From assembly GCA_017536445.1 (NCBI GenBank), contig JAFXHJ010000011.1:1-54342 (forward strand): DNA of 54,342 bases, given 5' to 3'. Of this stretch, positions 1-54,342 are shown one piece after another (positions within the stretch are counted from its first letter, which is position 1; every line of letters begins with the position of its first letter). The translations under genes and the position numbers were made by a program. The notes below the pieces were generated by a model. It had not been told where the DNA came from, made no database searches, and saw only the letters and a list, made by a program, of their open reading frames with translations. This DNA comes from Clostridia bacterium (lineage in GTDB: Bacteria; Bacillota; Clostridia; TANB77; CAG-465).

Positions 1-19
1 ACACACACACACACACACA
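1..19. repeat. AC dinucleotide tract at window edge
   Basis: The window opens with about nine and a half uninterrupted AC units. In the frame that stays open to 103 they read as alternating His-Thr. The tract may extend beyond the window, so its true length is unknown. It may be a low-complexity coding tract or a phase-variable simple repeat. Confidence 0.7.
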
Positions 20-103
20 AGTACATTTACTAATGAAAAAACATTAGTAACGTTTTTGCATCCTGAAACAAATATAGAAGCTAGCAAAGTAACACATACT
101 TAA
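2..103 (+). CDS. C-terminal end of an unidentified protein (partial)
   Basis: This frame is open from the left edge to a TAA at 101-103 and gives about 33 residues: a His/Thr run from the AC tract, then TSTFTNEKTLVTFLHPETN and a short polar tail. The stop lies in the loop of the terminator hairpin at 83-127, which is common for the last codons of a gene in this window (compare the stop at 35424-35426). A 33-codon open frame is weak evidence in AT-rich DNA, so the call rests mainly on its fit to the terminator. The product is not recognised. Confidence 0.45.
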   Translation, partial: HTHTHTSTFTNEKTLVTFLHPETNIEASKVTHT

Positions 104-127
104 TAGGTATGTGCCGCTTTGCTTTTT
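83..127 (+). terminator. Intrinsic terminator of the upstream gene
   Basis: AGCAAAG (83-89) pairs with CTTTGCT (117-123) and CACATAC (93-99) with GTATGTG (107-113), with a small internal loop between the two stems. A T run follows at 123-127. An ATG at 109 falls inside this hairpin and is not a plausible start for the next gene. Confidence 0.75.
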
Positions 128-153
128 GCATACAAAAAAGGAGGAATGAAAAA

Positions 154-1278
154 ATGCAAAATAAAAAGGGTATTTCTTTAATAGTTTTAGTCATTACAAT
201 AATAGTAATGATAATCTTAGCAGCAAGTGTAGTAATAACACTAAATAATACTGGTGTAATAAACAGAGCAAATGAAGCAGTAGATTTAACAAATGAAGCT
301 GCAGTACAAGACTTAGCTGCATTAACATGGGCAGATGCCTATATGGATAACAAAAGGGGTGAATTGCTAGTTGCGGAAGTAACAACAAAGTTATCAGAAC
401 AAGGGATAACAAATGAAAATTGGGATATAACAATAACAGACAAGGGAATAACAGTTACAAGTAAAAAGGATAATAATTCTGGTGGCGCTGATGATGAAAA
501 TGTAGATTGGAAGCCAGTAGTATGGAATGGTTTAGCAGGCTTTTCAGGGAATAATATCTGGACAGATGGTACACACATATATTACTCAGATGATGCCAGT
601 GTACCAGATGTATCGGTGGAATCTAAACATTATATACTTAATGGTAATGCTTGGGAGGAAAAAGTTTGGGTAGGTTTGGAAACACAAACTTCTATGTCAG
701 ACCACGGATTCTATGGTTATAATTTTTGGACAGATGGTACAAATGTATATTATTCAGATTTGGATAATGATCATTACGTATTAAATGGTGATGAATGGGA
801 GGAAATAGGATTTAATAATGATATAATTGGGCATATGTATTTTGCTGGGACAGATGTATGGACAGATGACACATATACTTATCTATCGTCTTATAGCGAA
901 GGACAATATGTGATAAATAAAGATAGAACTCTTGAAGAAAAAAATTGGAATGGTCTGGAATCATTTACAGCAAGTTTTATATGGACGGATGGTACAAACA
1001 TATATTATTCGGATTTTTCTGACCATTATGTATTAAAAGGTGATACTTGGGAAAGAAAAAATTGGACAGGATTAACAATTTTTAATGGAACAGACATATG
1101 GACCGATGGAACAAATACATATTATTCGTATGGTTCTGACCATTATATATTAAAAGGCGATATTTGGGAAAGAAAAAATTGGACGGGATTAGCAGATTTT
1201 AGTGGAGCCCATATATGGACGGATGGAGAAAATGTATATTATTCAAGTGACGAACAGCAATATATTCTTTCTAAATAA
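154..1278 (+). CDS. Prepilin-like protein with a six-repeat propeller-like head
   Basis: A 374-residue exported surface protein. The ATG at 154 is chosen because AAAGGAGG (136-143) lies 10 bases upstream; the in-frame ATG at 109 is inside the preceding terminator. Residues 1-6 (MQNKKG) are a prepilin leader ending in Gly, followed by a hydrophobic helix (7-30) starting ISLIVLVITIIVM. Mature position 5 is Val, not the Glu usual in type IV pilins. Residues 1-100 match the protein at 25920-26966 without gaps (75 of 100 identical). From residue 117 there are six repeats of about 39-48 residues with the pattern W.GL..F...IWTDGTN.YYS..HY.L.GD.WE.K. The last repeat lacks the final WE.K strand and the first is preceded by DWKPVVW, which would allow a circular closure as in beta-propellers (inference). 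No pilus assembly genes are in the window. The likely role is a surface or pilus-tip adhesin. Confidence 0.8.
   Translation: MQNKKGISLIVLVITIIVMIILAASVVITLNNTGVINRANEAVDLTNEAAVQDLAALTWADAYMDNKRGELLVAEVTTKLSEQGITNENWDITITDKGITVTSKKDNNSGGADDENVDWKPVVWNGLAGFSGNNIWTDGTHIYYSDDASVPDVSVESKHYILNGNAWEEKVWVGLETQTSMSDHGFYGYNFWTDGTNVYYSDLDNDHYVLNGDEWEEIGFNNDIIGHMYFAGTDVWTDDTYTYLSSYSEGQYVINKDRTLEEKNWNGLESFTASFIWTDGTNIYYSDFSDHYVLKGDTWERKNWTGLTIFNGTDIWTDGTNTYYSYGSDHYILKGDIWERKNWTGLADFSGAHIWTDGENVYYSSDEQQYILSK
502..1275 (+). repeat. Six tandem propeller-like repeats in the prepilin-like head
   Basis: Each unit carries IWTDGTN.YYS or a close variant, then HY.L.GD.WE.K and W.GL. The third unit is the most diverged (VWTDDTYTYLSS), and the fourth to sixth are the most alike. 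The periodicity is visible in both protein and DNA. Confidence 0.75.
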
Positions 1279-1324
1279 AACTATATTTATCATTATATAA
1301 ATAGTTTTAGACTAATTAATATAA

Positions 1325-1351
1325 AAACAGCGACTAATTTAGTCGCTGTTT
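1325..1351. terminator. Bidirectional terminator, 27-base inverted repeat
   Basis: AAACAGCGACTAA (1325-1337) and its exact complement TTAGTCGCTGTTT (1339-1351) flank a single central T. Read on the reverse strand it is followed by further T residues. It separates the convergent genes ending at 1278 and 1339, and the reverse gene's stop codon lies inside it. Confidence 0.8.
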
Positions 1352-1770
1352 AATATTGTATGCAGAAAATTGCTAAACTCATTAGCTATTTTTTGATGTT
1401 TACTTCCACTTAAACAGAAGCATACGGGACAGGTATTAGTTGATTTGGAAAGGTTGTCGTTTTCGCCTTGGAAGAATCTAATCTTGAAGTAGTTTTCACC
1501 TTTGGTAATTTTGAGTTTGTTGTCTACTCTGTCTACACCTGCTTCGCTACTCCAGGTTAGAGTACAGTTTTTGAAGTGGTATTCTTTAAAGAGCTTTTCA
1601 AAGAAGTCATAAAAGCATGGTGTCTTCTTGGTTATAAGAAAATATGCGGGTTCATAATTTTGCATAATCCAATATAAATCTCCTGCAAACCATCCCATAA
1701 TAAACTTCTTTCCTCTAGATTCTACGGCTACTTGTTTCCGTCCATCAACAGTTTCTTTATAGATATTCAT
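1339..1770 (-). CDS. Hypothetical protein, 143 residues
   Basis: Not recognised. The protein is soluble with no signal peptide. It starts MNIYKETVDGRKQVAVESRG, is aromatic-rich in the middle (WFAGDLYWIMQNYEPAYF), and has a CPVCFC cluster about 30 residues from the C-terminus that could bind metal, although only one CxxC is present. It is a single-gene unit with its own promoter (TTTACT-17-TATAAT on the reverse strand), a perfect palindrome AGCAAATTTGCT in its leader (1789-1800), an AAAGGAG ribosome binding site, and the shared terminator downstream. Codon use is slightly richer in G and C than in neighbouring housekeeping genes. It may be a lineage-specific orphan. Confidence 0.6.
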   Translation of the reverse strand: MNIYKETVDGRKQVAVESRGKKFIMGWFAGDLYWIMQNYEPAYFLITKKTPCFYDFFEKLFKEYHFKNCTLTWSSEAGVDRVDNKLKITKGENYFKIRFFQGENDNLSKSTNTCPVCFCLSGSKHQKIANEFSNFLHTILNSD

Positions 1771-1824
1771 AAATTTCTCCTTTTACATAGCAAATTTGCT
1801 TGTATTTACGTTTATTTTGCATAC

Positions 1825-1853
1825 ATTATACACCGTGAAAAGCTAGTAGTAAA
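1825..1853 (-). promoter_or_regulatory. Sigma-A promoter of the 1339-1770 gene
   Basis: On the reverse strand, TTTACT (1853-1848) and TATAAT (1830-1825) are separated by 17 bases. The leader downstream holds a 12-base perfect palindrome at 1789-1800 that could be an operator. Confidence 0.6.
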
Positions 1854-1936
1854 GCGATTTTTGTTAAATACTTGTTTTAGAATAACACAATTGTAATATA
1901 AATGATAAAAAAATGTCAAAATATTAGTAAAAATGC

Positions 1937-1964
1937 TTGTAAAATTATAACTTTATGATAAAAT
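1937..1964 (+). promoter_or_regulatory. Candidate promoter of the two-component operon
   Basis: TTGTAA (1937-1942), a 16-base spacer and TAAAAT (1959-1964) lie just upstream of the response regulator start at 1987. Confidence 0.4.
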
Positions 1965-1986
1965 TATTGCATAAAGAGGTGTCGAT

Positions 1987-2676
1987 ATGGAAAAGAAGAT
2001 ATTGATAGTAGACGACGAACCACCTATTGTAGAGGTTCTTAAATTTAATCTTGAAAAAGATGGCTACAAAACCATAGAAGCATACGATGGTGAGCAAGCT
2101 GTTGAGATGGCTCTTACCGCAAAACCGGATTTAATACTTTTAGATGTTATGCTGCCTAAAATGGATGGCCTTACAGTTTGTACAAAGATTAGACAAAAAT
2201 TAGATTGTCCAATAATTATGCTTACTGCAAAGGACGACGTGGTAGATAAAATACTTGGGCTAGAACTTGGTGCAGATGATTATATGACTAAACCATTTAG
2301 CGTAAGAGAACTTGCTGCCCGTATTAAAGCTAATCTAAGAAAACGTACAGTTCCTGAGGAAGCTAAAGAAGACAAAGGTACTAACGAACTTAAACTACAA
2401 GATTTAGTATTAGATGACGAAAAATATGTAGTTAATAAGAAAGACAAAATAATAGACTTAACAATGAAAGAATATGAAGTGTTAAAACTATTAGTTACTA
2501 ATGCAGGTCAAGTCCTAACAAGAGAACAAATAATAAAAAATGTATGGGGCTATGATTATTTTGGAGATGTAAGAAGTGTTGACGTTACAATCAGAAGAAT
2601 AAGAGAAAAGATTGAAGACAATACAGCAGATCCTAAATACTTAAAAACAAAAAGAGGAAAAGGATATTACGTATAA
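1987..2676 (+). CDS. OmpR-family response regulator, WalR/PhoP-like
   Basis: A 229-residue two-component response regulator. The receiver domain (about 3-118) has the acidic pair D9-D10, phosphoacceptor D53 (LILLDVMLPK), the conserved Thr in IIMLTAKDD and the Lys in DYMTKPFSV. The C-terminal winged-helix domain (about 130-229) has LTMKEYEVLKLL and ends in the typical KTKRGKGYYV. The best family match is WalR/PhoP of Firmicutes, which control cell-wall hydrolases or the phosphate response. Which of the two applies cannot be told, because neither the walH/walI nor the pst/phoU neighbours are present. It precedes the histidine kinase by 84 bases that contain a strong hairpin (2705-2731). Confidence 0.9.
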   Translation: MEKKILIVDDEPPIVEVLKFNLEKDGYKTIEAYDGEQAVEMALTAKPDLILLDVMLPKMDGLTVCTKIRQKLDCPIIMLTAKDDVVDKILGLELGADDYMTKPFSVRELAARIKANLRKRTVPEEAKEDKGTNELKLQDLVLDDEKYVVNKKDKIIDLTMKEYEVLKLLVTNAGQVLTREQIIKNVWGYDYFGDVRSVDVTIRRIREKIEDNTADPKYLKTKRGKGYYV

Positions 2677-2704
2677 TATAAATATCTTTAATATAAATAA
2701 ACGA

Positions 2705-2731
2705 AGCACCGATTGGATAACAATTGGTGCT
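2705..2731 (+). promoter_or_regulatory. Hairpin between response regulator and kinase genes
   Basis: AGCACCGATTG (2705-2715) pairs with CAATTGGTGCT (2721-2731), 11 pairs including one G-U, around the loop GATAA. No T run follows, so it is unlikely to be a simple terminator. It may be an mRNA processing or stability element that sets the kinase-to-regulator ratio, or a leaky attenuator. Confidence 0.55.
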
Positions 2732-2760
2732 GTGTTATATAAAAGAAAAGAGGATAGACT

Positions 2761-4146
2761 ATGTTTAAAAGCATAAAAACCAGTGCTAAAGTAATGGTAC
2801 TTGTTTTAGTGATATTAACATTTGTGGTTATAAATATACTTGTGAATTATTCATTTACAGGTAAGATTGGTTTTACTATAAATCTTCCGATAGTAATAAC
2901 ATTTTTCATGATACTACTTTTAAGCATGCTTCTAATGACGGCATTCTATAAAAGTTTACTTACACCAATGAAAAAGTTAGAACGTTCTATGAAGAACTTA
3001 AGAGATGGTAAGAATGTAGATAGCAGACACCTTGCAAATGTTACCAAATTGGAAGAAATGCAACAACTAATTAATTCATATAGTGAAATATTAAATAGCT
3101 TGCTTAAGAATAGATTTGAATTAGATAGTCAAGAAAGTAAAACTTCTGTTATATTAAATAGAATGGATGATGGTGTTATCGCTTTTTCTATGCAAAAGCA
3201 AATAATACACATAAATGGTGCTGCTAAAGCTTTTGCAGATATAAGCGACGCAGATGATACTTATGAAAAGGTAATGAAAAAGCTTAAACTTAAAGTAGAT
3301 TTTGATAAAGTACTTTACCTATCTAACTACAAGAACCTAGAAGAAAAAGTTGAAGTGAATGACAATGTATTAAGTGTAGTTTTAGTACCATATCATAACG
3401 AAAAGTTACTTCCTATGGGTGTTATAGCAATACTTAAGAATATAACTGAGAATGAAAAGCTAAACAACATGAGAAAAGAATTTGTTGCAAACGTTTCACA
3501 CGAATTAAAAACACCACTTTGTTCAATAAAAGGTTATTCTGAAACGATGATGGATAGAGACCTTGAACCAGAAGAAATAAAGAAGTTTGCTAAAGTTATT
3601 AATGATGAGGCAAATAGAATGGATAGAATAGTTGCAGATTTACTACAACTTTCTAGATTCGATTACAAAAAGAATGTTTGGGATAGAGTAAAACTTAATA
3701 TAGATGATCTTGCTAAACAAGTTGTAGAAAATCTACAATATGTTGCAAAAGAAAAGAAACACAACTTAAAATGTGTTGTTAATATGATACCAGGACCAGT
3801 TCTAGCAAGTAAAGATGCTATACAACAAGTTATGACTAACATTATATCTAATAGTATAAAATATACACCAGATGGTGGAGAAATTACTGTGTATGTAGGA
3901 GCTGCTGGTGGTAAAGCATACCTAAAATTTGTAGATAACGGAATTGGTATTCCAGAAAAAGACTTAAAGAGAATATTTGAACGTTTCTATAGAGTAGATA
4001 AAGCAAGATCTAGACAAATGGGCGGAACAGGACTTGGCCTTTCAATTGTTAAGGAAATTGTAGAAGCTCACGAAGGAACTATAGAAATGAAGAGTGAAGA
4101 AGGAGTAGGAACAGAGGTAATAGTAACTCTGCCAATAATGAGATAA
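2761..4146 (+). CDS. Sensor histidine kinase, WalK/PhoR-like, with almost no outer domain
   Basis: A 461-residue membrane histidine kinase. Two transmembrane helices (about 10-30 and 37-62) are separated by only a handful of residues, so there is no extracellular sensor domain. A HAMP-like linker (about 63-115) and a PAS-like region (about 125-225) follow. The HisKA box FVANVSHELKTPL puts the phosphorylated His at 247. The ATPase domain shows the N box NIISNSIKYTPDGG, the G1 box DNGIGIP and the G2 box GGTGLGLSI. It is the partner of the response regulator at 1987. Sensing is presumably intramembrane or through the PAS domain (inference). Its TAA overlaps the TatD ATG by one base, implying translational coupling. 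Confidence 0.9.
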   Translation: MFKSIKTSAKVMVLVLVILTFVVINILVNYSFTGKIGFTINLPIVITFFMILLLSMLLMTAFYKSLLTPMKKLERSMKNLRDGKNVDSRHLANVTKLEEMQQLINSYSEILNSLLKNRFELDSQESKTSVILNRMDDGVIAFSMQKQIIHINGAAKAFADISDADDTYEKVMKKLKLKVDFDKVLYLSNYKNLEEKVEVNDNVLSVVLVPYHNEKLLPMGVIAILKNITENEKLNNMRKEFVANVSHELKTPLCSIKGYSETMMDRDLEPEEIKKFAKVINDEANRMDRIVADLLQLSRFDYKKNVWDRVKLNIDDLAKQVVENLQYVAKEKKHNLKCVVNMIPGPVLASKDAIQQVMTNIISNSIKYTPDGGEITVYVGAAGGKAYLKFVDNGIGIPEKDLKRIFERFYRVDKARSRQMGGTGLGLSIVKEIVEAHEGTIEMKSEEGVGTEVIVTLPIMR

Positions 4147-4919
4147 TGAGAATAATAGATGTACATGCACACTATGAAGATGAAGCGTACAAAGAAGATT
4201 TAGAACAAGTTTTCACAAAACTTAAAGAAAGTGGCGTAGCGTTTGTAATTAACGCTGGTGCGGGAATTGAATCTTCAATAGGTGCTATAGAAAATGCTAA
4301 AAAGTATAGTAATGTTTATGCTACTATTGGTATTCACCCAGAATATGTTAATACTGGGGATAACGTAGATGCTTTAAGAAAGCTTTATGAGGAAAACAAA
4401 GACAGTGGAAAGATAGTTGCAATCGGCGAAATCGGATTAGATTACCACTATACTAAGGATTTTAAGGAAGAGCAAAAGAAACTTTTCAAAGAGCAATTAG
4501 AATTTGCATATGAAGTTGGTCTTCCAGTACAAATACATTCTAGAGATGCTAGTATAGATACAGTAGAAATATTAGAGCAAACAGAAAAGAAACCATCTAA
4601 AATAATGTTCCACTGTTTTGATCTTAATGAACAAACGGCAAGATTCATAATTAAAAATGGATATAAGATATCTGTTGGTGGAAATATAACATATAAGCGC
4701 ACAGAAACGGCTATAAATGTATTAAAAGACATGCCACTAGAAAGTATAATGACAGAAACAGATGCGCCTTATTTGGCCCCACAAAGCAAAAGAGGAACAA
4801 GAAATGATTCGTCAAATATACACGAGGTTATAGAAAAACTAGCAGAGATAAAAGAAATGGATAAAGAAGAATTAGCAGAAGTATTATATAACAATGCTAA
4901 AGAATTCTATGGAATTTAG
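4146..4919 (+). CDS. TatD-family metal-dependent deoxyribonuclease
   Basis: A 257-residue cytosolic TatD-type hydrolase of the amidohydrolase superfamily. Members are Mg-dependent 3'-5' nucleases implicated in DNA repair or RNA quality control. Metal ligands are all present: DVHAHYEDEAY, the GEIGLDYHY glutamate, PVQIHSRDA, FHCFDLNEQ and ETDAPYLAP. FHCFD replaces the more common FHCFSG, a mild variation. The start ATG shares its A with the kinase stop codon (TAATG), so it is translated as the third gene of the two-component operon, an unusual position for tatD. A strong terminator follows at 4958. Confidence 0.9.
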   Translation: MRIIDVHAHYEDEAYKEDLEQVFTKLKESGVAFVINAGAGIESSIGAIENAKKYSNVYATIGIHPEYVNTGDNVDALRKLYEENKDSGKIVAIGEIGLDYHYTKDFKEEQKKLFKEQLEFAYEVGLPVQIHSRDASIDTVEILEQTEKKPSKIMFHCFDLNEQTARFIIKNGYKISVGGNITYKRTETAINVLKDMPLESIMTETDAPYLAPQSKRGTRNDSSNIHEVIEKLAEIKEMDKEELAEVLYNNAKEFYGI

Positions 4920-4957
4920 AATAAGCAGAAAAAGGTATATAATGAATTGAAACGTAG

Positions 4958-4990
4958 AGAACAAGCGCTATATAGCGCTTGTTCTTCTTT
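4958..4990 (+). terminator. Terminator after the TatD gene
   Basis: A 28-base perfect palindrome (4958-4985) with AGAACAAGCGCTA as the left arm is followed by TTCTTT. It ends the two-component/TatD operon. Confidence 0.8.
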
Positions 4991-5006
4991 ATAGGTATAC
5001 ATAAAT

Positions 5007-5035
5007 TTGACTAAAATTATGAAAAATGGTATAAT
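5007..5035 (+). promoter_or_regulatory. Sigma-A promoter of the NahK-like gene
   Basis: TTGACT (5007-5012), a 17-base spacer and TATAAT (5030-5035) form a near-consensus promoter, with about 55 bases of leader and an AGGAGG site before the ATG at 5096. Confidence 0.8.
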
Positions 5036-5095
5036 ATAAGGGCGAACAAAATTTTACAACCATTAACTATATGGTTATGTAGGAGGAAAAAACAA

Positions 5096-6223
5096 ATGGA
5101 CAACAAGATTAGAGAAGTGGTAGGTAACTTTAGAATTGATGGTACGCTTGTGTCGGCAGAAGAAAATGCACAAGGCAACATCAACTCTACATTCTTGCTT
5201 ACATATGAGACGCCCAAAGGAAGTGCAAAGTACTTACTTCAAAAAATCAACAGCAATGTTTTTAAAGAACCGTATCTTGTAATGCGGAATATAGGTTTGG
5301 TCAGTAAACACATTAAGAAGAAGCTTACAGAAATGCCGGAAAGCGGCTACAAGACTTTGAGCTATGTGGCAACTGTAACAGATGAGCCTATGTATACGCA
5401 TATCAATGAAGCGGGTGAAAAGGAGTACTATCGTGTGTACGAGTATATTGACGATTGTATTTCTTACAACAATTTTGAGGACTCAGAAAATCCTGAAGAG
5501 GTTGCATACAATGCGGGAAAATGTTTTGGAGCATTCCATATGCTTCTTAGTGATTTCCCTGTAAGTATGCTTGCAGAAACTATTCCGGATTTCCACAACA
5601 CACCTAAGCGGTTTGATGCACTGCTTGTTGCAATCGAAAACGCTATCACGAATAGAGCGTTTGAATGCTCTGAGGAAATTATTTACCTCATTTCTAAAAT
5701 TAAAGAGTATTCGGCAATCTACAACAAGCTGGGAAGAACTATTCCCGTAAGAGTAACTCATAACGATACCAAGTTGAATAATATCTTGATGAGTACTACA
5801 ACCAATAAAGGAGTAGCTGTTATTGACCTTGATACCGTTATGCCAGGCTCCGTACTTTACGATATCGGAGATGGAATTCGTTCGGCGTGCGCCAATTCTT
5901 TTGAGGACGAGACTGATCCGGAAAAGATTTTTCTTAAGATCGACCTTGCAAAAGCATACATCAAGGGGTATCTTGAAGAGATGGCGTGTTCGCTTACCTA
6001 TGATGAAGTTCGTTGCATTGGACTTTCTATCCGTGTGCTCACTTATGAGCTTGCTCTTAGATTTCTTACGGACTACATCAACAACGACACATACTTCAAA
6101 ATCAAGTACAAGACTCACAATAAGGATCGTTTCATGAATCAGTTCCTTCTTCTTAAGGATATTGAGAAAAAGGCTTGTGAAATTGATGCATATGTTGAGC
6201 AGCTGTACAAAGATGTGAAGTAA
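5096..6223 (+). CDS. Aminoglycoside-phosphotransferase-fold kinase, N-acetylhexosamine 1-kinase (NahK)-like
   Basis: A 375-residue cytosolic kinase of the APH/choline-kinase fold. The catalytic loop VTHNDTKLNN puts the base at D224 and the Mg ligand at N229; the metal-binding motif is VIDLDTVMPG (D244, D246), followed by DIGDGIRS. HNDTKLNN with IDLDTVMPG is characteristic of NahK-like enzymes, which phosphorylate GlcNAc/GalNAc at C1 in mucin-sugar salvage. The true substrate is not proven, and none of the usual lacto-N-biose pathway genes are adjacent. The gene is a single-gene unit with its own promoter and terminator. Its codon use (CGT, CGG, CTT, GCG, TAC) is clearly richer in G and C than the flanking tatD and gyrA, suggesting recent acquisition. 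Confidence 0.8.
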   Translation: MDNKIREVVGNFRIDGTLVSAEENAQGNINSTFLLTYETPKGSAKYLLQKINSNVFKEPYLVMRNIGLVSKHIKKKLTEMPESGYKTLSYVATVTDEPMYTHINEAGEKEYYRVYEYIDDCISYNNFEDSENPEEVAYNAGKCFGAFHMLLSDFPVSMLAETIPDFHNTPKRFDALLVAIENAITNRAFECSEEIIYLISKIKEYSAIYNKLGRTIPVRVTHNDTKLNNILMSTTTNKGVAVIDLDTVMPGSVLYDIGDGIRSACANSFEDETDPEKIFLKIDLAKAYIKGYLEEMACSLTYDEVRCIGLSIRVLTYELALRFLTDYINNDTYFKIKYKTHNKDRFMNQFLLLKDIEKKACEIDAYVEQLYKDVK

Positions 6224-6236
6224 CACCACTACAAAT

Positions 6237-6265
6237 AAACGAGAGAACAAATTGTTCTCTCGTTT
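6237..6265. terminator. Bidirectional terminator between nahK-like gene and gyrA
   Basis: AAACGAGAGAACAA (6237-6250) and its exact complement flank one central A at 6251. T residues follow on the plus strand. It serves both convergent genes. Confidence 0.8.
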
Positions 6266-6298
6266 TATTTTTATATTAGTTTAACCATAAAATCGCTA

Positions 6299-8794
6299 TT
6301 AGTTCATATCCATAGATATTTGGTTGCTTTCGGCTTCTGGAGTTTCTTCAACATCTTCAGATACAAGTTTTGCTAGGTTAACAACTCTACCGCCTTCAGA
6401 AGTTCTCATTAGTGTAATACCTTGAGTATTTCTTCCAAGAACAGAGATGTCATTTACTTTAATTCTTATTATAACACCAGCAGCTGTAATTAACATTACA
6501 TCATCATTGTCTGTTACAACTTTAACTCCTATAATGTGACCAGTCTTTTCTGTTGTTTTGTATGTAAGAATTCCTTTACCAGCTCTAGATTGAGGTCTGT
6601 ATTCTTCAACTTCAGTTCTCTTACCAAATCCATTTTCAGTAATTGCTAAGATGTAGTTATCTTTTTCGGTTGTTATTGGTTCCATACCTATAACATAGTC
6701 GTCTTTTCCAAGAGTTATACCTTTAACACCCATTGAAGTTCTTCCTACTGGACGAGCTTCTTCTTCGTTGAACCTAATAGATAGACCAGTTCTAGTTACA
6801 AGGATTACATCGCTTGTTCCATCTGTTATTCTTACATCTATTATTTCATCTTCATCTTTTAATGTGATACCTATGATACCAGTCTTACGTATGTTAGAAT
6901 ACTCAGATAATGGAGTTTTCTTAACAAGACCATTCTTAGTAGCCATTAATACATTTAATTTTTCATCAAAATTCTTAACTGGAATAACTGCGGCAATCTT
7001 TTCGTCTTGATCAAGTTGAAGAAGGTTAACTATTGCAGTACCCTTAGCTACTCTTGAAGCTTCTGGTAAATCGTAAGCTTTAAGTTTGAATACTTTACCT
7101 AATGTTGTGAAGAATAAGATGTAGTCATGAGTAGAAGATACGAATAGATGCTCAACAAAGTCATCTTCTCTTGTGCCCATAGCAGTAACACCTTTACCAC
7201 CACGACGTTGACTCTTGTATGCGTCAACTGAAATTCTCTTAACATATCCAAAGTGAGTTATTGTAACAACATTGTCTTCTTGTTTGATGAGGCTTTCTAT
7301 TTCTATTTCGCCTTCGCCGTGAACGATAGTTGTTTTTCTTTCGTCACCATATGTGTTTTTCATTTCAATTAAATCTTCTTTGATTATTTGAAGTACTAAA
7401 GCTTCGCTTTCAAGTATTTCTTTTAAGTGCTTGATAGTCTCAAGTAATGCTTGGTATTCGCTTTCGATTTTATCTCTAGATAATCCTGTTAAAGCTTTTA
7501 ATCTCATATCTAGAATAGCTTGAGCTTGTATTTCAGATAAACCGAATCTTTCCATTAATGTGGCTCTAGCTTCGGCATCATCTTTAGCCCCTTTGATTAT
7601 TTGAATTATTTCATCAATATGATCGATGGCTATTCTTAAACCTTCTAATATGTGAAGTCTAGCTTCTGCTTTAGCAAGATCATATCTAGTTCTTCTTATA
7701 ATGATATCTTTTCTGTGTTCAACATAATGATAAAGAATTTCTTTTAATGTTAATATTTTTGGTTCGTTATTAACAAGAGCAAGCATTATCATACTTTGAG
7801 TTGTTTGAAGTTCTGTATGTTTAAATAACATATTAAGAACTACATTTGGATTTGCATCTTTCTTAAGGTCAATAACAACTTTAACACCTTCACGATCTGA
7901 GAAGTCGTGTATATCTGAAATACCTTCTAGTACTTTGTCATTAACAAGTTTAGCTATGTTAGAACATAAAGCAGCTTTGTTAACTTTATAAGGTACTTCT
8001 GTAATAACTATGTGGAATCTTCCTTTAGCATCTTCTTCAATTTCTGCTTTTGCTCTTAAGCAAACTTTTCCACGACCTGTTTTGTATGCAGATTTCATAC
8101 CTTCATGTCCAACTATAATACCGCCTGTCGGGAAGTCTGGGCCTTTGATATATTCCATAAGTTCTTCGTCAGTTATATCTGGATTATCTATCATAGCACA
8201 AGTTCCGTTTACAACTTCAGTTAAGTTGTGAGGTGGAATATTAGATGCCATACCAACTGCGATACCATAAGAACCATTTACAAGTAAGTTTGGTATTTTA
8301 GCTGGTAGAACTGTTGGTTCCATAAGTCTGTCGTCATAGTTTGGTGCATAGTCTACAGTTTCTTTATCTATATCTGTAAGCATTTCTACAGCAATCTTGT
8401 GTAGTTTTGCTTCTGTATATCTCATTGCGGCTGGTGGATCGTTATCTATAGATCCGAAGTTACCATGTCCATTAACTAGTGGATAACGCAAAGAGAAGTC
8501 CTGTGCAAGTCTAACAAGTGCATCATAAACAGCAGCATCACCATGTGGGTGGTAGTTACCTAAAACGTCACCAACTATACCAGCACATTTTCTATATGGT
8601 TTTTCTGGCCATAAAGCAAGTTCACTCATTACATATAAGATTCTTCTATGAACTGGTTTTAAACCATCACGAACATCTGGAAGTGCACGAGCCACGATAA
8701 CGCTCATTGCGTAATCTATGTAAGAACGTTTCATTTCGTCTTCTATTTTTACAGGAACAATATTTCCTCCGTTTAGCAAATTATTTTCTTCCAT
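6299..8794 (-). CDS. gyrA: DNA gyrase subunit A
   Basis: A full-length, 831-residue GyrA, the DNA cleavage and religation subunit of gyrase. The N-terminal winged-helix/tower region contains [18 protein letters not shown] and the catalytic Tyr126 (AMRYTEAK). The C-terminal pinwheel domain carries the GyrA box QRRGGKG, which separates gyrase from topoisomerase IV. The quinolone-resistance region has Ala at residue 87, the position equivalent to E. coli Ser83, while the acidic residue equivalent to Asp87 is kept (D91). The gene stands alone, without gyrB, under its own promoter. The start is supported by a GGAGGG site just upstream (reverse strand). Confidence 0.97.
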
Positions 8795-8818
8795 AATACC
8801 CTCCTATTGCTACTCGTT

Positions 8819-8847
8819 ATTATATATGAAAAATGTCTAAATTGCAA
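8819..8847 (-). promoter_or_regulatory. gyrA promoter
   Basis: On the reverse strand, TTGCAA (8847-8842) and TATAAT (8824-8819) are separated by 17 bases, directly upstream of the gyrA ribosome binding site. Confidence 0.7.
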
Positions 8848-8857
8848 CTAAAAAGGG

Positions 8858-8885
8858 TTGAAAAAAGGACAAATTATGATATAAT
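8858..8885 (+). promoter_or_regulatory. Promoter of the J-domain gene
   Basis: TTGAAA (8858-8863), a 16-base spacer and TATAAT (8880-8885) face away from the gyrA promoter. The two -35 elements are only about ten bases apart. Confidence 0.65.
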
Positions 8886-8929
8886 AAGCTTGCAATAAAC
8901 GTAGCAATAAATATAGAAGAGAGGTAGCT

Positions 8930-9871
8930 ATGAAACCAAAGGATTATTATGCTTTACTAGGCGTACATAAACGCTCAAGTAAAGAAGAAATAAAACAGAA
9001 TTACAGAAAACTAGCTAAGAAATATCATCCTGATGCCAATGTAGGTAGACCTGAAATGGAAGAAATATTTAAAGATCTAACAGTTGGCTATGATATTCTT
9101 ATGGATAAAGATAAAAAGAAAAAATATGATAGACAAGTTGTAAGGTACAACTATGGAGCGCCTCCGAAAGTAGAGAAAAACAAAACAAAAACCAAGAAGT
9201 ATGGAGTTAAGAATGAAAATGCAGCAAATGAGTTTGTTTCTACTATACTTGGATTTGGTAAGGATGCAACTGAAACATTAAAAACAAAGGCGAGTGAATT
9301 TAAAGTAAATATTACTTCTAAGAAGATTGCTAAAAAGGGCGATAATATAGAAGCTATACTAGAAATTGCTTTGATAGAAGGACTGTTTGGAGCAGAAAAG
9401 AAAGTATCATTAAAAGCGGCTGGGGGCAAAGTAAATACATATACAGTACAAGTTCCGAAAGGAATAAAAGATGGAGAGAAGATAAGGCTCGCAGCACTTG
9501 GAAAACCGGGTAAAAATGGCGGGAAAAATGGAGATTTAATAATTACAGTAAAAGTTAAAGAGCAAGCAGATATTAAACTAGATAAACTAGATATTCTTTC
9601 TAAGATTAATTTATCTTATGCGCAAGCTATTGTTGGAGACAGAGTAAGAATAAAAATGTTTGGTGAAAGCATAGAAGTTACTGTGCCTGCTAATACTAAA
9701 GAAGGGGATAAGATTATAGTCGATGGTAAGGGCTACACAACTAGTGATGGAATAAGAGGAAAACTTATCCTTGAAGCAGCACTTACAGCCCCTACAACGA
9801 TTACAGATAAGGAAAGAAAAATTTATGAGCAACTTCTTAAGGTTGAGAAACAACAAACTAAAAATAAATAA
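8930..9871 (+). CDS. DnaJ-like co-chaperone, CbpA type (no zinc finger)
   Basis: A 313-residue class B Hsp40 co-chaperone that would stimulate DnaK. The J domain (about 3-68) has KDYYALLGVHKRSSKEEIKQ, the HPD motif in KKYHPDAN and KKKKYDRQV. A Lys-rich linker follows (about 80-135). Two C-terminal substrate-binding domains begin near 140 (VPKGIKDGEKIRLAALGKPG and VPANTKEGDKIIVDGKGY). There is no CxxCxGxG zinc-finger region, so it is not classical DnaJ, and no dnaK or grpE is nearby. An AGAGG site lies 5 bases before the ATG. The gene could also be a nucleoid-associated CbpA-like protein. Confidence 0.88.
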   Translation: MKPKDYYALLGVHKRSSKEEIKQNYRKLAKKYHPDANVGRPEMEEIFKDLTVGYDILMDKDKKKKYDRQVVRYNYGAPPKVEKNKTKTKKYGVKNENAANEFVSTILGFGKDATETLKTKASEFKVNITSKKIAKKGDNIEAILEIALIEGLFGAEKKVSLKAAGGKVNTYTVQVPKGIKDGEKIRLAALGKPGKNGGKNGDLIITVKVKEQADIKLDKLDILSKINLSYAQAIVGDRVRIKMFGESIEVTVPANTKEGDKIIVDGKGYTTSDGIRGKLILEAALTAPTTITDKERKIYEQLLKVEKQQTKNK

Positions 9872-9882
9872 TGTATAAAGGA

Positions 9883-9929
9883 AAAATAACAAGGTTTTTA
9901 CCGCTTATGGCTAAATACTTGTTATTTTT
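9883..9929. terminator. Bidirectional terminator after the J-domain gene
   Basis: AAAATAACAAG (9883-9893) pairs with CTTGTTATTTT (9918-9928) across a 24-base loop, followed by T residues. The reverse-strand orphan's last codons overlap the right arm. Confidence 0.7.
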
Positions 9930-10444
9930 CTTTTTATTGCTAAAAAATATTCTTTTAATGTTTGCAATATGTTTTTTATATTTAATTCATGTTTGGTTTC
10001 TATCGCGGGTAAATTGCTATTTGCAACATCTTCGTATCTTTCCATAAAAGAGGATAATAAATCTTCTTTAATATTTAAAGTAAAACTCATCATATCTTCT
10101 TTTTCTATATCTTGTTCAACACAGAAAGAAAATGTGATTTTATCATAGTGTTTTAAGTCTAAAAGAACACAATAATTTTCGCCAATGCATTTGGTGCATT
10201 TGGCAAGTTTTGTTTTGTGAATGGTATTTTTGTCGTCGTTAAAGAAATATTTGATGTATAAGTTGTTTTCATATTGTTCATAACATATATTGTCAATAAG
10301 TTCGCCGTGATAACGTAAAACAACAGAGTTATTTTTAGATATGTTTCCAAATATGGTAAATATATTGTTTTCAATAGCTTTTTTAAATGCGCCTTTTTCG
10401 TAACCTATAGTGCAAATACAAGAATTATTCACATTTTCGTTCAT
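9911..10444 (-). CDS. Hypothetical protein, 177 residues
   Basis: Not recognised. The start at 10444 (MNENVNNSCICTIGYEKG) is chosen because GAGGTG lies 7 bases upstream; an in-frame ATG at 10507 has no ribosome binding site and lies upstream of the promoter. The protein is soluble, with a CTKC pair near the middle (KLAKCTKCIGENYC) and a predicted helical, basic C-terminus (LKEYFLAIKRKITSI). Composition resembles the local AT-rich background. It is monocistronic with its own promoter. Confidence 0.6.
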   Translation of the reverse strand: MNENVNNSCICTIGYEKGAFKKAIENNIFTIFGNISKNNSVVLRYHGELIDNICYEQYENNLYIKYFFNDDKNTIHKTKLAKCTKCIGENYCVLLDLKHYDKITFSFCVEQDIEKEDMMSFTLNIKEDLLSSFMERYEDVANSNLPAIETKHELNIKNILQTLKEYFLAIKRKITSI

Positions 10445-10475
10445 AAAATCACCTCGAATTACATTGTTTGACACC

Positions 10476-10504
10476 ATTTTACAGTAGCATATGTTGTGAT
10501 GCAA
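10476..10504 (-). promoter_or_regulatory. Promoter of the 9911-10444 gene
   Basis: On the reverse strand, TTGCAT (10504-10499) and TAAAAT (10481-10476) are separated by 17 bases. Confidence 0.55.
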
Positions 10505-10612
10505 CAAAATGTGTAAAACTAGACAAAACGGTATAAAAGTAGTGCTTGTTTGACAGGAAACTACAAAAAAACAAAAATATTTAACGATAGATATACAAAT
10601 AGAATAAAAATG

Positions 10613-10641
10613 TTGCTAAAAAAAACACTTTGTGATATGAT
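10613..10641 (+). promoter_or_regulatory. Promoter of the VanW/transglutaminase operon
   Basis: TTGCTA (10613-10618), a 17-base spacer and TATGAT (10636-10641), followed by AGGAGG at 10665-10670. Confidence 0.55.
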
Positions 10642-10678
10642 AAACGAGTAAATATGTCATAATTAGGAGGAATGGATT

Positions 10679-12496
10679 TTGGGGAAGAAAAATAAGGGTA
10701 TAGATTCGCCAGAACAAAGCAAAGAAGAAGTAATAAAAGAAGTAAAAGAAGTAGCAGTAAGCGAAGAAAATAAAGAAGTAATTGAGTCTGCGAATGAAAG
10801 TAATGCAGAAGTGGTTGAACCTAAAATGGAAATAAAGGTAGAAACTAAGAAAGAAAAGAAAAAAAGGGATGCTAAAATAGTGGATGAAAGCAAATCAAAA
10901 TTAGCAGGCTTAAACAAAGGATTAGCAATTGCAGGAATTGTTGCAGCAGTTATAGCCATATGTTTAGTTGCTTTTGCATTAACTAACAAGTTAAATGATA
11001 AGGTGTATTCTAATATCTATTTAGATGGAGTAGATATGTCTGGAAAGACTAGAGAAGAGGTTTCTTCATATATAGATGAATATATGAAAAAAGTTGCAGA
11101 AAAACAAGTTTCAATAAAAAACGGAGAAAAAGAATTGATAACTGTAACAGCAGACTCTATAGATTTAATGTTAGATAAAAATACAATGCTAACAAAAGTT
11201 ATGGCCTATGGTAGAGATAAGAATAAAAATATAATAACTAATAATCTGGATATAGTGAAGGCATATTTCGAAAAACAAAATGTAGAGTTGGAATGCTATT
11301 ATACAGAAAACAAACTTACGAATGTTGCTTCTGAAGCAATATTAGAAGTTGATGAGAGAGTAAAAGATGATACGTATACTTTAGATAAAGATTCAAATAC
11401 CCTAGTAATAACAAAGGGAACTAACGGAAAGGCTATTATAGCTACAGAATTCAAGTCTGAACTATTAGAAACGCTATTGGATGAATCGGCAACAGTTTAT
11501 GAAATTAAATTAGAAGATGCTGTGCGCAAAGAACTTGATGTTGATGTTGTATTTGCAGACATTCATAAAGATGCGAAAGATGCATATGTTGATGAAACTG
11601 TGAAACCGGCAATATATTATAAACACGAGTTTGGAACGACTTTTGATAAAGAGGATTTAAGAAAAGTATTAGCAAAAGAAGAAAACAAAGCGGAAGGCAA
11701 AGTAATTAAATATAAATTAACAACTACACAACCTAAAGTAACGATACAAGAATTAACTAAAACATTATATAAAGATAAGCTTGGAAGCTATACTTCAGAT
11801 TTCTCTAATTCAGATGCAAATAGAGCAAGCAATGTAAAATTAGCTGCTAAAATGTTAAATGGCACGATTGTTATGCCAGGCGAAACATTCTCATTTAATA
11901 AAACAATGGGAGATTGTGGGTTAGCATCTAGAGGATTTAAATCTGCAGCCGTTTTCAAGAATGGAAAAGTTGTAAAGGAAATAGGTGGTGGGGTTTGTCA
12001 ATTATCATCATCGCTATATGTAGCAACTTTATATGCTAATTTGGGGATAGTAGCAAGAAGTCAACACGCATTGCCAGTTGGTTATGTACCAGTAAGTTTA
12101 GATGCAACAGTATACTATCCATACACAGATTTTAAATTTAAGAATACAAGAAACTATCCAGTAAAAATTTCTGCAACAACGACAACAAATAGAAGATTAG
12201 TTGTAACAATATATGGAACAAAAGAAGATGTAGAATATAACGTAAAACTGACTTCTTGGGTAACAGAATGGATATCACCTAAAGTACAAAAGCAAAATGA
12301 TAGTAGCATATTAGAAGGAAAAACAAAAACAATACAAAAAGGAGCTAATGGATATAAATCAGTGGCATACAAAACGGTAAGCTTAAATGGAAAAGTTATA
12401 TCTAAAACTAAACTATCATCTGATAGTTATGGAGCAACACCAACTATAATTGCGGTTGGAACAAAAAAACAACAAGTAGAGATATATAAAGATTAA
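10679..12496 (+). CDS. Membrane-anchored VanW/G5-domain protein
   Basis: A 605-residue envelope protein. Translation starts at TTG 10679, 8 bases after GGAGG; the nearer ATG at 10672 is out of frame and stops after seven codons. Residues 1-78 are a highly charged Lys/Glu cytoplasmic tail, about 80-102 a transmembrane helix (GLAIAGIVAAVIAICLVAFA), and about 110-370 resemble the peptidoglycan-binding-like repeats usual upstream of VanW domains. The VanW domain (about 380-500) contains MPGETFSFNKTMG, GGGVCQLSSSLYVA and SQHALPVGYVP. The end (about 535-600) looks like a G5 domain (SLNGKVISKTKLSSDSYGAT). VanW domains are linked to cell-wall contexts but their activity is unproven. The gene is not by itself evidence for glycopeptide resistance: no vanHAX genes are present. 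A transglutaminase-like gene follows after 11 bases. Confidence 0.88.
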   Translation: MGKKNKGIDSPEQSKEEVIKEVKEVAVSEENKEVIESANESNAEVVEPKMEIKVETKKEKKKRDAKIVDESKSKLAGLNKGLAIAGIVAAVIAICLVAFALTNKLNDKVYSNIYLDGVDMSGKTREEVSSYIDEYMKKVAEKQVSIKNGEKELITVTADSIDLMLDKNTMLTKVMAYGRDKNKNIITNNLDIVKAYFEKQNVELECYYTENKLTNVASEAILEVDERVKDDTYTLDKDSNTLVITKGTNGKAIIATEFKSELLETLLDESATVYEIKLEDAVRKELDVDVVFADIHKDAKDAYVDETVKPAIYYKHEFGTTFDKEDLRKVLAKEENKAEGKVIKYKLTTTQPKVTIQELTKTLYKDKLGSYTSDFSNSDANRASNVKLAAKMLNGTIVMPGETFSFNKTMGDCGLASRGFKSAAVFKNGKVVKEIGGGVCQLSSSLYVATLYANLGIVARSQHALPVGYVPVSLDATVYYPYTDFKFKNTRNYPVKISATTTTNRRLVVTIYGTKEDVEYNVKLTSWVTEWISPKVQKQNDSSILEGKTKTIQKGANGYKSVAYKTVSLNGKVISKTKLSSDSYGATPTIIAVGTKKQQVEIYKD

Positions 12497-12507
12497 AAGA
12501 GGTACTT

Positions 12508-13650
12508 ATGAAAAAATCTTATGTAAATATTTGGTTTCTAATAATAATAGTAATTGCATGCGGATTTTTTATAAAGAATTTATTTGATAAATTCCATATA
12601 GATAAGGAACTGCTAAAATCAGAAGAATACACATCGTTATATTATTATAACCAATTAACTGAGGAACAAAAAATTCAATACGTAAAAATAGATCAAGGAA
12701 TACAAGAATTAGAACAAGGGATACATTTTGGTTTTGTAAAAAACGCAGAAGTAAAATCTGATGTTATAATAGTTTTGGCGGCAATATATAACGACAGACC
12801 TGAATATTATTATTTGCCGCAAGATTATAACGTAAAAAGTATAAAGTTAGGACCTGTCGAATATACAATTTTAAAACTTAATTACACTGTGAGAGATAAA
12901 AAAGAAAGAGAAATGAAAGATTTAGAATTAGACCAAATTGTAGAACAAATAGTTTATGATGCTACACATGATCAAATGACAGATTATGAAAAAGAATTAG
13001 CATTACACGATGCACTGGTCAAAAAAGTAAACTATTTTGAATTTGAAAATATTGAAAAAATACCTGTAGAGAAACATACCGCATACGAAGCGTTGGTAAA
13101 TAATTCGGCTGTGTGTGATGGAATATCTAAAGCTTATCAGCTTCTTCTAAAAAAAGCGGGCATATATTCAATAATGGTAACAGGAAAAATAGGAGAAATA
13201 GCTCACGCTTGGAATATTGTTAAGGTGGACGGAGAATATTATCATGTAGATCCTACGTCAAACGCAATAGAGGTAAATGGCCGTAGACAAGTTATGCATA
13301 GATATTTTAATTTATCAGATAAAGAATTTAAGAAAACACATACGATAGATAAAGAGTTTCCAATAATGGCATGTGAAAGTACAAAATACGATTATTATAC
13401 ATATAATAATTTTGAAGTAAAATATACAGAAAGTTTAAGAAGTAAACTTATAAAAATAATAAATAAGCAATTAAAGAATGATGTGATAGAATTTAGACTA
13501 GATAAATTATATTCGACACAAACATTATTAGAAGAATTATATTATATTAATTTTAATAAGTGGGAAGATACACATCAATCTAGCGTCGCCTATCATAAGA
13601 TAGATAATATTTATGTGTTTGAAAATAAAAATACAAAAAGATTGAGCTAA
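12508..13650 (+). CDS. Membrane-anchored transglutaminase-like protein
   Basis: A 380-residue protein with an N-terminal membrane anchor (about 7-24) and an extracytoplasmic transglutaminase-like domain. The Cys-His-Asp triad is visible: C203 in NNSAVCDGISKAYQ, H233 in IAHAWNIV and D248 in YHVDPTSN. This fold in bacteria includes peptidases and crosslinking enzymes, often associated with the cell wall; the reaction here is unknown. It is probably cotranscribed with the VanW gene (11-base gap, AGAGG site), which suggests shared work on envelope proteins or peptidoglycan. The C-terminal 100 residues after YFNLSDKEFKKTH match nothing I recognise. Confidence 0.85.
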   Translation: MKKSYVNIWFLIIIVIACGFFIKNLFDKFHIDKELLKSEEYTSLYYYNQLTEEQKIQYVKIDQGIQELEQGIHFGFVKNAEVKSDVIIVLAAIYNDRPEYYYLPQDYNVKSIKLGPVEYTILKLNYTVRDKKEREMKDLELDQIVEQIVYDATHDQMTDYEKELALHDALVKKVNYFEFENIEKIPVEKHTAYEALVNNSAVCDGISKAYQLLLKKAGIYSIMVTGKIGEIAHAWNIVKVDGEYYHVDPTSNAIEVNGRRQVMHRYFNLSDKEFKKTHTIDKEFPIMACESTKYDYYTYNNFEVKYTESLRSKLIKIINKQLKNDVIEFRLDKLYSTQTLLEELYYINFNKWEDTHQSSVAYHKIDNIYVFENKNTKRLS

Positions 13651-13671
13651 TAACGAATAAAACTTTATAAT
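13642..13671 (+). promoter_or_regulatory. Candidate promoter giving a very short leader
   Basis: TTGAGC (13642-13647), an 18-base spacer and TATAAT (13666-13671). Initiation would fall near 13678, about 12 bases before the ATG at 13690. Confidence 0.45.
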
Positions 13672-13689
13672 GTAATCATAAAATTTAAT

Positions 13690-14331
13690 ATGAAACACAA
13701 TTTAGATGGGTGGTCTGATGACCGCCCTTATTATATGATTTATCAAGATAAATATGCCTTAAAAAATATATACGCGCAATTAAATATAGATCCCCCGGAC
13801 GTTGGACTAGTATCGTACATAGGTGCTAATACTAAAAGACGAACGAGGGATTATTCTATGCATGCAGACTATGGGAAAAGTAATGAGACAAATCACGGAA
13901 AAGAAAATCATGATGGATACAAAGAAAAAAGAAGAGACAAAAGAGGAAAGCTGGGAGCGTCATATATAGATGCTGATGAGTCAAGTATAATAAGAGAATA
14001 TGCTAACATACAAGATATTAAAGAGATGAACAATATGTTGTTTTATAGAAAAATACTTAGAGGAATAATTAAATATTGTGGAGCTAAAGATAAACATCCA
14101 ATATGTTATATAAAATCTAAAATAGAACTTTACGAAGAATATAATAAAGAAGAGGAAGACATATTTGTTAAAATGAAAAATGATTGTATATGGCTAAAGA
14201 AAAACAATATGCAAACTAGTGCGGCTAATATGGCAAAAATAATGGGTGAAGTGTGTCTGGTAGGGTATGTAATAGAAGAGGCGAGCGCAGATAGACCAAG
14301 AATAATAAAAGCGTTAGTCATATACACATAA
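13690..14331 (+). CDS. Hypothetical protein, 213 residues, no ribosome binding site
   Basis: Not recognised. No Shine-Dalgarno sequence precedes the ATG at 13690, and a candidate promoter would leave only about 12 bases of leader, so translation may be near-leaderless or the start may be further in. The N-terminal third is polar and rich in charged and Asn/His residues (KSNETNHGKENHDGYKEK). The C-terminal part looks folded, with a helix around residues 150-180 and the end MGEVCLVGYVIEEASADRP. There is no signal peptide or transmembrane segment. It lies between the transglutaminase-like gene and the Mur ligase on the same strand. Codon use resembles its neighbours. Confidence 0.55.
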   Translation: MKHNLDGWSDDRPYYMIYQDKYALKNIYAQLNIDPPDVGLVSYIGANTKRRTRDYSMHADYGKSNETNHGKENHDGYKEKRRDKRGKLGASYIDADESSIIREYANIQDIKEMNNMLFYRKILRGIIKYCGAKDKHPICYIKSKIELYEEYNKEEEDIFVKMKNDCIWLKKNNMQTSAANMAKIMGEVCLVGYVIEEASADRPRIIKALVIYT

Positions 14332-14334
14332 TTA

Positions 14335-14363
14335 TTTACAATAATAAACTAGAATGGTATAAT
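14335..14363 (+). promoter_or_regulatory. Extended -10 promoter of the Mur ligase gene
   Basis: TTTACA (14335-14340), a 17-base spacer and TATAAT (14358-14363) preceded by TGG. Directly downstream, the perfect palindrome CCGTTAACGG (14365-14374) overlaps the first two bases of the GGAGG ribosome binding site. Confidence 0.65.
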
Positions 14364-14382
14364 ACCGTTAACGGAGGTTACT

Positions 14383-15855
14383 ATGACAGTAAAGGAGTTA
14401 ATAAGATTATTAGATAATAATGGTGGCGTTACAAAAACAGTAGTATATGAGAATACAAATGATGTGGAAATTAAGGATATAACATACAATTCTAAAGCGG
14501 CTACTAAAGATTCTGTGTTTTTTGTAAAAGGCGCTAACTTTAAAGTGGAATATATAGAGGATGCAATAAATAGAGGAGCAATTCTTGTTGTAGCCGAAAA
14601 GGAATATGACATAGATAAAGCAGGGGTAATTGTTGTGCCTAATATTAGACGCGCAATGGTAGTGGCTGCAGAAGAATTCTTTGGTAAAGCGTATAGCAAA
14701 ATAAAAATGGTTGGATTAACAGGTACAAAAGGTAAAACAACCACAGCAACATATATACACAATATATTAAATCTAGAAAAGGGTGAAAGAACAGCACTTT
14801 TATCTACAATAGAAACATATACTGGTAAAAGATGCGAAGAGTCCCATTTGTCTACACCGGAAGCTATAGAATTACAAAGATATATAGCAGAATCTGTAGA
14901 ATCGGATTTGGAATATCTTGTTATGGAAGTTTCATCTCAAGCAACTAAAACAGAAAGAATATTAAATACTGAGTATGATATAGGAATGTTCTTAAATATT
15001 TCTGAAGACCATATAAGCCCAGCAGAGCATCCAAATTTTAATGATTACTTAAATTCAAAATTGGAATTTTTGAAGAAATGTAAAACTGTAATAGTTAATT
15101 ATGAAACAGATCAATTAGAAGCGGTTATGGATGCAGCAAAGAATGCAGAAAAATTAATAACATTTGGAAATGAAACGCTAAAAGATAAAGTAGAGGTGTA
15201 TTATACAAATGTACATAGAGAAAATGAATATCTTGTATTTGATCTTGTGGATAATGGGGATAAGACGACATTCAAAACTAGAATGATGGGGGATTTCAAC
15301 GTTCAAAACGCAACAGCTGCAATTATTACTGCAAGAATGCTTGGTGTTAAAGAGGAAAACATTCTAAAAGGAATTGAAATGACAACTGTATCTGGAAGAA
15401 TGAACGTATTTAGAAGAAATAACAAGACGGTTATAGTAGACTATGCACATAATAAATTAAGTTTTGAAAAATTCTTTGAAGCGGTAAAAAAAGATTATCC
15501 AAATTCTGAGATAGTTGCTTTGTTTGGAGCTCCAGGTGGAAAGGCTTATGGAAGAAGACAAGCTATGGCAGAAGTTGCAAGCAAATATGCAGATAAAATA
15601 TATTTAACAGCGGACGATCCGCAATTTGAAGTAGTTAAAGATATCTGTAAAGAACTTGCCACATATATAACAGTACCATATGAGATTATAGAAGATAGAA
15701 AGCAAGCTATAGAATATGCGTTTAGCAATATGAAAGAAGACGGTGTGCTATGTTTGCTTGCAAAAGGTGAAGATAGATATCAACAAGTAAAAGGACAACT
15801 TGAGGATTATGAATCGGATGTAGATATAGCTAAAAATATAACTAAAGAGGTATAA
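14383..15855 (+). CDS. murE: MurE-type UDP-MurNAc-tripeptide ligase
   Basis: A 490-residue ATP-dependent Mur ligase that adds the third amino acid of the peptidoglycan stem peptide in the cytosol. The ATP loop is LTGTKGKTTTATYIH; STPEAIELQ and MEVSSQATKTER follow; the C-terminal domain has VDYAHNKLSFEKF and LLAKGEDRYQ. In the amino-acid-selecting region it reads LTADDPQFE, not the DNPR of meso-diaminopimelate-adding enzymes. DDP-type motifs occur in L-lysine-type MurE of lactic acid bacteria, and the preceding GAPGGKAYGRR also resembles that branch. Specificity for L-Lys or another diamino acid is therefore an inference; a MurE-like paralogue is the alternative. A CPBP protease gene follows after 7 bases. 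Confidence 0.85.
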   Translation: MTVKELIRLLDNNGGVTKTVVYENTNDVEIKDITYNSKAATKDSVFFVKGANFKVEYIEDAINRGAILVVAEKEYDIDKAGVIVVPNIRRAMVVAAEEFFGKAYSKIKMVGLTGTKGKTTTATYIHNILNLEKGERTALLSTIETYTGKRCEESHLSTPEAIELQRYIAESVESDLEYLVMEVSSQATKTERILNTEYDIGMFLNISEDHISPAEHPNFNDYLNSKLEFLKKCKTVIVNYETDQLEAVMDAAKNAEKLITFGNETLKDKVEVYYTNVHRENEYLVFDLVDNGDKTTFKTRMMGDFNVQNATAAIITARMLGVKEENILKGIEMTTVSGRMNVFRRNNKTVIVDYAHNKLSFEKFFEAVKKDYPNSEIVALFGAPGGKAYGRRQAMAEVASKYADKIYLTADDPQFEVVKDICKELATYITVPYEIIEDRKQAIEYAFSNMKEDGVLCLLAKGEDRYQQVKGQLEDYESDVDIAKNITKEV

Positions 15856-15862
15856 CGTTATA

Positions 15863-16867
15863 ATGGATAAGGATATAAGAATTAAAAAAGGGCTTTTTGT
15901 TATAATGACAGCCCAACTAATATTTTTAATAACAATATTTTGTGAAATTAAAAAGATGCTAGGAGATGTAAATGTAGATAAATTGGGATTCTCTATATTT
16001 ATAATGGTAATATTATATTTTATATTGTTATGTGACAAAGTAAAATATACCAAGAAGTATTTTTTGACCGGTAATGTAATTCTATTTTTACTAATTCCAT
16101 TAGTCGTATTTAGAATATTAACAATAATAAACATATTATTATTAATATTTGTAAAGCAAGAAAAAAGAGAAAAGTTAAATTTTAAGGAGGCCGTAAAGCA
16201 GCTTTCTGTTGAAAAGAAAAGTACTAATATAAAACAATGGATATTAATGCTAATACTTCTTGTTATATACTTTGGACAGAACTTTATAAAAGCAGAATGG
16301 CTAGAGACTTTATCACCTATAATGTTGCTAATATATGCGATAGGTTTGCATGTTGTTTTAATGGCTTTAGCGATATGGACATTTTTTGATGAGATTAAAG
16401 AGGGAACAAAGAAAATAGCAAAAAACTTTAGATTAACAGGAAGATATATGCTAAAATTATTAGTTTGGATGCTAATTGCACTTGCTATAGCTACAGCGGT
16501 ATCTACATTAATAACAAGGAAAAGCCAATCGGTGAACCAACAAACAATAGAAAGCTTACCATTATATATAACAATACCGCTTGCAGTAATATGGGCGCCG
16601 TTTGTCGAAGAAACCGTGTTTAGAGGAACATTTAAGAAGATAATTAAGCATAAGCTGCTATTTATTATAATTTCAGGTAGTGTGTTTGGCATAATGCATG
16701 CATTAGGAGAGGCTACGCTTGTAATAGCGCTCGCAACTGCATTGCCATATGCGGCTCTGGGAATGGCGTTTGCATATTCGTATGCAAGAACAAACAATTT
16801 GGCAATAAACATACTATTCCATTTGCTATATAATTCAATAGCGGTGTTGGTATCAACTCTTAAATAA
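15863..16867 (+). CDS. CPBP-family intramembrane glutamic protease
   Basis: A 334-residue polytopic membrane protein (about eight hydrophobic helices) of the CPBP/Abi family, which includes CAAX-type proteases and bacteriocin-immunity proteins. Catalytic motif 1 is FVEETVFRG (E249, E250, R254), motif 2 is FGIMHALGE, and the C-terminal motif is NILFHLLYNS. It follows the Mur ligase by 7 bases and is probably cotranscribed, which places it with envelope functions; its substrate is unknown. A cytoplasmic loop rich in Lys (about 95-125) precedes the protease core. Confidence 0.88.
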   Translation: MDKDIRIKKGLFVIMTAQLIFLITIFCEIKKMLGDVNVDKLGFSIFIMVILYFILLCDKVKYTKKYFLTGNVILFLLIPLVVFRILTIINILLLIFVKQEKREKLNFKEAVKQLSVEKKSTNIKQWILMLILLVIYFGQNFIKAEWLETLSPIMLLIYAIGLHVVLMALAIWTFFDEIKEGTKKIAKNFRLTGRYMLKLLVWMLIALAIATAVSTLITRKSQSVNQQTIESLPLYITIPLAVIWAPFVEETVFRGTFKKIIKHKLLFIIISGSVFGIMHALGEATLVIALATALPYAALGMAFAYSYARTNNLAINILFHLLYNSIAVLVSTLK

Positions 16868-16888
16868 TAAATATAAAAGAATTAATGA

Positions 16889-16922
16889 AACAAAAGTAGA
16901 GATAAATCTGCTTTTGTTTTTT
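16889..16922 (+). terminator. Terminator after the CPBP protease
   Basis: AACAAAAGTAGA (16889-16900) pairs with TCTGCTTTTGTT (16907-16918), with one G-U, and is followed by T residues. Confidence 0.75.
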
Positions 16923-16951
16923 GTATATACATATAAAATAAATATCACTAC

Positions 16952-16980
16952 TTGACATAATCTTAAACTTGCGCTAAAAT
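16952..16980 (+). promoter_or_regulatory. typA promoter
   Basis: TTGACA (16952-16957), a 17-base spacer and TAAAAT (16975-16980), 34 bases before the typA start. Confidence 0.75.
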
Positions 16981-17014
16981 ATTAAATTAGAGTTTTAATG
17001 AAAGAAGGAAATTT

Positions 17015-18826
17015 ATGAAAAATATAAGAAACGTTGCTATTATAGCTCACGTTGACCATGGTAAAACAACGTTAGTAGATAGCTTATTACATCAAAGTGG
17101 AATATTTAGAGATAACGAAGTTGTATCAGAAAGAGTAATGGACTCTGGAGATATCGAAAAAGAAAGAGGAATAACAATCTTATCTAAAAATACATCAGTT
17201 GTGCACAATGGAGTAAAGATTAATATAGTAGATACTCCAGGACACGCAGATTTCGGTGGAGAAGTTGAACGTGTACTTAAGATGGTAGATGGTGTACTTT
17301 TAGTTGTTGATGCGTTCGATGGACCAATGCCTCAAACAAGATTTGTATTAAGCAAAGCATTATCATTAAATATTATGCCTATCGTTGTAATAAATAAAAT
17401 AGATAGACCGGGTGCAAGACCAACTGAAGTTCTAGACGAAGTATTAGAACTATTCATGGATCTTAATGCAAATGATGATCAATTAAACTTCCCAGTAGTT
17501 TATGCTTCTGGTAAGAGTGGATTTGCTAAGTATAATGTAGAAGATACAAATGATAATATGGTACCTATATTCGAAACAATAATTAAATATGTTCCAGAAC
17601 CATCTGGAAGTAAAGATGAACCATTACAATTATTAGTATCTAACATAGACTATGATGATTATACAGGAAGAATAGGTGTAGGTAGAATAGAACGTGGCGT
17701 AATTCACGCTGGAGAACAAGTTGCACTTTGCAAAAAAGATGGAAGTGTACAAAATGTTAAAATAGGTAAAGTATATACATATATGGGACTTAAGAGAACA
17801 GAAGTAGAATCTGCAGAATGTGGAGAAATAGTTTCTGTAACTGGTGTCACTGGAATAAACATTGGTGAAACAATAGCCGATGTAAATAATCCAGAAGCAG
17901 TTCCATTTGTAGATATAGACGAACCAACAGTTTGTATGACATTTAGCGTAAATAATGGACCTTTTGCAGGTAAAGAAGGTAAATATATTACTTCTAGACA
18001 TATTAGAGATAGATTATTCAAAGAAGTTGAAACAAATGTATCTTTAAGAGTAGAAGAAACAGATACTCCAGATGCATTCAAAGTATATGGACGTGGAGAA
18101 CTTCATCTTTCAATACTTATTGAAAATATGAGAAGAGAAGGATTTGAATTATTAGTTTCTAAACCAACAGCTATTAGTAAAATAATAGATGGTGTAAAAT
18201 GTGAGCCTATGGAAGTTGCAACAATAGATGTACCAGATGAGTATGTTGGTGTTGTTATGGAAAAAATGGGTAACAGAAAAGGTGAAATGACTAATATGGG
18301 ACCTTGCCCAACACAAGTTGGATATACAAGATTAGAGTTCAAGATTCCATCTAGAGGACTTATTGGTTATAGAAGTGAAATACTTACAGATACTAAAGGT
18401 CTTGGAGTATTAAATAGCATATTTGCAGGATTTGAACCAGACAGAGGTGAAGTTGTAACAAGAACACACGGAACAATTATAGCTTATGAACAGGGTAAAT
18501 CTACAACTTATGGATTATACAATGCACAAGAAAGAGCAACTCTATTTATTGGAGCTGGTACTGAAGTGTATATTGGTATGATAGTTGGAGAAAACTCAAG
18601 AAGTGAAGATATGATAGTTAACGTATGTAAAGAAAAACACTTAACAAATACAAGAGCTTCTGGTAGTGATGATGCGTTAAAATTAACACCACATAAAGTA
18701 CTTTCTCTAGAACAATCATTAGAATTTATAGCTGATGATGAACTGGTTGAAGTTACACCAGAAAATATACGTTTAAGAAAGAAAATACTTGACCCAACAA
18801 AGAGATTAAGAGGAATTACAACTTAG
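17015..18826 (+). CDS. typA: Ribosome-associated GTPase TypA/BipA
   Basis: A full-length, 603-residue translational GTPase that aids 50S assembly and growth under stress. The G1 box is [19 protein letters not shown], with [19 protein letters not shown] and [10 protein letters not shown] (G4). EF-G-like domains III and V follow, then the BipA-specific C-terminal domain with [13 protein letters not shown] and [19 protein letters not shown]. It is monocistronic between a good promoter and a strong terminator; AGAAGGA is 8 bases upstream of the ATG. Confidence 0.97.
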
Positions 18827-18876
18827 TAGAAAAAAGTTAAATTAACAAATAATCAAATTAATAATAAAAGTAAAAA

Positions 18877-18905
18877 CAGCGGCAGAATTAACTGCCGCTG
18901 CTTTT
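18877..18905. terminator. Bidirectional terminator after typA
   Basis: CAGCGGCAG (18877-18885) and CTGCCGCTG (18892-18900) flank the loop AATTAA, with A residues before and T residues after. It serves typA and the reverse-strand gene at 18915. Confidence 0.85.
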
Positions 18906-18914
18906 TAAAGGGGA

Positions 18915-19259
18915 TTATACGAAAATCCAAGTGCGAAGCTTGGAAGTGTCGCTAACGGGAGCGATAGAGATTCTAAGTGGTTCGGGATTCGGGCATGAAA
19001 CGCGAATCATTTCAGAAATAAGAGAACCTCTTATGATGCCGCGGAATGGATGTTTACCACTGCCATACTCGATGATGAGTTTTACTTTTGCGTGGGAGTT
19101 TACAATTCCGCCGCCGATAGAATCTCTGATGACTTCAAACCATGCTCCTTTTTGATAAACCGGATTATCCGAACATTTTGTCGGATCAAATACGGTTAAC
19201 CGCACGTTGAAGTCACCCTCCTTGATAAGATTGGTGATTGCACAATTTCTATTTAGCAT
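18915..19259 (-). CDS. Hypothetical protein, about 114 residues, foreign-looking codon use
   Basis: Not recognised. The second of two close ATGs (19259, MLNRNCAITNLIKEGDFNV) is preferred because it sits 8 bases after AAGGAGG; the first (19265) is only 2 bases away. The predicted protein is mostly beta and soluble, with IIRDS/GGGIVNSHAKVKLIIEYG in the middle and a hydrophobic end (KLRTWIFV). Its codons (CGC, CGG, GCG, TCG) contrast with the AT-rich housekeeping genes around it. It has its own near-consensus promoter and shares the typA terminator, so it is a self-contained single-gene cassette. Confidence 0.6.
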   Translation of the reverse strand: MLNRNCAITNLIKEGDFNVRLTVFDPTKCSDNPVYQKGAWFEVIRDSIGGGIVNSHAKVKLIIEYGSGKHPFRGIIRGSLISEMIRVSCPNPEPLRISIAPVSDTSKLRTWIFV

Positions 19260-19312
19260 GTGCATGTCCTCCTTAAATTATTATAGATTTGATTCATACG
19301 AACCTAATAATA

Positions 19313-19341
19313 ATTATAACATATTTAGCATAAAAAGTCAA
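19313..19341 (-). promoter_or_regulatory. Promoter of the 18915-19259 gene
   Basis: On the reverse strand, TTGACT (19341-19336) and TATAAT (19318-19313) are separated by 17 bases. Confidence 0.75.
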
Positions 19342-19369
19342 TTATATAAGACAATAGTAAACATAACTA

Positions 19370-19397
19370 TTGAAAAGCAGAGTAAATGTGATATAAT
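19370..19397 (+). promoter_or_regulatory. Promoter of the GNAT gene
   Basis: TTGAAA (19370-19375), a 16-base spacer and TATAAT (19392-19397), divergent from the promoter at 19313-19341. Confidence 0.7.
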
Positions 19398-19429
19398 TTA
19401 CACATCCAAAATAAAAAGGAGTGACAAGT

Positions 19430-19897
19430 ATGATTATACGGACAAGACGGCTTGTTTTAAGACCGTTCAAAACGGAAGATGTGACATGGTACTATGATAT
19501 TATCAAAAACACGGATATGGTAAGTAGACTTAAAAGCCTTAACGCGAAGGATGAAGATGAAGCTGCGAGCCATATTGCTATCTTTGAAAATGGGGATTTC
19601 AAGAACGATTTTTATTGTGTGATTACAGACAAAAGGAAAAATGTTTTGGGATTCATTATTGCAGTGCGGCTAACCAGAATGACGATGGATGTTTCATATT
19701 TTTTAAAAGAGGAATATCGTCACAATGGCTATATGCAAGAGGCTCTTGCGGCAGTTACTGAAGCTATCCGCGATGACAATCCTTTGGCAAGAATAAGACT
19801 CGAGATAGAAAAGGATAATATCCCTTCTCTTAACATTGCTAAAAGAATGTCTGCAATAATGCAGGATAAAGGTGATAAATTCATGTGTTACATCTAA
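19430..19897 (+). CDS. GNAT-family N-acetyltransferase (RimJ/RimL-like)
   Basis: A 155-residue acetyl-CoA-dependent N-acetyltransferase. The ATG at 19430 is used because AAGGAG lies 8 bases upstream; the GTG at 19421 overlaps that site. The N-terminus IIRTRRLVLRPFKTEDVTWY is typical of the RimJ/RimL/SpeG type. The acetyl-CoA loop appears as EEYRHNGYMQEALAAVTEAI, in which the usual GxG element is reduced to HNGYM, and EKDNIPSLNIAKRM follows as the last motif. The substrate is unknown: protein N-termini, a small amine or an antibiotic are all possible. Codon use is richer in G and C than the str operon downstream. It is monocistronic with its own promoter and terminator, divergent from the 18915 gene. 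Confidence 0.85.
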   Translation: MIIRTRRLVLRPFKTEDVTWYYDIIKNTDMVSRLKSLNAKDEDEAASHIAIFENGDFKNDFYCVITDKRKNVLGFIIAVRLTRMTMDVSYFLKEEYRHNGYMQEALAAVTEAIRDDNPLARIRLEIEKDNIPSLNIAKRMSAIMQDKGDKFMCYI

Positions 19898-19901
19898 AAA
19901 T

Positions 19902-19935
19902 AGGACTTCTGATATAAATATCAGAGGTCCTTTTG
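19902..19935 (+). terminator. Terminator after the GNAT gene
   Basis: AGGACTTCTGATA (19902-19914) pairs with TATCAGAGGTCCT (19919-19931), with one G-U, and is followed by TTTGTTT. Confidence 0.8.
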
Positions 19936-19997
19936 TTTATGTAAACACTATGTGCGAGAAATCAATATAAATTTGTAACAAAAATGTAACAAAAATA

Positions 19998-20058
19998 TTG
20001 ACTAAAAAGGCCTTAAATGATATAATGATTAAGCGTATTTGTGGATGTTGCAATTCAC
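19998..20058 (+). promoter_or_regulatory. str operon promoter and leader hairpin
   Basis: TTGACT (19998-20003), a 17-base spacer and TATAAT (20021-20026). In the leader, GTGGAT (20041-20046) pairs with ATTCAC (20053-20058) around the loop GTTGCA, a possible regulatory hairpin ahead of rpsL. Confidence 0.65.
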
Positions 20059-20089
20059 GCATTAATTTATAACAAGGAGGTGAAGTCAA

Positions 20090-20503
20090 GTGCCAACATT
20101 TGCGCAATTAGTAAGAAAAGGAAGACATGATAAAACTACAAAATCTAAATCACCAGCTCTTCAAAGAGGATTAAACTCTAGAAAGAAGAAAGTAACAAAC
20201 GTTTCTTCTCCACAAAAGAGAGGTGTTTGTACAGTAGTTAAAACACAAACTCCTAAAAAGCCTAACTCAGCGTTAAGAAAAGTAGCCAGAGTTAAACTTA
20301 CAAATGGTATGGAAGTTTCTGCATATATTCCAGGAATCGGACATAACCTACAAGAACACAGCGTTGTTCTAATCAGAGGAGGAAGAGTAAAAGATCTTCC
20401 AGGTGTTAGATACCACATAGTTAGAGGTGTACTAGATACAGCTGGTGTTGCTGGTAGAGTACAAGCTAAATCTAAATATGGAGCAAAGAAAGCAAAAAAA
20501 TAA
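20090..20503 (+). CDS. rpsL: 30S ribosomal protein S12
   Basis: A 137-residue S12 of the decoding centre. It starts at GTG 20090 after [41 protein letters not shown] and [19 protein letters not shown] are classic, and the Lys residues associated with streptomycin sensitivity (KKPNS and RVKDLPG) are unchanged. It is the first gene of the str operon, which here begins with its own promoter after the GNAT gene; no rpoB/rpoC or rplGB-like gene precedes it. Confidence 0.98.
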
Positions 20504-20513
20504 TCTAACATAA

Positions 20514-21062
<549 letters not shown>

Positions 21063-21083
21063 ACCAAGGATAGGAGGAAGTTT

Positions 21084-23168
21084 ATGGCAGGTAGAGAATA
21101 TCCTCTTGAGAGGACAAGAAATATCGGTATCATGGCTCACATCGATGCTGGTAAAACAACTACTACTGAAAGAATACTATTCTATACAGGTAAAACACAC
21201 AAATTAGGAGAAACTCACGATGGTGGAGCTACAATGGACTGGATGGCTCAAGAACAAGAAAGAGGTATCACAATTACTTCTGCAGCAACAACTTGTTTCT
21301 GGAACAACAACAGAATAAACATTATAGATACTCCAGGACACGTTGACTTTACAATCGAAGTTGAAAGATCTCTAAGAGTACTTGACGGTTCAGTTACAGT
21401 ACTATGTGCTAAAGGTGGTGTACAACCACAATCCGAAACTGTATGGAGACAAGCAAACAAATATAAAGTACCAAGAATGATATACGTTAACAAAATGGAT
21501 ATCATGGGTGCAGATTTCTACAAATGTGTAGAACAATTAAGAACAAGACTTAAAGCTAACGCAGTACCAATTCAATTACCAATAGGTAAAGAAGATAACT
21601 TCAAAGGTATTGTAGACTTAGTAGAAATGAAAGCTTATGTATATTATGATGAATTAGGTAAAGATATAAGATGTGAAGAAATTCCAGCTGATATGGTTGC
21701 CGATGCTGAAAAATATAGAGCTGAATTACTTGATCATATAGCTGAGTTCGACGAAGAAATTATGATGAAATATCTTGAAGGCGAAGAACTTACTATAGAT
21801 GAAATCAAGAAATGTATAAGAGAGTCAACAATCCAAAACAAGATGGTTGCAGTAACTTGTGGTACATCTTACAAAAACAAAGGTGTTCAAAAGCTACTTG
21901 ATGCTATAGTTGACTATATGCCATCACCACTTGATGTTGAACAAATTAAAGGTGTAAATGAAAACGGAGAAGAAGAAGAAAGACCATCTTCTGATTCAGA
22001 ACCATTTGCAGCACTTGCATTTAAGATTGCAACAGATCCATTCGTTGGAAAACTTACATTCTTTAGAGTATACTCTGGAACACTAGAAGCTGGTTCATAT
22101 GTATACAATGCAAACAAAGGCAAGAAAGAAAGAATTGGTAGAATTCTTCAAATGCACTCAAATGAAAGAAAAGATATAGATAAAGTTTACGCTGGAGATA
22201 TCGCTGCAGCAGTTGGACTTAAAGAAGTATTTACAGGTGATTCATTATGTGATGAAAAACATCCAGTAATACTTGAATCTATTGAATTCCCAGACCCAGT
22301 TATTAGTATCGCTATTGAACCTAAATCAAAAGCAGACCAAGAAAAAATGGGTATAGCATTATCTAAACTTGCTGAAGAAGATCCATCATTTAAAACATAT
22401 ACTGATGGTGAAACTGGTCAAACAATAATTGCTGGTATGGGTGAACTTCACCTAGACATAATAGTAGATAGATTAAAACGTGAATTCCACGTTGAAGCCA
22501 ATGTAGGTAAACCACAAGTTGCTTACAAAGAAACTATTAAGAAACCAGTAAGAGTAGAAGGTAAATTTATTAGACAATCTGGTGGTAAAGGACAATATGG
22601 TCATGTATGGCTAGAAGTTGAACCACAAGAAGCTGGTAAAGGTTACTCATTCGAATCTAAAATCGTTGGTGGTGTTGTTCCTAAGGAATACGTTAAACCA
22701 ACTGATGAAGGTATAAGAGATGCAATGAAGAGCGGTATACTTGCTGGTTACCCAGTTGTTGACGTTAAAGTTGCTCTTGTTGATGGTTCATACCACGATG
22801 TTGACTCATCAGAAGCAGCCTTCAAAGTAGCAGGTTCTATGGCGTTTAAAGAAGCTTGCCGTCAAGGTGGAGCAGTATTACTTGAACCAATCATGAAAGT
22901 TGATGTAATAGTTCCTGAAGAATACATGGGTGATGTTATAGGTGACATCAACTCAAGACGTGGAAGACTAGAAGGTATGGAAGCAGATGCTGGAACTCAA
23001 ACAATCCACTCATTTGTGCCATTATCTGAAATGTTCGGATACGCAACAGACTTAAGAAGTAAAACTCAAGGTAGAGGTGTTTACTCAATGGAACCAAGTC
23101 ATTATGAAGAAGTTCCAAAATCAGTACATGAAGCTATCGTTGGCGCAAGAGCTAAAAGAGAAGAATAA
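21084..23168 (+). CDS. fusA: Elongation factor G
   Basis: A 694-residue EF-G, the GTPase that drives ribosomal translocation. The G1 box is [19 protein letters not shown], with [28 protein letters not shown] and [10 protein letters not shown]. Domain IV carries [18 protein letters not shown]. Length and motifs are canonical. It is the third gene of the str operon, with a GGAGG site 7 bases before the ATG. Confidence 0.98.
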
Positions 23169-23191
23169 TTGTACTTAAAAAATTAGAAAAA

Positions 23192-23263
23192 ACGGTTAAT
23201 GACTTGCAAAATTAATTTTTGTGTAGTACAATGACCTTAAATAATGTGCAAACATTAACCGTT
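23192..23263 (+). promoter_or_regulatory. tuf promoter enclosed by an 11 bp inverted repeat
   Basis: AACGGTTAATG (23192-23202) and its exact complement CATTAACCGTT (23253-23263) flank a promoter made of TTGCAA (23205-23210), a 16-base spacer and TACAAT (23227-23232). The right arm would lie within the transcript, about 20-30 bases from the start. It gives tuf its own initiation between fusA and tuf. Confidence 0.6.
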
Positions 23264-23297
23264 AATTATATTTATAGAAAATAAGGAGGAATATAAA

Positions 23298-24500
23298 ATG
23301 GCAAAAGCTAAGTTCGAAAGAACAAAACCACATTGTAATGTTGGTACAATCGGTCACGTTGACCATGGTAAAACAACATTAACAGCAGCTATAACTAAAG
23401 TAGCAGCTTTAAACAATGGAGCAGAATTCAAAGCATATGATCAAATAGATAACGCTCCAGAAGAAAGAGCAAGAGGAATCACAATTTCTACTTCTCACGT
23501 TGAATATGAAACAGATAAGAGACACTACGCACACGTTGACTGCCCAGGACACGCTGACTATGTTAAAAACATGATCACTGGTGCTGCGCAAATGGATGGT
23601 GCAATACTAGTTGTTTCTGCAGCTGATGGTCCAATGCCACAAACTAAAGAACACATACTACTTGCTAGACAAGTTGGTGTTCCTTACATCGTAGTATTTA
23701 TGAACAAATGTGACCAAGTTGATGATCCAGAATTATTAGAATTAGTTGAAATGGACATTAGAGAATTATTAACTAAGTATGATTTCCCAGGAGATGATAC
23801 TCCAATAGTTAAAGGTTCAGCTCTTAAAGTTCTTGAATCTACATCAACAGATCCAAACGCACCTGAATATGCTCCAATCAAGGAATTATTAGATGCAGTT
23901 GATAGCTTTATTCCAGATCCAGAAAGAGATACAGATAAACCTTTCTTAATGCCTATCGAAGACGTATTCACAATCACTGGTCGTGGTACAGTTGTTACAG
24001 GTAGAGTTGAAAGAGGAACTCTTAAAGTTGGTGACGAAGTTGAAATCGTTGGTCTTGCTGACGAATCTAAGAAAACAGTTGTTACTGGTATCGAAATGTT
24101 CAGAAAATCTCTAGATAGCGCTGAATGCGGAGACAACGCTGGTGTTCTATTAAGAGGAATTCAAAGAAACGAAGTTGAAAGAGGTCAAGTTCTTGCTAAA
24201 CCAGGTTCTATAACACCTCATACTGAATTTGAAGCTGAAGTTTATATCCTAACTAAAGAAGAAGGTGGAAGACATACTCCATTCTTTAACGGATACAGAC
24301 CACAATTCTATTTCAGAACAACTGACGTTACAGGTATAATCGACCTTCCAAAGGATAAAGAAATGGTTATGCCAGGTGAAAACGTAACTATGAAGATTAA
24401 GTTAATAACTCCAATAGCTATTGAAAAAGGACTTAAATTCGCTATCCGTGAAGGTGGTAGAACAGTTGGTTCTGGTTCAGTATCTAACATAATTGCTTAA
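23298..24500 (+). CDS. tuf: Elongation factor Tu
   Basis: A 400-residue EF-Tu, the GTPase that delivers aminoacyl-tRNA. The N-terminus is [20 protein letters not shown], with [34 protein letters not shown] and NKCDQVDD. Domains II and III are full-length, including [12 protein letters not shown] and [25 protein letters not shown] site lies 8 bases before the ATG. The gene is separated from fusA by 129 bases with an internal promoter. Codon use is strongly biased, as expected for a highly expressed gene. Confidence 0.98.
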
Positions 24501-24528
24501 TTTATATAGATATATGAATTTACACAAA

Positions 24529-24555
24529 AAACACATCGAAAGATGTGTTTTTTTG
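24529..24555 (+). terminator. tuf terminator
   Basis: AAACACATC (24529-24537) and GATGTGTTT (24542-24550) close a GAAA tetraloop, followed by a T run. Confidence 0.9.
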
Positions 24556-24622
24556 TCGTAATATGGTGTATAATAACGGAGTATAAAAACTTACTCTAAA
24601 AATAATTTTAAGGAGGACATAT

Positions 24623-24895
24623 ATGAACAAGTTTTTTACGGATACTGAGATGAACACATTACAAACTGCGCGTAAAAACGGTGGCATATTCCTTAAAATC
24701 TACGAAAGAGAACAACGGGTAGATGTACTCGTAACTGACGGAAATTTGGGGTATAAGCCATCCCAAACTTTTGACAGAATTCTTTCTTCAAAGATTAAGG
24801 AGGCTTATGCCAGTCAAAACGAATATCATGCAAAGTTTAAGGATGGTGTTTGCGAAGTTTCTCTTGCCTGGTTTATAGTCCACTTTGGCGATTGA
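24623..24895 (+). CDS. Small hypothetical protein, first of a tandem paralogue pair
   Basis: A 90-residue soluble protein of unknown function, paralogous to its neighbour at 24964. Shared features in order: a Phe at residue 5, L.T...NGG.FL.I near 13-26, V..L..DGN near 33-41, then T.D..LS.KI...YA. Here these read TARKNGGIFLKIYE and VDVLVTDGN. There is no signal peptide, transmembrane segment or catalytic-looking motif. AGGAGG lies 9 bases before the ATG. A TATAAT at 24569-24574 just after the tuf terminator may be its -10 element, but no good -35 is visible. Codon use is richer in G and C than tuf. Confidence 0.65.
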   Translation: MNKFFTDTEMNTLQTARKNGGIFLKIYEREQRVDVLVTDGNLGYKPSQTFDRILSSKIKEAYASQNEYHAKFKDGVCEVSLAWFIVHFGD

Positions 24896-24904
24896 CAGGT
24901 GTGG

Positions 24905-24910
24905 TATAAT
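24905..24910 (+). promoter_or_regulatory. Extended -10 element of the second paralogue
   Basis: TGGTATAAT (24902-24910) lies 54 bases before the ATG at 24964, so the second paralogue can be transcribed on its own. The consensus TTGACA at 24892-24897 is only 7 bases away and cannot act as its -35. Confidence 0.5.
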
Positions 24911-24963
24911 ATTATTGCAAGGAAATAAAATCCAAGTAATAAATTATAAGGAGAAACAACAGT

Positions 24964-25218
24964 ATGGCAATGGTTTTTGAAACCAGTGAAAAGGCAAAAC
25001 TTAGGACGGGCTTGGAAAATGGAGGAGTGTTTTTACGGATTATGAATGATCCTAGACTCCCGGTAGAGATTCTTAAAGCTGACGGTAATGGAAGTTGGGA
25101 GGTTATGGATACCCTTGATGAAACATTAAGCTATAAAATCTACCAGATGTATGCATATGATATTCCCCAGGGTTTCCATATGATTGGACTCAAGAATTTC
25201 GTTACAAAGAATTGCTAA
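24964..25218 (+). CDS. Small hypothetical protein, second of a tandem paralogue pair
   Basis: An 84-residue soluble protein of unknown function. It aligns with the product of 24623-24895 over nearly its whole length (TGLENGGVFLRIMND and VEILKADGN against TARKNGGIFLKIYE and VDVLVTDGN; one-residue gap), but the C-terminal third has diverged (YDIPQGFHMIGLKNF). It has its own extended -10 promoter and a GGAG site, and it ends just before a strong bidirectional terminator. Codon use is again richer in G and C than the background. The pair arose by an old tandem duplication. Confidence 0.65.
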   Translation: MAMVFETSEKAKLRTGLENGGVFLRIMNDPRLPVEILKADGNGSWEVMDTLDETLSYKIYQMYAYDIPQGFHMIGLKNFVTKNC

Positions 25219-25222
25219 AAAG

Positions 25223-25256
25223 AAAAATAACACGGATATATTCCGTGTTATTTTTT
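25223..25256. terminator. Bidirectional terminator after the paralogue pair
   Basis: AAAAATAACACGGA (25223-25236) and its exact complement (25242-25255) flank the loop TATAT. The stop codon of the reverse-strand membrane protein lies in the right arm. Confidence 0.85.
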
Positions 25257-25808
25257 GCTTATTCCATAAATAATGAATGGTTCTGCTAGTGGTATAAATA
25301 TACTTAATACAAGAAATAAAGTGGCGTATTTAGGCGTTTTCATCTCGTATAATCTATAAAGTAACCCTAGCTTACAAATAATGAATAAAAATGTTGCAAA
25401 CGGTCCTACATACGGTAAAAATGAAGATAGTAATAAGGCGGGTAGTAAATACTCTGGGTGGTCTACGTCTACACCAAATATTCTTGTTCTTTTAAGGATT
25501 ATACCGTATATAAAGAAACAACCAAAAGGTATAAAAGCAAGCCATGCAAAACTTCTATTGTTATTTCTAGCCAATGTATATAATCCTATAGAACGAATAA
25601 AATATAGTACAAGAATAGCAAGTGTAGTAAATATTAGTATTAAAGAAATAGTACCAATAATAGAAGTTAAGCTAGACCAGTCAATATTCATAATTTGTTC
25701 GCTAGAAGGAACGTTTAATACATCATTTAACCAGTTCATAAATCTATTAAACATTTGATTTAGTTTAATTGGAATAGTAGCAGTTTCGTTTAATATATTT
25801 GTATTCAT
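25248..25808 (-). CDS. Hypothetical membrane protein, 186 residues
   Basis: Not recognised. The start at 25808 (MNTNILNETATIPIKLNQMF) is used because AAAGGA lies about 9 bases upstream; further upstream ATGs give an implausible Phe-rich extension that runs across the divergent promoter. After about 50 soluble residues there are four hydrophobic segments (SLTSIIGTISLILIFTTLAI; FAWLAFIPFGCFFIYGII; LLPALLLSSFLPYVGPFATF; TLFLVLSIFIPLAEPFII). It is divergent from the prepilin-like gene at 25920, with only about 110 bases between them. Confidence 0.6.
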   Translation of the reverse strand: MNTNILNETATIPIKLNQMFNRFMNWLNDVLNVPSSEQIMNIDWSSLTSIIGTISLILIFTTLAILVLYFIRSIGLYTLARNNNRSFAWLAFIPFGCFFIYGIILKRTRIFGVDVDHPEYLLPALLLSSFLPYVGPFATFLFIICKLGLLYRLYEMKTPKYATLFLVLSIFIPLAEPFIIYGISKK

Positions 25809-25865
25809 AAAATCTAATCCTTTCAGAAATATTATGTGGACAATGTGGAAAAATATAATAAAAGA

Positions 25866-25894
25866 TTTACAAAAAATGAAATTTGATATACAAT
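25866..25894 (+). promoter_or_regulatory. Promoter of the second prepilin-like gene
   Basis: TTTACA (25866-25871), a 17-base spacer and TACAAT (25889-25894), followed by an AAAGGGGG ribosome binding site. Confidence 0.6.
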
Positions 25895-25919
25895 AAAAAC
25901 ACATAAAGGGGGTAAACAA

Positions 25920-26966
25920 ATGAAAAAGAAACAAGGTATATCTTTAATAGTTTTAGTCATTACAATAATAGTGATGATAATATTAGCAGCAAGTGTAGTA
26001 ATAACATTAAGTAACAATGGTGTAATAGATAGAGCAAGTCATGCAGTAGATTTGACAAATGAATCTCAAGTGCAAGATTTAGCAGCACTAATATGGGCCG
26101 ATGCCTATATGAATGACAAGAGAGGAACCGAGCTTGAAACAGAAGTAACAACCAAACTATCTGAACAAGGAGTAACATCAGATAAATGGGAGATAATAAT
26201 AACAGATACTGGGGTTACAGTAGAAAATAAAAATAATGACGGTGGAGACAACACGCAATCAGGAACTGGACTAGGTTCGTTAATTTCTAAAGATAACTAT
26301 GGAGATAAAGTAGATTATACTGTAACTGTAGATGGAGTTGTGTATGATGATTGGCAAATATACTATCATAATGCGGATTATGTATATTTAATAGCAGAGA
26401 ATAGTATAGGAGATACTACACTAGATAAAGGAACAACAGTGGCAAGCTTAACAAGTGATGAAGTAGCATTATATGAAAAGTTTAGAGTAGGAGATGTTAC
26501 AAAATACACATTAGTAGATACAGTAAGCGAAAGCACATTATATAATTCACAAGCGGTAGCACAATTAATAAAAGATTATGCTAAATTCGCAAATACTAAG
26601 ACATATGGTACAAATATAGTAGGAGCAATAGGTGGACCAACAATAGAATTATTAGCAGCGGGCTGGAATGCGAAAGGTTATGTTCCAACAATTACAATCA
26701 CAACAGATACATATGGATATAAAATAAACAGCAATAGTGAAGCAGAATTAACAAGTGACGGTCTATATATACCATTGAATAGTTCATATTGGTTGGCGTC
26801 TCCGTCGGCTGAATTCGATAGTACAGTTATGATTACAAGTTGTGATGGAGTGTATTATGATGATTATTCTCGTGCTATTCTTGAGGTGCGCCCTGTAGTA
26901 TGCTTAAAATCTAGTATCCCAGCAATAGCAGGAACAGGAGAGTATGATTTTAGTTTAGTTAAATAA
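25920..26966 (+). CDS. Prepilin-like protein with the same stalk as 154-1278 and a different head
   Basis: A 348-residue exported protein. The leader MKKKQG ends in Gly, and the mature helix begins ISLIVLVITIIVMIILAASV, with Val at mature position 5. Residues 1-100 align without gaps to the protein at 154-1278 (75 of 100 identical), and the DNA is also strongly conserved there. Similarity ends near residue 103, after ITDTGVTVENK. The head (about 115-348) is unrelated to the propeller: it includes DNYGDKVDYTVTVDGVVYDD and a C-terminal block SYWLASPSAEFDS...EVRPVVCLKSS. WLASPS with RPVVCL resembles a cell-surface domain common in Clostridia (DUF6273-type; family assignment from memory). The likely role is a surface adhesin or pilus-associated subunit. 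Confidence 0.8.
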   Translation: MKKKQGISLIVLVITIIVMIILAASVVITLSNNGVIDRASHAVDLTNESQVQDLAALIWADAYMNDKRGTELETEVTTKLSEQGVTSDKWEIIITDTGVTVENKNNDGGDNTQSGTGLGSLISKDNYGDKVDYTVTVDGVVYDDWQIYYHNADYVYLIAENSIGDTTLDKGTTVASLTSDEVALYEKFRVGDVTKYTLVDTVSESTLYNSQAVAQLIKDYAKFANTKTYGTNIVGAIGGPTIELLAAGWNAKGYVPTITITTDTYGYKINSNSEAELTSDGLYIPLNSSYWLASPSAEFDSTVMITSCDGVYYDDYSRAILEVRPVVCLKSSIPAIAGTGEYDFSLVK

Positions 26967-26980
26967 TATAATAAATATGC

Positions 26981-27010
26981 AAAAAGCACCAAATTAATGG
27001 TGCTTTTTAT
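26981..27010. terminator. Bidirectional terminator after the second prepilin-like gene
   Basis: AAAAAGCACCA (26981-26991) and TGGTGCTTTTT (26998-27008) flank the loop AATTAA. It lies between convergent genes. Confidence 0.85.
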
Positions 27011-27018
27011 TGTGTTTG

Positions 27019-27384
27019 TTACTGTGCATGAAGATCTGTAAGCGTAAGAGCGGTGCAGACATCGGTGTTCTTTTCTCTGGGAATAACGATAGAGAAATCT
27101 TTGCAACCGGCAATGTCTACTGTAAACTCCTTTTCTTTGAGATAACGATAGCCTACGAACTTCTTCTTACCGTCTGCTTTGGTGAATTCGAAGTAGCAGT
27201 CAATTTCAAGATTCGAGATGAATCTGAAAGTAAGAGTTTGGTAATTGTTATCGTTTACAAAGGTGAAAATGTATTCCTTGTTCCGGATACATCTTGAGAA
27301 GTTAATAAGCAGTGTATCGCTTACATTGAAATCTGTTTGTACGGGTTTGTCTCCGTTAAACATAAGTTGTAGTTTTTTATCCAT
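27019..27384 (-). CDS. Hypothetical protein, 121 residues
   Basis: Not recognised. A soluble, probably beta-rich protein (MDKKLQLMFNGDKPVQTDFN; FRFISNLEIDCYFEFTKADG; KEFTVDIAGCKDFSIVIPRE). A GGAGG site lies 9 bases before the ATG. It is a single-gene cassette with a consensus promoter and a strong terminator, convergent with the prepilin-like gene and divergent from fapR. Its codons are richer in G and C than fapR. An imperfect operator-like repeat TACTAC-ACAA-GTAGTA (27421-27436) overlaps its -10 region, so its transcription may be repressor-controlled. Confidence 0.6.
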   Translation of the reverse strand: MDKKLQLMFNGDKPVQTDFNVSDTLLINFSRCIRNKEYIFTFVNDNNYQTLTFRFISNLEIDCYFEFTKADGKKKFVGYRYLKEKEFTVDIAGCKDFSIVIPREKNTDVCTALTLTDLHAQ

Positions 27385-27432
27385 TCTTTATTACCTCCAG
27401 TTGTTTGTAATCATATTTTTTACTACACAAGT

Positions 27433-27461
27433 AGTATATCATAAATATATTTTTATGTCAA
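27433..27461 (-). promoter_or_regulatory. Consensus promoter with an overlapping palindrome
   Basis: On the reverse strand, TTGACA (27461-27456) and TATACT (27438-27433) are separated by 17 bases. The inverted repeat TACTAC (27421-27426)/GTAGTA (27431-27436) overlaps the -10 element, as an operator might. Confidence 0.75.
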
Positions 27462-27502
27462 CTTAAATAAAAATGCTTGCAAATTGTGAGGTGTTGTAGT
27501 AA

Positions 27503-27508
27503 TATAAT
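27503..27508 (+). promoter_or_regulatory. Candidate -10 element of the fapR operon
   Basis: TATAAT at 27503-27508 has no good -35 at 16-18 bases; TTGCAA (27477-27482) is 20 bases away. A weak -35 would suit a regulated promoter. FapR operons elsewhere are autorepressed, but I could not point to a convincing FapR operator here. Confidence 0.4.
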
Positions 27509-27526
27509 TAGCATGAGGTGATAATA

Positions 27527-28090
27527 TTGTCTAGAACAGCTACAGCAAGAAATATTCGTGGCGAAAAGATAATGGAATATCTAGAAAAGAATCCACTTGC
27601 GACGGATGAGGTTTTAGCTAAAACTTTTAAAGTAAGTGTAAATACAATAAGACTAGATAGAGCAAGATTAGGTATAAAAGAGTTCAAAGAAAGACTAAAA
27701 AATAAAGCAGAAGAAACAATGAAACATGTTACTTCAATTTCGCCAGCAGAGTTTATAGGCGATATGATTAAATTCACACCAAGTGAAGGTGCGGTTTCAA
27801 GATTAGAAACAACAAAGGATATGACTTTTGAAGGAATGAATGTTGTAAAAGGACAATATATATATTCTTTTGCAGAATCTATGGCTATTTCTTTAATACC
27901 AACAAAAGCGGCTTTAGTAGGAGTAGCAAATATTAAATATGTAGAGAAAATAGAGGCAGATACCGTAATATTTGCTCATGCTGAAATGAGAAAGAAAACA
28001 GCAAGTGGATATATTGTTTGGGTAAGAATTTTAGATGAAAAAGATAATCTTAAATTTAAAGGAAAATTCATATTGAAAGGATTAAAATAA
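27527..28090 (+). CDS. fapR: Fatty acid/phospholipid biosynthesis repressor FapR
   Basis: A 187-residue transcription factor that represses fatty acid and phospholipid genes and is released by malonyl-CoA. The N-terminal helix-turn-helix is ATDEVLAKTFKVSVNTIRLD, with the DRARLGIKEFKER linker; the C-terminal hot-dog domain includes IYSFAESMAISLIPTKAALV and ending strands HAEMRKKTASGYIVWVRI. The TTG at 27527 is chosen because GAGGTG lies 6 bases upstream; the GTG at 27518 overlaps that site. Its stop overlaps the plsX ATG by one base (TAATG). The plsX-acpP context matches the family's known partners. Confidence 0.93.
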   Translation: MSRTATARNIRGEKIMEYLEKNPLATDEVLAKTFKVSVNTIRLDRARLGIKEFKERLKNKAEETMKHVTSISPAEFIGDMIKFTPSEGAVSRLETTKDMTFEGMNVVKGQYIYSFAESMAISLIPTKAALVGVANIKYVEKIEADTVIFAHAEMRKKTASGYIVWVRILDEKDNLKFKGKFILKGLK

Positions 28091-29094
28091 TGGAAATATT
28101 AGTAGATGTAAATGGTAGCGATAATGGAATAGATGAAGCTATTAGAGGTGTAATAAATTCTATAGGTAAAACAAAAGCAAAACTAACTATGGTTGGGGAT
28201 GAATCAAAAATTAAAGATTTTATTAAAGGTGAATATTTATCTAAAGCAGATAATATATTAAAAAGTGTATCAATACTTGATGCTAAAGATGCTATAACTA
28301 ACTTTGATGATCCTGCTTTTGCGATAAAACACAAAAAGGAATCTAGCATAGTTAAAGCATATGACTACATGAAAGAAAAAGAACATACATTATTCCTATC
28401 TGCAGGTAGCACAGGTGCTGTTATGGCTGGTGGACTTCTTAAATTAAAAAGAATAGAAGGAATACATAGACCAGCACTTGCAACAGTTCTTCCAACAGTA
28501 GATGGAACTGGGGTTGTGCTTTTAGATTGTGGCGCAAACGTAACAGCTGCTGGTGTATCTTTAGTACAATTTGCCAAAATGGGAATGGTATATTGTAAAG
28601 AAGTATTAAAGAAAGATAAAATAAGAGTTGCAATGTTAAACATTGGAACTGAAGACAAAAAGGGGTCTCCGGATTTAAAAGAAGCTTACCAATCTTTAAT
28701 GGAAGAATGCCCAGAATTTATTGGTAATATTGAAGCAAGAGAAATCTTATCTGGAGATGCAGATGTAGTTGTCGCAAATGGTCTTATGGGAAATGTTGCT
28801 TTAAAATCTATTGAAGGAACAGCTAAAATTATGAAAAACGCACTTATGTCTGAATTTAAGAAGAATGTGTTCAATAAATTAAAAGCAGCAAGTTCAGTTG
28901 GATTAATAAAAAAAGCATTATATAAATACGATTATACTAAGTATGGTGGAGCGGTTCTTCTTGGCATAAAGAAACCAGTAATTAAAATACATGGTAATGC
29001 AAAGGCGCAAAATTATGAAGCTGCAATACTTCAAGCAGATACTGTTTTAGAACAAAAACTAGTAAGAAAATTGTCAGAAAAAATAACTAAGTAA
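28090..29094 (+). CDS. plsX: Phosphate acyltransferase PlsX
   Basis: A 334-residue enzyme that transfers acyl groups from acyl-ACP to phosphate, giving acyl-phosphate for PlsY in phospholipid synthesis. Motifs include [17 protein letters not shown] at the N-terminus, [30 protein letters not shown] and [19 protein letters not shown]. The family's usual D-x-x-G-GD N-terminal element is changed to DVNGSDNG. Translation is coupled to fapR by a one-base overlap. fabD and fabG, often between plsX and acpP in Firmicutes, are missing. Confidence 0.95.
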
Positions 29095-29105
29095 TAACAA
29101 AAGTA

Positions 29106-29134
29106 TTGACAACAGTATAAAAATAATAGATAAT
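29106..29134 (+). promoter_or_regulatory. acpP promoter
   Basis: TTGACA (29106-29111), a 17-base spacer and GATAAT (29129-29134) allow acpP to be transcribed apart from fapR-plsX, in keeping with the high demand for acyl carrier protein. Confidence 0.7.
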
Positions 29135-29167
29135 ACACATATAAGCTTTAACATGGAGGTGAATAAA

Positions 29168-29404
29168 GTGGATAATGTTTTTGAAAAAGTAAGAGAAGTA
29201 ATAATGGAACAATTAGGAATAGAAGATGAAAGTAGTATAACAACAGCTACCACATTTATTGATGATTTAGGAGCAGATTCTTTAGATGTTGTTGAATTAA
29301 TAATGGCATTAGAAGAAGAATTCGGTATTGAAGTACCAGAAGTTGAAGCTGAAAAAATCGTATCAGTTGGTGACGTGGTTGAATATATTAAATCAGTAGT
29401 CTAA
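29168..29404 (+). CDS. acpP: Acyl carrier protein
   Basis: A 78-residue ACP that carries growing acyl chains on a phosphopantetheine arm. The attachment Ser is in [20 protein letters not shown]. The GTG at 29168 ([18 protein letters not shown]) is preferred because GGAGGTG lies about 7 bases upstream; starting at ATG 29153 would place the start before that site and add five residues. The protein is acidic and canonical in length. It has its own promoter and a palindromic terminator. Confidence 0.96.
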
Positions 29405-29420
29405 TATAAATAGAAAATGT

Positions 29421-29455
29421 AAATAACAGTAGTATACTACTGTTATTTTTTTCTT
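29421..29455 (+). terminator. acpP terminator, 28-base perfect palindrome
   Basis: AAATAACAGTAGTA (29421-29434) is directly followed by its exact complement (29435-29448) and a T run. Confidence 0.88.
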
Positions 29456-29488
29456 TTTTATGGTAAAATAGTAGTTGGAGTGAGAATT

Positions 29489-30181
29489 ATGCTAAGTTTA
29501 ATAGATATAGAAAAGAAAATTGGATATGTATTTAAAAACAAAGAGCTACTTAAAACTGCGCTTACACATAAGTCGTATGCATACGAAAGAACGGGCGAAG
29601 ATGTTTCAAAATACAATGAAAGATTAGAATTTTTAGGAGATGCAATACTTGAACATATTGTGTCAATATATTTGTATAATGTTGAGCCTAAATTAAAAGA
29701 AGGTGTGATGAGCAAAAAGCGCGCTGAGATTGTATGTGAAGCGTCGCTTAGCAGAATTATACGTGAAAGGAATTTAGCAAAAGATATTAGACTTGGTAAA
29801 TGTGAAATAAATACAGGTGGTAACAAAAAAGATGCCATACTTGCAGATATGTTTGAAGCAATTCTTGGTGCGGTATACCTAGACGGTGGATATGACGAAG
29901 CAAACAGAGTGTGCCTAGATATGATAAAAAGCACAATAGACTATGTAGTAGCTAAGGAAGATACATTGGATTACAAGACAAGACTACAAGAAATACTTCA
30001 AAGAAACGGCAATGTAAAAATAGAATATGTACTAGAGAAAGAACAAGGTAAAGACCATGCAAAAATGTTCTTTAGTGCAGTGTATTTTAATGATAAGAAA
30101 ATAGGAGAAGGTAGTGGAAAAACAAAGAAATTGTCAGAACAAAATGCAGCAAAACAAGCCATTGAAAAAATTAAAGATTAA
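29489..30181 (+). CDS. rnc: Ribonuclease III
   Basis: A 230-residue double-strand-specific endoribonuclease that processes rRNA precursors and structured mRNAs. The signature is YNERLEFLGDAILE, with the second metal-binding region DMFEAILGAVYLDGG; a double-stranded-RNA-binding domain occupies about 155-230 (DYKTRLQEILQRNG...SEQNAAKQAIEKI). The ATG at 29489 lies 8 bases after TTGGAG. It follows acpP, as in many Firmicutes, but without smc; a radical SAM gene follows by 25 bases. Confidence 0.96.
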   Translation: MLSLIDIEKKIGYVFKNKELLKTALTHKSYAYERTGEDVSKYNERLEFLGDAILEHIVSIYLYNVEPKLKEGVMSKKRAEIVCEASLSRIIRERNLAKDIRLGKCEINTGGNKKDAILADMFEAILGAVYLDGGYDEANRVCLDMIKSTIDYVVAKEDTLDYKTRLQEILQRNGNVKIEYVLEKEQGKDHAKMFFSAVYFNDKKIGEGSGKTKKLSEQNAAKQAIEKIKD

Positions 30182-30206
30182 ACTTAACCTAAAGAAGGAA
30201 CTGGGT

Positions 30207-31193
30207 TTGCACATAAAAAAAGATAACATGTACATAATCCCAATATTTATACCACATAGAGGATGCAAGAATGAATGTGTTTTCTGCAACCAAAGAAAGA
30301 TTAGTGGGGAAACAAGGGATGTTACAGAACAAGATGTAAGAAATGAAATAGAAAAGCATCTTGAAATGTATAAGGATAAATCTAAAACTAAGCAAATTGC
30401 GTTCTTTGGTGGAAGTTTTACAGGTCTTGAAATGGAAGATCAAGTGAGATTCTTAAAAGTTGCAAACGAATATATAGATAAAGGATTAGTTAAAGATATT
30501 AGAATATCTACAAGACCAGATTATATTAGTGAATTAATTCTAAAGATTCTTAAAGGATATAACGTATCTGTAATTGAACTGGGGGTTCAATCTATGGATG
30601 ATGAAGTGCTTCTTAAAGCTAAACGCGGACATACTGCTGAGGATGTTGTTAAAGCTTCAAATTTAATAAATAAATATGGATTTGAACTAGGACATCAAGT
30701 AATGGTAGGTTTGCCAGAAAGCACGTTGGAGAAAGAACTTGAAACAGTAAGAAAAAGTATTGAACTTAAACCTAAGATGGTTAGAATATATCCAGTGTAT
30801 GTGCTTAAAGAAAGTAAACTTTGGGATATGTATGAATCTGGAGAATATACACCGTTAGAGATTGAAGATGCTGTAAACAGAGCAAGTGCTATGTATGAAG
30901 AATATATTAAGCACAATATAAAAGTTATCAGAATAGGTCTTCAAACAACAGAAGAAATTAATTCTAAAAATGAAGATATAAAAGGACCTGTAACAGATAA
31001 TTATAAAGAGCAAGTATTATCTAATATAGCTAAAAAACATACTTTAGATAAAATAAATAAAGCTAAGGATAATAGAGAAATAATAATTAAAGTTCCAGAA
31101 GAACAAATAAATTATATAGTTGGAGCGAAGAAATCCAATATCCCACAATATGAAAGTGGATATAGTGGAAAAGTTAGGGTAAAAATTAGATAA
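30207..31193 (+). CDS. Elp3-like radical SAM protein
   Basis: A radical S-adenosylmethionine enzyme of about 328 residues. The iron-sulfur motif is PHRGCKNECVFCNQRKISG (CxxxCxxC), followed by FFGGSFTGLEMEDQ and ELGVQSMDDEVLLKAKRGHT. The arrangement matches the Elp3-like radical SAM proteins found next to rnc in Clostridia. The reaction is not established and no acetyltransferase domain is present. The start is uncertain: TTG 30207 lies 7 bases after AAGAAGGA, whereas ATG 30228 has no such site; an upstream ATG overlaps rnc. The C-terminal 60 residues (KVPEEQINYIVGAKKSN) may bind RNA or close the barrel. Confidence 0.85.
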   Translation: MHIKKDNMYIIPIFIPHRGCKNECVFCNQRKISGETRDVTEQDVRNEIEKHLEMYKDKSKTKQIAFFGGSFTGLEMEDQVRFLKVANEYIDKGLVKDIRISTRPDYISELILKILKGYNVSVIELGVQSMDDEVLLKAKRGHTAEDVVKASNLINKYGFELGHQVMVGLPESTLEKELETVRKSIELKPKMVRIYPVYVLKESKLWDMYESGEYTPLEIEDAVNRASAMYEEYIKHNIKVIRIGLQTTEEINSKNEDIKGPVTDNYKEQVLSNIAKKHTLDKINKAKDNREIIIKVPEEQINYIVGAKKSNIPQYESGYSGKVRVKIR

Positions 31194-31200
31194 ATTAAGA

Positions 31201-31230
31201 AAAGTGTTATGGAATCATATCACTTTTTTG
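31201..31230 (+). terminator. Terminator after the radical SAM gene
   Basis: AAAGTGTTATG (31201-31211) pairs with CATATCACTTT (31216-31226), with one T-T mismatch, and a T run follows. Confidence 0.7.
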
Positions 31231-31273
31231 TTTTTATATCGCTTGCGGAGCTGTATAAATTATATAATTTTCG

Positions 31274-31302
31274 TTGATTTTTGAAAAAACTTAATATATA
31301 AT
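31274..31302 (+). promoter_or_regulatory. rarA operon promoter
   Basis: TTGATT (31274-31279), a 17-base spacer and TATAAT (31297-31302), 30 bases before the rarA ATG. Confidence 0.65.
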
Positions 31303-31331
31303 GATTGTGTATATAGTAAAAGGGGACACTT

Positions 31332-32573
31332 ATGGATAAACCACTTGCGTTTAGAATGAAACCGAAGACGCTAGAAGAGTTCTATGGCCAAGAACATGTT
31401 GTGGGTAAAGATAAGTTGTTATATAGATTAATAAAAGCAGATAGATTAACATCCGTAATATTTTGGGGACCACCGGGGTGTGGTAAAACGTCTCTTGCTA
31501 GGGTAATAGCAAATACTACAAAATATAACTTTGTTGAACTAAATGCTACTTCTGCAGGGGTATCAGATATAAAGAAAATAGCAGAAGATAACAACAATAT
31601 GTTTTTTAATCCAAGCGGAAAAACGATAGTGTTTATTGACGAAATACATAGATTTAACAAGTTGCAACAAGATGCGCTTTTACCTATGGTAGAAAAGGGA
31701 ACAATAATACTTATTGGAGCAACAACAGAGAATCCGTATTTTGAAGTAAATAAGGCTTTGGTTTCAAGATCGACAATATTTAAATTAGAACCATTAACTG
31801 TAGATGCTGTAGAAGATATAATAGAATCTGCATTAAAGAATAAAGAAAATGGTCTAGGAAATTATAAAATAGATATAGATGAAGACGCTATAGGCTTTTT
31901 AGCAAGAACTGTTGAAGGTGATGTTAGAACTGCATTAAATGCTTTGGAGCTCGCAGTAATAAGTTCAGAGCTAGAAGCTGATGGTAGTGTAAAAGTTACA
32001 GCTGAAATACTAGAAGAATGTCTTCAAAGCAGAAAATTATATTATGATAAAAATTCAGAAGTACACTATGATACAATTTCAGCATTTATTAAATCAATGC
32101 GTGGAAGCGATCCGGATGCTGCAATTCACTATTTAGCAAGGATGCTAGAAGCAGGTGAAGATCCTATGTTTATTGCAAGAAGAATTGTAATATGTGCAGC
32201 TGAAGATGTAGGGCTAGCAAATCCTAACGCTTTGGTAGTAGCAAACGCTGCAATGCAAGCCGTACATCAAGTTGGAATGCCGGAAGCAAGAATAATACTT
32301 GCAGAAGCGGTTTGTGTAGTTGCTAATTCAAGAAAATCTAATAGCGCATATATGGCTATAAACAATGCAATAGACGATGTACACAATATGGATGTTGGTG
32401 AAGTGCCAATGCATATTAGAAATGCGCCTATAAAGGAAATGGAAAAGGAAGGCTATCATGTAGGATATAAATATCCTCATGATTATCCGGATGGAATAGT
32501 AGAACAACAATATTTGCCAGATGAAATAAAGGACAAAAAATACTACATTCCAAAAGAATGGGAGGTTAGATAG
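31332..32573 (+). CDS. rarA: Replication-associated recombination protein A (RarA/MgsA)
   Basis: A 413-residue AAA+ ATPase that acts at stalled forks and interacts with single-strand-binding protein in known members. N-terminal PLAFRMKPKTLEEFYGQEHV, Walker A FWGPPGCGKTSLARVIA, Walker B IVFIDEIHRFNKLQQDALL and sensor ATTENPYFEVN are present. The C-terminal tetramerisation region includes SMRGSDPDAAIHYLARMLEA and the terminal YPHDYPDGIVEQQYLPD. Its TAG overlaps the next gene's GTG by one base. Confidence 0.95.
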   Translation: MDKPLAFRMKPKTLEEFYGQEHVVGKDKLLYRLIKADRLTSVIFWGPPGCGKTSLARVIANTTKYNFVELNATSAGVSDIKKIAEDNNNMFFNPSGKTIVFIDEIHRFNKLQQDALLPMVEKGTIILIGATTENPYFEVNKALVSRSTIFKLEPLTVDAVEDIIESALKNKENGLGNYKIDIDEDAIGFLARTVEGDVRTALNALELAVISSELEADGSVKVTAEILEECLQSRKLYYDKNSEVHYDTISAFIKSMRGSDPDAAIHYLARMLEAGEDPMFIARRIVICAAEDVGLANPNALVVANAAMQAVHQVGMPEARIILAEAVCVVANSRKSNSAYMAINNAIDDVHNMDVGEVPMHIRNAPIKEMEKEGYHVGYKYPHDYPDGIVEQQYLPDEIKDKKYYIPKEWEVR

Positions 32574-33757
32574 TGTCAAGAAAAGATAAAAGAGAAGAAA
32601 ATAGGAAACACGAGTCTAAACCCAAAAAGAAGATAGTAATAAAGTTGCCAGAGTTTCAAGGATTTACTAAAAAACAAATAATGTATGCTATAGGAATTGC
32701 TGTGTTACTGATAAGTATACTGTGTGTTACTAATTATGCAAATATAGGGCTAGTTCTAAATAAAAGAATAACGGATGAAGATGTTACTATTGTAGATTTA
32801 CTAAGCTCTAATAACAAGATTTATTCATATTATAACGAAGCGTTAGTAGCTGATTCATCGGGGATAAGCACATATAACAAATATGGAAGAAAAACTTGGA
32901 ATATAGATATGCAAGGTGCTATAGATTCAAAGATATGTACAAGCGGTAAGTACTTACAAGTAATAAATACAGATAAATCTATAGTATATGTATATAAAGA
33001 TAAATATGAGGTTGCACAAATAAGAATTAAAGGAAAGATACTTTATGGTACAATTAATTCAAAAGGAGATAGCGTAATCGAACATACGGATGCAGGAAAT
33101 AAAACGGTTTTGGCTATCTATGATAAAAACGGAAAGCTTAAGTACAATATAAAGTTGAGCAACAATGCAATTGCACAGTATGTTTTGTCTGAAGATTCCA
33201 CTAAATTTGCATACGTTGAGGTTAATATAAGTGGAATAAGTGCTACTTCAACAGTACAAGTAGTAGAGTTAAAAGGTGCGGATAAGGAATCGAAGGTTGA
33301 ACAAATAGCATTAGAAGAAAATACGTTGATATATGAAATAGACTTTTATGGAAATAATTTAGTTTATAGAACGGATAAAGATATTGTTTCTATAAATCTA
33401 AATAATAAAAACCAAAAAAGAAGTAGTTTAGAACAAGAAGGAATAGTTTCGTTAGATTTAAACAAAAATAAATATTCATATGTAGAATTCGAAAAAGGCA
33501 AATATTTTTTGGGAATTAAAAGTATAGGCGGTAAGGATACTAAGGAAATAGAAGTGAAAGAATCGCCCAAATATTATATTTACACAAAAGATAAGGCGTA
33601 TGTTTGTTTCCAAAAAGAGATGCAAATATATAACAATTTTAAAATGAAAATAAAAGAATATAAAAGTGAGATGGTTATAACAAAACCAATTGTTTTTGGT
33701 GAAGGAAATGGCGTAGCGTTTCTTGTTTCGAATAAATTAATAATTTATACAATATAA
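32573..33757 (+). CDS. DUF5711-like membrane-anchored protein
   Basis: A 394-residue protein of unknown function. It starts at GTG 32573, overlapping the rarA stop by one base, with GGGAGG upstream. A basic N-terminus (about 1-32, many Lys/Arg) precedes one transmembrane helix (about 36-56, YAIGIAVLLISILCVTNYA), and the remainder lies outside the cell. The outer part is beta-rich, with repeated short strands of the type seen in propeller or PQQ-like proteins (YNKYGRKTWNIDMQGAI; IYDKNGKLKYNIKLSN). The assignment to DUF5711 is from memory of this topology and gene order. It lies upstream of cvpA and an LCP ligase, suggesting an envelope role. Confidence 0.7.
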   Translation: MSRKDKREENRKHESKPKKKIVIKLPEFQGFTKKQIMYAIGIAVLLISILCVTNYANIGLVLNKRITDEDVTIVDLLSSNNKIYSYYNEALVADSSGISTYNKYGRKTWNIDMQGAIDSKICTSGKYLQVINTDKSIVYVYKDKYEVAQIRIKGKILYGTINSKGDSVIEHTDAGNKTVLAIYDKNGKLKYNIKLSNNAIAQYVLSEDSTKFAYVEVNISGISATSTVQVVELKGADKESKVEQIALEENTLIYEIDFYGNNLVYRTDKDIVSINLNNKNQKRSSLEQEGIVSLDLNKNKYSYVEFEKGKYFLGIKSIGGKDTKEIEVKESPKYYIYTKDKAYVCFQKEMQIYNNFKMKIKEYKSEMVITKPIVFGEGNGVAFLVSNKLIIYTI

Positions 33758-33771
33758 GGGGGAAATGTAAA

Positions 33772-34446
33772 ATGATTATTGATATAATTATAGTAGCCTT
33801 GTTTTTAGGCGCGGCAGCAGTGGGCTACAATAAAGGAGGATTAAAACTCATAGCAAGTTTTGGAACATTTATAATAGCATTTGTGGCAGCATATTTATTA
33901 GCTAATACTACGGGGATGGCTCTTAAAAAGACTGAGATTGGAGCAACTGCAGCAAAAACTGTAAAAACATCATTGATAAATGTTTTAGATTTGACTAAAG
34001 GCGAAAATCCAGTTTCGGATGTTGTAAATGATATAGCTTCAAATATGCCTGTGGGCGGAGATATAATTGGAAAAATAGTAAAAAAAATAAATAAAGAATT
34101 ACAAGCTAGCAGCGTGTCACTAGCTAATAAGATTGTAAATTATTTGTTTATAGGTATAGGATTTATGCTTATATTTATAACAGCTAAAGTGGTATTGAGC
34201 ATAGCGTTCTTTATACTTGAACTTATTTTTGAATTGCCGCTACTAAAAGAAATGAATAAATTGGTTGGTTTGGGTATAGAAAGCGCATTTATGCTAATAA
34301 AAATATGGATGGTATTTGGCTTAATAAGCTTTATGTCACCAATAGATTTTATGGCTAAAACTGTTAAGTTATTAAACGACACAGTACTTGCTAAAATGAT
34401 ATATGACAACAACTGGTTATTATCATTCATAATTAGCATACTTTAA
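33772..34446 (+). CDS. CvpA-family membrane protein
   Basis: A 224-residue polytopic membrane protein. The N-terminus IIDIIIVALFLGAAAVGYNK with GGLKLIASFGTFIIAFVAAY is typical of CvpA (colicin V production), whose molecular function in Firmicutes is unclear but is linked to envelope stress tolerance. About four helices are seen, with an amphipathic stretch (about 85-115) between the second and third. It lies 14 bases after the DUF5711-like gene and 11 bases before the LCP gene, so it belongs to the rarA operon. Confidence 0.85.
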   Translation: MIIDIIIVALFLGAAAVGYNKGGLKLIASFGTFIIAFVAAYLLANTTGMALKKTEIGATAAKTVKTSLINVLDLTKGENPVSDVVNDIASNMPVGGDIIGKIVKKINKELQASSVSLANKIVNYLFIGIGFMLIFITAKVVLSIAFFILELIFELPLLKEMNKLVGLGIESAFMLIKIWMVFGLISFMSPIDFMAKTVKLLNDTVLAKMIYDNNWLLSFIISIL

Positions 34447-34457
34447 AATAATAAGGA

Positions 34458-35426
34458 ATGATGAATTTGAAAAAGAAGAAACGCACATTATGTGCAAAAA
34501 TAACAAGATTTTGTATAGGTATAACAACAATATCAGTGATTGTATGGGTAGCGCTTTTCAACATAAATAATATGTTGGGCGCTACAAGCGCATCAGCAGG
34601 AGCAACTGAAACGGATTTTCTTATGTATTCTAATGAACCAAAAAAAGATAATGTATCATTGCTTTTTGCCGGTGTGGATAAAGATGGACTTAGAACAGAC
34701 AGCATAATTTATGCAAAATATGATACGGTCAATAACAAATTATATATGATGTCTATACCAAGAGATACATACACAAATCACAAGTATGCCACTAATAAGA
34801 TAAATACAATTTATCGTGGGGGTAAATATACAGACGAATTTATAGGCGAAATAGAGAAGCTTTTAGATGTAGAGATAGATTACTATGCTGTAATAAATCT
34901 AAAGGTTGTATCTGATGTTGTAGACGCAATAGGCGGTATAAAGATAACGTTAGAAGATGATGTTTGGAAACTAAACAAAAAAACGGGTCAATGGAAGTTA
35001 ACATTTCCTAAAGGCGAACAAACATTAAATGCAAAGCAAGTTGAAACTCTAATTAGAAATAGAGACTATAAAGATGGTGACATATCTAGAGGAAAGATGC
35101 AAAGAACAGTTATAACAGCATTAATTAAAAATCTTGTCTCAACAAAGACCCTTATGAAGCTAATGGATATAAAGGACATTGTTTTAAGTAATACGAATAC
35201 TAATATTACAGTTAGAGAAGGAATGAAGTATTTAGGAGAAATTAAAGAAGTAGATCTTAAAAATGTCGTTTCAACAAATATGCCACTTTTAGATATAAAC
35301 TATGTTGTAGATGGTACAGCATGTGTGCTTGTAAATAAAGAGAAAGCAAGGGAAATAATTAAAGAAGATTGGGTGTATACACCTGAAGAAACAAATAATG
35401 AAACCTTAAATAATGAGCAAAATTAA
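34458..35426 (+). CDS. LytR-CpsA-Psr (LCP) family cell-wall glycopolymer ligase
   Basis: A protein of about 322 residues with a Lys/Arg-rich start, one transmembrane helix (about 18-36) and an extracellular LCP domain. The core shows SLLFAGVDKDGLRTDSIIYA, MSIPRDTYTNHKYATNKIN and GGIKITLEDDVW, with the catalytic Arg region LIRNRDYKDGDISRGKMQR. LCP enzymes attach teichoic acids or other glycopolymers to peptidoglycan from lipid carriers. The start is uncertain: ATG 34458 and ATG 34461 sit 0-3 bases after AAGGA, whereas TTG 34467 is 9 bases away and may be the real start. It ends the rarA operon; its stop lies in the terminator loop. Confidence 0.9.
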   Translation: MMNLKKKKRTLCAKITRFCIGITTISVIVWVALFNINNMLGATSASAGATETDFLMYSNEPKKDNVSLLFAGVDKDGLRTDSIIYAKYDTVNNKLYMMSIPRDTYTNHKYATNKINTIYRGGKYTDEFIGEIEKLLDVEIDYYAVINLKVVSDVVDAIGGIKITLEDDVWKLNKKTGQWKLTFPKGEQTLNAKQVETLIRNRDYKDGDISRGKMQRTVITALIKNLVSTKTLMKLMDIKDIVLSNTNTNITVREGMKYLGEIKEVDLKNVVSTNMPLLDINYVVDGTACVLVNKEKAREIIKEDWVYTPEETNNETLNNEQN

Positions 35427-35443
35427 ATTGCTCATTATTTTTA
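35408..35443 (+). terminator. Terminator of the rarA-LCP operon
   Basis: AAATAATGAGCAA (35408-35420) and TTGCTCATTATTT (35428-35440) are exact complements; the LCP gene's stop codon lies in the loop, and T residues follow. Confidence 0.85.
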
Positions 35444-35475
35444 TAATATTATCTATATAATTGCACTAAAAATAG

Positions 35476-35504
35476 TTGAAAAAAATAAAAAGTTATGTTA
35501 TACT
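35476..35504 (+). promoter_or_regulatory. rpsB-tsf promoter
   Basis: TTGAAA (35476-35481), a 17-base spacer and TATACT (35499-35504). Confidence 0.7.
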
Positions 35505-35510
35505 AATTGG

Positions 35511-35590
35511 GTCACGTATGTGATAATACACACACAAACAAAGTCTATAGCCCTTCCTCGAAAGAGGTCATATAGATGCCAAAGTTTGTG
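35511..35590 (+). promoter_or_regulatory. Structured rpsB leader, candidate S2 autoregulatory RNA
   Basis: From about the transcription start there is a hairpin TCAC-GTAT-GTGA (35512-35523). A long stem follows: ACAAA (35538-35542) pairs with TTTGT (35585-35589), TCTATA (35544-35549) with TATAGA (35571-35576), and CCTC (35556-35559) with GAGG (35564-35567) around a GAAA tetraloop. Ribosomal protein S2 operons are commonly controlled by such leaders; binding here is inferred. Confidence 0.6.
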
Positions 35591-35618
35591 GAGGAAATTA
35601 AAAAGGAGGAAAAGTAAA

Positions 35619-36467
35619 ATGGCAATTATACCTATGAGATCATTACTAGAAGCTGGTGTACACTTTGGACACCAAACAAAAAGATGGGACCCAAGAATGG
35701 CTCCTTACATCTTTACAGCAAGAAATGGAATATACATTCTTGACTTACAAAAAACTTTAAAGAAAGCAGTAGAAGCTTACGAACTAGTTAACAAAGTAGC
35801 TAGTGAAGGTGGTTCAATACTATTTGTTGGAACTAAAAAACAAATAGCTGAATGCATCAAAGAAGAAGCTGAAAGATGTGGAATGTACTACATCAACAGT
35901 AGATGGTTAGGTGGAACATTAACTAACTTCAAAACAATAAGAACTAGAATAGCTAGACTTGTTGAATTAGAAACTATGGAAGCTGACGGAACATTCGATT
36001 TACTTCCAAAGAAAGAAGTTAGCAAATTAAAACTTGAAATGGAAAAATTAAACCTTAACCTTGGTGGTATTAAAGATATGGAAAAACTTCCATCATTAAT
36101 ATTCTTAGTAGACTCTAAGAAAGAATTAATTTGTACTAAGGAAGCTAGAAAACTTGGTATACCAACTATCGGTTTAATAGATTCCAACTGTAACCCTAAC
36201 GATGTTGACTACGTAATTCCTGGTAATGACGATGCTGTAAGAGCGGTTAAATTAATAACAGCTAAAATGGCAGACGCAGTTATCGCTGGAAAAAACGGTG
36301 AACCAGTTGAAGATTTAGGTCTTGATGATGTAGAAACTATGGAAGATCTAGTTAAAGAAATGGGCGAAGACAAAATAGAAAGAAAACAAAACAGACCAGC
36401 TAGAAGACCAAGAACTGAAAAAGCTACAGAAGAAGTAGTAGAAGAAACTACAACTAAGGAGGAATAA
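35619..36467 (+). CDS. rpsB: 30S ribosomal protein S2
   Basis: A 282-residue S2. The ATG at 35619 ([20 protein letters not shown]) follows AAGGAGG by 9 bases; an upstream ATG in frame is in the leader RNA. Conserved segments include [20 protein letters not shown] and the family's [20 protein letters not shown]. The C-terminus is an acidic and Arg/Lys-rich tail of about 45 residues (EERPAR-type, ending TKEE), which makes it longer than E. coli S2. It is cotranscribed with tsf, 4 bases downstream. Confidence 0.98.
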
Positions 36468-36471
36468 TAAT

Positions 36472-37116
36472 ATGGTAACAGCAGAACAAGTTAAAGAATT
36501 AAGAGAAATGACAGGTGCAGGCGTTATGGACTGCAAAAAAGTTTTAGTTGAAACTGATGGAAATATGGACAAAGCAGTTGAACTATTACGTGAAAGAGGA
36601 ATAGCTAAAGCAGCTAAAAAAGCTAGTAGAATAGCAGCTGAAGGATTAGTAGAAGCATACATCCACAGCGGAAGATATGGTGCATTAGTTGAAGTAAACT
36701 CTGAAACTGACTTCGTTTCTAAAAACGAAGAATTCAGAACATTTGTAAGAGATGTTGCAATGCATATAGTTGCATCAAATCCTAAATATGTTTCAAGAGA
36801 TGAAGTTCCTGCTGAAGTTGTAGAAGCTGAAAAAGAAATACTTAAAGCACAAGCTTTAAATGAAGGGAAACCAGCAGCAATTGTTGATAAAATGGTAGAA
36901 GGAAGAATAAACAAATTTTTCGAGGAAGTATGTTTATTAGATCAACCATTCGTTAAAGATCAAGACAAAACTGTTCAAGAAGTTCTTAACGAAAAAATCG
37001 CTGTAATAGGTGAAAATATAGTAATCAGAAGATTTGTTAGATTCGAAAGAGGCGAAGGAATCGAAAAGAAAAAAGAAAACTTTGCTGAAGAAGTAATGAA
37101 ACAAGTTAATGGTTAA
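36472..37116 (+). CDS. tsf: Elongation factor Ts
   Basis: A 214-residue EF-Ts, the nucleotide exchange factor for EF-Tu. The UBA-like N-terminus reads [20 protein letters not shown] followed by KKVLVE; the core contains [20 protein letters not shown]. It is about 70-80 residues shorter than E. coli EF-Ts because it has the reduced core typical of many Firmicutes. A GGAGG site within the rpsB end lies just upstream. pyrH, usually the next gene, is absent here. Confidence 0.97.
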
Positions 37117-37125
37117 TACAAATAA

Positions 37126-37155
37126 AAATAAGCACATTATGTGCTTATTTTTTTG
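37126..37155. terminator. Bidirectional terminator between tsf and dacA
   Basis: AAATAAGCACA (37126-37136) and TGTGCTTATTT (37140-37150) flank a three-base loop, with T residues after. The reverse-strand carboxypeptidase gene ends inside it. Confidence 0.85.
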
Positions 37156-38503
37156 TACGTATTCTTCTTTTCCTATTAGCAGTTTTACGGATAGTTTTAG
37201 TATTTTCTTTTATATCTAAATTTGCATTTTGTTTTGCTTTTTTCTTTTTAGTTTTAGTTATATTATACTTAGCAACGATTGCAATTATTATAACAAGTAA
37301 TATTAAAACCATAATTATTATAACTGTAAATTTAGGTTCTTTGATTATATTTAATGTTTTTAATTCTTCAACTGTTAAATCATATGTTGCAGTATATGAA
37401 TTTGAAACAGTATTTATTATAAAAGTGATATCCCCAACATCTTCATTTTGTTTAAAGTTTTCTTTAGTGATATCATCTAATTTAGCTTCATCTAATTTTA
37501 AAGTGTATGATATGTCTGTTATTTCATCATCATTTTTTAGCAACAATTCTAAGGTATCCTTAATAACTAATTTAGATTTTAAATTTGTATTATAGTTTGT
37601 ATAATCAAAAGAATAATTTTCTTTGTTATCAAAAGTACGTTTACTAAAGTTATCAAAAGAATAATTAAATAATTTTATTGCGTCTGTGTATCTTGCATCC
37701 TTACCATCAACTGTACCAGCTTTAAAAACAGCTATAATTATGGTTTTATCATCTTTTTTGCCTAATGTGACTAAAGTCTTTCCGGCTTCGTTTGTAAATC
37801 CGGTTTTACCTCCTATTGCGTATTCGTAAAACCTAGCGTGTTTACTTTCAGATTTTTTAAGGATTAATCTATTTGTGTTATATAAATACCTTTTAGAATT
37901 TGTTTTGTTTGTTTCAGGGACTATATATAGTTTTGTAGATATTATTTTAACAAAATGCTCGTTTTTTATGCAATAATTGAATATCTTTGCAATATCTAAC
38001 GCTGTCGTATAATGGTTATCGTCTGAGTAACCATGTGCGTTCACAAAGTTAGTTCCAGTACAACCTAATTCTTTTGCTTTATTATTCATAAGTTTAACAA
38101 AGTCTTGTATATTGCCAGAAACAGCTTCTGCTAAAACGTTAGCAGCATCATTACCAGAATATATAAGTAGGCAATGTAAAAGTTCGTCAACAGTAAGTAT
38201 TTCACCTTCTTTAATATATGCAGTAGAGCTATCCCATGGAATCTTTAAAGCAGTTTTCGATGCTACAATGTTTTGATCTAATTTTAAATTTTCTAATGCT
38301 AAAATAGCCGTTAAAATTTTTGTTATACTAGCAGGATAAACTTTTGTATTAATGTTTTTATCAAAGAGAATTGTACCTGAACCTGCCTCCATAGCAATTG
38401 CTGCTTTGGAATTTGTACTAGGTGCATCTGATGCAAAAACAGTAAAACAATTAAATAATATAAAAGTAAATACCCATAGCTTGTATGAAAGCTTAAATTT
38501 CAT
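37145..38503 (-). CDS. dacA: D-alanyl-D-alanine carboxypeptidase (S11 family)
   Basis: A 452-residue low-molecular-weight penicillin-binding protein that trims the terminal D-Ala of peptidoglycan stems. Signal peptide about 1-24 (ends VFASDA). Catalytic motifs are S59-I-T-K62 (YPASITKILTAIL), SGN (LLIYSGNDAANVLAEA) and KTG (IGGKTGFTNEAGKTL). A beta-rich C-terminal domain follows, then a transmembrane helix (VIIIMVLILLVIIIAIVA) and a Lys/Arg-rich cytoplasmic tail ending RKRRIRTKK, so it is anchored by a true transmembrane segment and not by the amphipathic helix of typical DacA. It has its own promoter and is inserted, in the reverse direction, into the usual tsf-pyrH-frr order. Confidence 0.92.
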   Translation of the reverse strand: MKFKLSYKLWVFTFILFNCFTVFASDAPSTNSKAAIAMEAGSGTILFDKNINTKVYPASITKILTAILALENLKLDQNIVASKTALKIPWDSSTAYIKEGEILTVDELLHCLLIYSGNDAANVLAEAVSGNIQDFVKLMNNKAKELGCTGTNFVNAHGYSDDNHYTTALDIAKIFNYCIKNEHFVKIISTKLYIVPETNKTNSKRYLYNTNRLILKKSESKHARFYEYAIGGKTGFTNEAGKTLVTLGKKDDKTIIIAVFKAGTVDGKDARYTDAIKLFNYSFDNFSKRTFDNKENYSFDYTNYNTNLKSKLVIKDTLELLLKNDDEITDISYTLKLDEAKLDDITKENFKQNEDVGDITFIINTVSNSYTATYDLTVEELKTLNIIKEPKFTVIIIMVLILLVIIIAIVAKYNITKTKKKKAKQNANLDIKENTKTIRKTANRKRRIRTKK

Positions 38504-38525
38504 ATTTCACCTCGCAAGTAACATA

Positions 38526-38554
38526 ATTATACTATACACAGCCTAAATAGTGAA
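38526..38554 (-). promoter_or_regulatory. dacA promoter
   Basis: On the reverse strand, TTCACT (38554-38549) and TATAAT (38531-38526) are separated by 17 bases; GAGGTG lies just before the ATG. Confidence 0.55.
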
Positions 38555-38571
38555 TAGATTTTTTAAAAATA

Positions 38572-38600
38572 TTGATTTAATGCATTTAATGATATAGAAT
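38572..38600 (+). promoter_or_regulatory. Promoter of the third prepilin-like gene
   Basis: TTGATT (38572-38577), a 17-base spacer and TAGAAT (38595-38600), 28 bases before the ATG. Confidence 0.5.
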
Positions 38601-38627
38601 ATGATTAAATAAAAGGGAGTATGAAAA

Positions 38628-39116
38628 ATGAAAAGAAAACAAGGTGTAACGGTACTAGCGCTTAGTATAGCGGTGGCAATAATGGCAATACTAACGGCAG
38701 CCGCTATTATTAATATAGATAACATTATTCCAACCGCTAGAAAATCTAAAATAGCAGAAGAATTCGAACTTATACAGGATAAGGTTAAGGAATACTATTT
38801 AACATATGGAAATTATCCCGTGCTAAATGACACAACTTATACTAAAGCGGAAGTAGTAGCGTTAAATACTAATGAAAAAGCGGGTGATTTATCTGATGAA
38901 ATAGATAAGAATGGCGATGAAAACAGTATATTCTTTTTAATAGATTTAGAAAAGCTAAGGATAAACACTTTATTGTTTGGAAATAACAATACATCAGATG
39001 ATATATATATAGCTGCATCAAGCTCTGGTACAGTATATTACCCTAAAGGTGTAATTGCTGATGGAATAACAGTATTTTCCACAGGTGGATTTAAGGAAGT
39101 AACTAATATAGAATAG
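38628..39116 (+). CDS. Prepilin-like protein, 162 residues
   Basis: A small pilin- or pseudopilin-like protein. A basic leader (MKRKQG) ends in Gly, and the mature helix begins VTVLALSIAVAIMAILTAAA with Ala at mature position 5 in place of Glu. After the helix come IIPTARKSKIAEEFELIQDK and the short pilin-like turn YYLTYGNYPVLNDTTYTK. The C-terminal beta region ends with GTVYYPKGVIADGITVFSTG. It does not share the stalk of the two larger prepilin-like proteins and may be a minor pilin. A GGGAG site precedes the ATG. It is a single-gene unit between dacA and frr. Confidence 0.75.
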   Translation: MKRKQGVTVLALSIAVAIMAILTAAAIINIDNIIPTARKSKIAEEFELIQDKVKEYYLTYGNYPVLNDTTYTKAEVVALNTNEKAGDLSDEIDKNGDENSIFFLIDLEKLRINTLLFGNNNTSDDIYIAASSSGTVYYPKGVIADGITVFSTGGFKEVTNIE

Positions 39117-39156
39117 TTTTAGAATGTGTGATATGGTGTAAAACTATTGATTTTTT
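39112..39156 (+). terminator. Terminator of the third prepilin-like gene, overlapping the frr promoter
   Basis: AATAGTTTTA (39112-39121) pairs with TAAAACTATT (39139-39148), followed by GATTTTTT. The frr -35 element (39147-39152) begins in the right arm. Confidence 0.55.
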
Positions 39157-39174
39157 GCGCAAATATAGTATAAT
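39147..39174 (+). promoter_or_regulatory. frr operon promoter
   Basis: TTGATT (39147-39152), a 16-base spacer and TATAAT (39169-39174). Confidence 0.65.
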
Positions 39175-39206
39175 AAACACATAGATTTTTGGAGGTAAGA
39201 GAATAT

Positions 39207-39755
39207 ATGGATTTAAACATCTATGAGAATAAAATGAAAGAAAGAATAGACTACTTAAGAGAAGAATTAGGAAACATAAGAGCAGGTAGAGCAAACCCAC
39301 AAATATTAAACAAAATATGTGTAGAATATTATGGCTCTTTAACACCACTTAACCAAGTGGCATCAATATCTGTTCCGGAACCAAGACAAATATTAATAGC
39401 ACCATGGGATAAAAGCTTATTAAATGAAATAGCAAAAGCTATAACTAAAGCGGATATAGGAATAAATCCACAAAATGATGGAACAGGAGTAAGATTAATA
39501 TTCCCAGAATTAAATGAAACAAGAAGAAAAGAAATAGCAAAAGATATAAGCAAAATGGGTGAAGATACAAAAGTTGCAATCAGAAATATAAGAAGAGATG
39601 CAATAGATGATATTAAGAAAACAGGAAAAGAAGAAAGTATAAGTGAAGACGAAATTCGTTCACTTGAAGAGTCTGTACAAAAAATAACAGATAAGCAAAT
39701 CGAAATAGTATCTGGAGTGGTTGCAGAAAAAGAAAAGGAAATAATGGAAGTATAG
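39207..39755 (+). CDS. frr: Ribosome recycling factor
   Basis: A 182-residue RRF that, with EF-G, splits post-termination ribosomes. The start ATG 39207 (MDLNIYENKMKERIDYLREE) lies 9 bases after TTTGGAGGT; an in-frame TTG upstream is part of that site. The core NIRAGRANPQILNKICVEYYG and PLNQVASISVPEPRQILIAPW are canonical, as is the RREIAKDISKMGEDTKVAIR-like helix. It heads frr-cdsA-rseP-polC. uppS and dxr, usually between frr and rseP, are absent. Confidence 0.97.
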   Translation: MDLNIYENKMKERIDYLREELGNIRAGRANPQILNKICVEYYGSLTPLNQVASISVPEPRQILIAPWDKSLLNEIAKAITKADIGINPQNDGTGVRLIFPELNETRRKEIAKDISKMGEDTKVAIRNIRRDAIDDIKKTGKEESISEDEIRSLEESVQKITDKQIEIVSGVVAEKEKEIMEV

Positions 39756-39766
39756 TAGAGGTTTTT

Positions 39767-40579
39767 ATGAAAAAAAGAATAATTTCGGGGGCAGTATTTG
39801 TAGCCTTATGGATAGCAATTCTGCTAATAAATAATCCTCTATTTGATACAACAATAGTAGCAGTACTTGCATTAATTGCAACATATGAATACTATAAAGC
39901 ATTTAGAAATATTGGATATAAACCAATATCTTGGATAGGGTATTTAGGGTGCTTAGCGATATTTTTAATGGGAGGAATAATTCCTGAAGAATATAAATTA
40001 TTATTAATAAAAATAATAGTACCGGTAGGACTAATAAGCGCATTTGCTTATATGGTTGTAGGTAATGTAAAAAGAACAATATTAGATGTGGCTATAACAA
40101 TATTTGGTTTGTTGTATATACCATGTTTATTCTCTTTCTTAAAACTAATATTAGGATTAAGAGAGTACAGTAGATTTTATTTGTTATATGTCTTATTTGG
40201 AGCATTTGTAAGCGATACATTTGCTTTCTTAGTTGGTTCTAAGTTTGGAAAAACTAAACTTGCACCAGATATAAGTCCAAATAAAACAGTAGAAGGTTCA
40301 ATGGGAGGAATAATCGGAGTTGTAATTTCATTTATAATACTAACAATAGTTGGAGATTTAAATGGGATACCAGGAGATGTATTCTATTGGACGATGGTAG
40401 GTGTTGCTGCTGCAATTGCAGGTCAATTTGGAGATTTAACAGCATCTGCTATAAAAAGATTTTGCAAGATTAAAGATTTTGGAAATATAATGCCAGGTCA
40501 CGGCGGGATATTAGATAGATTTGACAGTTTAATGTTTGTTGCGCCAATTGTTTATATTTTTATAACTTTATACGTATAA
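39767..40579 (+). CDS. cdsA: Phosphatidate cytidylyltransferase
   Basis: A 270-residue polytopic membrane enzyme that makes CDP-diacylglycerol from phosphatidate and CTP. The family signature is at the C-terminal end (KRFCKIKDFGNIMPGHGGIL followed by DRFDS); DTFAFLVGSKFGKTKLAPDI and SPNKTVEGSMGG come before it. About seven or eight transmembrane helices are seen. It lies 11 bases after frr and 21 before rseP. Confidence 0.95.
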   Translation: MKKRIISGAVFVALWIAILLINNPLFDTTIVAVLALIATYEYYKAFRNIGYKPISWIGYLGCLAIFLMGGIIPEEYKLLLIKIIVPVGLISAFAYMVVGNVKRTILDVAITIFGLLYIPCLFSFLKLILGLREYSRFYLLYVLFGAFVSDTFAFLVGSKFGKTKLAPDISPNKTVEGSMGGIIGVVISFIILTIVGDLNGIPGDVFYWTMVGVAAAIAGQFGDLTASAIKRFCKIKDFGNIMPGHGGILDRFDSLMFVAPIVYIFITLYV

Positions 40580-40600
40580 TAGAAAAGAGGTATATGAATA

Positions 40601-41854
40601 ATGGCTTTAGTTTTTACTATAGTTAAACTTATAATAGTTTTAAGTGTAGTTGCTACAATCCATGAATTTGGGCACTTCCTTTTTGCTAAATTGTTTAAAA
40701 TGACAGTAAATGAATTTAGTATAGGATTTGGCCCTAAAATATTCTCTAAGGAATATAAAGGAACAAAGTATTCCTTAAGATGGATATTGTTTGGTGGATA
40801 TGTTGCAATTGAAGGTGAAGAGGGCGACTCTGAAGATGAAAATGCATTTGCCAAGAAACCATGCTGGCAAAGAATTATAGTATTAGTAGCAGGAGTGCTA
40901 TTTAATGCAATTCTTGCAGTAGCTTTATTCTTAGGGACAAATATGGTTTCGCCTACATTTGGAACTAAAATATCTGGAATTTACGAAGATGGAGCGGCAT
41001 ATATTGCTGGAATTCGTGAAGGAGATATAATTACAAAAATAGAAGATAAAGTAACACATATTTATCAAGATATAGCGTTATATAACAAAACAGATAAAAC
41101 TGATGTAACGGTTGAATATGTAAGAGATGGAAAAACAAATACAGTAGTCGTAAAGGATGCGGTAAAGAAAATTGGATATATGGGGGTATATTTTGAATCT
41201 ACTAAACTAGATGAAGAAGGAAATGTATTAACATATGTTCAGCTGGTTGAACCAGGAATGCCTGCTGCTTCGAAGATAAAAGCGGGCGACAAAATTCTTA
41301 AAGTAAACGGAAAAGAAACTAAATTGTCTATAGATGTAATAGCTGAAGTGTCTGCTAACGCGGGGAAAGAAGTTAAAATACTAGTATTAAGAGATGGTAA
41401 AGAAGTAGAAGAAAAGCTTACGCCGGCTACAAAATTATCTTTTGATTTAGGACTATCTAATTTTGCTGAAGAGAAAACAACAATAAAAACAGCATATTAT
41501 AAATCGGTATCAACTATAACTCAAATAGTAGGATCATATGTAGACTTATTTATGGGAAAAGTTAAAGTAAATCAATTATCTGGAATAGTTGGAATTGGTG
41601 AAATGGTTTCTAGAACTGAAGGAATAGCTGAATTCTTAAGTATGATGGCTATGATATCACTAGCAGTTGGAATTGCAAATATATTACCATTCCCACCTCT
41701 CGATGGCGGTAAAGTAGTATTGGTGTTAATAGAGTGGATAACTAAGAAGAAAGTTCCAGAAAAAGTGGAATTAATACTAAGTTATATTGGACTTGGATTA
41801 TTATTAGCACTTACAGTATTTGTAACAATTAACGATATAATAAGAGTAATATAA
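40601..41854 (+). CDS. rseP: Site-2 protease RseP (M50 family)
   Basis: A 417-residue intramembrane zinc metalloprotease that cleaves anti-sigma factors and other membrane substrates. The zinc motif is HEFGH at residues 21-25, in the first helix; the third zinc ligand is in the C-terminal helix LPFPPLDGGKVVLVLIEW. Two PDZ-like regions (about 125-190 and 205-275) lie between, with VEPGMPAASKIKAGDKILKV. The usual dxr and uppS neighbours are missing, but cdsA-rseP-polC order is kept. Confidence 0.94.
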   Translation: MALVFTIVKLIIVLSVVATIHEFGHFLFAKLFKMTVNEFSIGFGPKIFSKEYKGTKYSLRWILFGGYVAIEGEEGDSEDENAFAKKPCWQRIIVLVAGVLFNAILAVALFLGTNMVSPTFGTKISGIYEDGAAYIAGIREGDIITKIEDKVTHIYQDIALYNKTDKTDVTVEYVRDGKTNTVVVKDAVKKIGYMGVYFESTKLDEEGNVLTYVQLVEPGMPAASKIKAGDKILKVNGKETKLSIDVIAEVSANAGKEVKILVLRDGKEVEEKLTPATKLSFDLGLSNFAEEKTTIKTAYYKSVSTITQIVGSYVDLFMGKVKVNQLSGIVGIGEMVSRTEGIAEFLSMMAMISLAVGIANILPFPPLDGGKVVLVLIEWITKKKVPEKVELILSYIGLGLLLALTVFVTINDIIRVI

Positions 41855-41888
41855 AATAAAACTAAAGAAGAAATTAAATAAGTATAAA

Positions 41889-41924
41889 AATCCAAAATGT
41901 TTGTATTATCATTTTGGGTTTTTA
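41889..41924 (+). terminator. Terminator between rseP and polC
   Basis: AATCCAAAATG (41889-41899) pairs with CATTTTGGGTT (41910-41920), one G-U, followed by T residues. It is only about 25 bases before polC, so it may act as a partial terminator or attenuator for polC. Confidence 0.65.
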
Positions 41925-41946
41925 TATACGTATATGGGGGAAATAT

Positions 41947-44900
41947 ATGAAAAAAGTAAGCGAATTGTTTGCGCCGGCTGTGTTAGAGGGTAGCAGCATA
42001 AACGATTTAACGGTACTAGAGGTAAAGTTTTCTAAAAAAGCAAATGCAGCAATAATACATTTAGAGGTAGATAAAAAAATAGAACCTAAAGATGTGCTTT
42101 TATTTGAAAACAATGCAACTAAAATTTTTTCTTTAAAAAGTTTTAAAGTAGTACCAATTTTAAAAGAAAAGTTAGATGTATTAGAAGAAGATATTACTAA
42201 AATATTAGATTATCTAAAGGTTGCAAGACCATATGTAGAAAATGTATTAGAAATATCTAAATTAGAGTACGCAAAGGAAGCTAATAAAGTGAACATTGAA
42301 CTAAAAGTTCCTAATTCAAATTTTCTTAAGCTCCAAAAAACAGAGGAATTTTTAAATGAAGCCATTAATTCATACTATGGAACGAATATTGAATTTGAGT
42401 TTAGTGATTCTACTACAGCAAAATCAGATTTTGTTGCGAACCATAAAGAAGAGAAGGTTATAGCTCCGCCGCCTACACTAGAAAAGCCGAAGGAACAAAA
42501 ATCTCAAGACGAGTATAAAGTTCAAGCTGCACCGCAAACGCAATCATCACAACCAACATACTTTAAGCCTAAAGAAGAAAAACAAGAAGGACCAAAAGCA
42601 GAAAATGTAATAATGGGTAAAGACATTACAAGTGCTAAAGTAGATAAGATAGAAGATATAAATCAAGATATGGAAAATGCTTGTATTGAAGGTAAAATAG
42701 AAGCATGTGAGGTTAAAACAACTAAGACTGGTAAAGAAATGTTTTCTTTAGAAGTTAGTGATGAAACAAGTACAATAGCTGTAAAAATCTTTGCAGATCC
42801 TAAACGTATAGATATTGGTGAACTTAGCGGAAGACTAAAAGTTGGTAAATACATAAAAGCAGATGGAAAACCACAATATGATATGTTCGCTAAAGACATT
42901 TCAATAATTCTTAGAAATATAGTAGATGGAAAGAAACCACCTGAGAGAAAAGATGAAGCAGAGGTTAAGAGAGTAGAACTACATCTACATACGCAAATGA
43001 GCTCTATGGATGGAGTGAGCTCTGCAACAGATCTTGTAAAGCAAGCTATAAAATGGGGACATAAGGCGATTGCAATAACAGACCATGGTGTTGCACAAAG
43101 CTTCCCAGAAGCAAATCTTGCAGCATTTAACTATGCAGAAAAGAAGTTTGACATTAAAGTGCTATATGGAACAGAAGGATACCTAGTTCCAGACGTTGCA
43201 CCGGTATTTGAAGCACCAACAACATATACAGTTTTTGACATAGAAACAACTGGTTTTACACCAGGAAGTGATGCAATAACAGAAATAGCAGCTGTTAAAG
43301 TAAAAGATGGAGTTGCTATAGATGAGTTTTCTACATTTGTAAATCCAGAAAGAAGTATACCTAAAGAGGTACAAGAACTAACACATATAACACCAGATAT
43401 GGTAAAAGAGGCTCCAAAGATAGAAGAAGCGTTAAGAGGATTTTTAGATTTTGCAAAGGATACAGTTATAGTAGCACACAACGCAAAATTTGATACATCA
43501 TTTATAAATTATTATGCAGATAAATGTGGTTATGAGAAACCAGAATTTGCGATAGATACATTGGCTATAGCAAGAGAAATGTTTGAAGGATATGAAAATC
43601 ATAAGCTTGGAACTATTGCAGCTAATCTAAACATTGAACTAGAAAACGCACACAGAGCTATAAATGATGCTAGAGCAACAGCAAAAGTATTTATAAAGAT
43701 GTGTGAAGTGTTGGAGTCGCGTGGTATGAAACTAAACGAATATGTTCAAACTGAATATATAGAAGATAAGAGAAACTTTACTCCATATCACATAATAATA
43801 TTTGCAAAAAACTATGTTGGATTAAAGAATTTATATAAACTAATATCGTTTGCGCATATTAGATATTTCCACAAGAAACCAAGATTATCTAGATCTTTAA
43901 TAAATAGATATAGAGAGGGACTAATAATTGGTTCTGCTTGTGAAAGAGGAGAACTTTACCAAGCTGTTTTAGAGAATAGAATGGATGAGGCACGTGAAAT
44001 TGCTAAATATTATGATTATCTAGAAGTTCAACCAATAGGTAACAATGCATTCTATATTCGTAACGGCACAGTTAAGGATGAAGTAGAATTACAAGAAATA
44101 AATAAAAAGATAATAAACTTGGGTAAAGAGTTAAATATACCTGTAGTAGCTACAGGAGATGTTCACTTTATGAATCCTCAAGATGAGTTGTATAGAAGAA
44201 TAATAATGGCTGGTCAAGGATATGACGACGCGGATGAACAAGCACCACTTTATTTAAGAACAACAAACGAAATGCTAAAAGAATTCGACTACCTTGACGA
44301 AGCAACTGCAAGAGAAATAGTAATAGAAAACACTAACAAAATTGCAGATATGTTTGAAGAAATAAAGCCAGTTGTTGATGGAACATACAACCCAGTAATT
44401 GATGGTTCGGATGAAGAAATAGAACGCTTAACTTATGAAAAAGCAAGAAGTATATATGGAGATCCATTACCTGAAATAGTTGAAGCTAGAATAAAGAAAG
44501 AATTAAACTCAATAATAACAAATGGATTCTCAGTTATGTACATTATAGCTCAAAAGTTAGTTAAGAAGTCTAACGATGATGGCTATCTAGTTGGCTCCAG
44601 AGGTTCGGTTGGTTCCTCCTTCGTAGCAACAATGTCTGGCATAACGGAGGTAAATCCACTTCCACCACATTATGTTTGTCCACATTGTAAATATAGTGAA
44701 TTCCCACCAGTTACAGTTACAACTGGAGTAGATATGGAAGACAAAGATTGTCCTAAATGTGGAAATAGAATGAAGAAAGATGGAATGGATATTCCGTTTG
44801 AAACATTCCTTGGATTTAAAGGGGACAAGGTTCCAGATATAGACCTTAATTTCTCTGGAGATTACCAAGCAAAAGCACACGCATATACAGAGGTGCTATT

Positions 44901-46269
44901 TGGTAAGTATAAAACATTCAGAGCTGGAACAATATCTACACTTGCAGAAAAAACTGCGTATGGATTTGTTAAGAAATATTATGAAGGTAAGAACCAATAT
45001 GTAAGAGTACCTGAAATAAACAGAGTATCTAGAATGTGTACAGGTATTAAGAGAACAACAGGACAACACCCGGGGGGTATTATAGTTGTACCAAGAGATA
45101 AGGAAATTTACGATTTCTGTCCGGTACAAAGACCAGCAGATGATCCTACATCGAGTACAATAACTACACATTTTGACTTCCACTCAATACATGACAACCT
45201 TCTAAAACTAGATATACTAGGGCATGATGATCCTACGGTTATTAGAATGTTAGAAGATTTAACAGGAATAGATGCAAAAACGATTCCACTAGATGAACCA
45301 AAGGTAATGTCTCTGTTTAGTTCTACAGAAGCATTAGGAATAACAGAAGAACAAGAGCGCTCTAAAGTTGCAACTTATGCAATACCAGAGTTTGGTACTA
45401 AGTTTGTTAGACAAATGTTACTTGATACAAAACCAACAACATTTGGAGAACTTGTTAGAATTTCTGGTCTATCACATGGTACTGACGTTTGGTTAAACAA
45501 TGCACAAAGTTTAATAGAACAAGGAATAACAACACTTAAAGAGGCAATATGTACTCGTGATGACATTATGATTTACTTAATACAAAAGGGATTAGATCCA
45601 TCACTAGCCTTCAAAATAATGGAGATAACAAGAAAAGGTAAAGCAAAAAAAGATCTTACTGAAGAAATGAAAGAGAAGATGAGAGAATGTGATGTACCAG
45701 AATGGTATATTGATTCGTGTTTAAAGATTAAGTATATGTTCCCTAAAGCCCACGCTTGTGCATACGTTATGATGGCATATAGAATAGCATACTTTAAAGT
45801 ATACTATCCAAAAGCATTCTATGCAACTTATTTAACAGTTAGAGCGGATGCGTTTAATGCTGATGTAATGTGTACGAATAAACAAAAGGTTAAAGAAGCA
45901 ATGAAGACTATTGAATCTAATCCCGAAGCAAGTAATGTAGAAAAAGATATGGTAACAGTACTAGAAGTTGTTAATGAAATGATGGAAAGAGGAATAGATT
46001 TCTTGCCGATAGATTTATATAAATCGGATGCAACTAAATTCTTGGTAGAAGAAGATGGAATAAGGCCACCGCTTTCAGCAATACCAACATTTGGTACAGT
46101 CAACGCTAAAAATATAGCAGAAGCAAGAAATGATGGGAAATTCTCATCTAAAGAAAATCTTGTATCTCGTGCAAAGATAGGTAAATCTGCATTAGAATTA
46201 CTAGATAAATATGGTTGTACAAAAGGTATGCCAAATTCGTCTCAAGTCTCATTATTTGATGAATTTTAA
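41947..46269 (+). CDS. polC: DNA polymerase III alpha subunit, Gram-positive PolC type
   Basis: A 1440-residue replicative polymerase. The ATG at 41947 (MKKVSELFAPAVLEG) follows GGGGGA; an in-frame upstream start lies within the terminator. Domains in order: N-terminal region, a Lys/Gln/Pro-rich linker (about 165-215), OB fold (IEACEVKTTKTGKEMFSLEV), PHP domain (LHLHTQMSSMDGVSSATDLV) interrupted by the DnaQ-type 3'-5' exonuclease (TVFDIETTGFTPGSDAITEI; IVAHNAKFDTSFINYY), a zinc-binding pair of CxxC motifs (CPHC, CPKC), palm with PDIDLNFSGDYQ, and the C-terminal fingers. All key residues look intact. It is the Firmicutes-specific form with built-in proofreading. Confidence 0.97.
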   Translation: MKKVSELFAPAVLEGSSINDLTVLEVKFSKKANAAIIHLEVDKKIEPKDVLLFENNATKIFSLKSFKVVPILKEKLDVLEEDITKILDYLKVARPYVENVLEISKLEYAKEANKVNIELKVPNSNFLKLQKTEEFLNEAINSYYGTNIEFEFSDSTTAKSDFVANHKEEKVIAPPPTLEKPKEQKSQDEYKVQAAPQTQSSQPTYFKPKEEKQEGPKAENVIMGKDITSAKVDKIEDINQDMENACIEGKIEACEVKTTKTGKEMFSLEVSDETSTIAVKIFADPKRIDIGELSGRLKVGKYIKADGKPQYDMFAKDISIILRNIVDGKKPPERKDEAEVKRVELHLHTQMSSMDGVSSATDLVKQAIKWGHKAIAITDHGVAQSFPEANLAAFNYAEKKFDIKVLYGTEGYLVPDVAPVFEAPTTYTVFDIETTGFTPGSDAITEIAAVKVKDGVAIDEFSTFVNPERSIPKEVQELTHITPDMVKEAPKIEEALRGFLDFAKDTVIVAHNAKFDTSFINYYADKCGYEKPEFAIDTLAIAREMFEGYENHKLGTIAANLNIELENAHRAINDARATAKVFIKMCEVLESRGMKLNEYVQTEYIEDKRNFTPYHIIIFAKNYVGLKNLYKLISFAHIRYFHKKPRLSRSLINRYREGLIIGSACERGELYQAVLENRMDEAREIAKYYDYLEVQPIGNNAFYIRNGTVKDEVELQEINKKIINLGKELNIPVVATGDVHFMNPQDELYRRIIMAGQGYDDADEQAPLYLRTTNEMLKEFDYLDEATAREIVIENTNKIADMFEEIKPVVDGTYNPVIDGSDEEIERLTYEKARSIYGDPLPEIVEARIKKELNSIITNGFSVMYIIAQKLVKKSNDDGYLVGSRGSVGSSFVATMSGITEVNPLPPHYVCPHCKYSEFPPVTVTTGVDMEDKDCPKCGNRMKKDGMDIPFETFLGFKGDKVPDIDLNFSGDYQAKAHAYTEVLFGKYKTFRAGTISTLAEKTAYGFVKKYYEGKNQYVRVPEINRVSRMCTGIKRTTGQHPGGIIVVPRDKEIYDFCPVQRPADDPTSSTITTHFDFHSIHDNLLKLDILGHDDPTVIRMLEDLTGIDAKTIPLDEPKVMSLFSSTEALGITEEQERSKVATYAIPEFGTKFVRQMLLDTKPTTFGELVRISGLSHGTDVWLNNAQSLIEQGITTLKEAICTRDDIMIYLIQKGLDPSLAFKIMEITRKGKAKKDLTEEMKEKMRECDVPEWYIDSCLKIKYMFPKAHACAYVMMAYRIAYFKVYYPKAFYATYLTVRADAFNADVMCTNKQKVKEAMKTIESNPEASNVEKDMVTVLEVVNEMMERGIDFLPIDLYKSDATKFLVEEDGIRPPLSAIPTFGTVNAKNIAEARNDGKFSSKENLVSRAKIGKSALELLDKYGCTKGMPNSSQVSLFDEF

Positions 46270-46276
46270 AAAAATA

Positions 46277-46305
46277 TTGAAAAGATTAAATGTATAGTAT
46301 ATAAT
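46277..46305 (+). promoter_or_regulatory. hpf promoter
   Basis: TTGAAA (46277-46282), a 17-base spacer and TATAAT (46300-46305), 23 bases before the ATG. Confidence 0.7.
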
Positions 46306-46327
46306 ATTAACGAGGAGTTGATTATAT

Positions 46328-46669
46328 ATGAAATTAGATTTAAATGGAATGGGCATCGAAGTAACAGATGGTATCAGAGAGTATGCTAAAAAAAGAGTAA
46401 GTAAACTAGATAAATTCTTTGATAATGACACAGTAGCACACGTTACATTCGCAGCAAAAAAGGAGAAACAATACGTGAGTCTTCGTGTAGAAGCTAAAGG
46501 CAAAACTTATATGGCAGAAGAACCAACTCATGACGTTTATGCTGGTATTGACCTTGTAATGGACAAAATTTTAGGTCAAATAAGAAAACAAAAAACTAAA
46601 ATATTAAATAAAAGAACAGAAAAGAATGTAAACATGGGTGTTACTGAAGAAGACCTAGATGTTGAATAA
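46328..46669 (+). CDS. hpf: Short-form ribosome hibernation promoting factor
   Basis: A 113-residue protein with the S30AE/YfiA N-terminal domain that binds the 30S tRNA and mRNA channel in resting cells (LDLNGMGIEVTDGIREYAKK; KLDKFFDN; GIDLVMDKILGQIRKQKTKI). The C-terminal dimerisation domain of the long HPF usual in Firmicutes is missing, and no frameshifted remnant of it is seen before the terminator at 46687. It has its own promoter and terminator. Confidence 0.9.
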   Translation: MKLDLNGMGIEVTDGIREYAKKRVSKLDKFFDNDTVAHVTFAAKKEKQYVSLRVEAKGKTYMAEEPTHDVYAGIDLVMDKILGQIRKQKTKILNKRTEKNVNMGVTEEDLDVE

Positions 46670-46686
46670 AATTGAATATTAAAGTA

Positions 46687-46714
46687 AAACGAGAGGGGTG
46701 CCTCTCGTTTTTAT
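46687..46714 (+). terminator. hpf terminator
   Basis: AAACGAGAGG (46687-46696) and CCTCTCGTTT (46701-46710) flank the loop GGTG, followed by T residues. Confidence 0.9.
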
Positions 46715-46733
46715 ATATTTAATCAATTTATTT

Positions 46734-47777
46734 TTAGTGTCTATACAAGACAAAAACCATATAGCAAGCATATATACTAAGCAGTGTAAAGCCTTCCATT
46801 GCTGTAATTTCGGGTTTCTTTCTAGTAAACAATCGCAACACCAAACATACTAATACAAATACCGCTGCATCTACGACTAGAGATGGCGTAGTTACTCTAA
46901 TTGGATTAATTAAAGCTGAAGTTCCAATTACAAACAATGTATTAAACATATTACTACCAATTAGATTGCCAATTGCTATATTTATTCTGTTTTTCTTTAC
47001 AGCTGCAATAGATGTACTTATTTCGGGAAGTGATGTTCCAACTGCAATTATAGCGATAGATATGAATGTTTCACTAACTTTGAAAACTCTTGCTATTATA
47101 ACAGCGTTGTTTACAACTAGTTCAGCTCCAATAAATATAAATACAATACAAATTAGCATTAAGAAAAGATCTAAACACATTGTTTTAACATCTTTTAATG
47201 AAAAGACTTTTTTATTATCTTCGCCTTTTGAATCTTTTTTATAACGAATTCTATGTTCTTTTGCGTCAGTATATCTCTTTTCTCTACGATTACGTAAATA
47301 TTCTCCAAATTCATATAAAGTATAGTATATGAATATAGAGAAAAATAATAAAAGAATAATACCATCTGTTCTTGTTACAGAATTATGAGTAGAGCCAGAA
47401 TCAACTATATCCATTAAAAGAACGAAGAGCGCGGTACTGGTTATTAAACTCATATTCATATCTTTTCTAATAGTTTCACGTAACAATTTTAAAGGATTTG
47501 TTAAGCAAATAATCCCTAAGATACAACACATATTAAATATATTTGTACCTACAATGTTACCTATTAAAAAGTCCGAGCTCCCATTAAAAGAAGCACTTAA
47601 AGATAGTAACAATTCTGGAAGACTAGTTCCAACAGATACTATTGTAAGCCCGATTAATACTTCGCTCATCTTAAATTTTTTACCAATTTTAGTTCCCAAA
47701 TCTACAAATGCATCTGATCCTTTTATGAGAAGAAAGAGACCAATAAGCATTAAGACTATGGCTAAAAAAACATCCAT
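46734..47777 (-). CDS. Calcium/sodium antiporter, CaCA family (YrbG-like)
   Basis: A 347-residue membrane exchanger of about ten helices with two inverted repeats. Each carries the ion-binding motif: VSVGTSLPELLLSLSASFNG followed by GNIVGTNIFN in the first half and AVGTSLPEISTSIAAVKKN followed by GNLIGSNMFN in the second. The central cytoplasmic loop is charged (RNRREKRYTDAKEHRIRYKK). It likely exports Ca2+ in exchange for Na+ or H+. It is monocistronic with its own promoter. Confidence 0.92.
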   Translation of the reverse strand: MDVFLAIVLMLIGLFLLIKGSDAFVDLGTKIGKKFKMSEVLIGLTIVSVGTSLPELLLSLSASFNGSSDFLIGNIVGTNIFNMCCILGIICLTNPLKLLRETIRKDMNMSLITSTALFVLLMDIVDSGSTHNSVTRTDGIILLLFFSIFIYYTLYEFGEYLRNRREKRYTDAKEHRIRYKKDSKGEDNKKVFSLKDVKTMCLDLFLMLICIVFIFIGAELVVNNAVIIARVFKVSETFISIAIIAVGTSLPEISTSIAAVKKNRINIAIGNLIGSNMFNTLFVIGTSALINPIRVTTPSLVVDAAVFVLVCLVLRLFTRKKPEITAMEGFTLLSIYACYMVFVLYRH

Positions 47778-47805
47778 TTATTTTCTCCTTTGTATATTTG
47801 AGTGT

Positions 47806-47835
47806 AGTATATCATAAATTAATAACAAATAACAA
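47806..47835 (-). promoter_or_regulatory. Promoter of the cation exchanger gene
   Basis: On the reverse strand, TTGTTA (47835-47830), an 18-base spacer and TATACT (47811-47806), followed by AAAGGAG before the ATG. Confidence 0.55.
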
Positions 47836-47861
47836 TATAAAAACTTTTAAAATTATACATA

Positions 47862-47890
47862 TAAAAAGTGCAGATAAACATCTGCACTAT
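47862..47890 (-). terminator. Terminator of the spore protein gene
   Basis: AGTGCAGAT (47867-47875) and ATCTGCACT (47880-47888) flank a four-base loop. The T run (47866-47862) follows on the reverse strand, downstream of the gene at 47918. Confidence 0.8.
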
Positions 47891-47917
47891 AATAAAATAA
47901 ATAGTTATCTAATAATA

Positions 47918-48106
47918 TTACATATTAGATTCAGCCTTTTCTATAAGTTTCTTAACCATTCTTCCACCTATAGAACCAGCTTGTTTAGAAGTTAAATCTC
48001 CGTTATAACCTTGTTTTAAGTTAACACCGATTTCACTTGCAACTTCGTATTTCATTTTTTCTAAACCAGCTTTTGCATTTGGGTTTACATATGAATTGCT
48101 TGCCAT
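47918..48106 (-). CDS. Alpha/beta-type small acid-soluble spore protein
   Basis: A 62-residue DNA-binding protein that coats and protects spore DNA. Motifs: LEKMKYEVASEIGVNLKQGY, with the expected germination-protease cleavage region (ASE-IG), and DLTSKQAGSIGGRMVKKLIE. The AGGAGGTG site is 9 bases before the ATG. Expression is expected in the forespore under sigma G; no sigma-A-like promoter stands out upstream, but I could not place a sigma-G promoter with confidence. It is a strong marker of an endospore-forming lineage. Confidence 0.94.
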   Translation of the reverse strand: MASNSYVNPNAKAGLEKMKYEVASEIGVNLKQGYNGDLTSKQAGSIGGRMVKKLIEKAESNM

Positions 48107-48253
48107 AAAGTTTCACCTCCTATTTTTTAATTGCAAAACTATAATTTGTTTTACACTAATAATTTGTGAAAATAACCATAAAAAATACAGGAAATTTATG
48201 GTAAAAATAATTGCAAAAATTATAAAAAAACAGGCTTAAATTAGCACTCTAGA

Positions 48254-48282
48254 TTGACTTTTTATGTAAAGTGTGTTAAAAT
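48254..48282 (+). promoter_or_regulatory. Promoter of the SLH surface protein gene
   Basis: TTGACT (48254-48259), a 17-base spacer and TAAAAT (48277-48282). Confidence 0.7.
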
Positions 48283-48315
48283 ACCTAGTATATAATGCAA
48301 TATTGGAGGTAAAGG

Positions 48316-51300
48316 ATGAATATAATATTGAAAAAAACAGTAGCAATAGTATTATTAGTGGCCATGTTAATAACACATACGCCTATTTATGTTATTGCTG
48401 CGACTGATACAACACCACCTTCTGTGGTGATTTCTGGCTTGTCTTCAAGCACAGTAGCGTATCAAGGGGAATCTATGAGCTTTAAAGTGTATTTTTCAGA
48501 CGAAACAGCAATGGGAGATATAAACTTTAATGCTAATTATGTTATGTTAGTAGGATTTACAGGAAACGTTTCTGTAAGTGGAAGTGGAAATCCAAAAACA
48601 GTTACAATTTCTAATATAAATGACAATTCTACAACAGCAAATAAAGTAATGATAAGAGCGGCAGCAGCGAAGGATGCTGCAGGAAATACTTCAAAGAGTT
48701 TCTCATCTTCAGCATTTACAATTACTGCAAGACCAGATACAACTAAACCATCGGTTGTAGTATCTAAACCATCAGTGTCTTCAGTTGTAGAAGGTGGAAG
48801 CGTATCATACACTGTAACATTTTCAGATAATAAAGGCATATCAACAAATAATTTTAATTCAAACTATGTGTCTTTAACTGGATTCAACGCAAACATATCA
48901 GTAAGTGGAAGTGGAAATACAAGAACAGTAACACTTACAAATGTTCAAGGCGCAGCAGATTCAGATAATAAAATATCTATAAGAGCAAATGCGGTTAAGG
49001 ATGCTGCAGGTAATGGAAATTCAGCAGTAACTTCTACTGCATTCACGATAACAGCTGCAGATACAACTAGACCATCTGTAGTAATATCTAAACCATCAGT
49101 GTCTTCAGTTGTAGAAGGCGGAAGTGTGTCATACACTGTAACATTCTCAGATAACAAGGGTATATCTACGAATAGCTTTAGCGCAAGTTATGTTGCGTTA
49201 ACAGGCTTTAGTGCAAACGTATCAGTAAGTGGAAGTGGAAATACAAGAACAGTAACACTTACAAATGTTCAAGGCGCAGCAGATTCAGACAATAAAATAT
49301 CTATAAGAGCAAATGCGGTTAAGGATGCTGCAGGTAATGGGAACTCAGCAGTAACTTCTACTACATTCGCGATAACAGCTGCAGATACAACTAAACCATC
49401 AGTAGTAATATCTAAGCCTTCTCCTACAACAGTAGAACAAGGAGGAACTGTAAAATATACTGTGTCATTTGCGGATGAAACAAAAATGGGAACAGTAAAC
49501 TTTAATGAAAATTATGTTGCGTTAATAGGATTTACAGGAAATGTTTCTGTAACAGGAACAGGAAATACTAGATATGTAACCATATCTAATATTACAGGAG
49601 TAGCAGATTCAGATAACAAAATAACAATAAGAGCAAATGCAGCAAAAGATGCATCTGGAAATGGAACAATAGCAACAAATTCAACAACATTCACGATTGT
49701 TGAACCTGTAAGAGATACAACTAAACCATCAGTAGTAATATCTAAACCAACTCCAATGTCTATAACAGAAGGTGGAACGGTTAAGTATACAGTAGCATTC
49801 TCAGATGAAACAGCAATGGGAACAATAAACTTTAACGAGAACTATGTGGCTCTAATTGGATTTACTGCAAATGTATCAGTAAGTGGAAGTGGAAATACAA
49901 GAACAGTAACACTTACAAATGTTCAAGGTGCAGCGGATTCAGATAACAAAATAACAATAAGAGCAAATGCAGCAAAAGATGCTGCTGGAAATGGCAACGT
50001 AGCAGTATCATCAACAACATTTACAATTACTGCAGTGCCAAAAGATACAACAAGACCATCAATAATAATATCTAAACCATCTCCAATATCTGTAAATGAG
50101 GGCGGAACAGTAAAATATACAGTGGTATTTTCAGATGAAACAGCAATGGGGACAATAAACTTTAACGAAAACTATGTTTCGTTAGTGGGATTTGATGCAA
50201 ACGTATCAGTAAGTGGAAGCGGAAATACAAGAACAGTAACACTTACTAATGTTCAAGGTGCAGCGGATTCAGACAATAAAATTGTGATAAGAGCAGGAGC
50301 GGCAAAAGATGCTGCTGGAAATTCTACTGTAGCAACAACATCAACAACGTTTACAATTGTTGAGACTATAAAAGATGCAACAAGACCATCAGTGGTAATA
50401 TCTAAACCATCACCTATGACAGTAGAAGTTGGTGGAACTGTAAGTTATACAGTAATGTTCTCAGATGAAACAAAAATGGGAACAATAAACTTTAACGAGA
50501 ACTATGTAGCATTAATAGGATTTAGCGCAAATGTTTCTGTAACAGGAACAGGAAATTCTAGAGTAGTAACATTATCTAACATCCAAGGTGATGCTGATTC
50601 AAATAATAGAATAGCGGTAAGAGCGGGAGCGGCAGCCGATGCTGCTGGAAATAAAACAGTAGCAGTAGAATCAACAAACTTTACTGTTACAATACCAGCT
50701 GTGAAGGATGTAACACCACCTTCAGTAATAATATCTAATCCAAATCCAACAATAACAGAAGTTGGTGGAACTGTAAAATATACAGTAGCATTTTCAGATG
50801 AAACAAAAATGGGAACAATAAACTTTAACGAAAACTATGTAGCATTAATAGGATTTAGTGCCAACATATCAGTAAGTGGAAGTGGAAATACAAGAACAGT
50901 AACATTATCTAACATTCAAGGTGGATTAGATTCAGATAACAGAATAGCGGTAAGAGCAGGAGCAGCACAAGACGCAGCAGGGAATAAGACAAAAGTTGTA
51001 GAATCAACAAACTTCAAAGTAATTGCAGCACCAGTAAAAGATACAACAGTTCCATCAGTGACAATTTCGGCTCCTAAGCCAGGTACAATAGAGTTAGGTG
51101 AAACTGTAAAATATACAGTGAAATTCTCAGATGAAACAAAAATGGGAGCAGTTCATTTTAATAAGAGTTACGTACAATTAATAGGATTTACAGCTAATGT
51201 TATAGTAACAGGAGATGGAAACACAAGAACAGTAACACTTACAAATGTACAAGGCGCTATTGATTCTGATAATAGAATATTAGTATTAGCAGGAGCAGCG

Positions 51301-52941
51301 GAAGATGCTGCTGGAAATAAAACTAAAGCAGTAGAATCAACAAACTTTACAATAGTAAAGACTGAAGAAAGAGATTCGATTCCACCAGTAGTTAAAATAA
51401 CTTCTGTAAAACCTGAAACAATATATGCTAATGGAACAGTAAAATATACTGTAACCTTTGCAGATAATATAAAAGTAACAGAAGTAAATCTATATGCAAG
51501 TAAAATAAAAACAATGGGATTCGATGCAGATGTGTCTGTAAAGATGAACGGAGTAAAATCAGCTGAAATAACACTTAAGAATATAAAAGGAACAGTAGGA
51601 AACAATAAATATATCGTTATTGCATCAGGTGTAGCGCTAGATGCTGAGGGAAACAGATCTAAAGAAGCAACGGGACCAAAATTCAGTATAATTGAAAAGG
51701 CAAATCCTAAACCAGACGTTCCAACTAAGCCTGGAAGCGATAGCGAAGAAGATGCATTAAGACCAATAATAATTGAAAAAGTTAATTGTATTGACGATTT
51801 AAAATTAATCGGAGATATAAATAAAGAAATAGATTATTTTGCATCATGGTTAAAAACAGAAAAAGATGAGAATTTATTATTCCCACAAGAACAAAACTAT
51901 GTAGCTAAAAATGATGAAATGACATATATTGTAGAATACTTTAATGGAAGCACAGCTACAGCAGAAAACGTTAAATTTGAGTTAACAATACCATATGGTG
52001 TAAAAGTACTTGAAATAAACGGTGGCGGAAAAGTAACTAGCGTAACAGATGACGCTACTATAGTAACTTGGAATATGGGAAATATTAAAGCATATGCTGC
52101 TTCAGCGGGAACAGGATATTGTAGACTATATGTTAAGGTTAAATTCTTACAAAATGTAGAATTAGAATCAAGCAAGAATATTTCAGAAGTGTTCTTTGCG
52201 ACATTAAAAACGGTAGCTAACGATAGCAATTCTTACTCATACATGAGACAATTATTTATAGATCTAACAGAAGGAAAAGTAGGAACATATAATAAATCTT
52301 TAGTTTCAATAGATGCTTTAAATGAAGTTAGACCAAACGAAGAAATAACAAGAGCAGAATTTGCTAAATTATTAGCAGATGCTGGAATTATTGAAGTCGA
52401 CTATAAGAGTAAAGCGTATAAAAACTTTAAAGATTATGAAATGATACCATCATACGCAAGAGCGGCGGTAGCAGCTTTAGCGAAAGCAGAAATAATAAAA
52501 CCTTATGCAGACGGGACATTTAAACCATATAATCCGATTTTAATGGAAGATGCTATGCAGATATTAGCAGAAGCTGCGGCTCATATGACAAACCAAAAAT
52601 TAGCAGTTTCTAAACCAGTATTCTTGTATACTGAAGCATTAACAGGAAAAGACGGAGAAGTATCTCCTAAGAAAGATTATATAATGGAACTAATGAGACA
52701 AAATGTGATTTCTAGTGATGAATCAAATCCTGATTCATATGTACTAAGAAGAGAGGCTGTAGAAATGGTTAATAGCTTGGCATTTAGAGGTCCAGCAGTA
52801 CAAACTCTAGAGGAAAACGAATTAAAATTCGCAAAAGTTAGAGAGAATAATGTTGTATTCTATAATGTTGTAGAAGCTATGGAAAAAACAAACTATGTAT
52901 ATGACTATAAATTATGGCAAGATATAGTTGATATAAAATAG
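48316..52941 (+). CDS. Large surface protein with ten Ig-like repeats and C-terminal SLH modules
   Basis: A 1541-residue exported protein. The signal peptide is about 1-29 (hydrophobic VAIVLLVAMLI, cleavage near VIAAT). Ten Ig-like repeats of 108-111 residues (about 31-1127) each start near DTTKPSVVISKPSP, contain GGTVKYTVAFSDETKMGTIN, NYVALIGF and TRTVTLTNVQG, and end NAAKDAAGNG..STTFTI. A DUF11-like segment (about 1185-1295) includes YIVEYFNGSTATAENVKFEL. SLH-type modules (about 1334-1475) include VRPNEEITRAEFAKLLADAG and KPYADGTFKPYNP, which would bind pyruvylated cell-wall polysaccharide. The expected role is an S-layer-associated adhesin or stalk. GGAGG lies 9 bases before the ATG. Confidence 0.9.
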   Translation: MNIILKKTVAIVLLVAMLITHTPIYVIAATDTTPPSVVISGLSSSTVAYQGESMSFKVYFSDETAMGDINFNANYVMLVGFTGNVSVSGSGNPKTVTISNINDNSTTANKVMIRAAAAKDAAGNTSKSFSSSAFTITARPDTTKPSVVVSKPSVSSVVEGGSVSYTVTFSDNKGISTNNFNSNYVSLTGFNANISVSGSGNTRTVTLTNVQGAADSDNKISIRANAVKDAAGNGNSAVTSTAFTITAADTTRPSVVISKPSVSSVVEGGSVSYTVTFSDNKGISTNSFSASYVALTGFSANVSVSGSGNTRTVTLTNVQGAADSDNKISIRANAVKDAAGNGNSAVTSTTFAITAADTTKPSVVISKPSPTTVEQGGTVKYTVSFADETKMGTVNFNENYVALIGFTGNVSVTGTGNTRYVTISNITGVADSDNKITIRANAAKDASGNGTIATNSTTFTIVEPVRDTTKPSVVISKPTPMSITEGGTVKYTVAFSDETAMGTINFNENYVALIGFTANVSVSGSGNTRTVTLTNVQGAADSDNKITIRANAAKDAAGNGNVAVSSTTFTITAVPKDTTRPSIIISKPSPISVNEGGTVKYTVVFSDETAMGTINFNENYVSLVGFDANVSVSGSGNTRTVTLTNVQGAADSDNKIVIRAGAAKDAAGNSTVATTSTTFTIVETIKDATRPSVVISKPSPMTVEVGGTVSYTVMFSDETKMGTINFNENYVALIGFSANVSVTGTGNSRVVTLSNIQGDADSNNRIAVRAGAAADAAGNKTVAVESTNFTVTIPAVKDVTPPSVIISNPNPTITEVGGTVKYTVAFSDETKMGTINFNENYVALIGFSANISVSGSGNTRTVTLSNIQGGLDSDNRIAVRAGAAQDAAGNKTKVVESTNFKVIAAPVKDTTVPSVTISAPKPGTIELGETVKYTVKFSDETKMGAVHFNKSYVQLIGFTANVIVTGDGNTRTVTLTNVQGAIDSDNRILVLAGAAEDAAGNKTKAVESTNFTIVKTEERDSIPPVVKITSVKPETIYANGTVKYTVTFADNIKVTEVNLYASKIKTMGFDADVSVKMNGVKSAEITLKNIKGTVGNNKYIVIASGVALDAEGNRSKEATGPKFSIIEKANPKPDVPTKPGSDSEEDALRPIIIEKVNCIDDLKLIGDINKEIDYFASWLKTEKDENLLFPQEQNYVAKNDEMTYIVEYFNGSTATAENVKFELTIPYGVKVLEINGGGKVTSVTDDATIVTWNMGNIKAYAASAGTGYCRLYVKVKFLQNVELESSKNISEVFFATLKTVANDSNSYSYMRQLFIDLTEGKVGTYNKSLVSIDALNEVRPNEEITRAEFAKLLADAGIIEVDYKSKAYKNFKDYEMIPSYARAAVAALAKAEIIKPYADGTFKPYNPILMEDAMQILAEAAAHMTNQKLAVSKPVFLYTEALTGKDGEVSPKKDYIMELMRQNVISSDESNPDSYVLRREAVEMVNSLAFRGPAVQTLEENELKFAKVRENNVVFYNVVEAMEKTNYVYDYKLWQDIVDIK
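48406..51696 (+). repeat. Ten tandem Ig-like repeat units
   Basis: Units begin at the Asp codon at 48406, 48736, 49060, 49384, 49714, 50044, 50374, 50707, 51040 and 51373, giving lengths of 330, 324, 324, 330, 330, 330, 333, 333 and 333 bases. Units two and three are nearly identical at the DNA level; the first and last are most diverged. Confidence 0.85.
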
Positions 52942-52953
52942 CGGAGTAGACAT

Positions 52954-52984
52954 AAAAAGTCAGCAGAAATGTTGACTTTTTATT
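52954..52984 (+). terminator. Terminator of the SLH gene with an embedded -35 element
   Basis: AAAAAGTCAGCA (52954-52965) pairs with TGTTGACTTTTT (52970-52981), one G-U, around a GAAA tetraloop. The TTGACT at 52972-52977 in the right arm is the -35 of the next promoter. Confidence 0.8.
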
Positions 52985-53000
52985 GCGTTTATGTTAAAAT
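52972..53000 (+). promoter_or_regulatory. Promoter of the 53110 membrane protein gene
   Basis: TTGACT (52972-52977), a 17-base spacer and TAAAAT (52995-53000). Confidence 0.7.
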
Positions 53001-53006
53001 ATATAT

Positions 53007-53109
53007 GTATTGAGTCAGTAGTACCAAGGGATAATTCACTTGGTTGGGTCAAGTGAGCTGTTTCTTGTTTTATATATAAAAAATATTTTATAAAGGAGGA
53101 TTTTCCAAG
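53007..53109 (+). promoter_or_regulatory. Leader with mutually exclusive hairpins
   Basis: CCAAG (53024-53028) can pair with CTTGG (53039-53043), or TCACTTG (53036-53042) with CAAGTGA (53050-53056); the two pairings share bases and cannot form together. An AAAGGAGGA site follows before the ATG at 53110. This could be a small regulatory leader. Confidence 0.4.
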
Positions 53110-53988
53110 ATGAAAATTCGCAAAGACTTAGCCCTTGCATTGGCAACTATTGAGGGAGTTATGCTCGCTCTTCTTGTTACAATGCCCGTTTGGTTATTTG
53201 CAGTAACCATCACCCTTACCGTTGTAGCAGCGTTGCTCACAGTGGTAACCATCGTTAATGAACGGAAAGCATCGTTCAATGAAGAAACCGGCAAGCATAG
53301 CTACCGATTCCCTATTTGGAGCTTTGTGATTGGAGCTGTACTTTTGGCCGCGCTTACGGTAGCAATTATGCTCGCATGCAAACGCTTATTTGGATTTGCT
53401 TTAATCCCGCTTGCATGCCTCTTAGTGGCGTTGCTTGTTATTGCCTTCCTTTTGAGGGTAAAGGTAATGAAAGTAATCGTTGCAATCGCGTTGGCGCTGA
53501 TCGTATTGTTCCTTATCAATTACGGTACGTCCTATCTGGTTCATTCGGGAATCGATCTTAATCCAGGTCTTCAGACATCCGCGCCTGCAGATGACGAGTC
53601 TCAAAAACCCAACGATGAGACTGAGAAGCCCGGAAACGAGACTGAGAAGCCTGGTAACGAAAACCAGAATCCCGGTGATGAAACCGATAACCCCGGCAAT
53701 ACCACCACACCCCCTCCTGCTGTAACAGTTAAGATTGACGCGCCTGATACTTTGTCCTATGGCAAGCCGATAACTGTTAAGCTTGAAGGTTGCAAGGTAG
53801 ACGATCTCGTTTTCGGAAACAGCGATTTTATTGCTATTTCTAAGATTTCGGATACCGAAGTAAGTGTTATACTCGTCGGAATTGTTAATGAAACTACTGG
53901 TCAGGTAGAAATCGTTCCTGCTTCCGGCTATATCACTATTACGGATAGCGTTTCCGGTGAGAATGTAACAATCAACATTGTTGAGTAA
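53110..53988 (+). CDS. Membrane protein with a wall-spanning linker and small outer domain; first of a tandem paralogue pair
   Basis: A 292-residue protein, not recognised. Four hydrophobic segments: two near the N-terminus (about 8-28 and 30-48), then about 68-90 and 93-140 with short breaks. An outer linker of about 40 residues is built on imperfect E-K-P-G-N-E-T units (ETEKPGNETEKPGNENQ), typical of segments that span the cell wall. A short beta-type domain follows (VTVKIDAPDTLSYGKPITVK ... SGYITITDSVSGENV). The first 60 residues match the partial gene at 54160 (shared PVW, TVV, ARKAS/ERKAS). Codon use is far richer in G and C than the adjacent SLH gene. Confidence 0.7.
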   Translation: MKIRKDLALALATIEGVMLALLVTMPVWLFAVTITLTVVAALLTVVTIVNERKASFNEETGKHSYRFPIWSFVIGAVLLAALTVAIMLACKRLFGFALIPLACLLVALLVIAFLLRVKVMKVIVAIALALIVLFLINYGTSYLVHSGIDLNPGLQTSAPADDESQKPNDETEKPGNETEKPGNENQNPGDETDNPGNTTTPPPAVTVKIDAPDTLSYGKPITVKLEGCKVDDLVFGNSDFIAISKISDTEVSVILVGIVNETTGQVEIVPASGYITITDSVSGENVTINIVE

Positions 53989-54002
53989 TACATTCTAAAG
54001 TC

Positions 54003-54036
54003 ACCCCCACGAACATCATTGTTTGTGGGGGTATTC
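54003..54036 (+). terminator. Hairpin terminator after 53110-53988
   Basis: ACCCCCACGAAC (54003-54014) pairs with GTTTGTGGGGGT (54021-54032), one G-U, around ATCATT; a modest T tract follows. Confidence 0.75.
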
Positions 54037-54045
54037 ATTTTTGAT

Positions 54046-54074
54046 TTGATTTTGAGACAAATTTGTGATATAAT
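54046..54074 (+). promoter_or_regulatory. Promoter of the second membrane paralogue
   Basis: TTGATT (54046-54051), a 17-base spacer and TATAAT (54069-54074). A hairpin CGAGC (54099-54103)/GCTCG (54111-54115) lies in the leader, before an AAAGGAGGA site. Confidence 0.65.
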
Positions 54075-54159
54075 CTATAGTATATTAATCTTTATTATCG
54101 AGCTAAATATGCTCGTTTATATAAACAAAAAATAATTTTTTTAAAAGGAGGATTTCACA

Positions 54160-54342
54160 ATGATGAAATTCAAAAAAGACGTAGTAGCAACCCTGGCAAC
54201 CGTAGCAGCTGTGCTTGTAGCACTGTTTGCAATCTTTGTAACCATCCCCGTATGGTTCGAAGCAGTAGTTATCACCCTCGCAGTAGTTGGTGCATTTATT
54301 ACTGTCAATGAAATCGTGAAAGCAAGAAAAGCTTCTTACGAT
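54160..54342 (+). CDS. Membrane protein, second of a tandem paralogue pair (partial)
   Basis: Sixty-one residues from the ATG at 54160 (8 bases after AAGGAGG) to the right edge, with no stop reached. MMKFKKDVVATLATVAAVLV and FVTIPVWFEAVVITLAVV parallel the N-terminus of the product of 53110-53988 (IRKDLALALATIEGVMLALL; TMPVWLFAVTITLTVV), and both end near (A/E)RKAS(Y/F). Two transmembrane helices are visible. It has its own promoter and G+C-richer codons. Confidence 0.7.
   Translation, partial: MMKFKKDVVATLATVAAVLVALFAIFVTIPVWFEAVVITLAVVGAFITVNEIVKARKASYD

Follow-up and report, generated by a model that had tools for sequence, protein, structure and literature searches.

Modular prepilin-like genes with differing heads and a candidate CA-repeat switch in a Clostridia genome

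Introduction

Two genes of the window, by which we mean the whole 54,342-nt stretch of Clostridia DNA analyzed here, encode proteins that begin with the same prepilin-like stalk and continue into heads bearing no relation to each other. This locus raises the question of whether the pair belongs to a modular system, in which one export and anchor module displays exchangeable heads, as the initial annotation had proposed, and, if so, how the heads are exchanged and how their genes are controlled.

Materials and Methods

The window corresponds to contig 10 (C10) of a Clostridia genome (G000) of 1.307 Mb in 21 contigs, rated 100% complete. The nearest relative compared was G035, a sister species. 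Stalk-gene copies were read as DNA stretches around stalk matches (labels L001 etc.). The assemblies are MAGs, whose contigs are broken at these repeats, and some joins are therefore uncertain. The first base of the window is the start of the contig and falls inside a CA repeat; as at least 13 contig ends fall in stalk genes or their leaders, the window begins in the leader of the 154-1278 gene. Features of the window are collected in Table 1.

Table 1. Positions of the described features in the window
Feature	Coordinates	Strand	Remarks
(CA)n tract in the uORF of the 154-1278 leader	1..19	+	Contig C19 ends with the 5' part of this leader
3' part of the leader uORF, long frame (..HTSTFTNEKTLVTFLHPETNIEASKVTHT*)	1..103	+	Stop codon 101-103 inside the terminator 5' arm
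Leader terminator hairpin AGCAAAGTAACACATAC..GTATGTGCCGCTTTGCT, followed by a T-run	83..123	+	
Modular prepilin-like gene with leader	154..1278	+	Stalk 154-465; head ~520-1278 of WTDGxxxYYSD-type repeats
Promoter-like TTTACA-N17-TACAAT of the leaderless gene	25866..25894	+	By sequence; homologous to, and aligned with, promoters of leader-bearing copies
Shine-Dalgarno GGGGG	25908..25912	+	With the ATG, aligns with the uORF SD and ATG of leader-bearing copies
Stretch missing in the sister species (G035)	25908..26969	.	Flanks 96-98% identical; junction with 6 nt of microhomology
Modular prepilin-like gene, leaderless, 348 aa	25920..26966	+	Absent from the sister species
Stalk, residues 1-104	25920..26231	+	Class III-like leader KKKQG/ISLIV, hydrophobic helix, short beta hairpin
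Head A, C-type-lectin-like fold, residues 115-348	26262..26966	+	AlphaFold model and structural matches
Hypervariable segment of head A, residues 296-322	26805..26885	+	WLASPS to VRPVVC; 14 proteins
Terminator-like hairpin AAAAAGCACC..GGTGCTTTTT, 3' of the 25920 gene	26981..27009	+	Kept in the sister species

Results

A Common Stalk Defines a Large Gene Family

For the proteins encoded at 25920-26966 and 154-1278, the initial annotation had reported 75 ungapped identities over residues 1-100, an abrupt end of similarity and unrelated heads, and our alignment reproduced this exactly and at correct coordinates; over residues 1-104 the count is 77. BLASTP of both proteins gave 81/111 identities (E 6e-48) and, beyond that, only chance-level pieces. 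The strong conservation of the underlying DNA was likewise confirmed, with 240 of the first 300 nucleotides identical; it declines along the stalk, from 54/60 in the first 60-nt block to 44/60 in the last. For the 154-1278 gene, this start was preferred over the longer ORF at 109 because an AAGGAGG motif is found at 138-144.

We found that the two window genes are by no means the only copies. A search of the genome and its relatives with the 104-residue stalk, with the heads listed, gave 49 matches in the source genome, 47 of them at E<1e-6, and many head classes. On reading, these matches resolve into about 45 genes, which start with K-G/ISLIVLVITIIVMIILA or with the type-2 variant G/ISLIVLSITILVMAILA and total ~46.7 kb, i.e., 3.6% of the genome. 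One suspected stop within a gene (L028, C21:3058) proved only apparent, as the match extended upstream of the ATG. The stalk occurs in 21 of the 36 genomes of the family, in up to 47 copies, and comparable expansions are seen in the sister species and across the family (34, 29, 46, and 38 copies).

Both window genes and nearly all copies carry a class III signal (KKKQG/ISLIVLVITIIVMIILAASV), in which a short charged leader ending in glycine is followed by a hydrophobic stretch of about 20 residues. The stalk gave no match to the Pfam N-methylation family (N_methyl), and glutamate at mature position +5 (E5) is absent in all stalks read and in the pilin of the T4P locus (V at +5). This residue is usual in major pilins and absent in some minor ones, and is not strictly defining; its absence is unusual for T4P subunits. 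The window also encodes a further short prepilin-like protein (MKRKQGVTVLALSIAVAIMAILTAAAIINID; 38628-39116), distant from the stalk family, and a surface protein of 1541 aa with Big_12/Big_5 domains and SLH repeats (48316-52941).

The Stalk and the T4P Machinery

Both T4P machinery and a prepilin peptidase are encoded in the genome. The T4P locus (C4:134-142k) comprises genes for PilB, PilT, PilC, a protein with the A24_N domain and a pilin of 129 aa with a stalk-like N-terminus, while a full-length A24 peptidase is encoded outside the locus (C12:14110). The "PilD" of the T4P locus (L051:10814-11641) has the A24 N-terminal domain only, seemingly fused to a pilin-like segment, and the locus pilin (L051:10266-10655) is without glutamate at +5, like all pilin-type proteins read.

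It might be argued that the stalk is a mere membrane anchor or secretion signal of single surface proteins, with no T4P assembly involved. The missing E5 fits such a role, and so does the number of different subunits, about 45, as we know of no pilus that carries anywhere near as many. Against it, a PilC-type T2SSF protein is encoded by 20 of the 21 stalk-positive and none of the 15 stalk-negative genomes (Fisher 2.9e-9, a value which overstates independence because the genomes are related), and the T4P-locus pilin has the same N-terminus as the stalks. The AlphaFold model of the 25920 protein, computed with 23 relatives (pLDDT 84, mostly >90 in the head), also resembles a pilin module in its stalk (helix 9-64, beta hairpin 90-103), from which a disordered linker leads to a confidently modeled head. 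We give the anchor role a minor but real weight, and prefer a stalk that would be processed by the prepilin peptidase, carried by the T4P machinery and so present the head, in or on pili.

A CA-Repeat Leader Precedes About a Dozen of the Genes

We found a leader of ~180 nt in about 12 copies in the source genome, including 154-1278 and excluding 25920, and in a similar number in the sister species. Its uORF, preceded by a Shine-Dalgarno sequence, begins MKNAESLAAV; the leader further comprises a (CA)n tract, an outer stem (AAAAACGCT:AGCGTTTTT) that encloses two small hairpins, and a strong terminator. The promoter, Shine-Dalgarno and ATG of the 25920 gene align with the promoter, Shine-Dalgarno and uORF ATG of leader-bearing genes, so that 25920 looks like a leaderless version; in the sister species, matches to window positions 25852-25932 sit at the leaders of other stalk genes.

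The three reading frames behind the CA tract are not equivalent. One stays open as far as the terminator 5' arm and has its stop codon within that arm; in the other two, the stop precedes the terminator by ~52 and ~38 nt. Exactly one frame reaches the hairpin in 27 of 32 leaders; of the exceptions, two leaders show two such frames and, under a strict test, three show none, their stop falling 6-7 nt short. For a single leader, reaching the hairpin may well be due to chance (P ~0.1-0.9), and the joint null for at least one reaching frame across nine sequence groups, ~1e-4, is indicative, with f2_L156 failing the strict test (stop 6 nt short).

The state of the frame differs with tract length. 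All seven leaders with a CA tract of ≤9 nt are in the reaching frame, vs. 4 of 24 with a tract of ≥14 nt (p 1.3e-4; p 0.003 without the pattern-selected genomes; both values are indicative, because related copies are not independent). The overall ON:OFF count of 11:20 matches the one third expected by chance and masks this strong split. Such a bias of short tracts is expected if the reaching frame means ON and copies unable to slip are kept solely when ON. Both frame states are present among near relatives. In L004, L008, and L018 the CA tract is ≤7 nt or missing, and these leaders probably do not switch.

The same layout, with a different sequence, recurs elsewhere in the order, in further genera and families, where prepilin genes repeatedly follow it (G177, G403, G280). 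The uORF peptide was considered as the sole conserved product and rejected, since genera differ in its sequence but keep the frame layout. The CA leader is also located before genes without a prepilin start (L114, L115, and L132 in G018 and G028; L155, L158, L165, L166), which encode a possible HAD-like protein, a membrane protein, a lipoprotein and others; thus, the putative switch is not confined to pilins. In three loci of G177 (L152, L157, L162), the hairpin following the CA uORF has no T-run; it apparently base-pairs with the prepilin gene's Shine-Dalgarno region, which suggests a translational version of the switch.

Could the leader instead be a ligand-sensing riboswitch or a protein-binding attenuator, to which the uORF and CA tract are incidental? 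One example folds into a three-way junction plus terminator (z -5.2), and some copies have lost the CA tract, both of which suit this explanation; base-pair covariation is modest. Yet almost all leaders whose 5' end is complete have a Shine-Dalgarno sequence and start codon, the one-in-three frame reaches the hairpin across different sequences and families, and short CA tracts are always in that frame. No Rfam family matched the leader at the gathering threshold, with just noise at E<=10. LoaP antitermination was rejected as well: source genome and sister species each gave one NusG match and no paralogue, and with a single NusG-like gene per genome there is no LoaP-type antiterminator. A riboswitch or protein-binding attenuator is, in our judgment, unlikely.

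We rather envisage that slippage of the (CA)n tract in the short uORF changes its reading frame. In the ON state, a ribosome in one of the three frames would enter the 5' arm of the terminator and hold it open, whereas in the OFF state, in either of the other frames, it would stop ~30-50 nt upstream and let the terminator form. Each leader-bearing head gene would be turned ON or OFF on its own, and no such switching is predicted for genes that, like 25920, lack the leader.

Heads Carried by the Stalks

The stalks carry heads of the C-type-lectin-like, Big_2, beta-helix (Beta_helix), FN3, BspA-type LRR (LRR_5), GLUG (Glug) and Hint/intein-like classes, in addition to FNE...RTVDFG..EFYDWF domains, MTWxxWVNSxYN domains and the WTDG repeats of 154-1278. 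A stalk gene of the source genome (L037:867-2516, minus strand) has a head ending in a Hint/intein-splicing-like domain (PF14890 1e-11; PT-HINT 6e-9); in the sister species, the head end of L181:2008-3432 (plus strand) was judged Hint-like by eye, with no Pfam Hint match.

Pfam and NCBIfam revealed no head family for either window protein. Head A, which is carried by the 25920 protein, is the commonest class, and its model indicates a C-type-lectin-like fold. The best structural match, with Z 10.6 across 177 residues, is to an IgA peptidase of Thomasclavelia ramosa in its N-terminal part (9qa6), and many C-type lectin domains follow at Z ~5; these latter values alone are weak, and the assignment was made because the fold is consistent and 9qa6 matches. 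Within head A, residues 296-322 show a mean pairwise identity of 0.29 among 14 proteins; the corresponding values are 0.72 for the remainder of the head and 0.87 for the tail. The head of the 25920 protein probably binds a ligand. In one copy, L021 (C17:4301), head A is seemingly broken by a frameshift or stop.

Promoter, Leader, Stalk and Head Form a Mosaic

Exchange of parts is seen in single loci. In the sister species, L196 combines a type-2 stalk (81% identical to that of L035) with a head A that is 78% identical to heads on type-1 stalks, while its stalk is only 39% identical to the stalks of these head relatives. Two other genes there, L175 and L176, share 96% identity across the upstream 230 nt; in the stalk the figure is 92%, and 93-100% as far as about codon 60, whereas their heads are at background. 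Identity falls again upstream of -220. As read from the sequence, one common promoter-leader-stalk module carries two heads in this pair, much as the initial annotation had proposed. That proposal rightly included the stalk, but overlooked the leader, as the shared 5' unit consists of promoter, leader and stalk. Leaders appear to be gained and lost separately from the coding part: L002 has a leader and L170 has none, with 93% identity between their stalks and 86% between their heads. These comparisons point to recombination between the parts, i.e., promoter with or without leader, stalk, and head.

Recombination in the conserved 5' region, also suggested initially, is clear in the L175/L176 pair, but genome-wide the signal is weak. 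The same-codon rate was 0.71 in codons 1-32 (expected 0.43), 0.69 in codons 33-104 (0.52) and 0.66 in head A (0.49); this merely modest 5' excess, a slight homogenization of codons 1-32, does not fit strong stalk-wide gene conversion, which we rejected. Since stalk and head of head-A pairs show similar synonymous-codon agreement, many copies have diverged as whole genes.

The latter result is what an ordinary gene family would yield, in which old paralogues retain a functionally conserved stalk and the heads have diverged past recognition with no real exchange. This is hard to reconcile with one stalk bearing folds that are unrelated to each other (lectin-like, LRR, beta helix, Big_2, Hint), with one head class on two stalk classes (L196) and with near-identical leader and stalk below unrelated heads (L175/L176), and we regard it as very unlikely.

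Stalk Genes Turn Over Quickly Between Sister Species

The 25920 gene is missing in the sister species, where the flanks are 96-98% identical and overlap by 6 nt at the junction; a promoter remnant at the empty site suggests loss there. In the sister species, nine further loci are likewise empty (L002, L006, L009, L010, L014, L019, L022, L036, L037), and the flanks of the ten are mostly 90-98% identical. Site-specific insertion was rejected, as the 10 empty-site junctions have neither a common motif nor a target duplication; short microhomology is found in a few. Other orthologous loci carry a different head. At the 154-1278 locus (end of C19 plus start of C10), the flanks are 94-95% identical and the sister species has L183, with a BspA-LRR-like head and no leader. 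The L007 locus has one gene vs. two in the two species, and the L033 locus three FN3-type genes vs. one gene with a different head. Head A is retained at the L005/L029 locus, and the T4P-locus pilin (L031/L193) is conserved. Whole stalk-gene units thus appear to be gained and lost quickly, and long-standing vertical inheritance of the full-length proteins does not describe these loci, whose inheritance is unstable between the two species.

Proteins diversified by diversity-generating retroelements (DGR) have a C-type-lectin-like fold with a hypervariable C-terminal segment. Head A shares both traits, but variation of the heads by a DGR or a shufflon-type recombinase is scarcely credible, given that the genome, rated 100% complete, has no match to reverse transcriptase (PF00078, RVT_1; positive controls matched), that the heads belong to complete dispersed genes, and that the empty-site junctions have no att-like site.

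Discussion

Modular type IV pilins have been described, e.g., PilB and PilC of Streptococcus sanguinis, and 264 head architectures were surveyed (PMC8179133). Similar to these, the proteins reported here join a small pilin module with a class III signal through a linker to a functional module, and their heads are extra modules that are not T4P-specific. In contrast, about 45 of them are encoded in one 1.3 Mb genome as dispersed single genes, without E5, with leaders and with fast turnover between sister species. A different arrangement is known from the shufflon PilV adhesins of IncI/IncI2 plasmids, e.g., TP114 (PMC9045228), where a single pilin N-terminus likewise receives alternative C-terminal adhesin heads, but one gene is rearranged by a recombinase.

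The closest counterpart of the leader is the pil1 locus of Streptococcus gallolyticus, where GCAGA repeats in a leader peptide gene control an attenuator proven by experiment: expression is low if the stop precedes the terminator by 39 bp, and high if the stop falls within or beyond the terminator; pil3 works in the same way (Danne et al., 2014; PMC3894217). The CA leaders share this layout, having a uORF with Shine-Dalgarno, start codon and short tandem repeat, a terminator hairpin between uORF and gene, and a frame which puts the stop either upstream of or within that hairpin. They differ in the CA dinucleotide, in the three-way-junction RNA, and in being present in ~12 copies per genome over different genes, which are of T4P type and not sortase pili. 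The CA leader spans families of one Clostridia order, and its likeness to pil1 is one of layout, with sequence homology not expected. From the proven pil1 design (PMC3894217), we infer that (CA)n slippage and ON/OFF control would operate here as well.

We consider it likely that the genome carries about 45 modular T4P pilin genes, formed as a three-part mosaic with quick turnover, about a dozen of which are preceded by a phase-variable attenuator. Judging from the leaders, about a quarter of the genes seem to be switched randomly by CA slippage. It appears rather probable, if less so, that the order-wide CA leader and its uORF act as about a dozen independent random switches that choose among heads, and that the module spreads to new heads by recombination. 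In the open-licence literature, we found no paper joining modular pilins with such an attenuator, nor one on the CA leader in Clostridia; the type of pilin and the type of switch are already known, and their genome-wide combination is new.

These genes offer a concrete mechanism, open to testing, by which gut Clostridia that are uncultured and genome-reduced could vary their surface, and would link modular pilins to a phase-variable attenuator for which proof so far, as far as we found, comes only from streptococcal sortase pili. As the leader is recognizable by sequence, an inventory of phase-variable surface genes can be drawn up for a whole order, and gut metagenome reads that already exist give the length of the CA tract directly. 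The bacterium probably keeps changing its surface.
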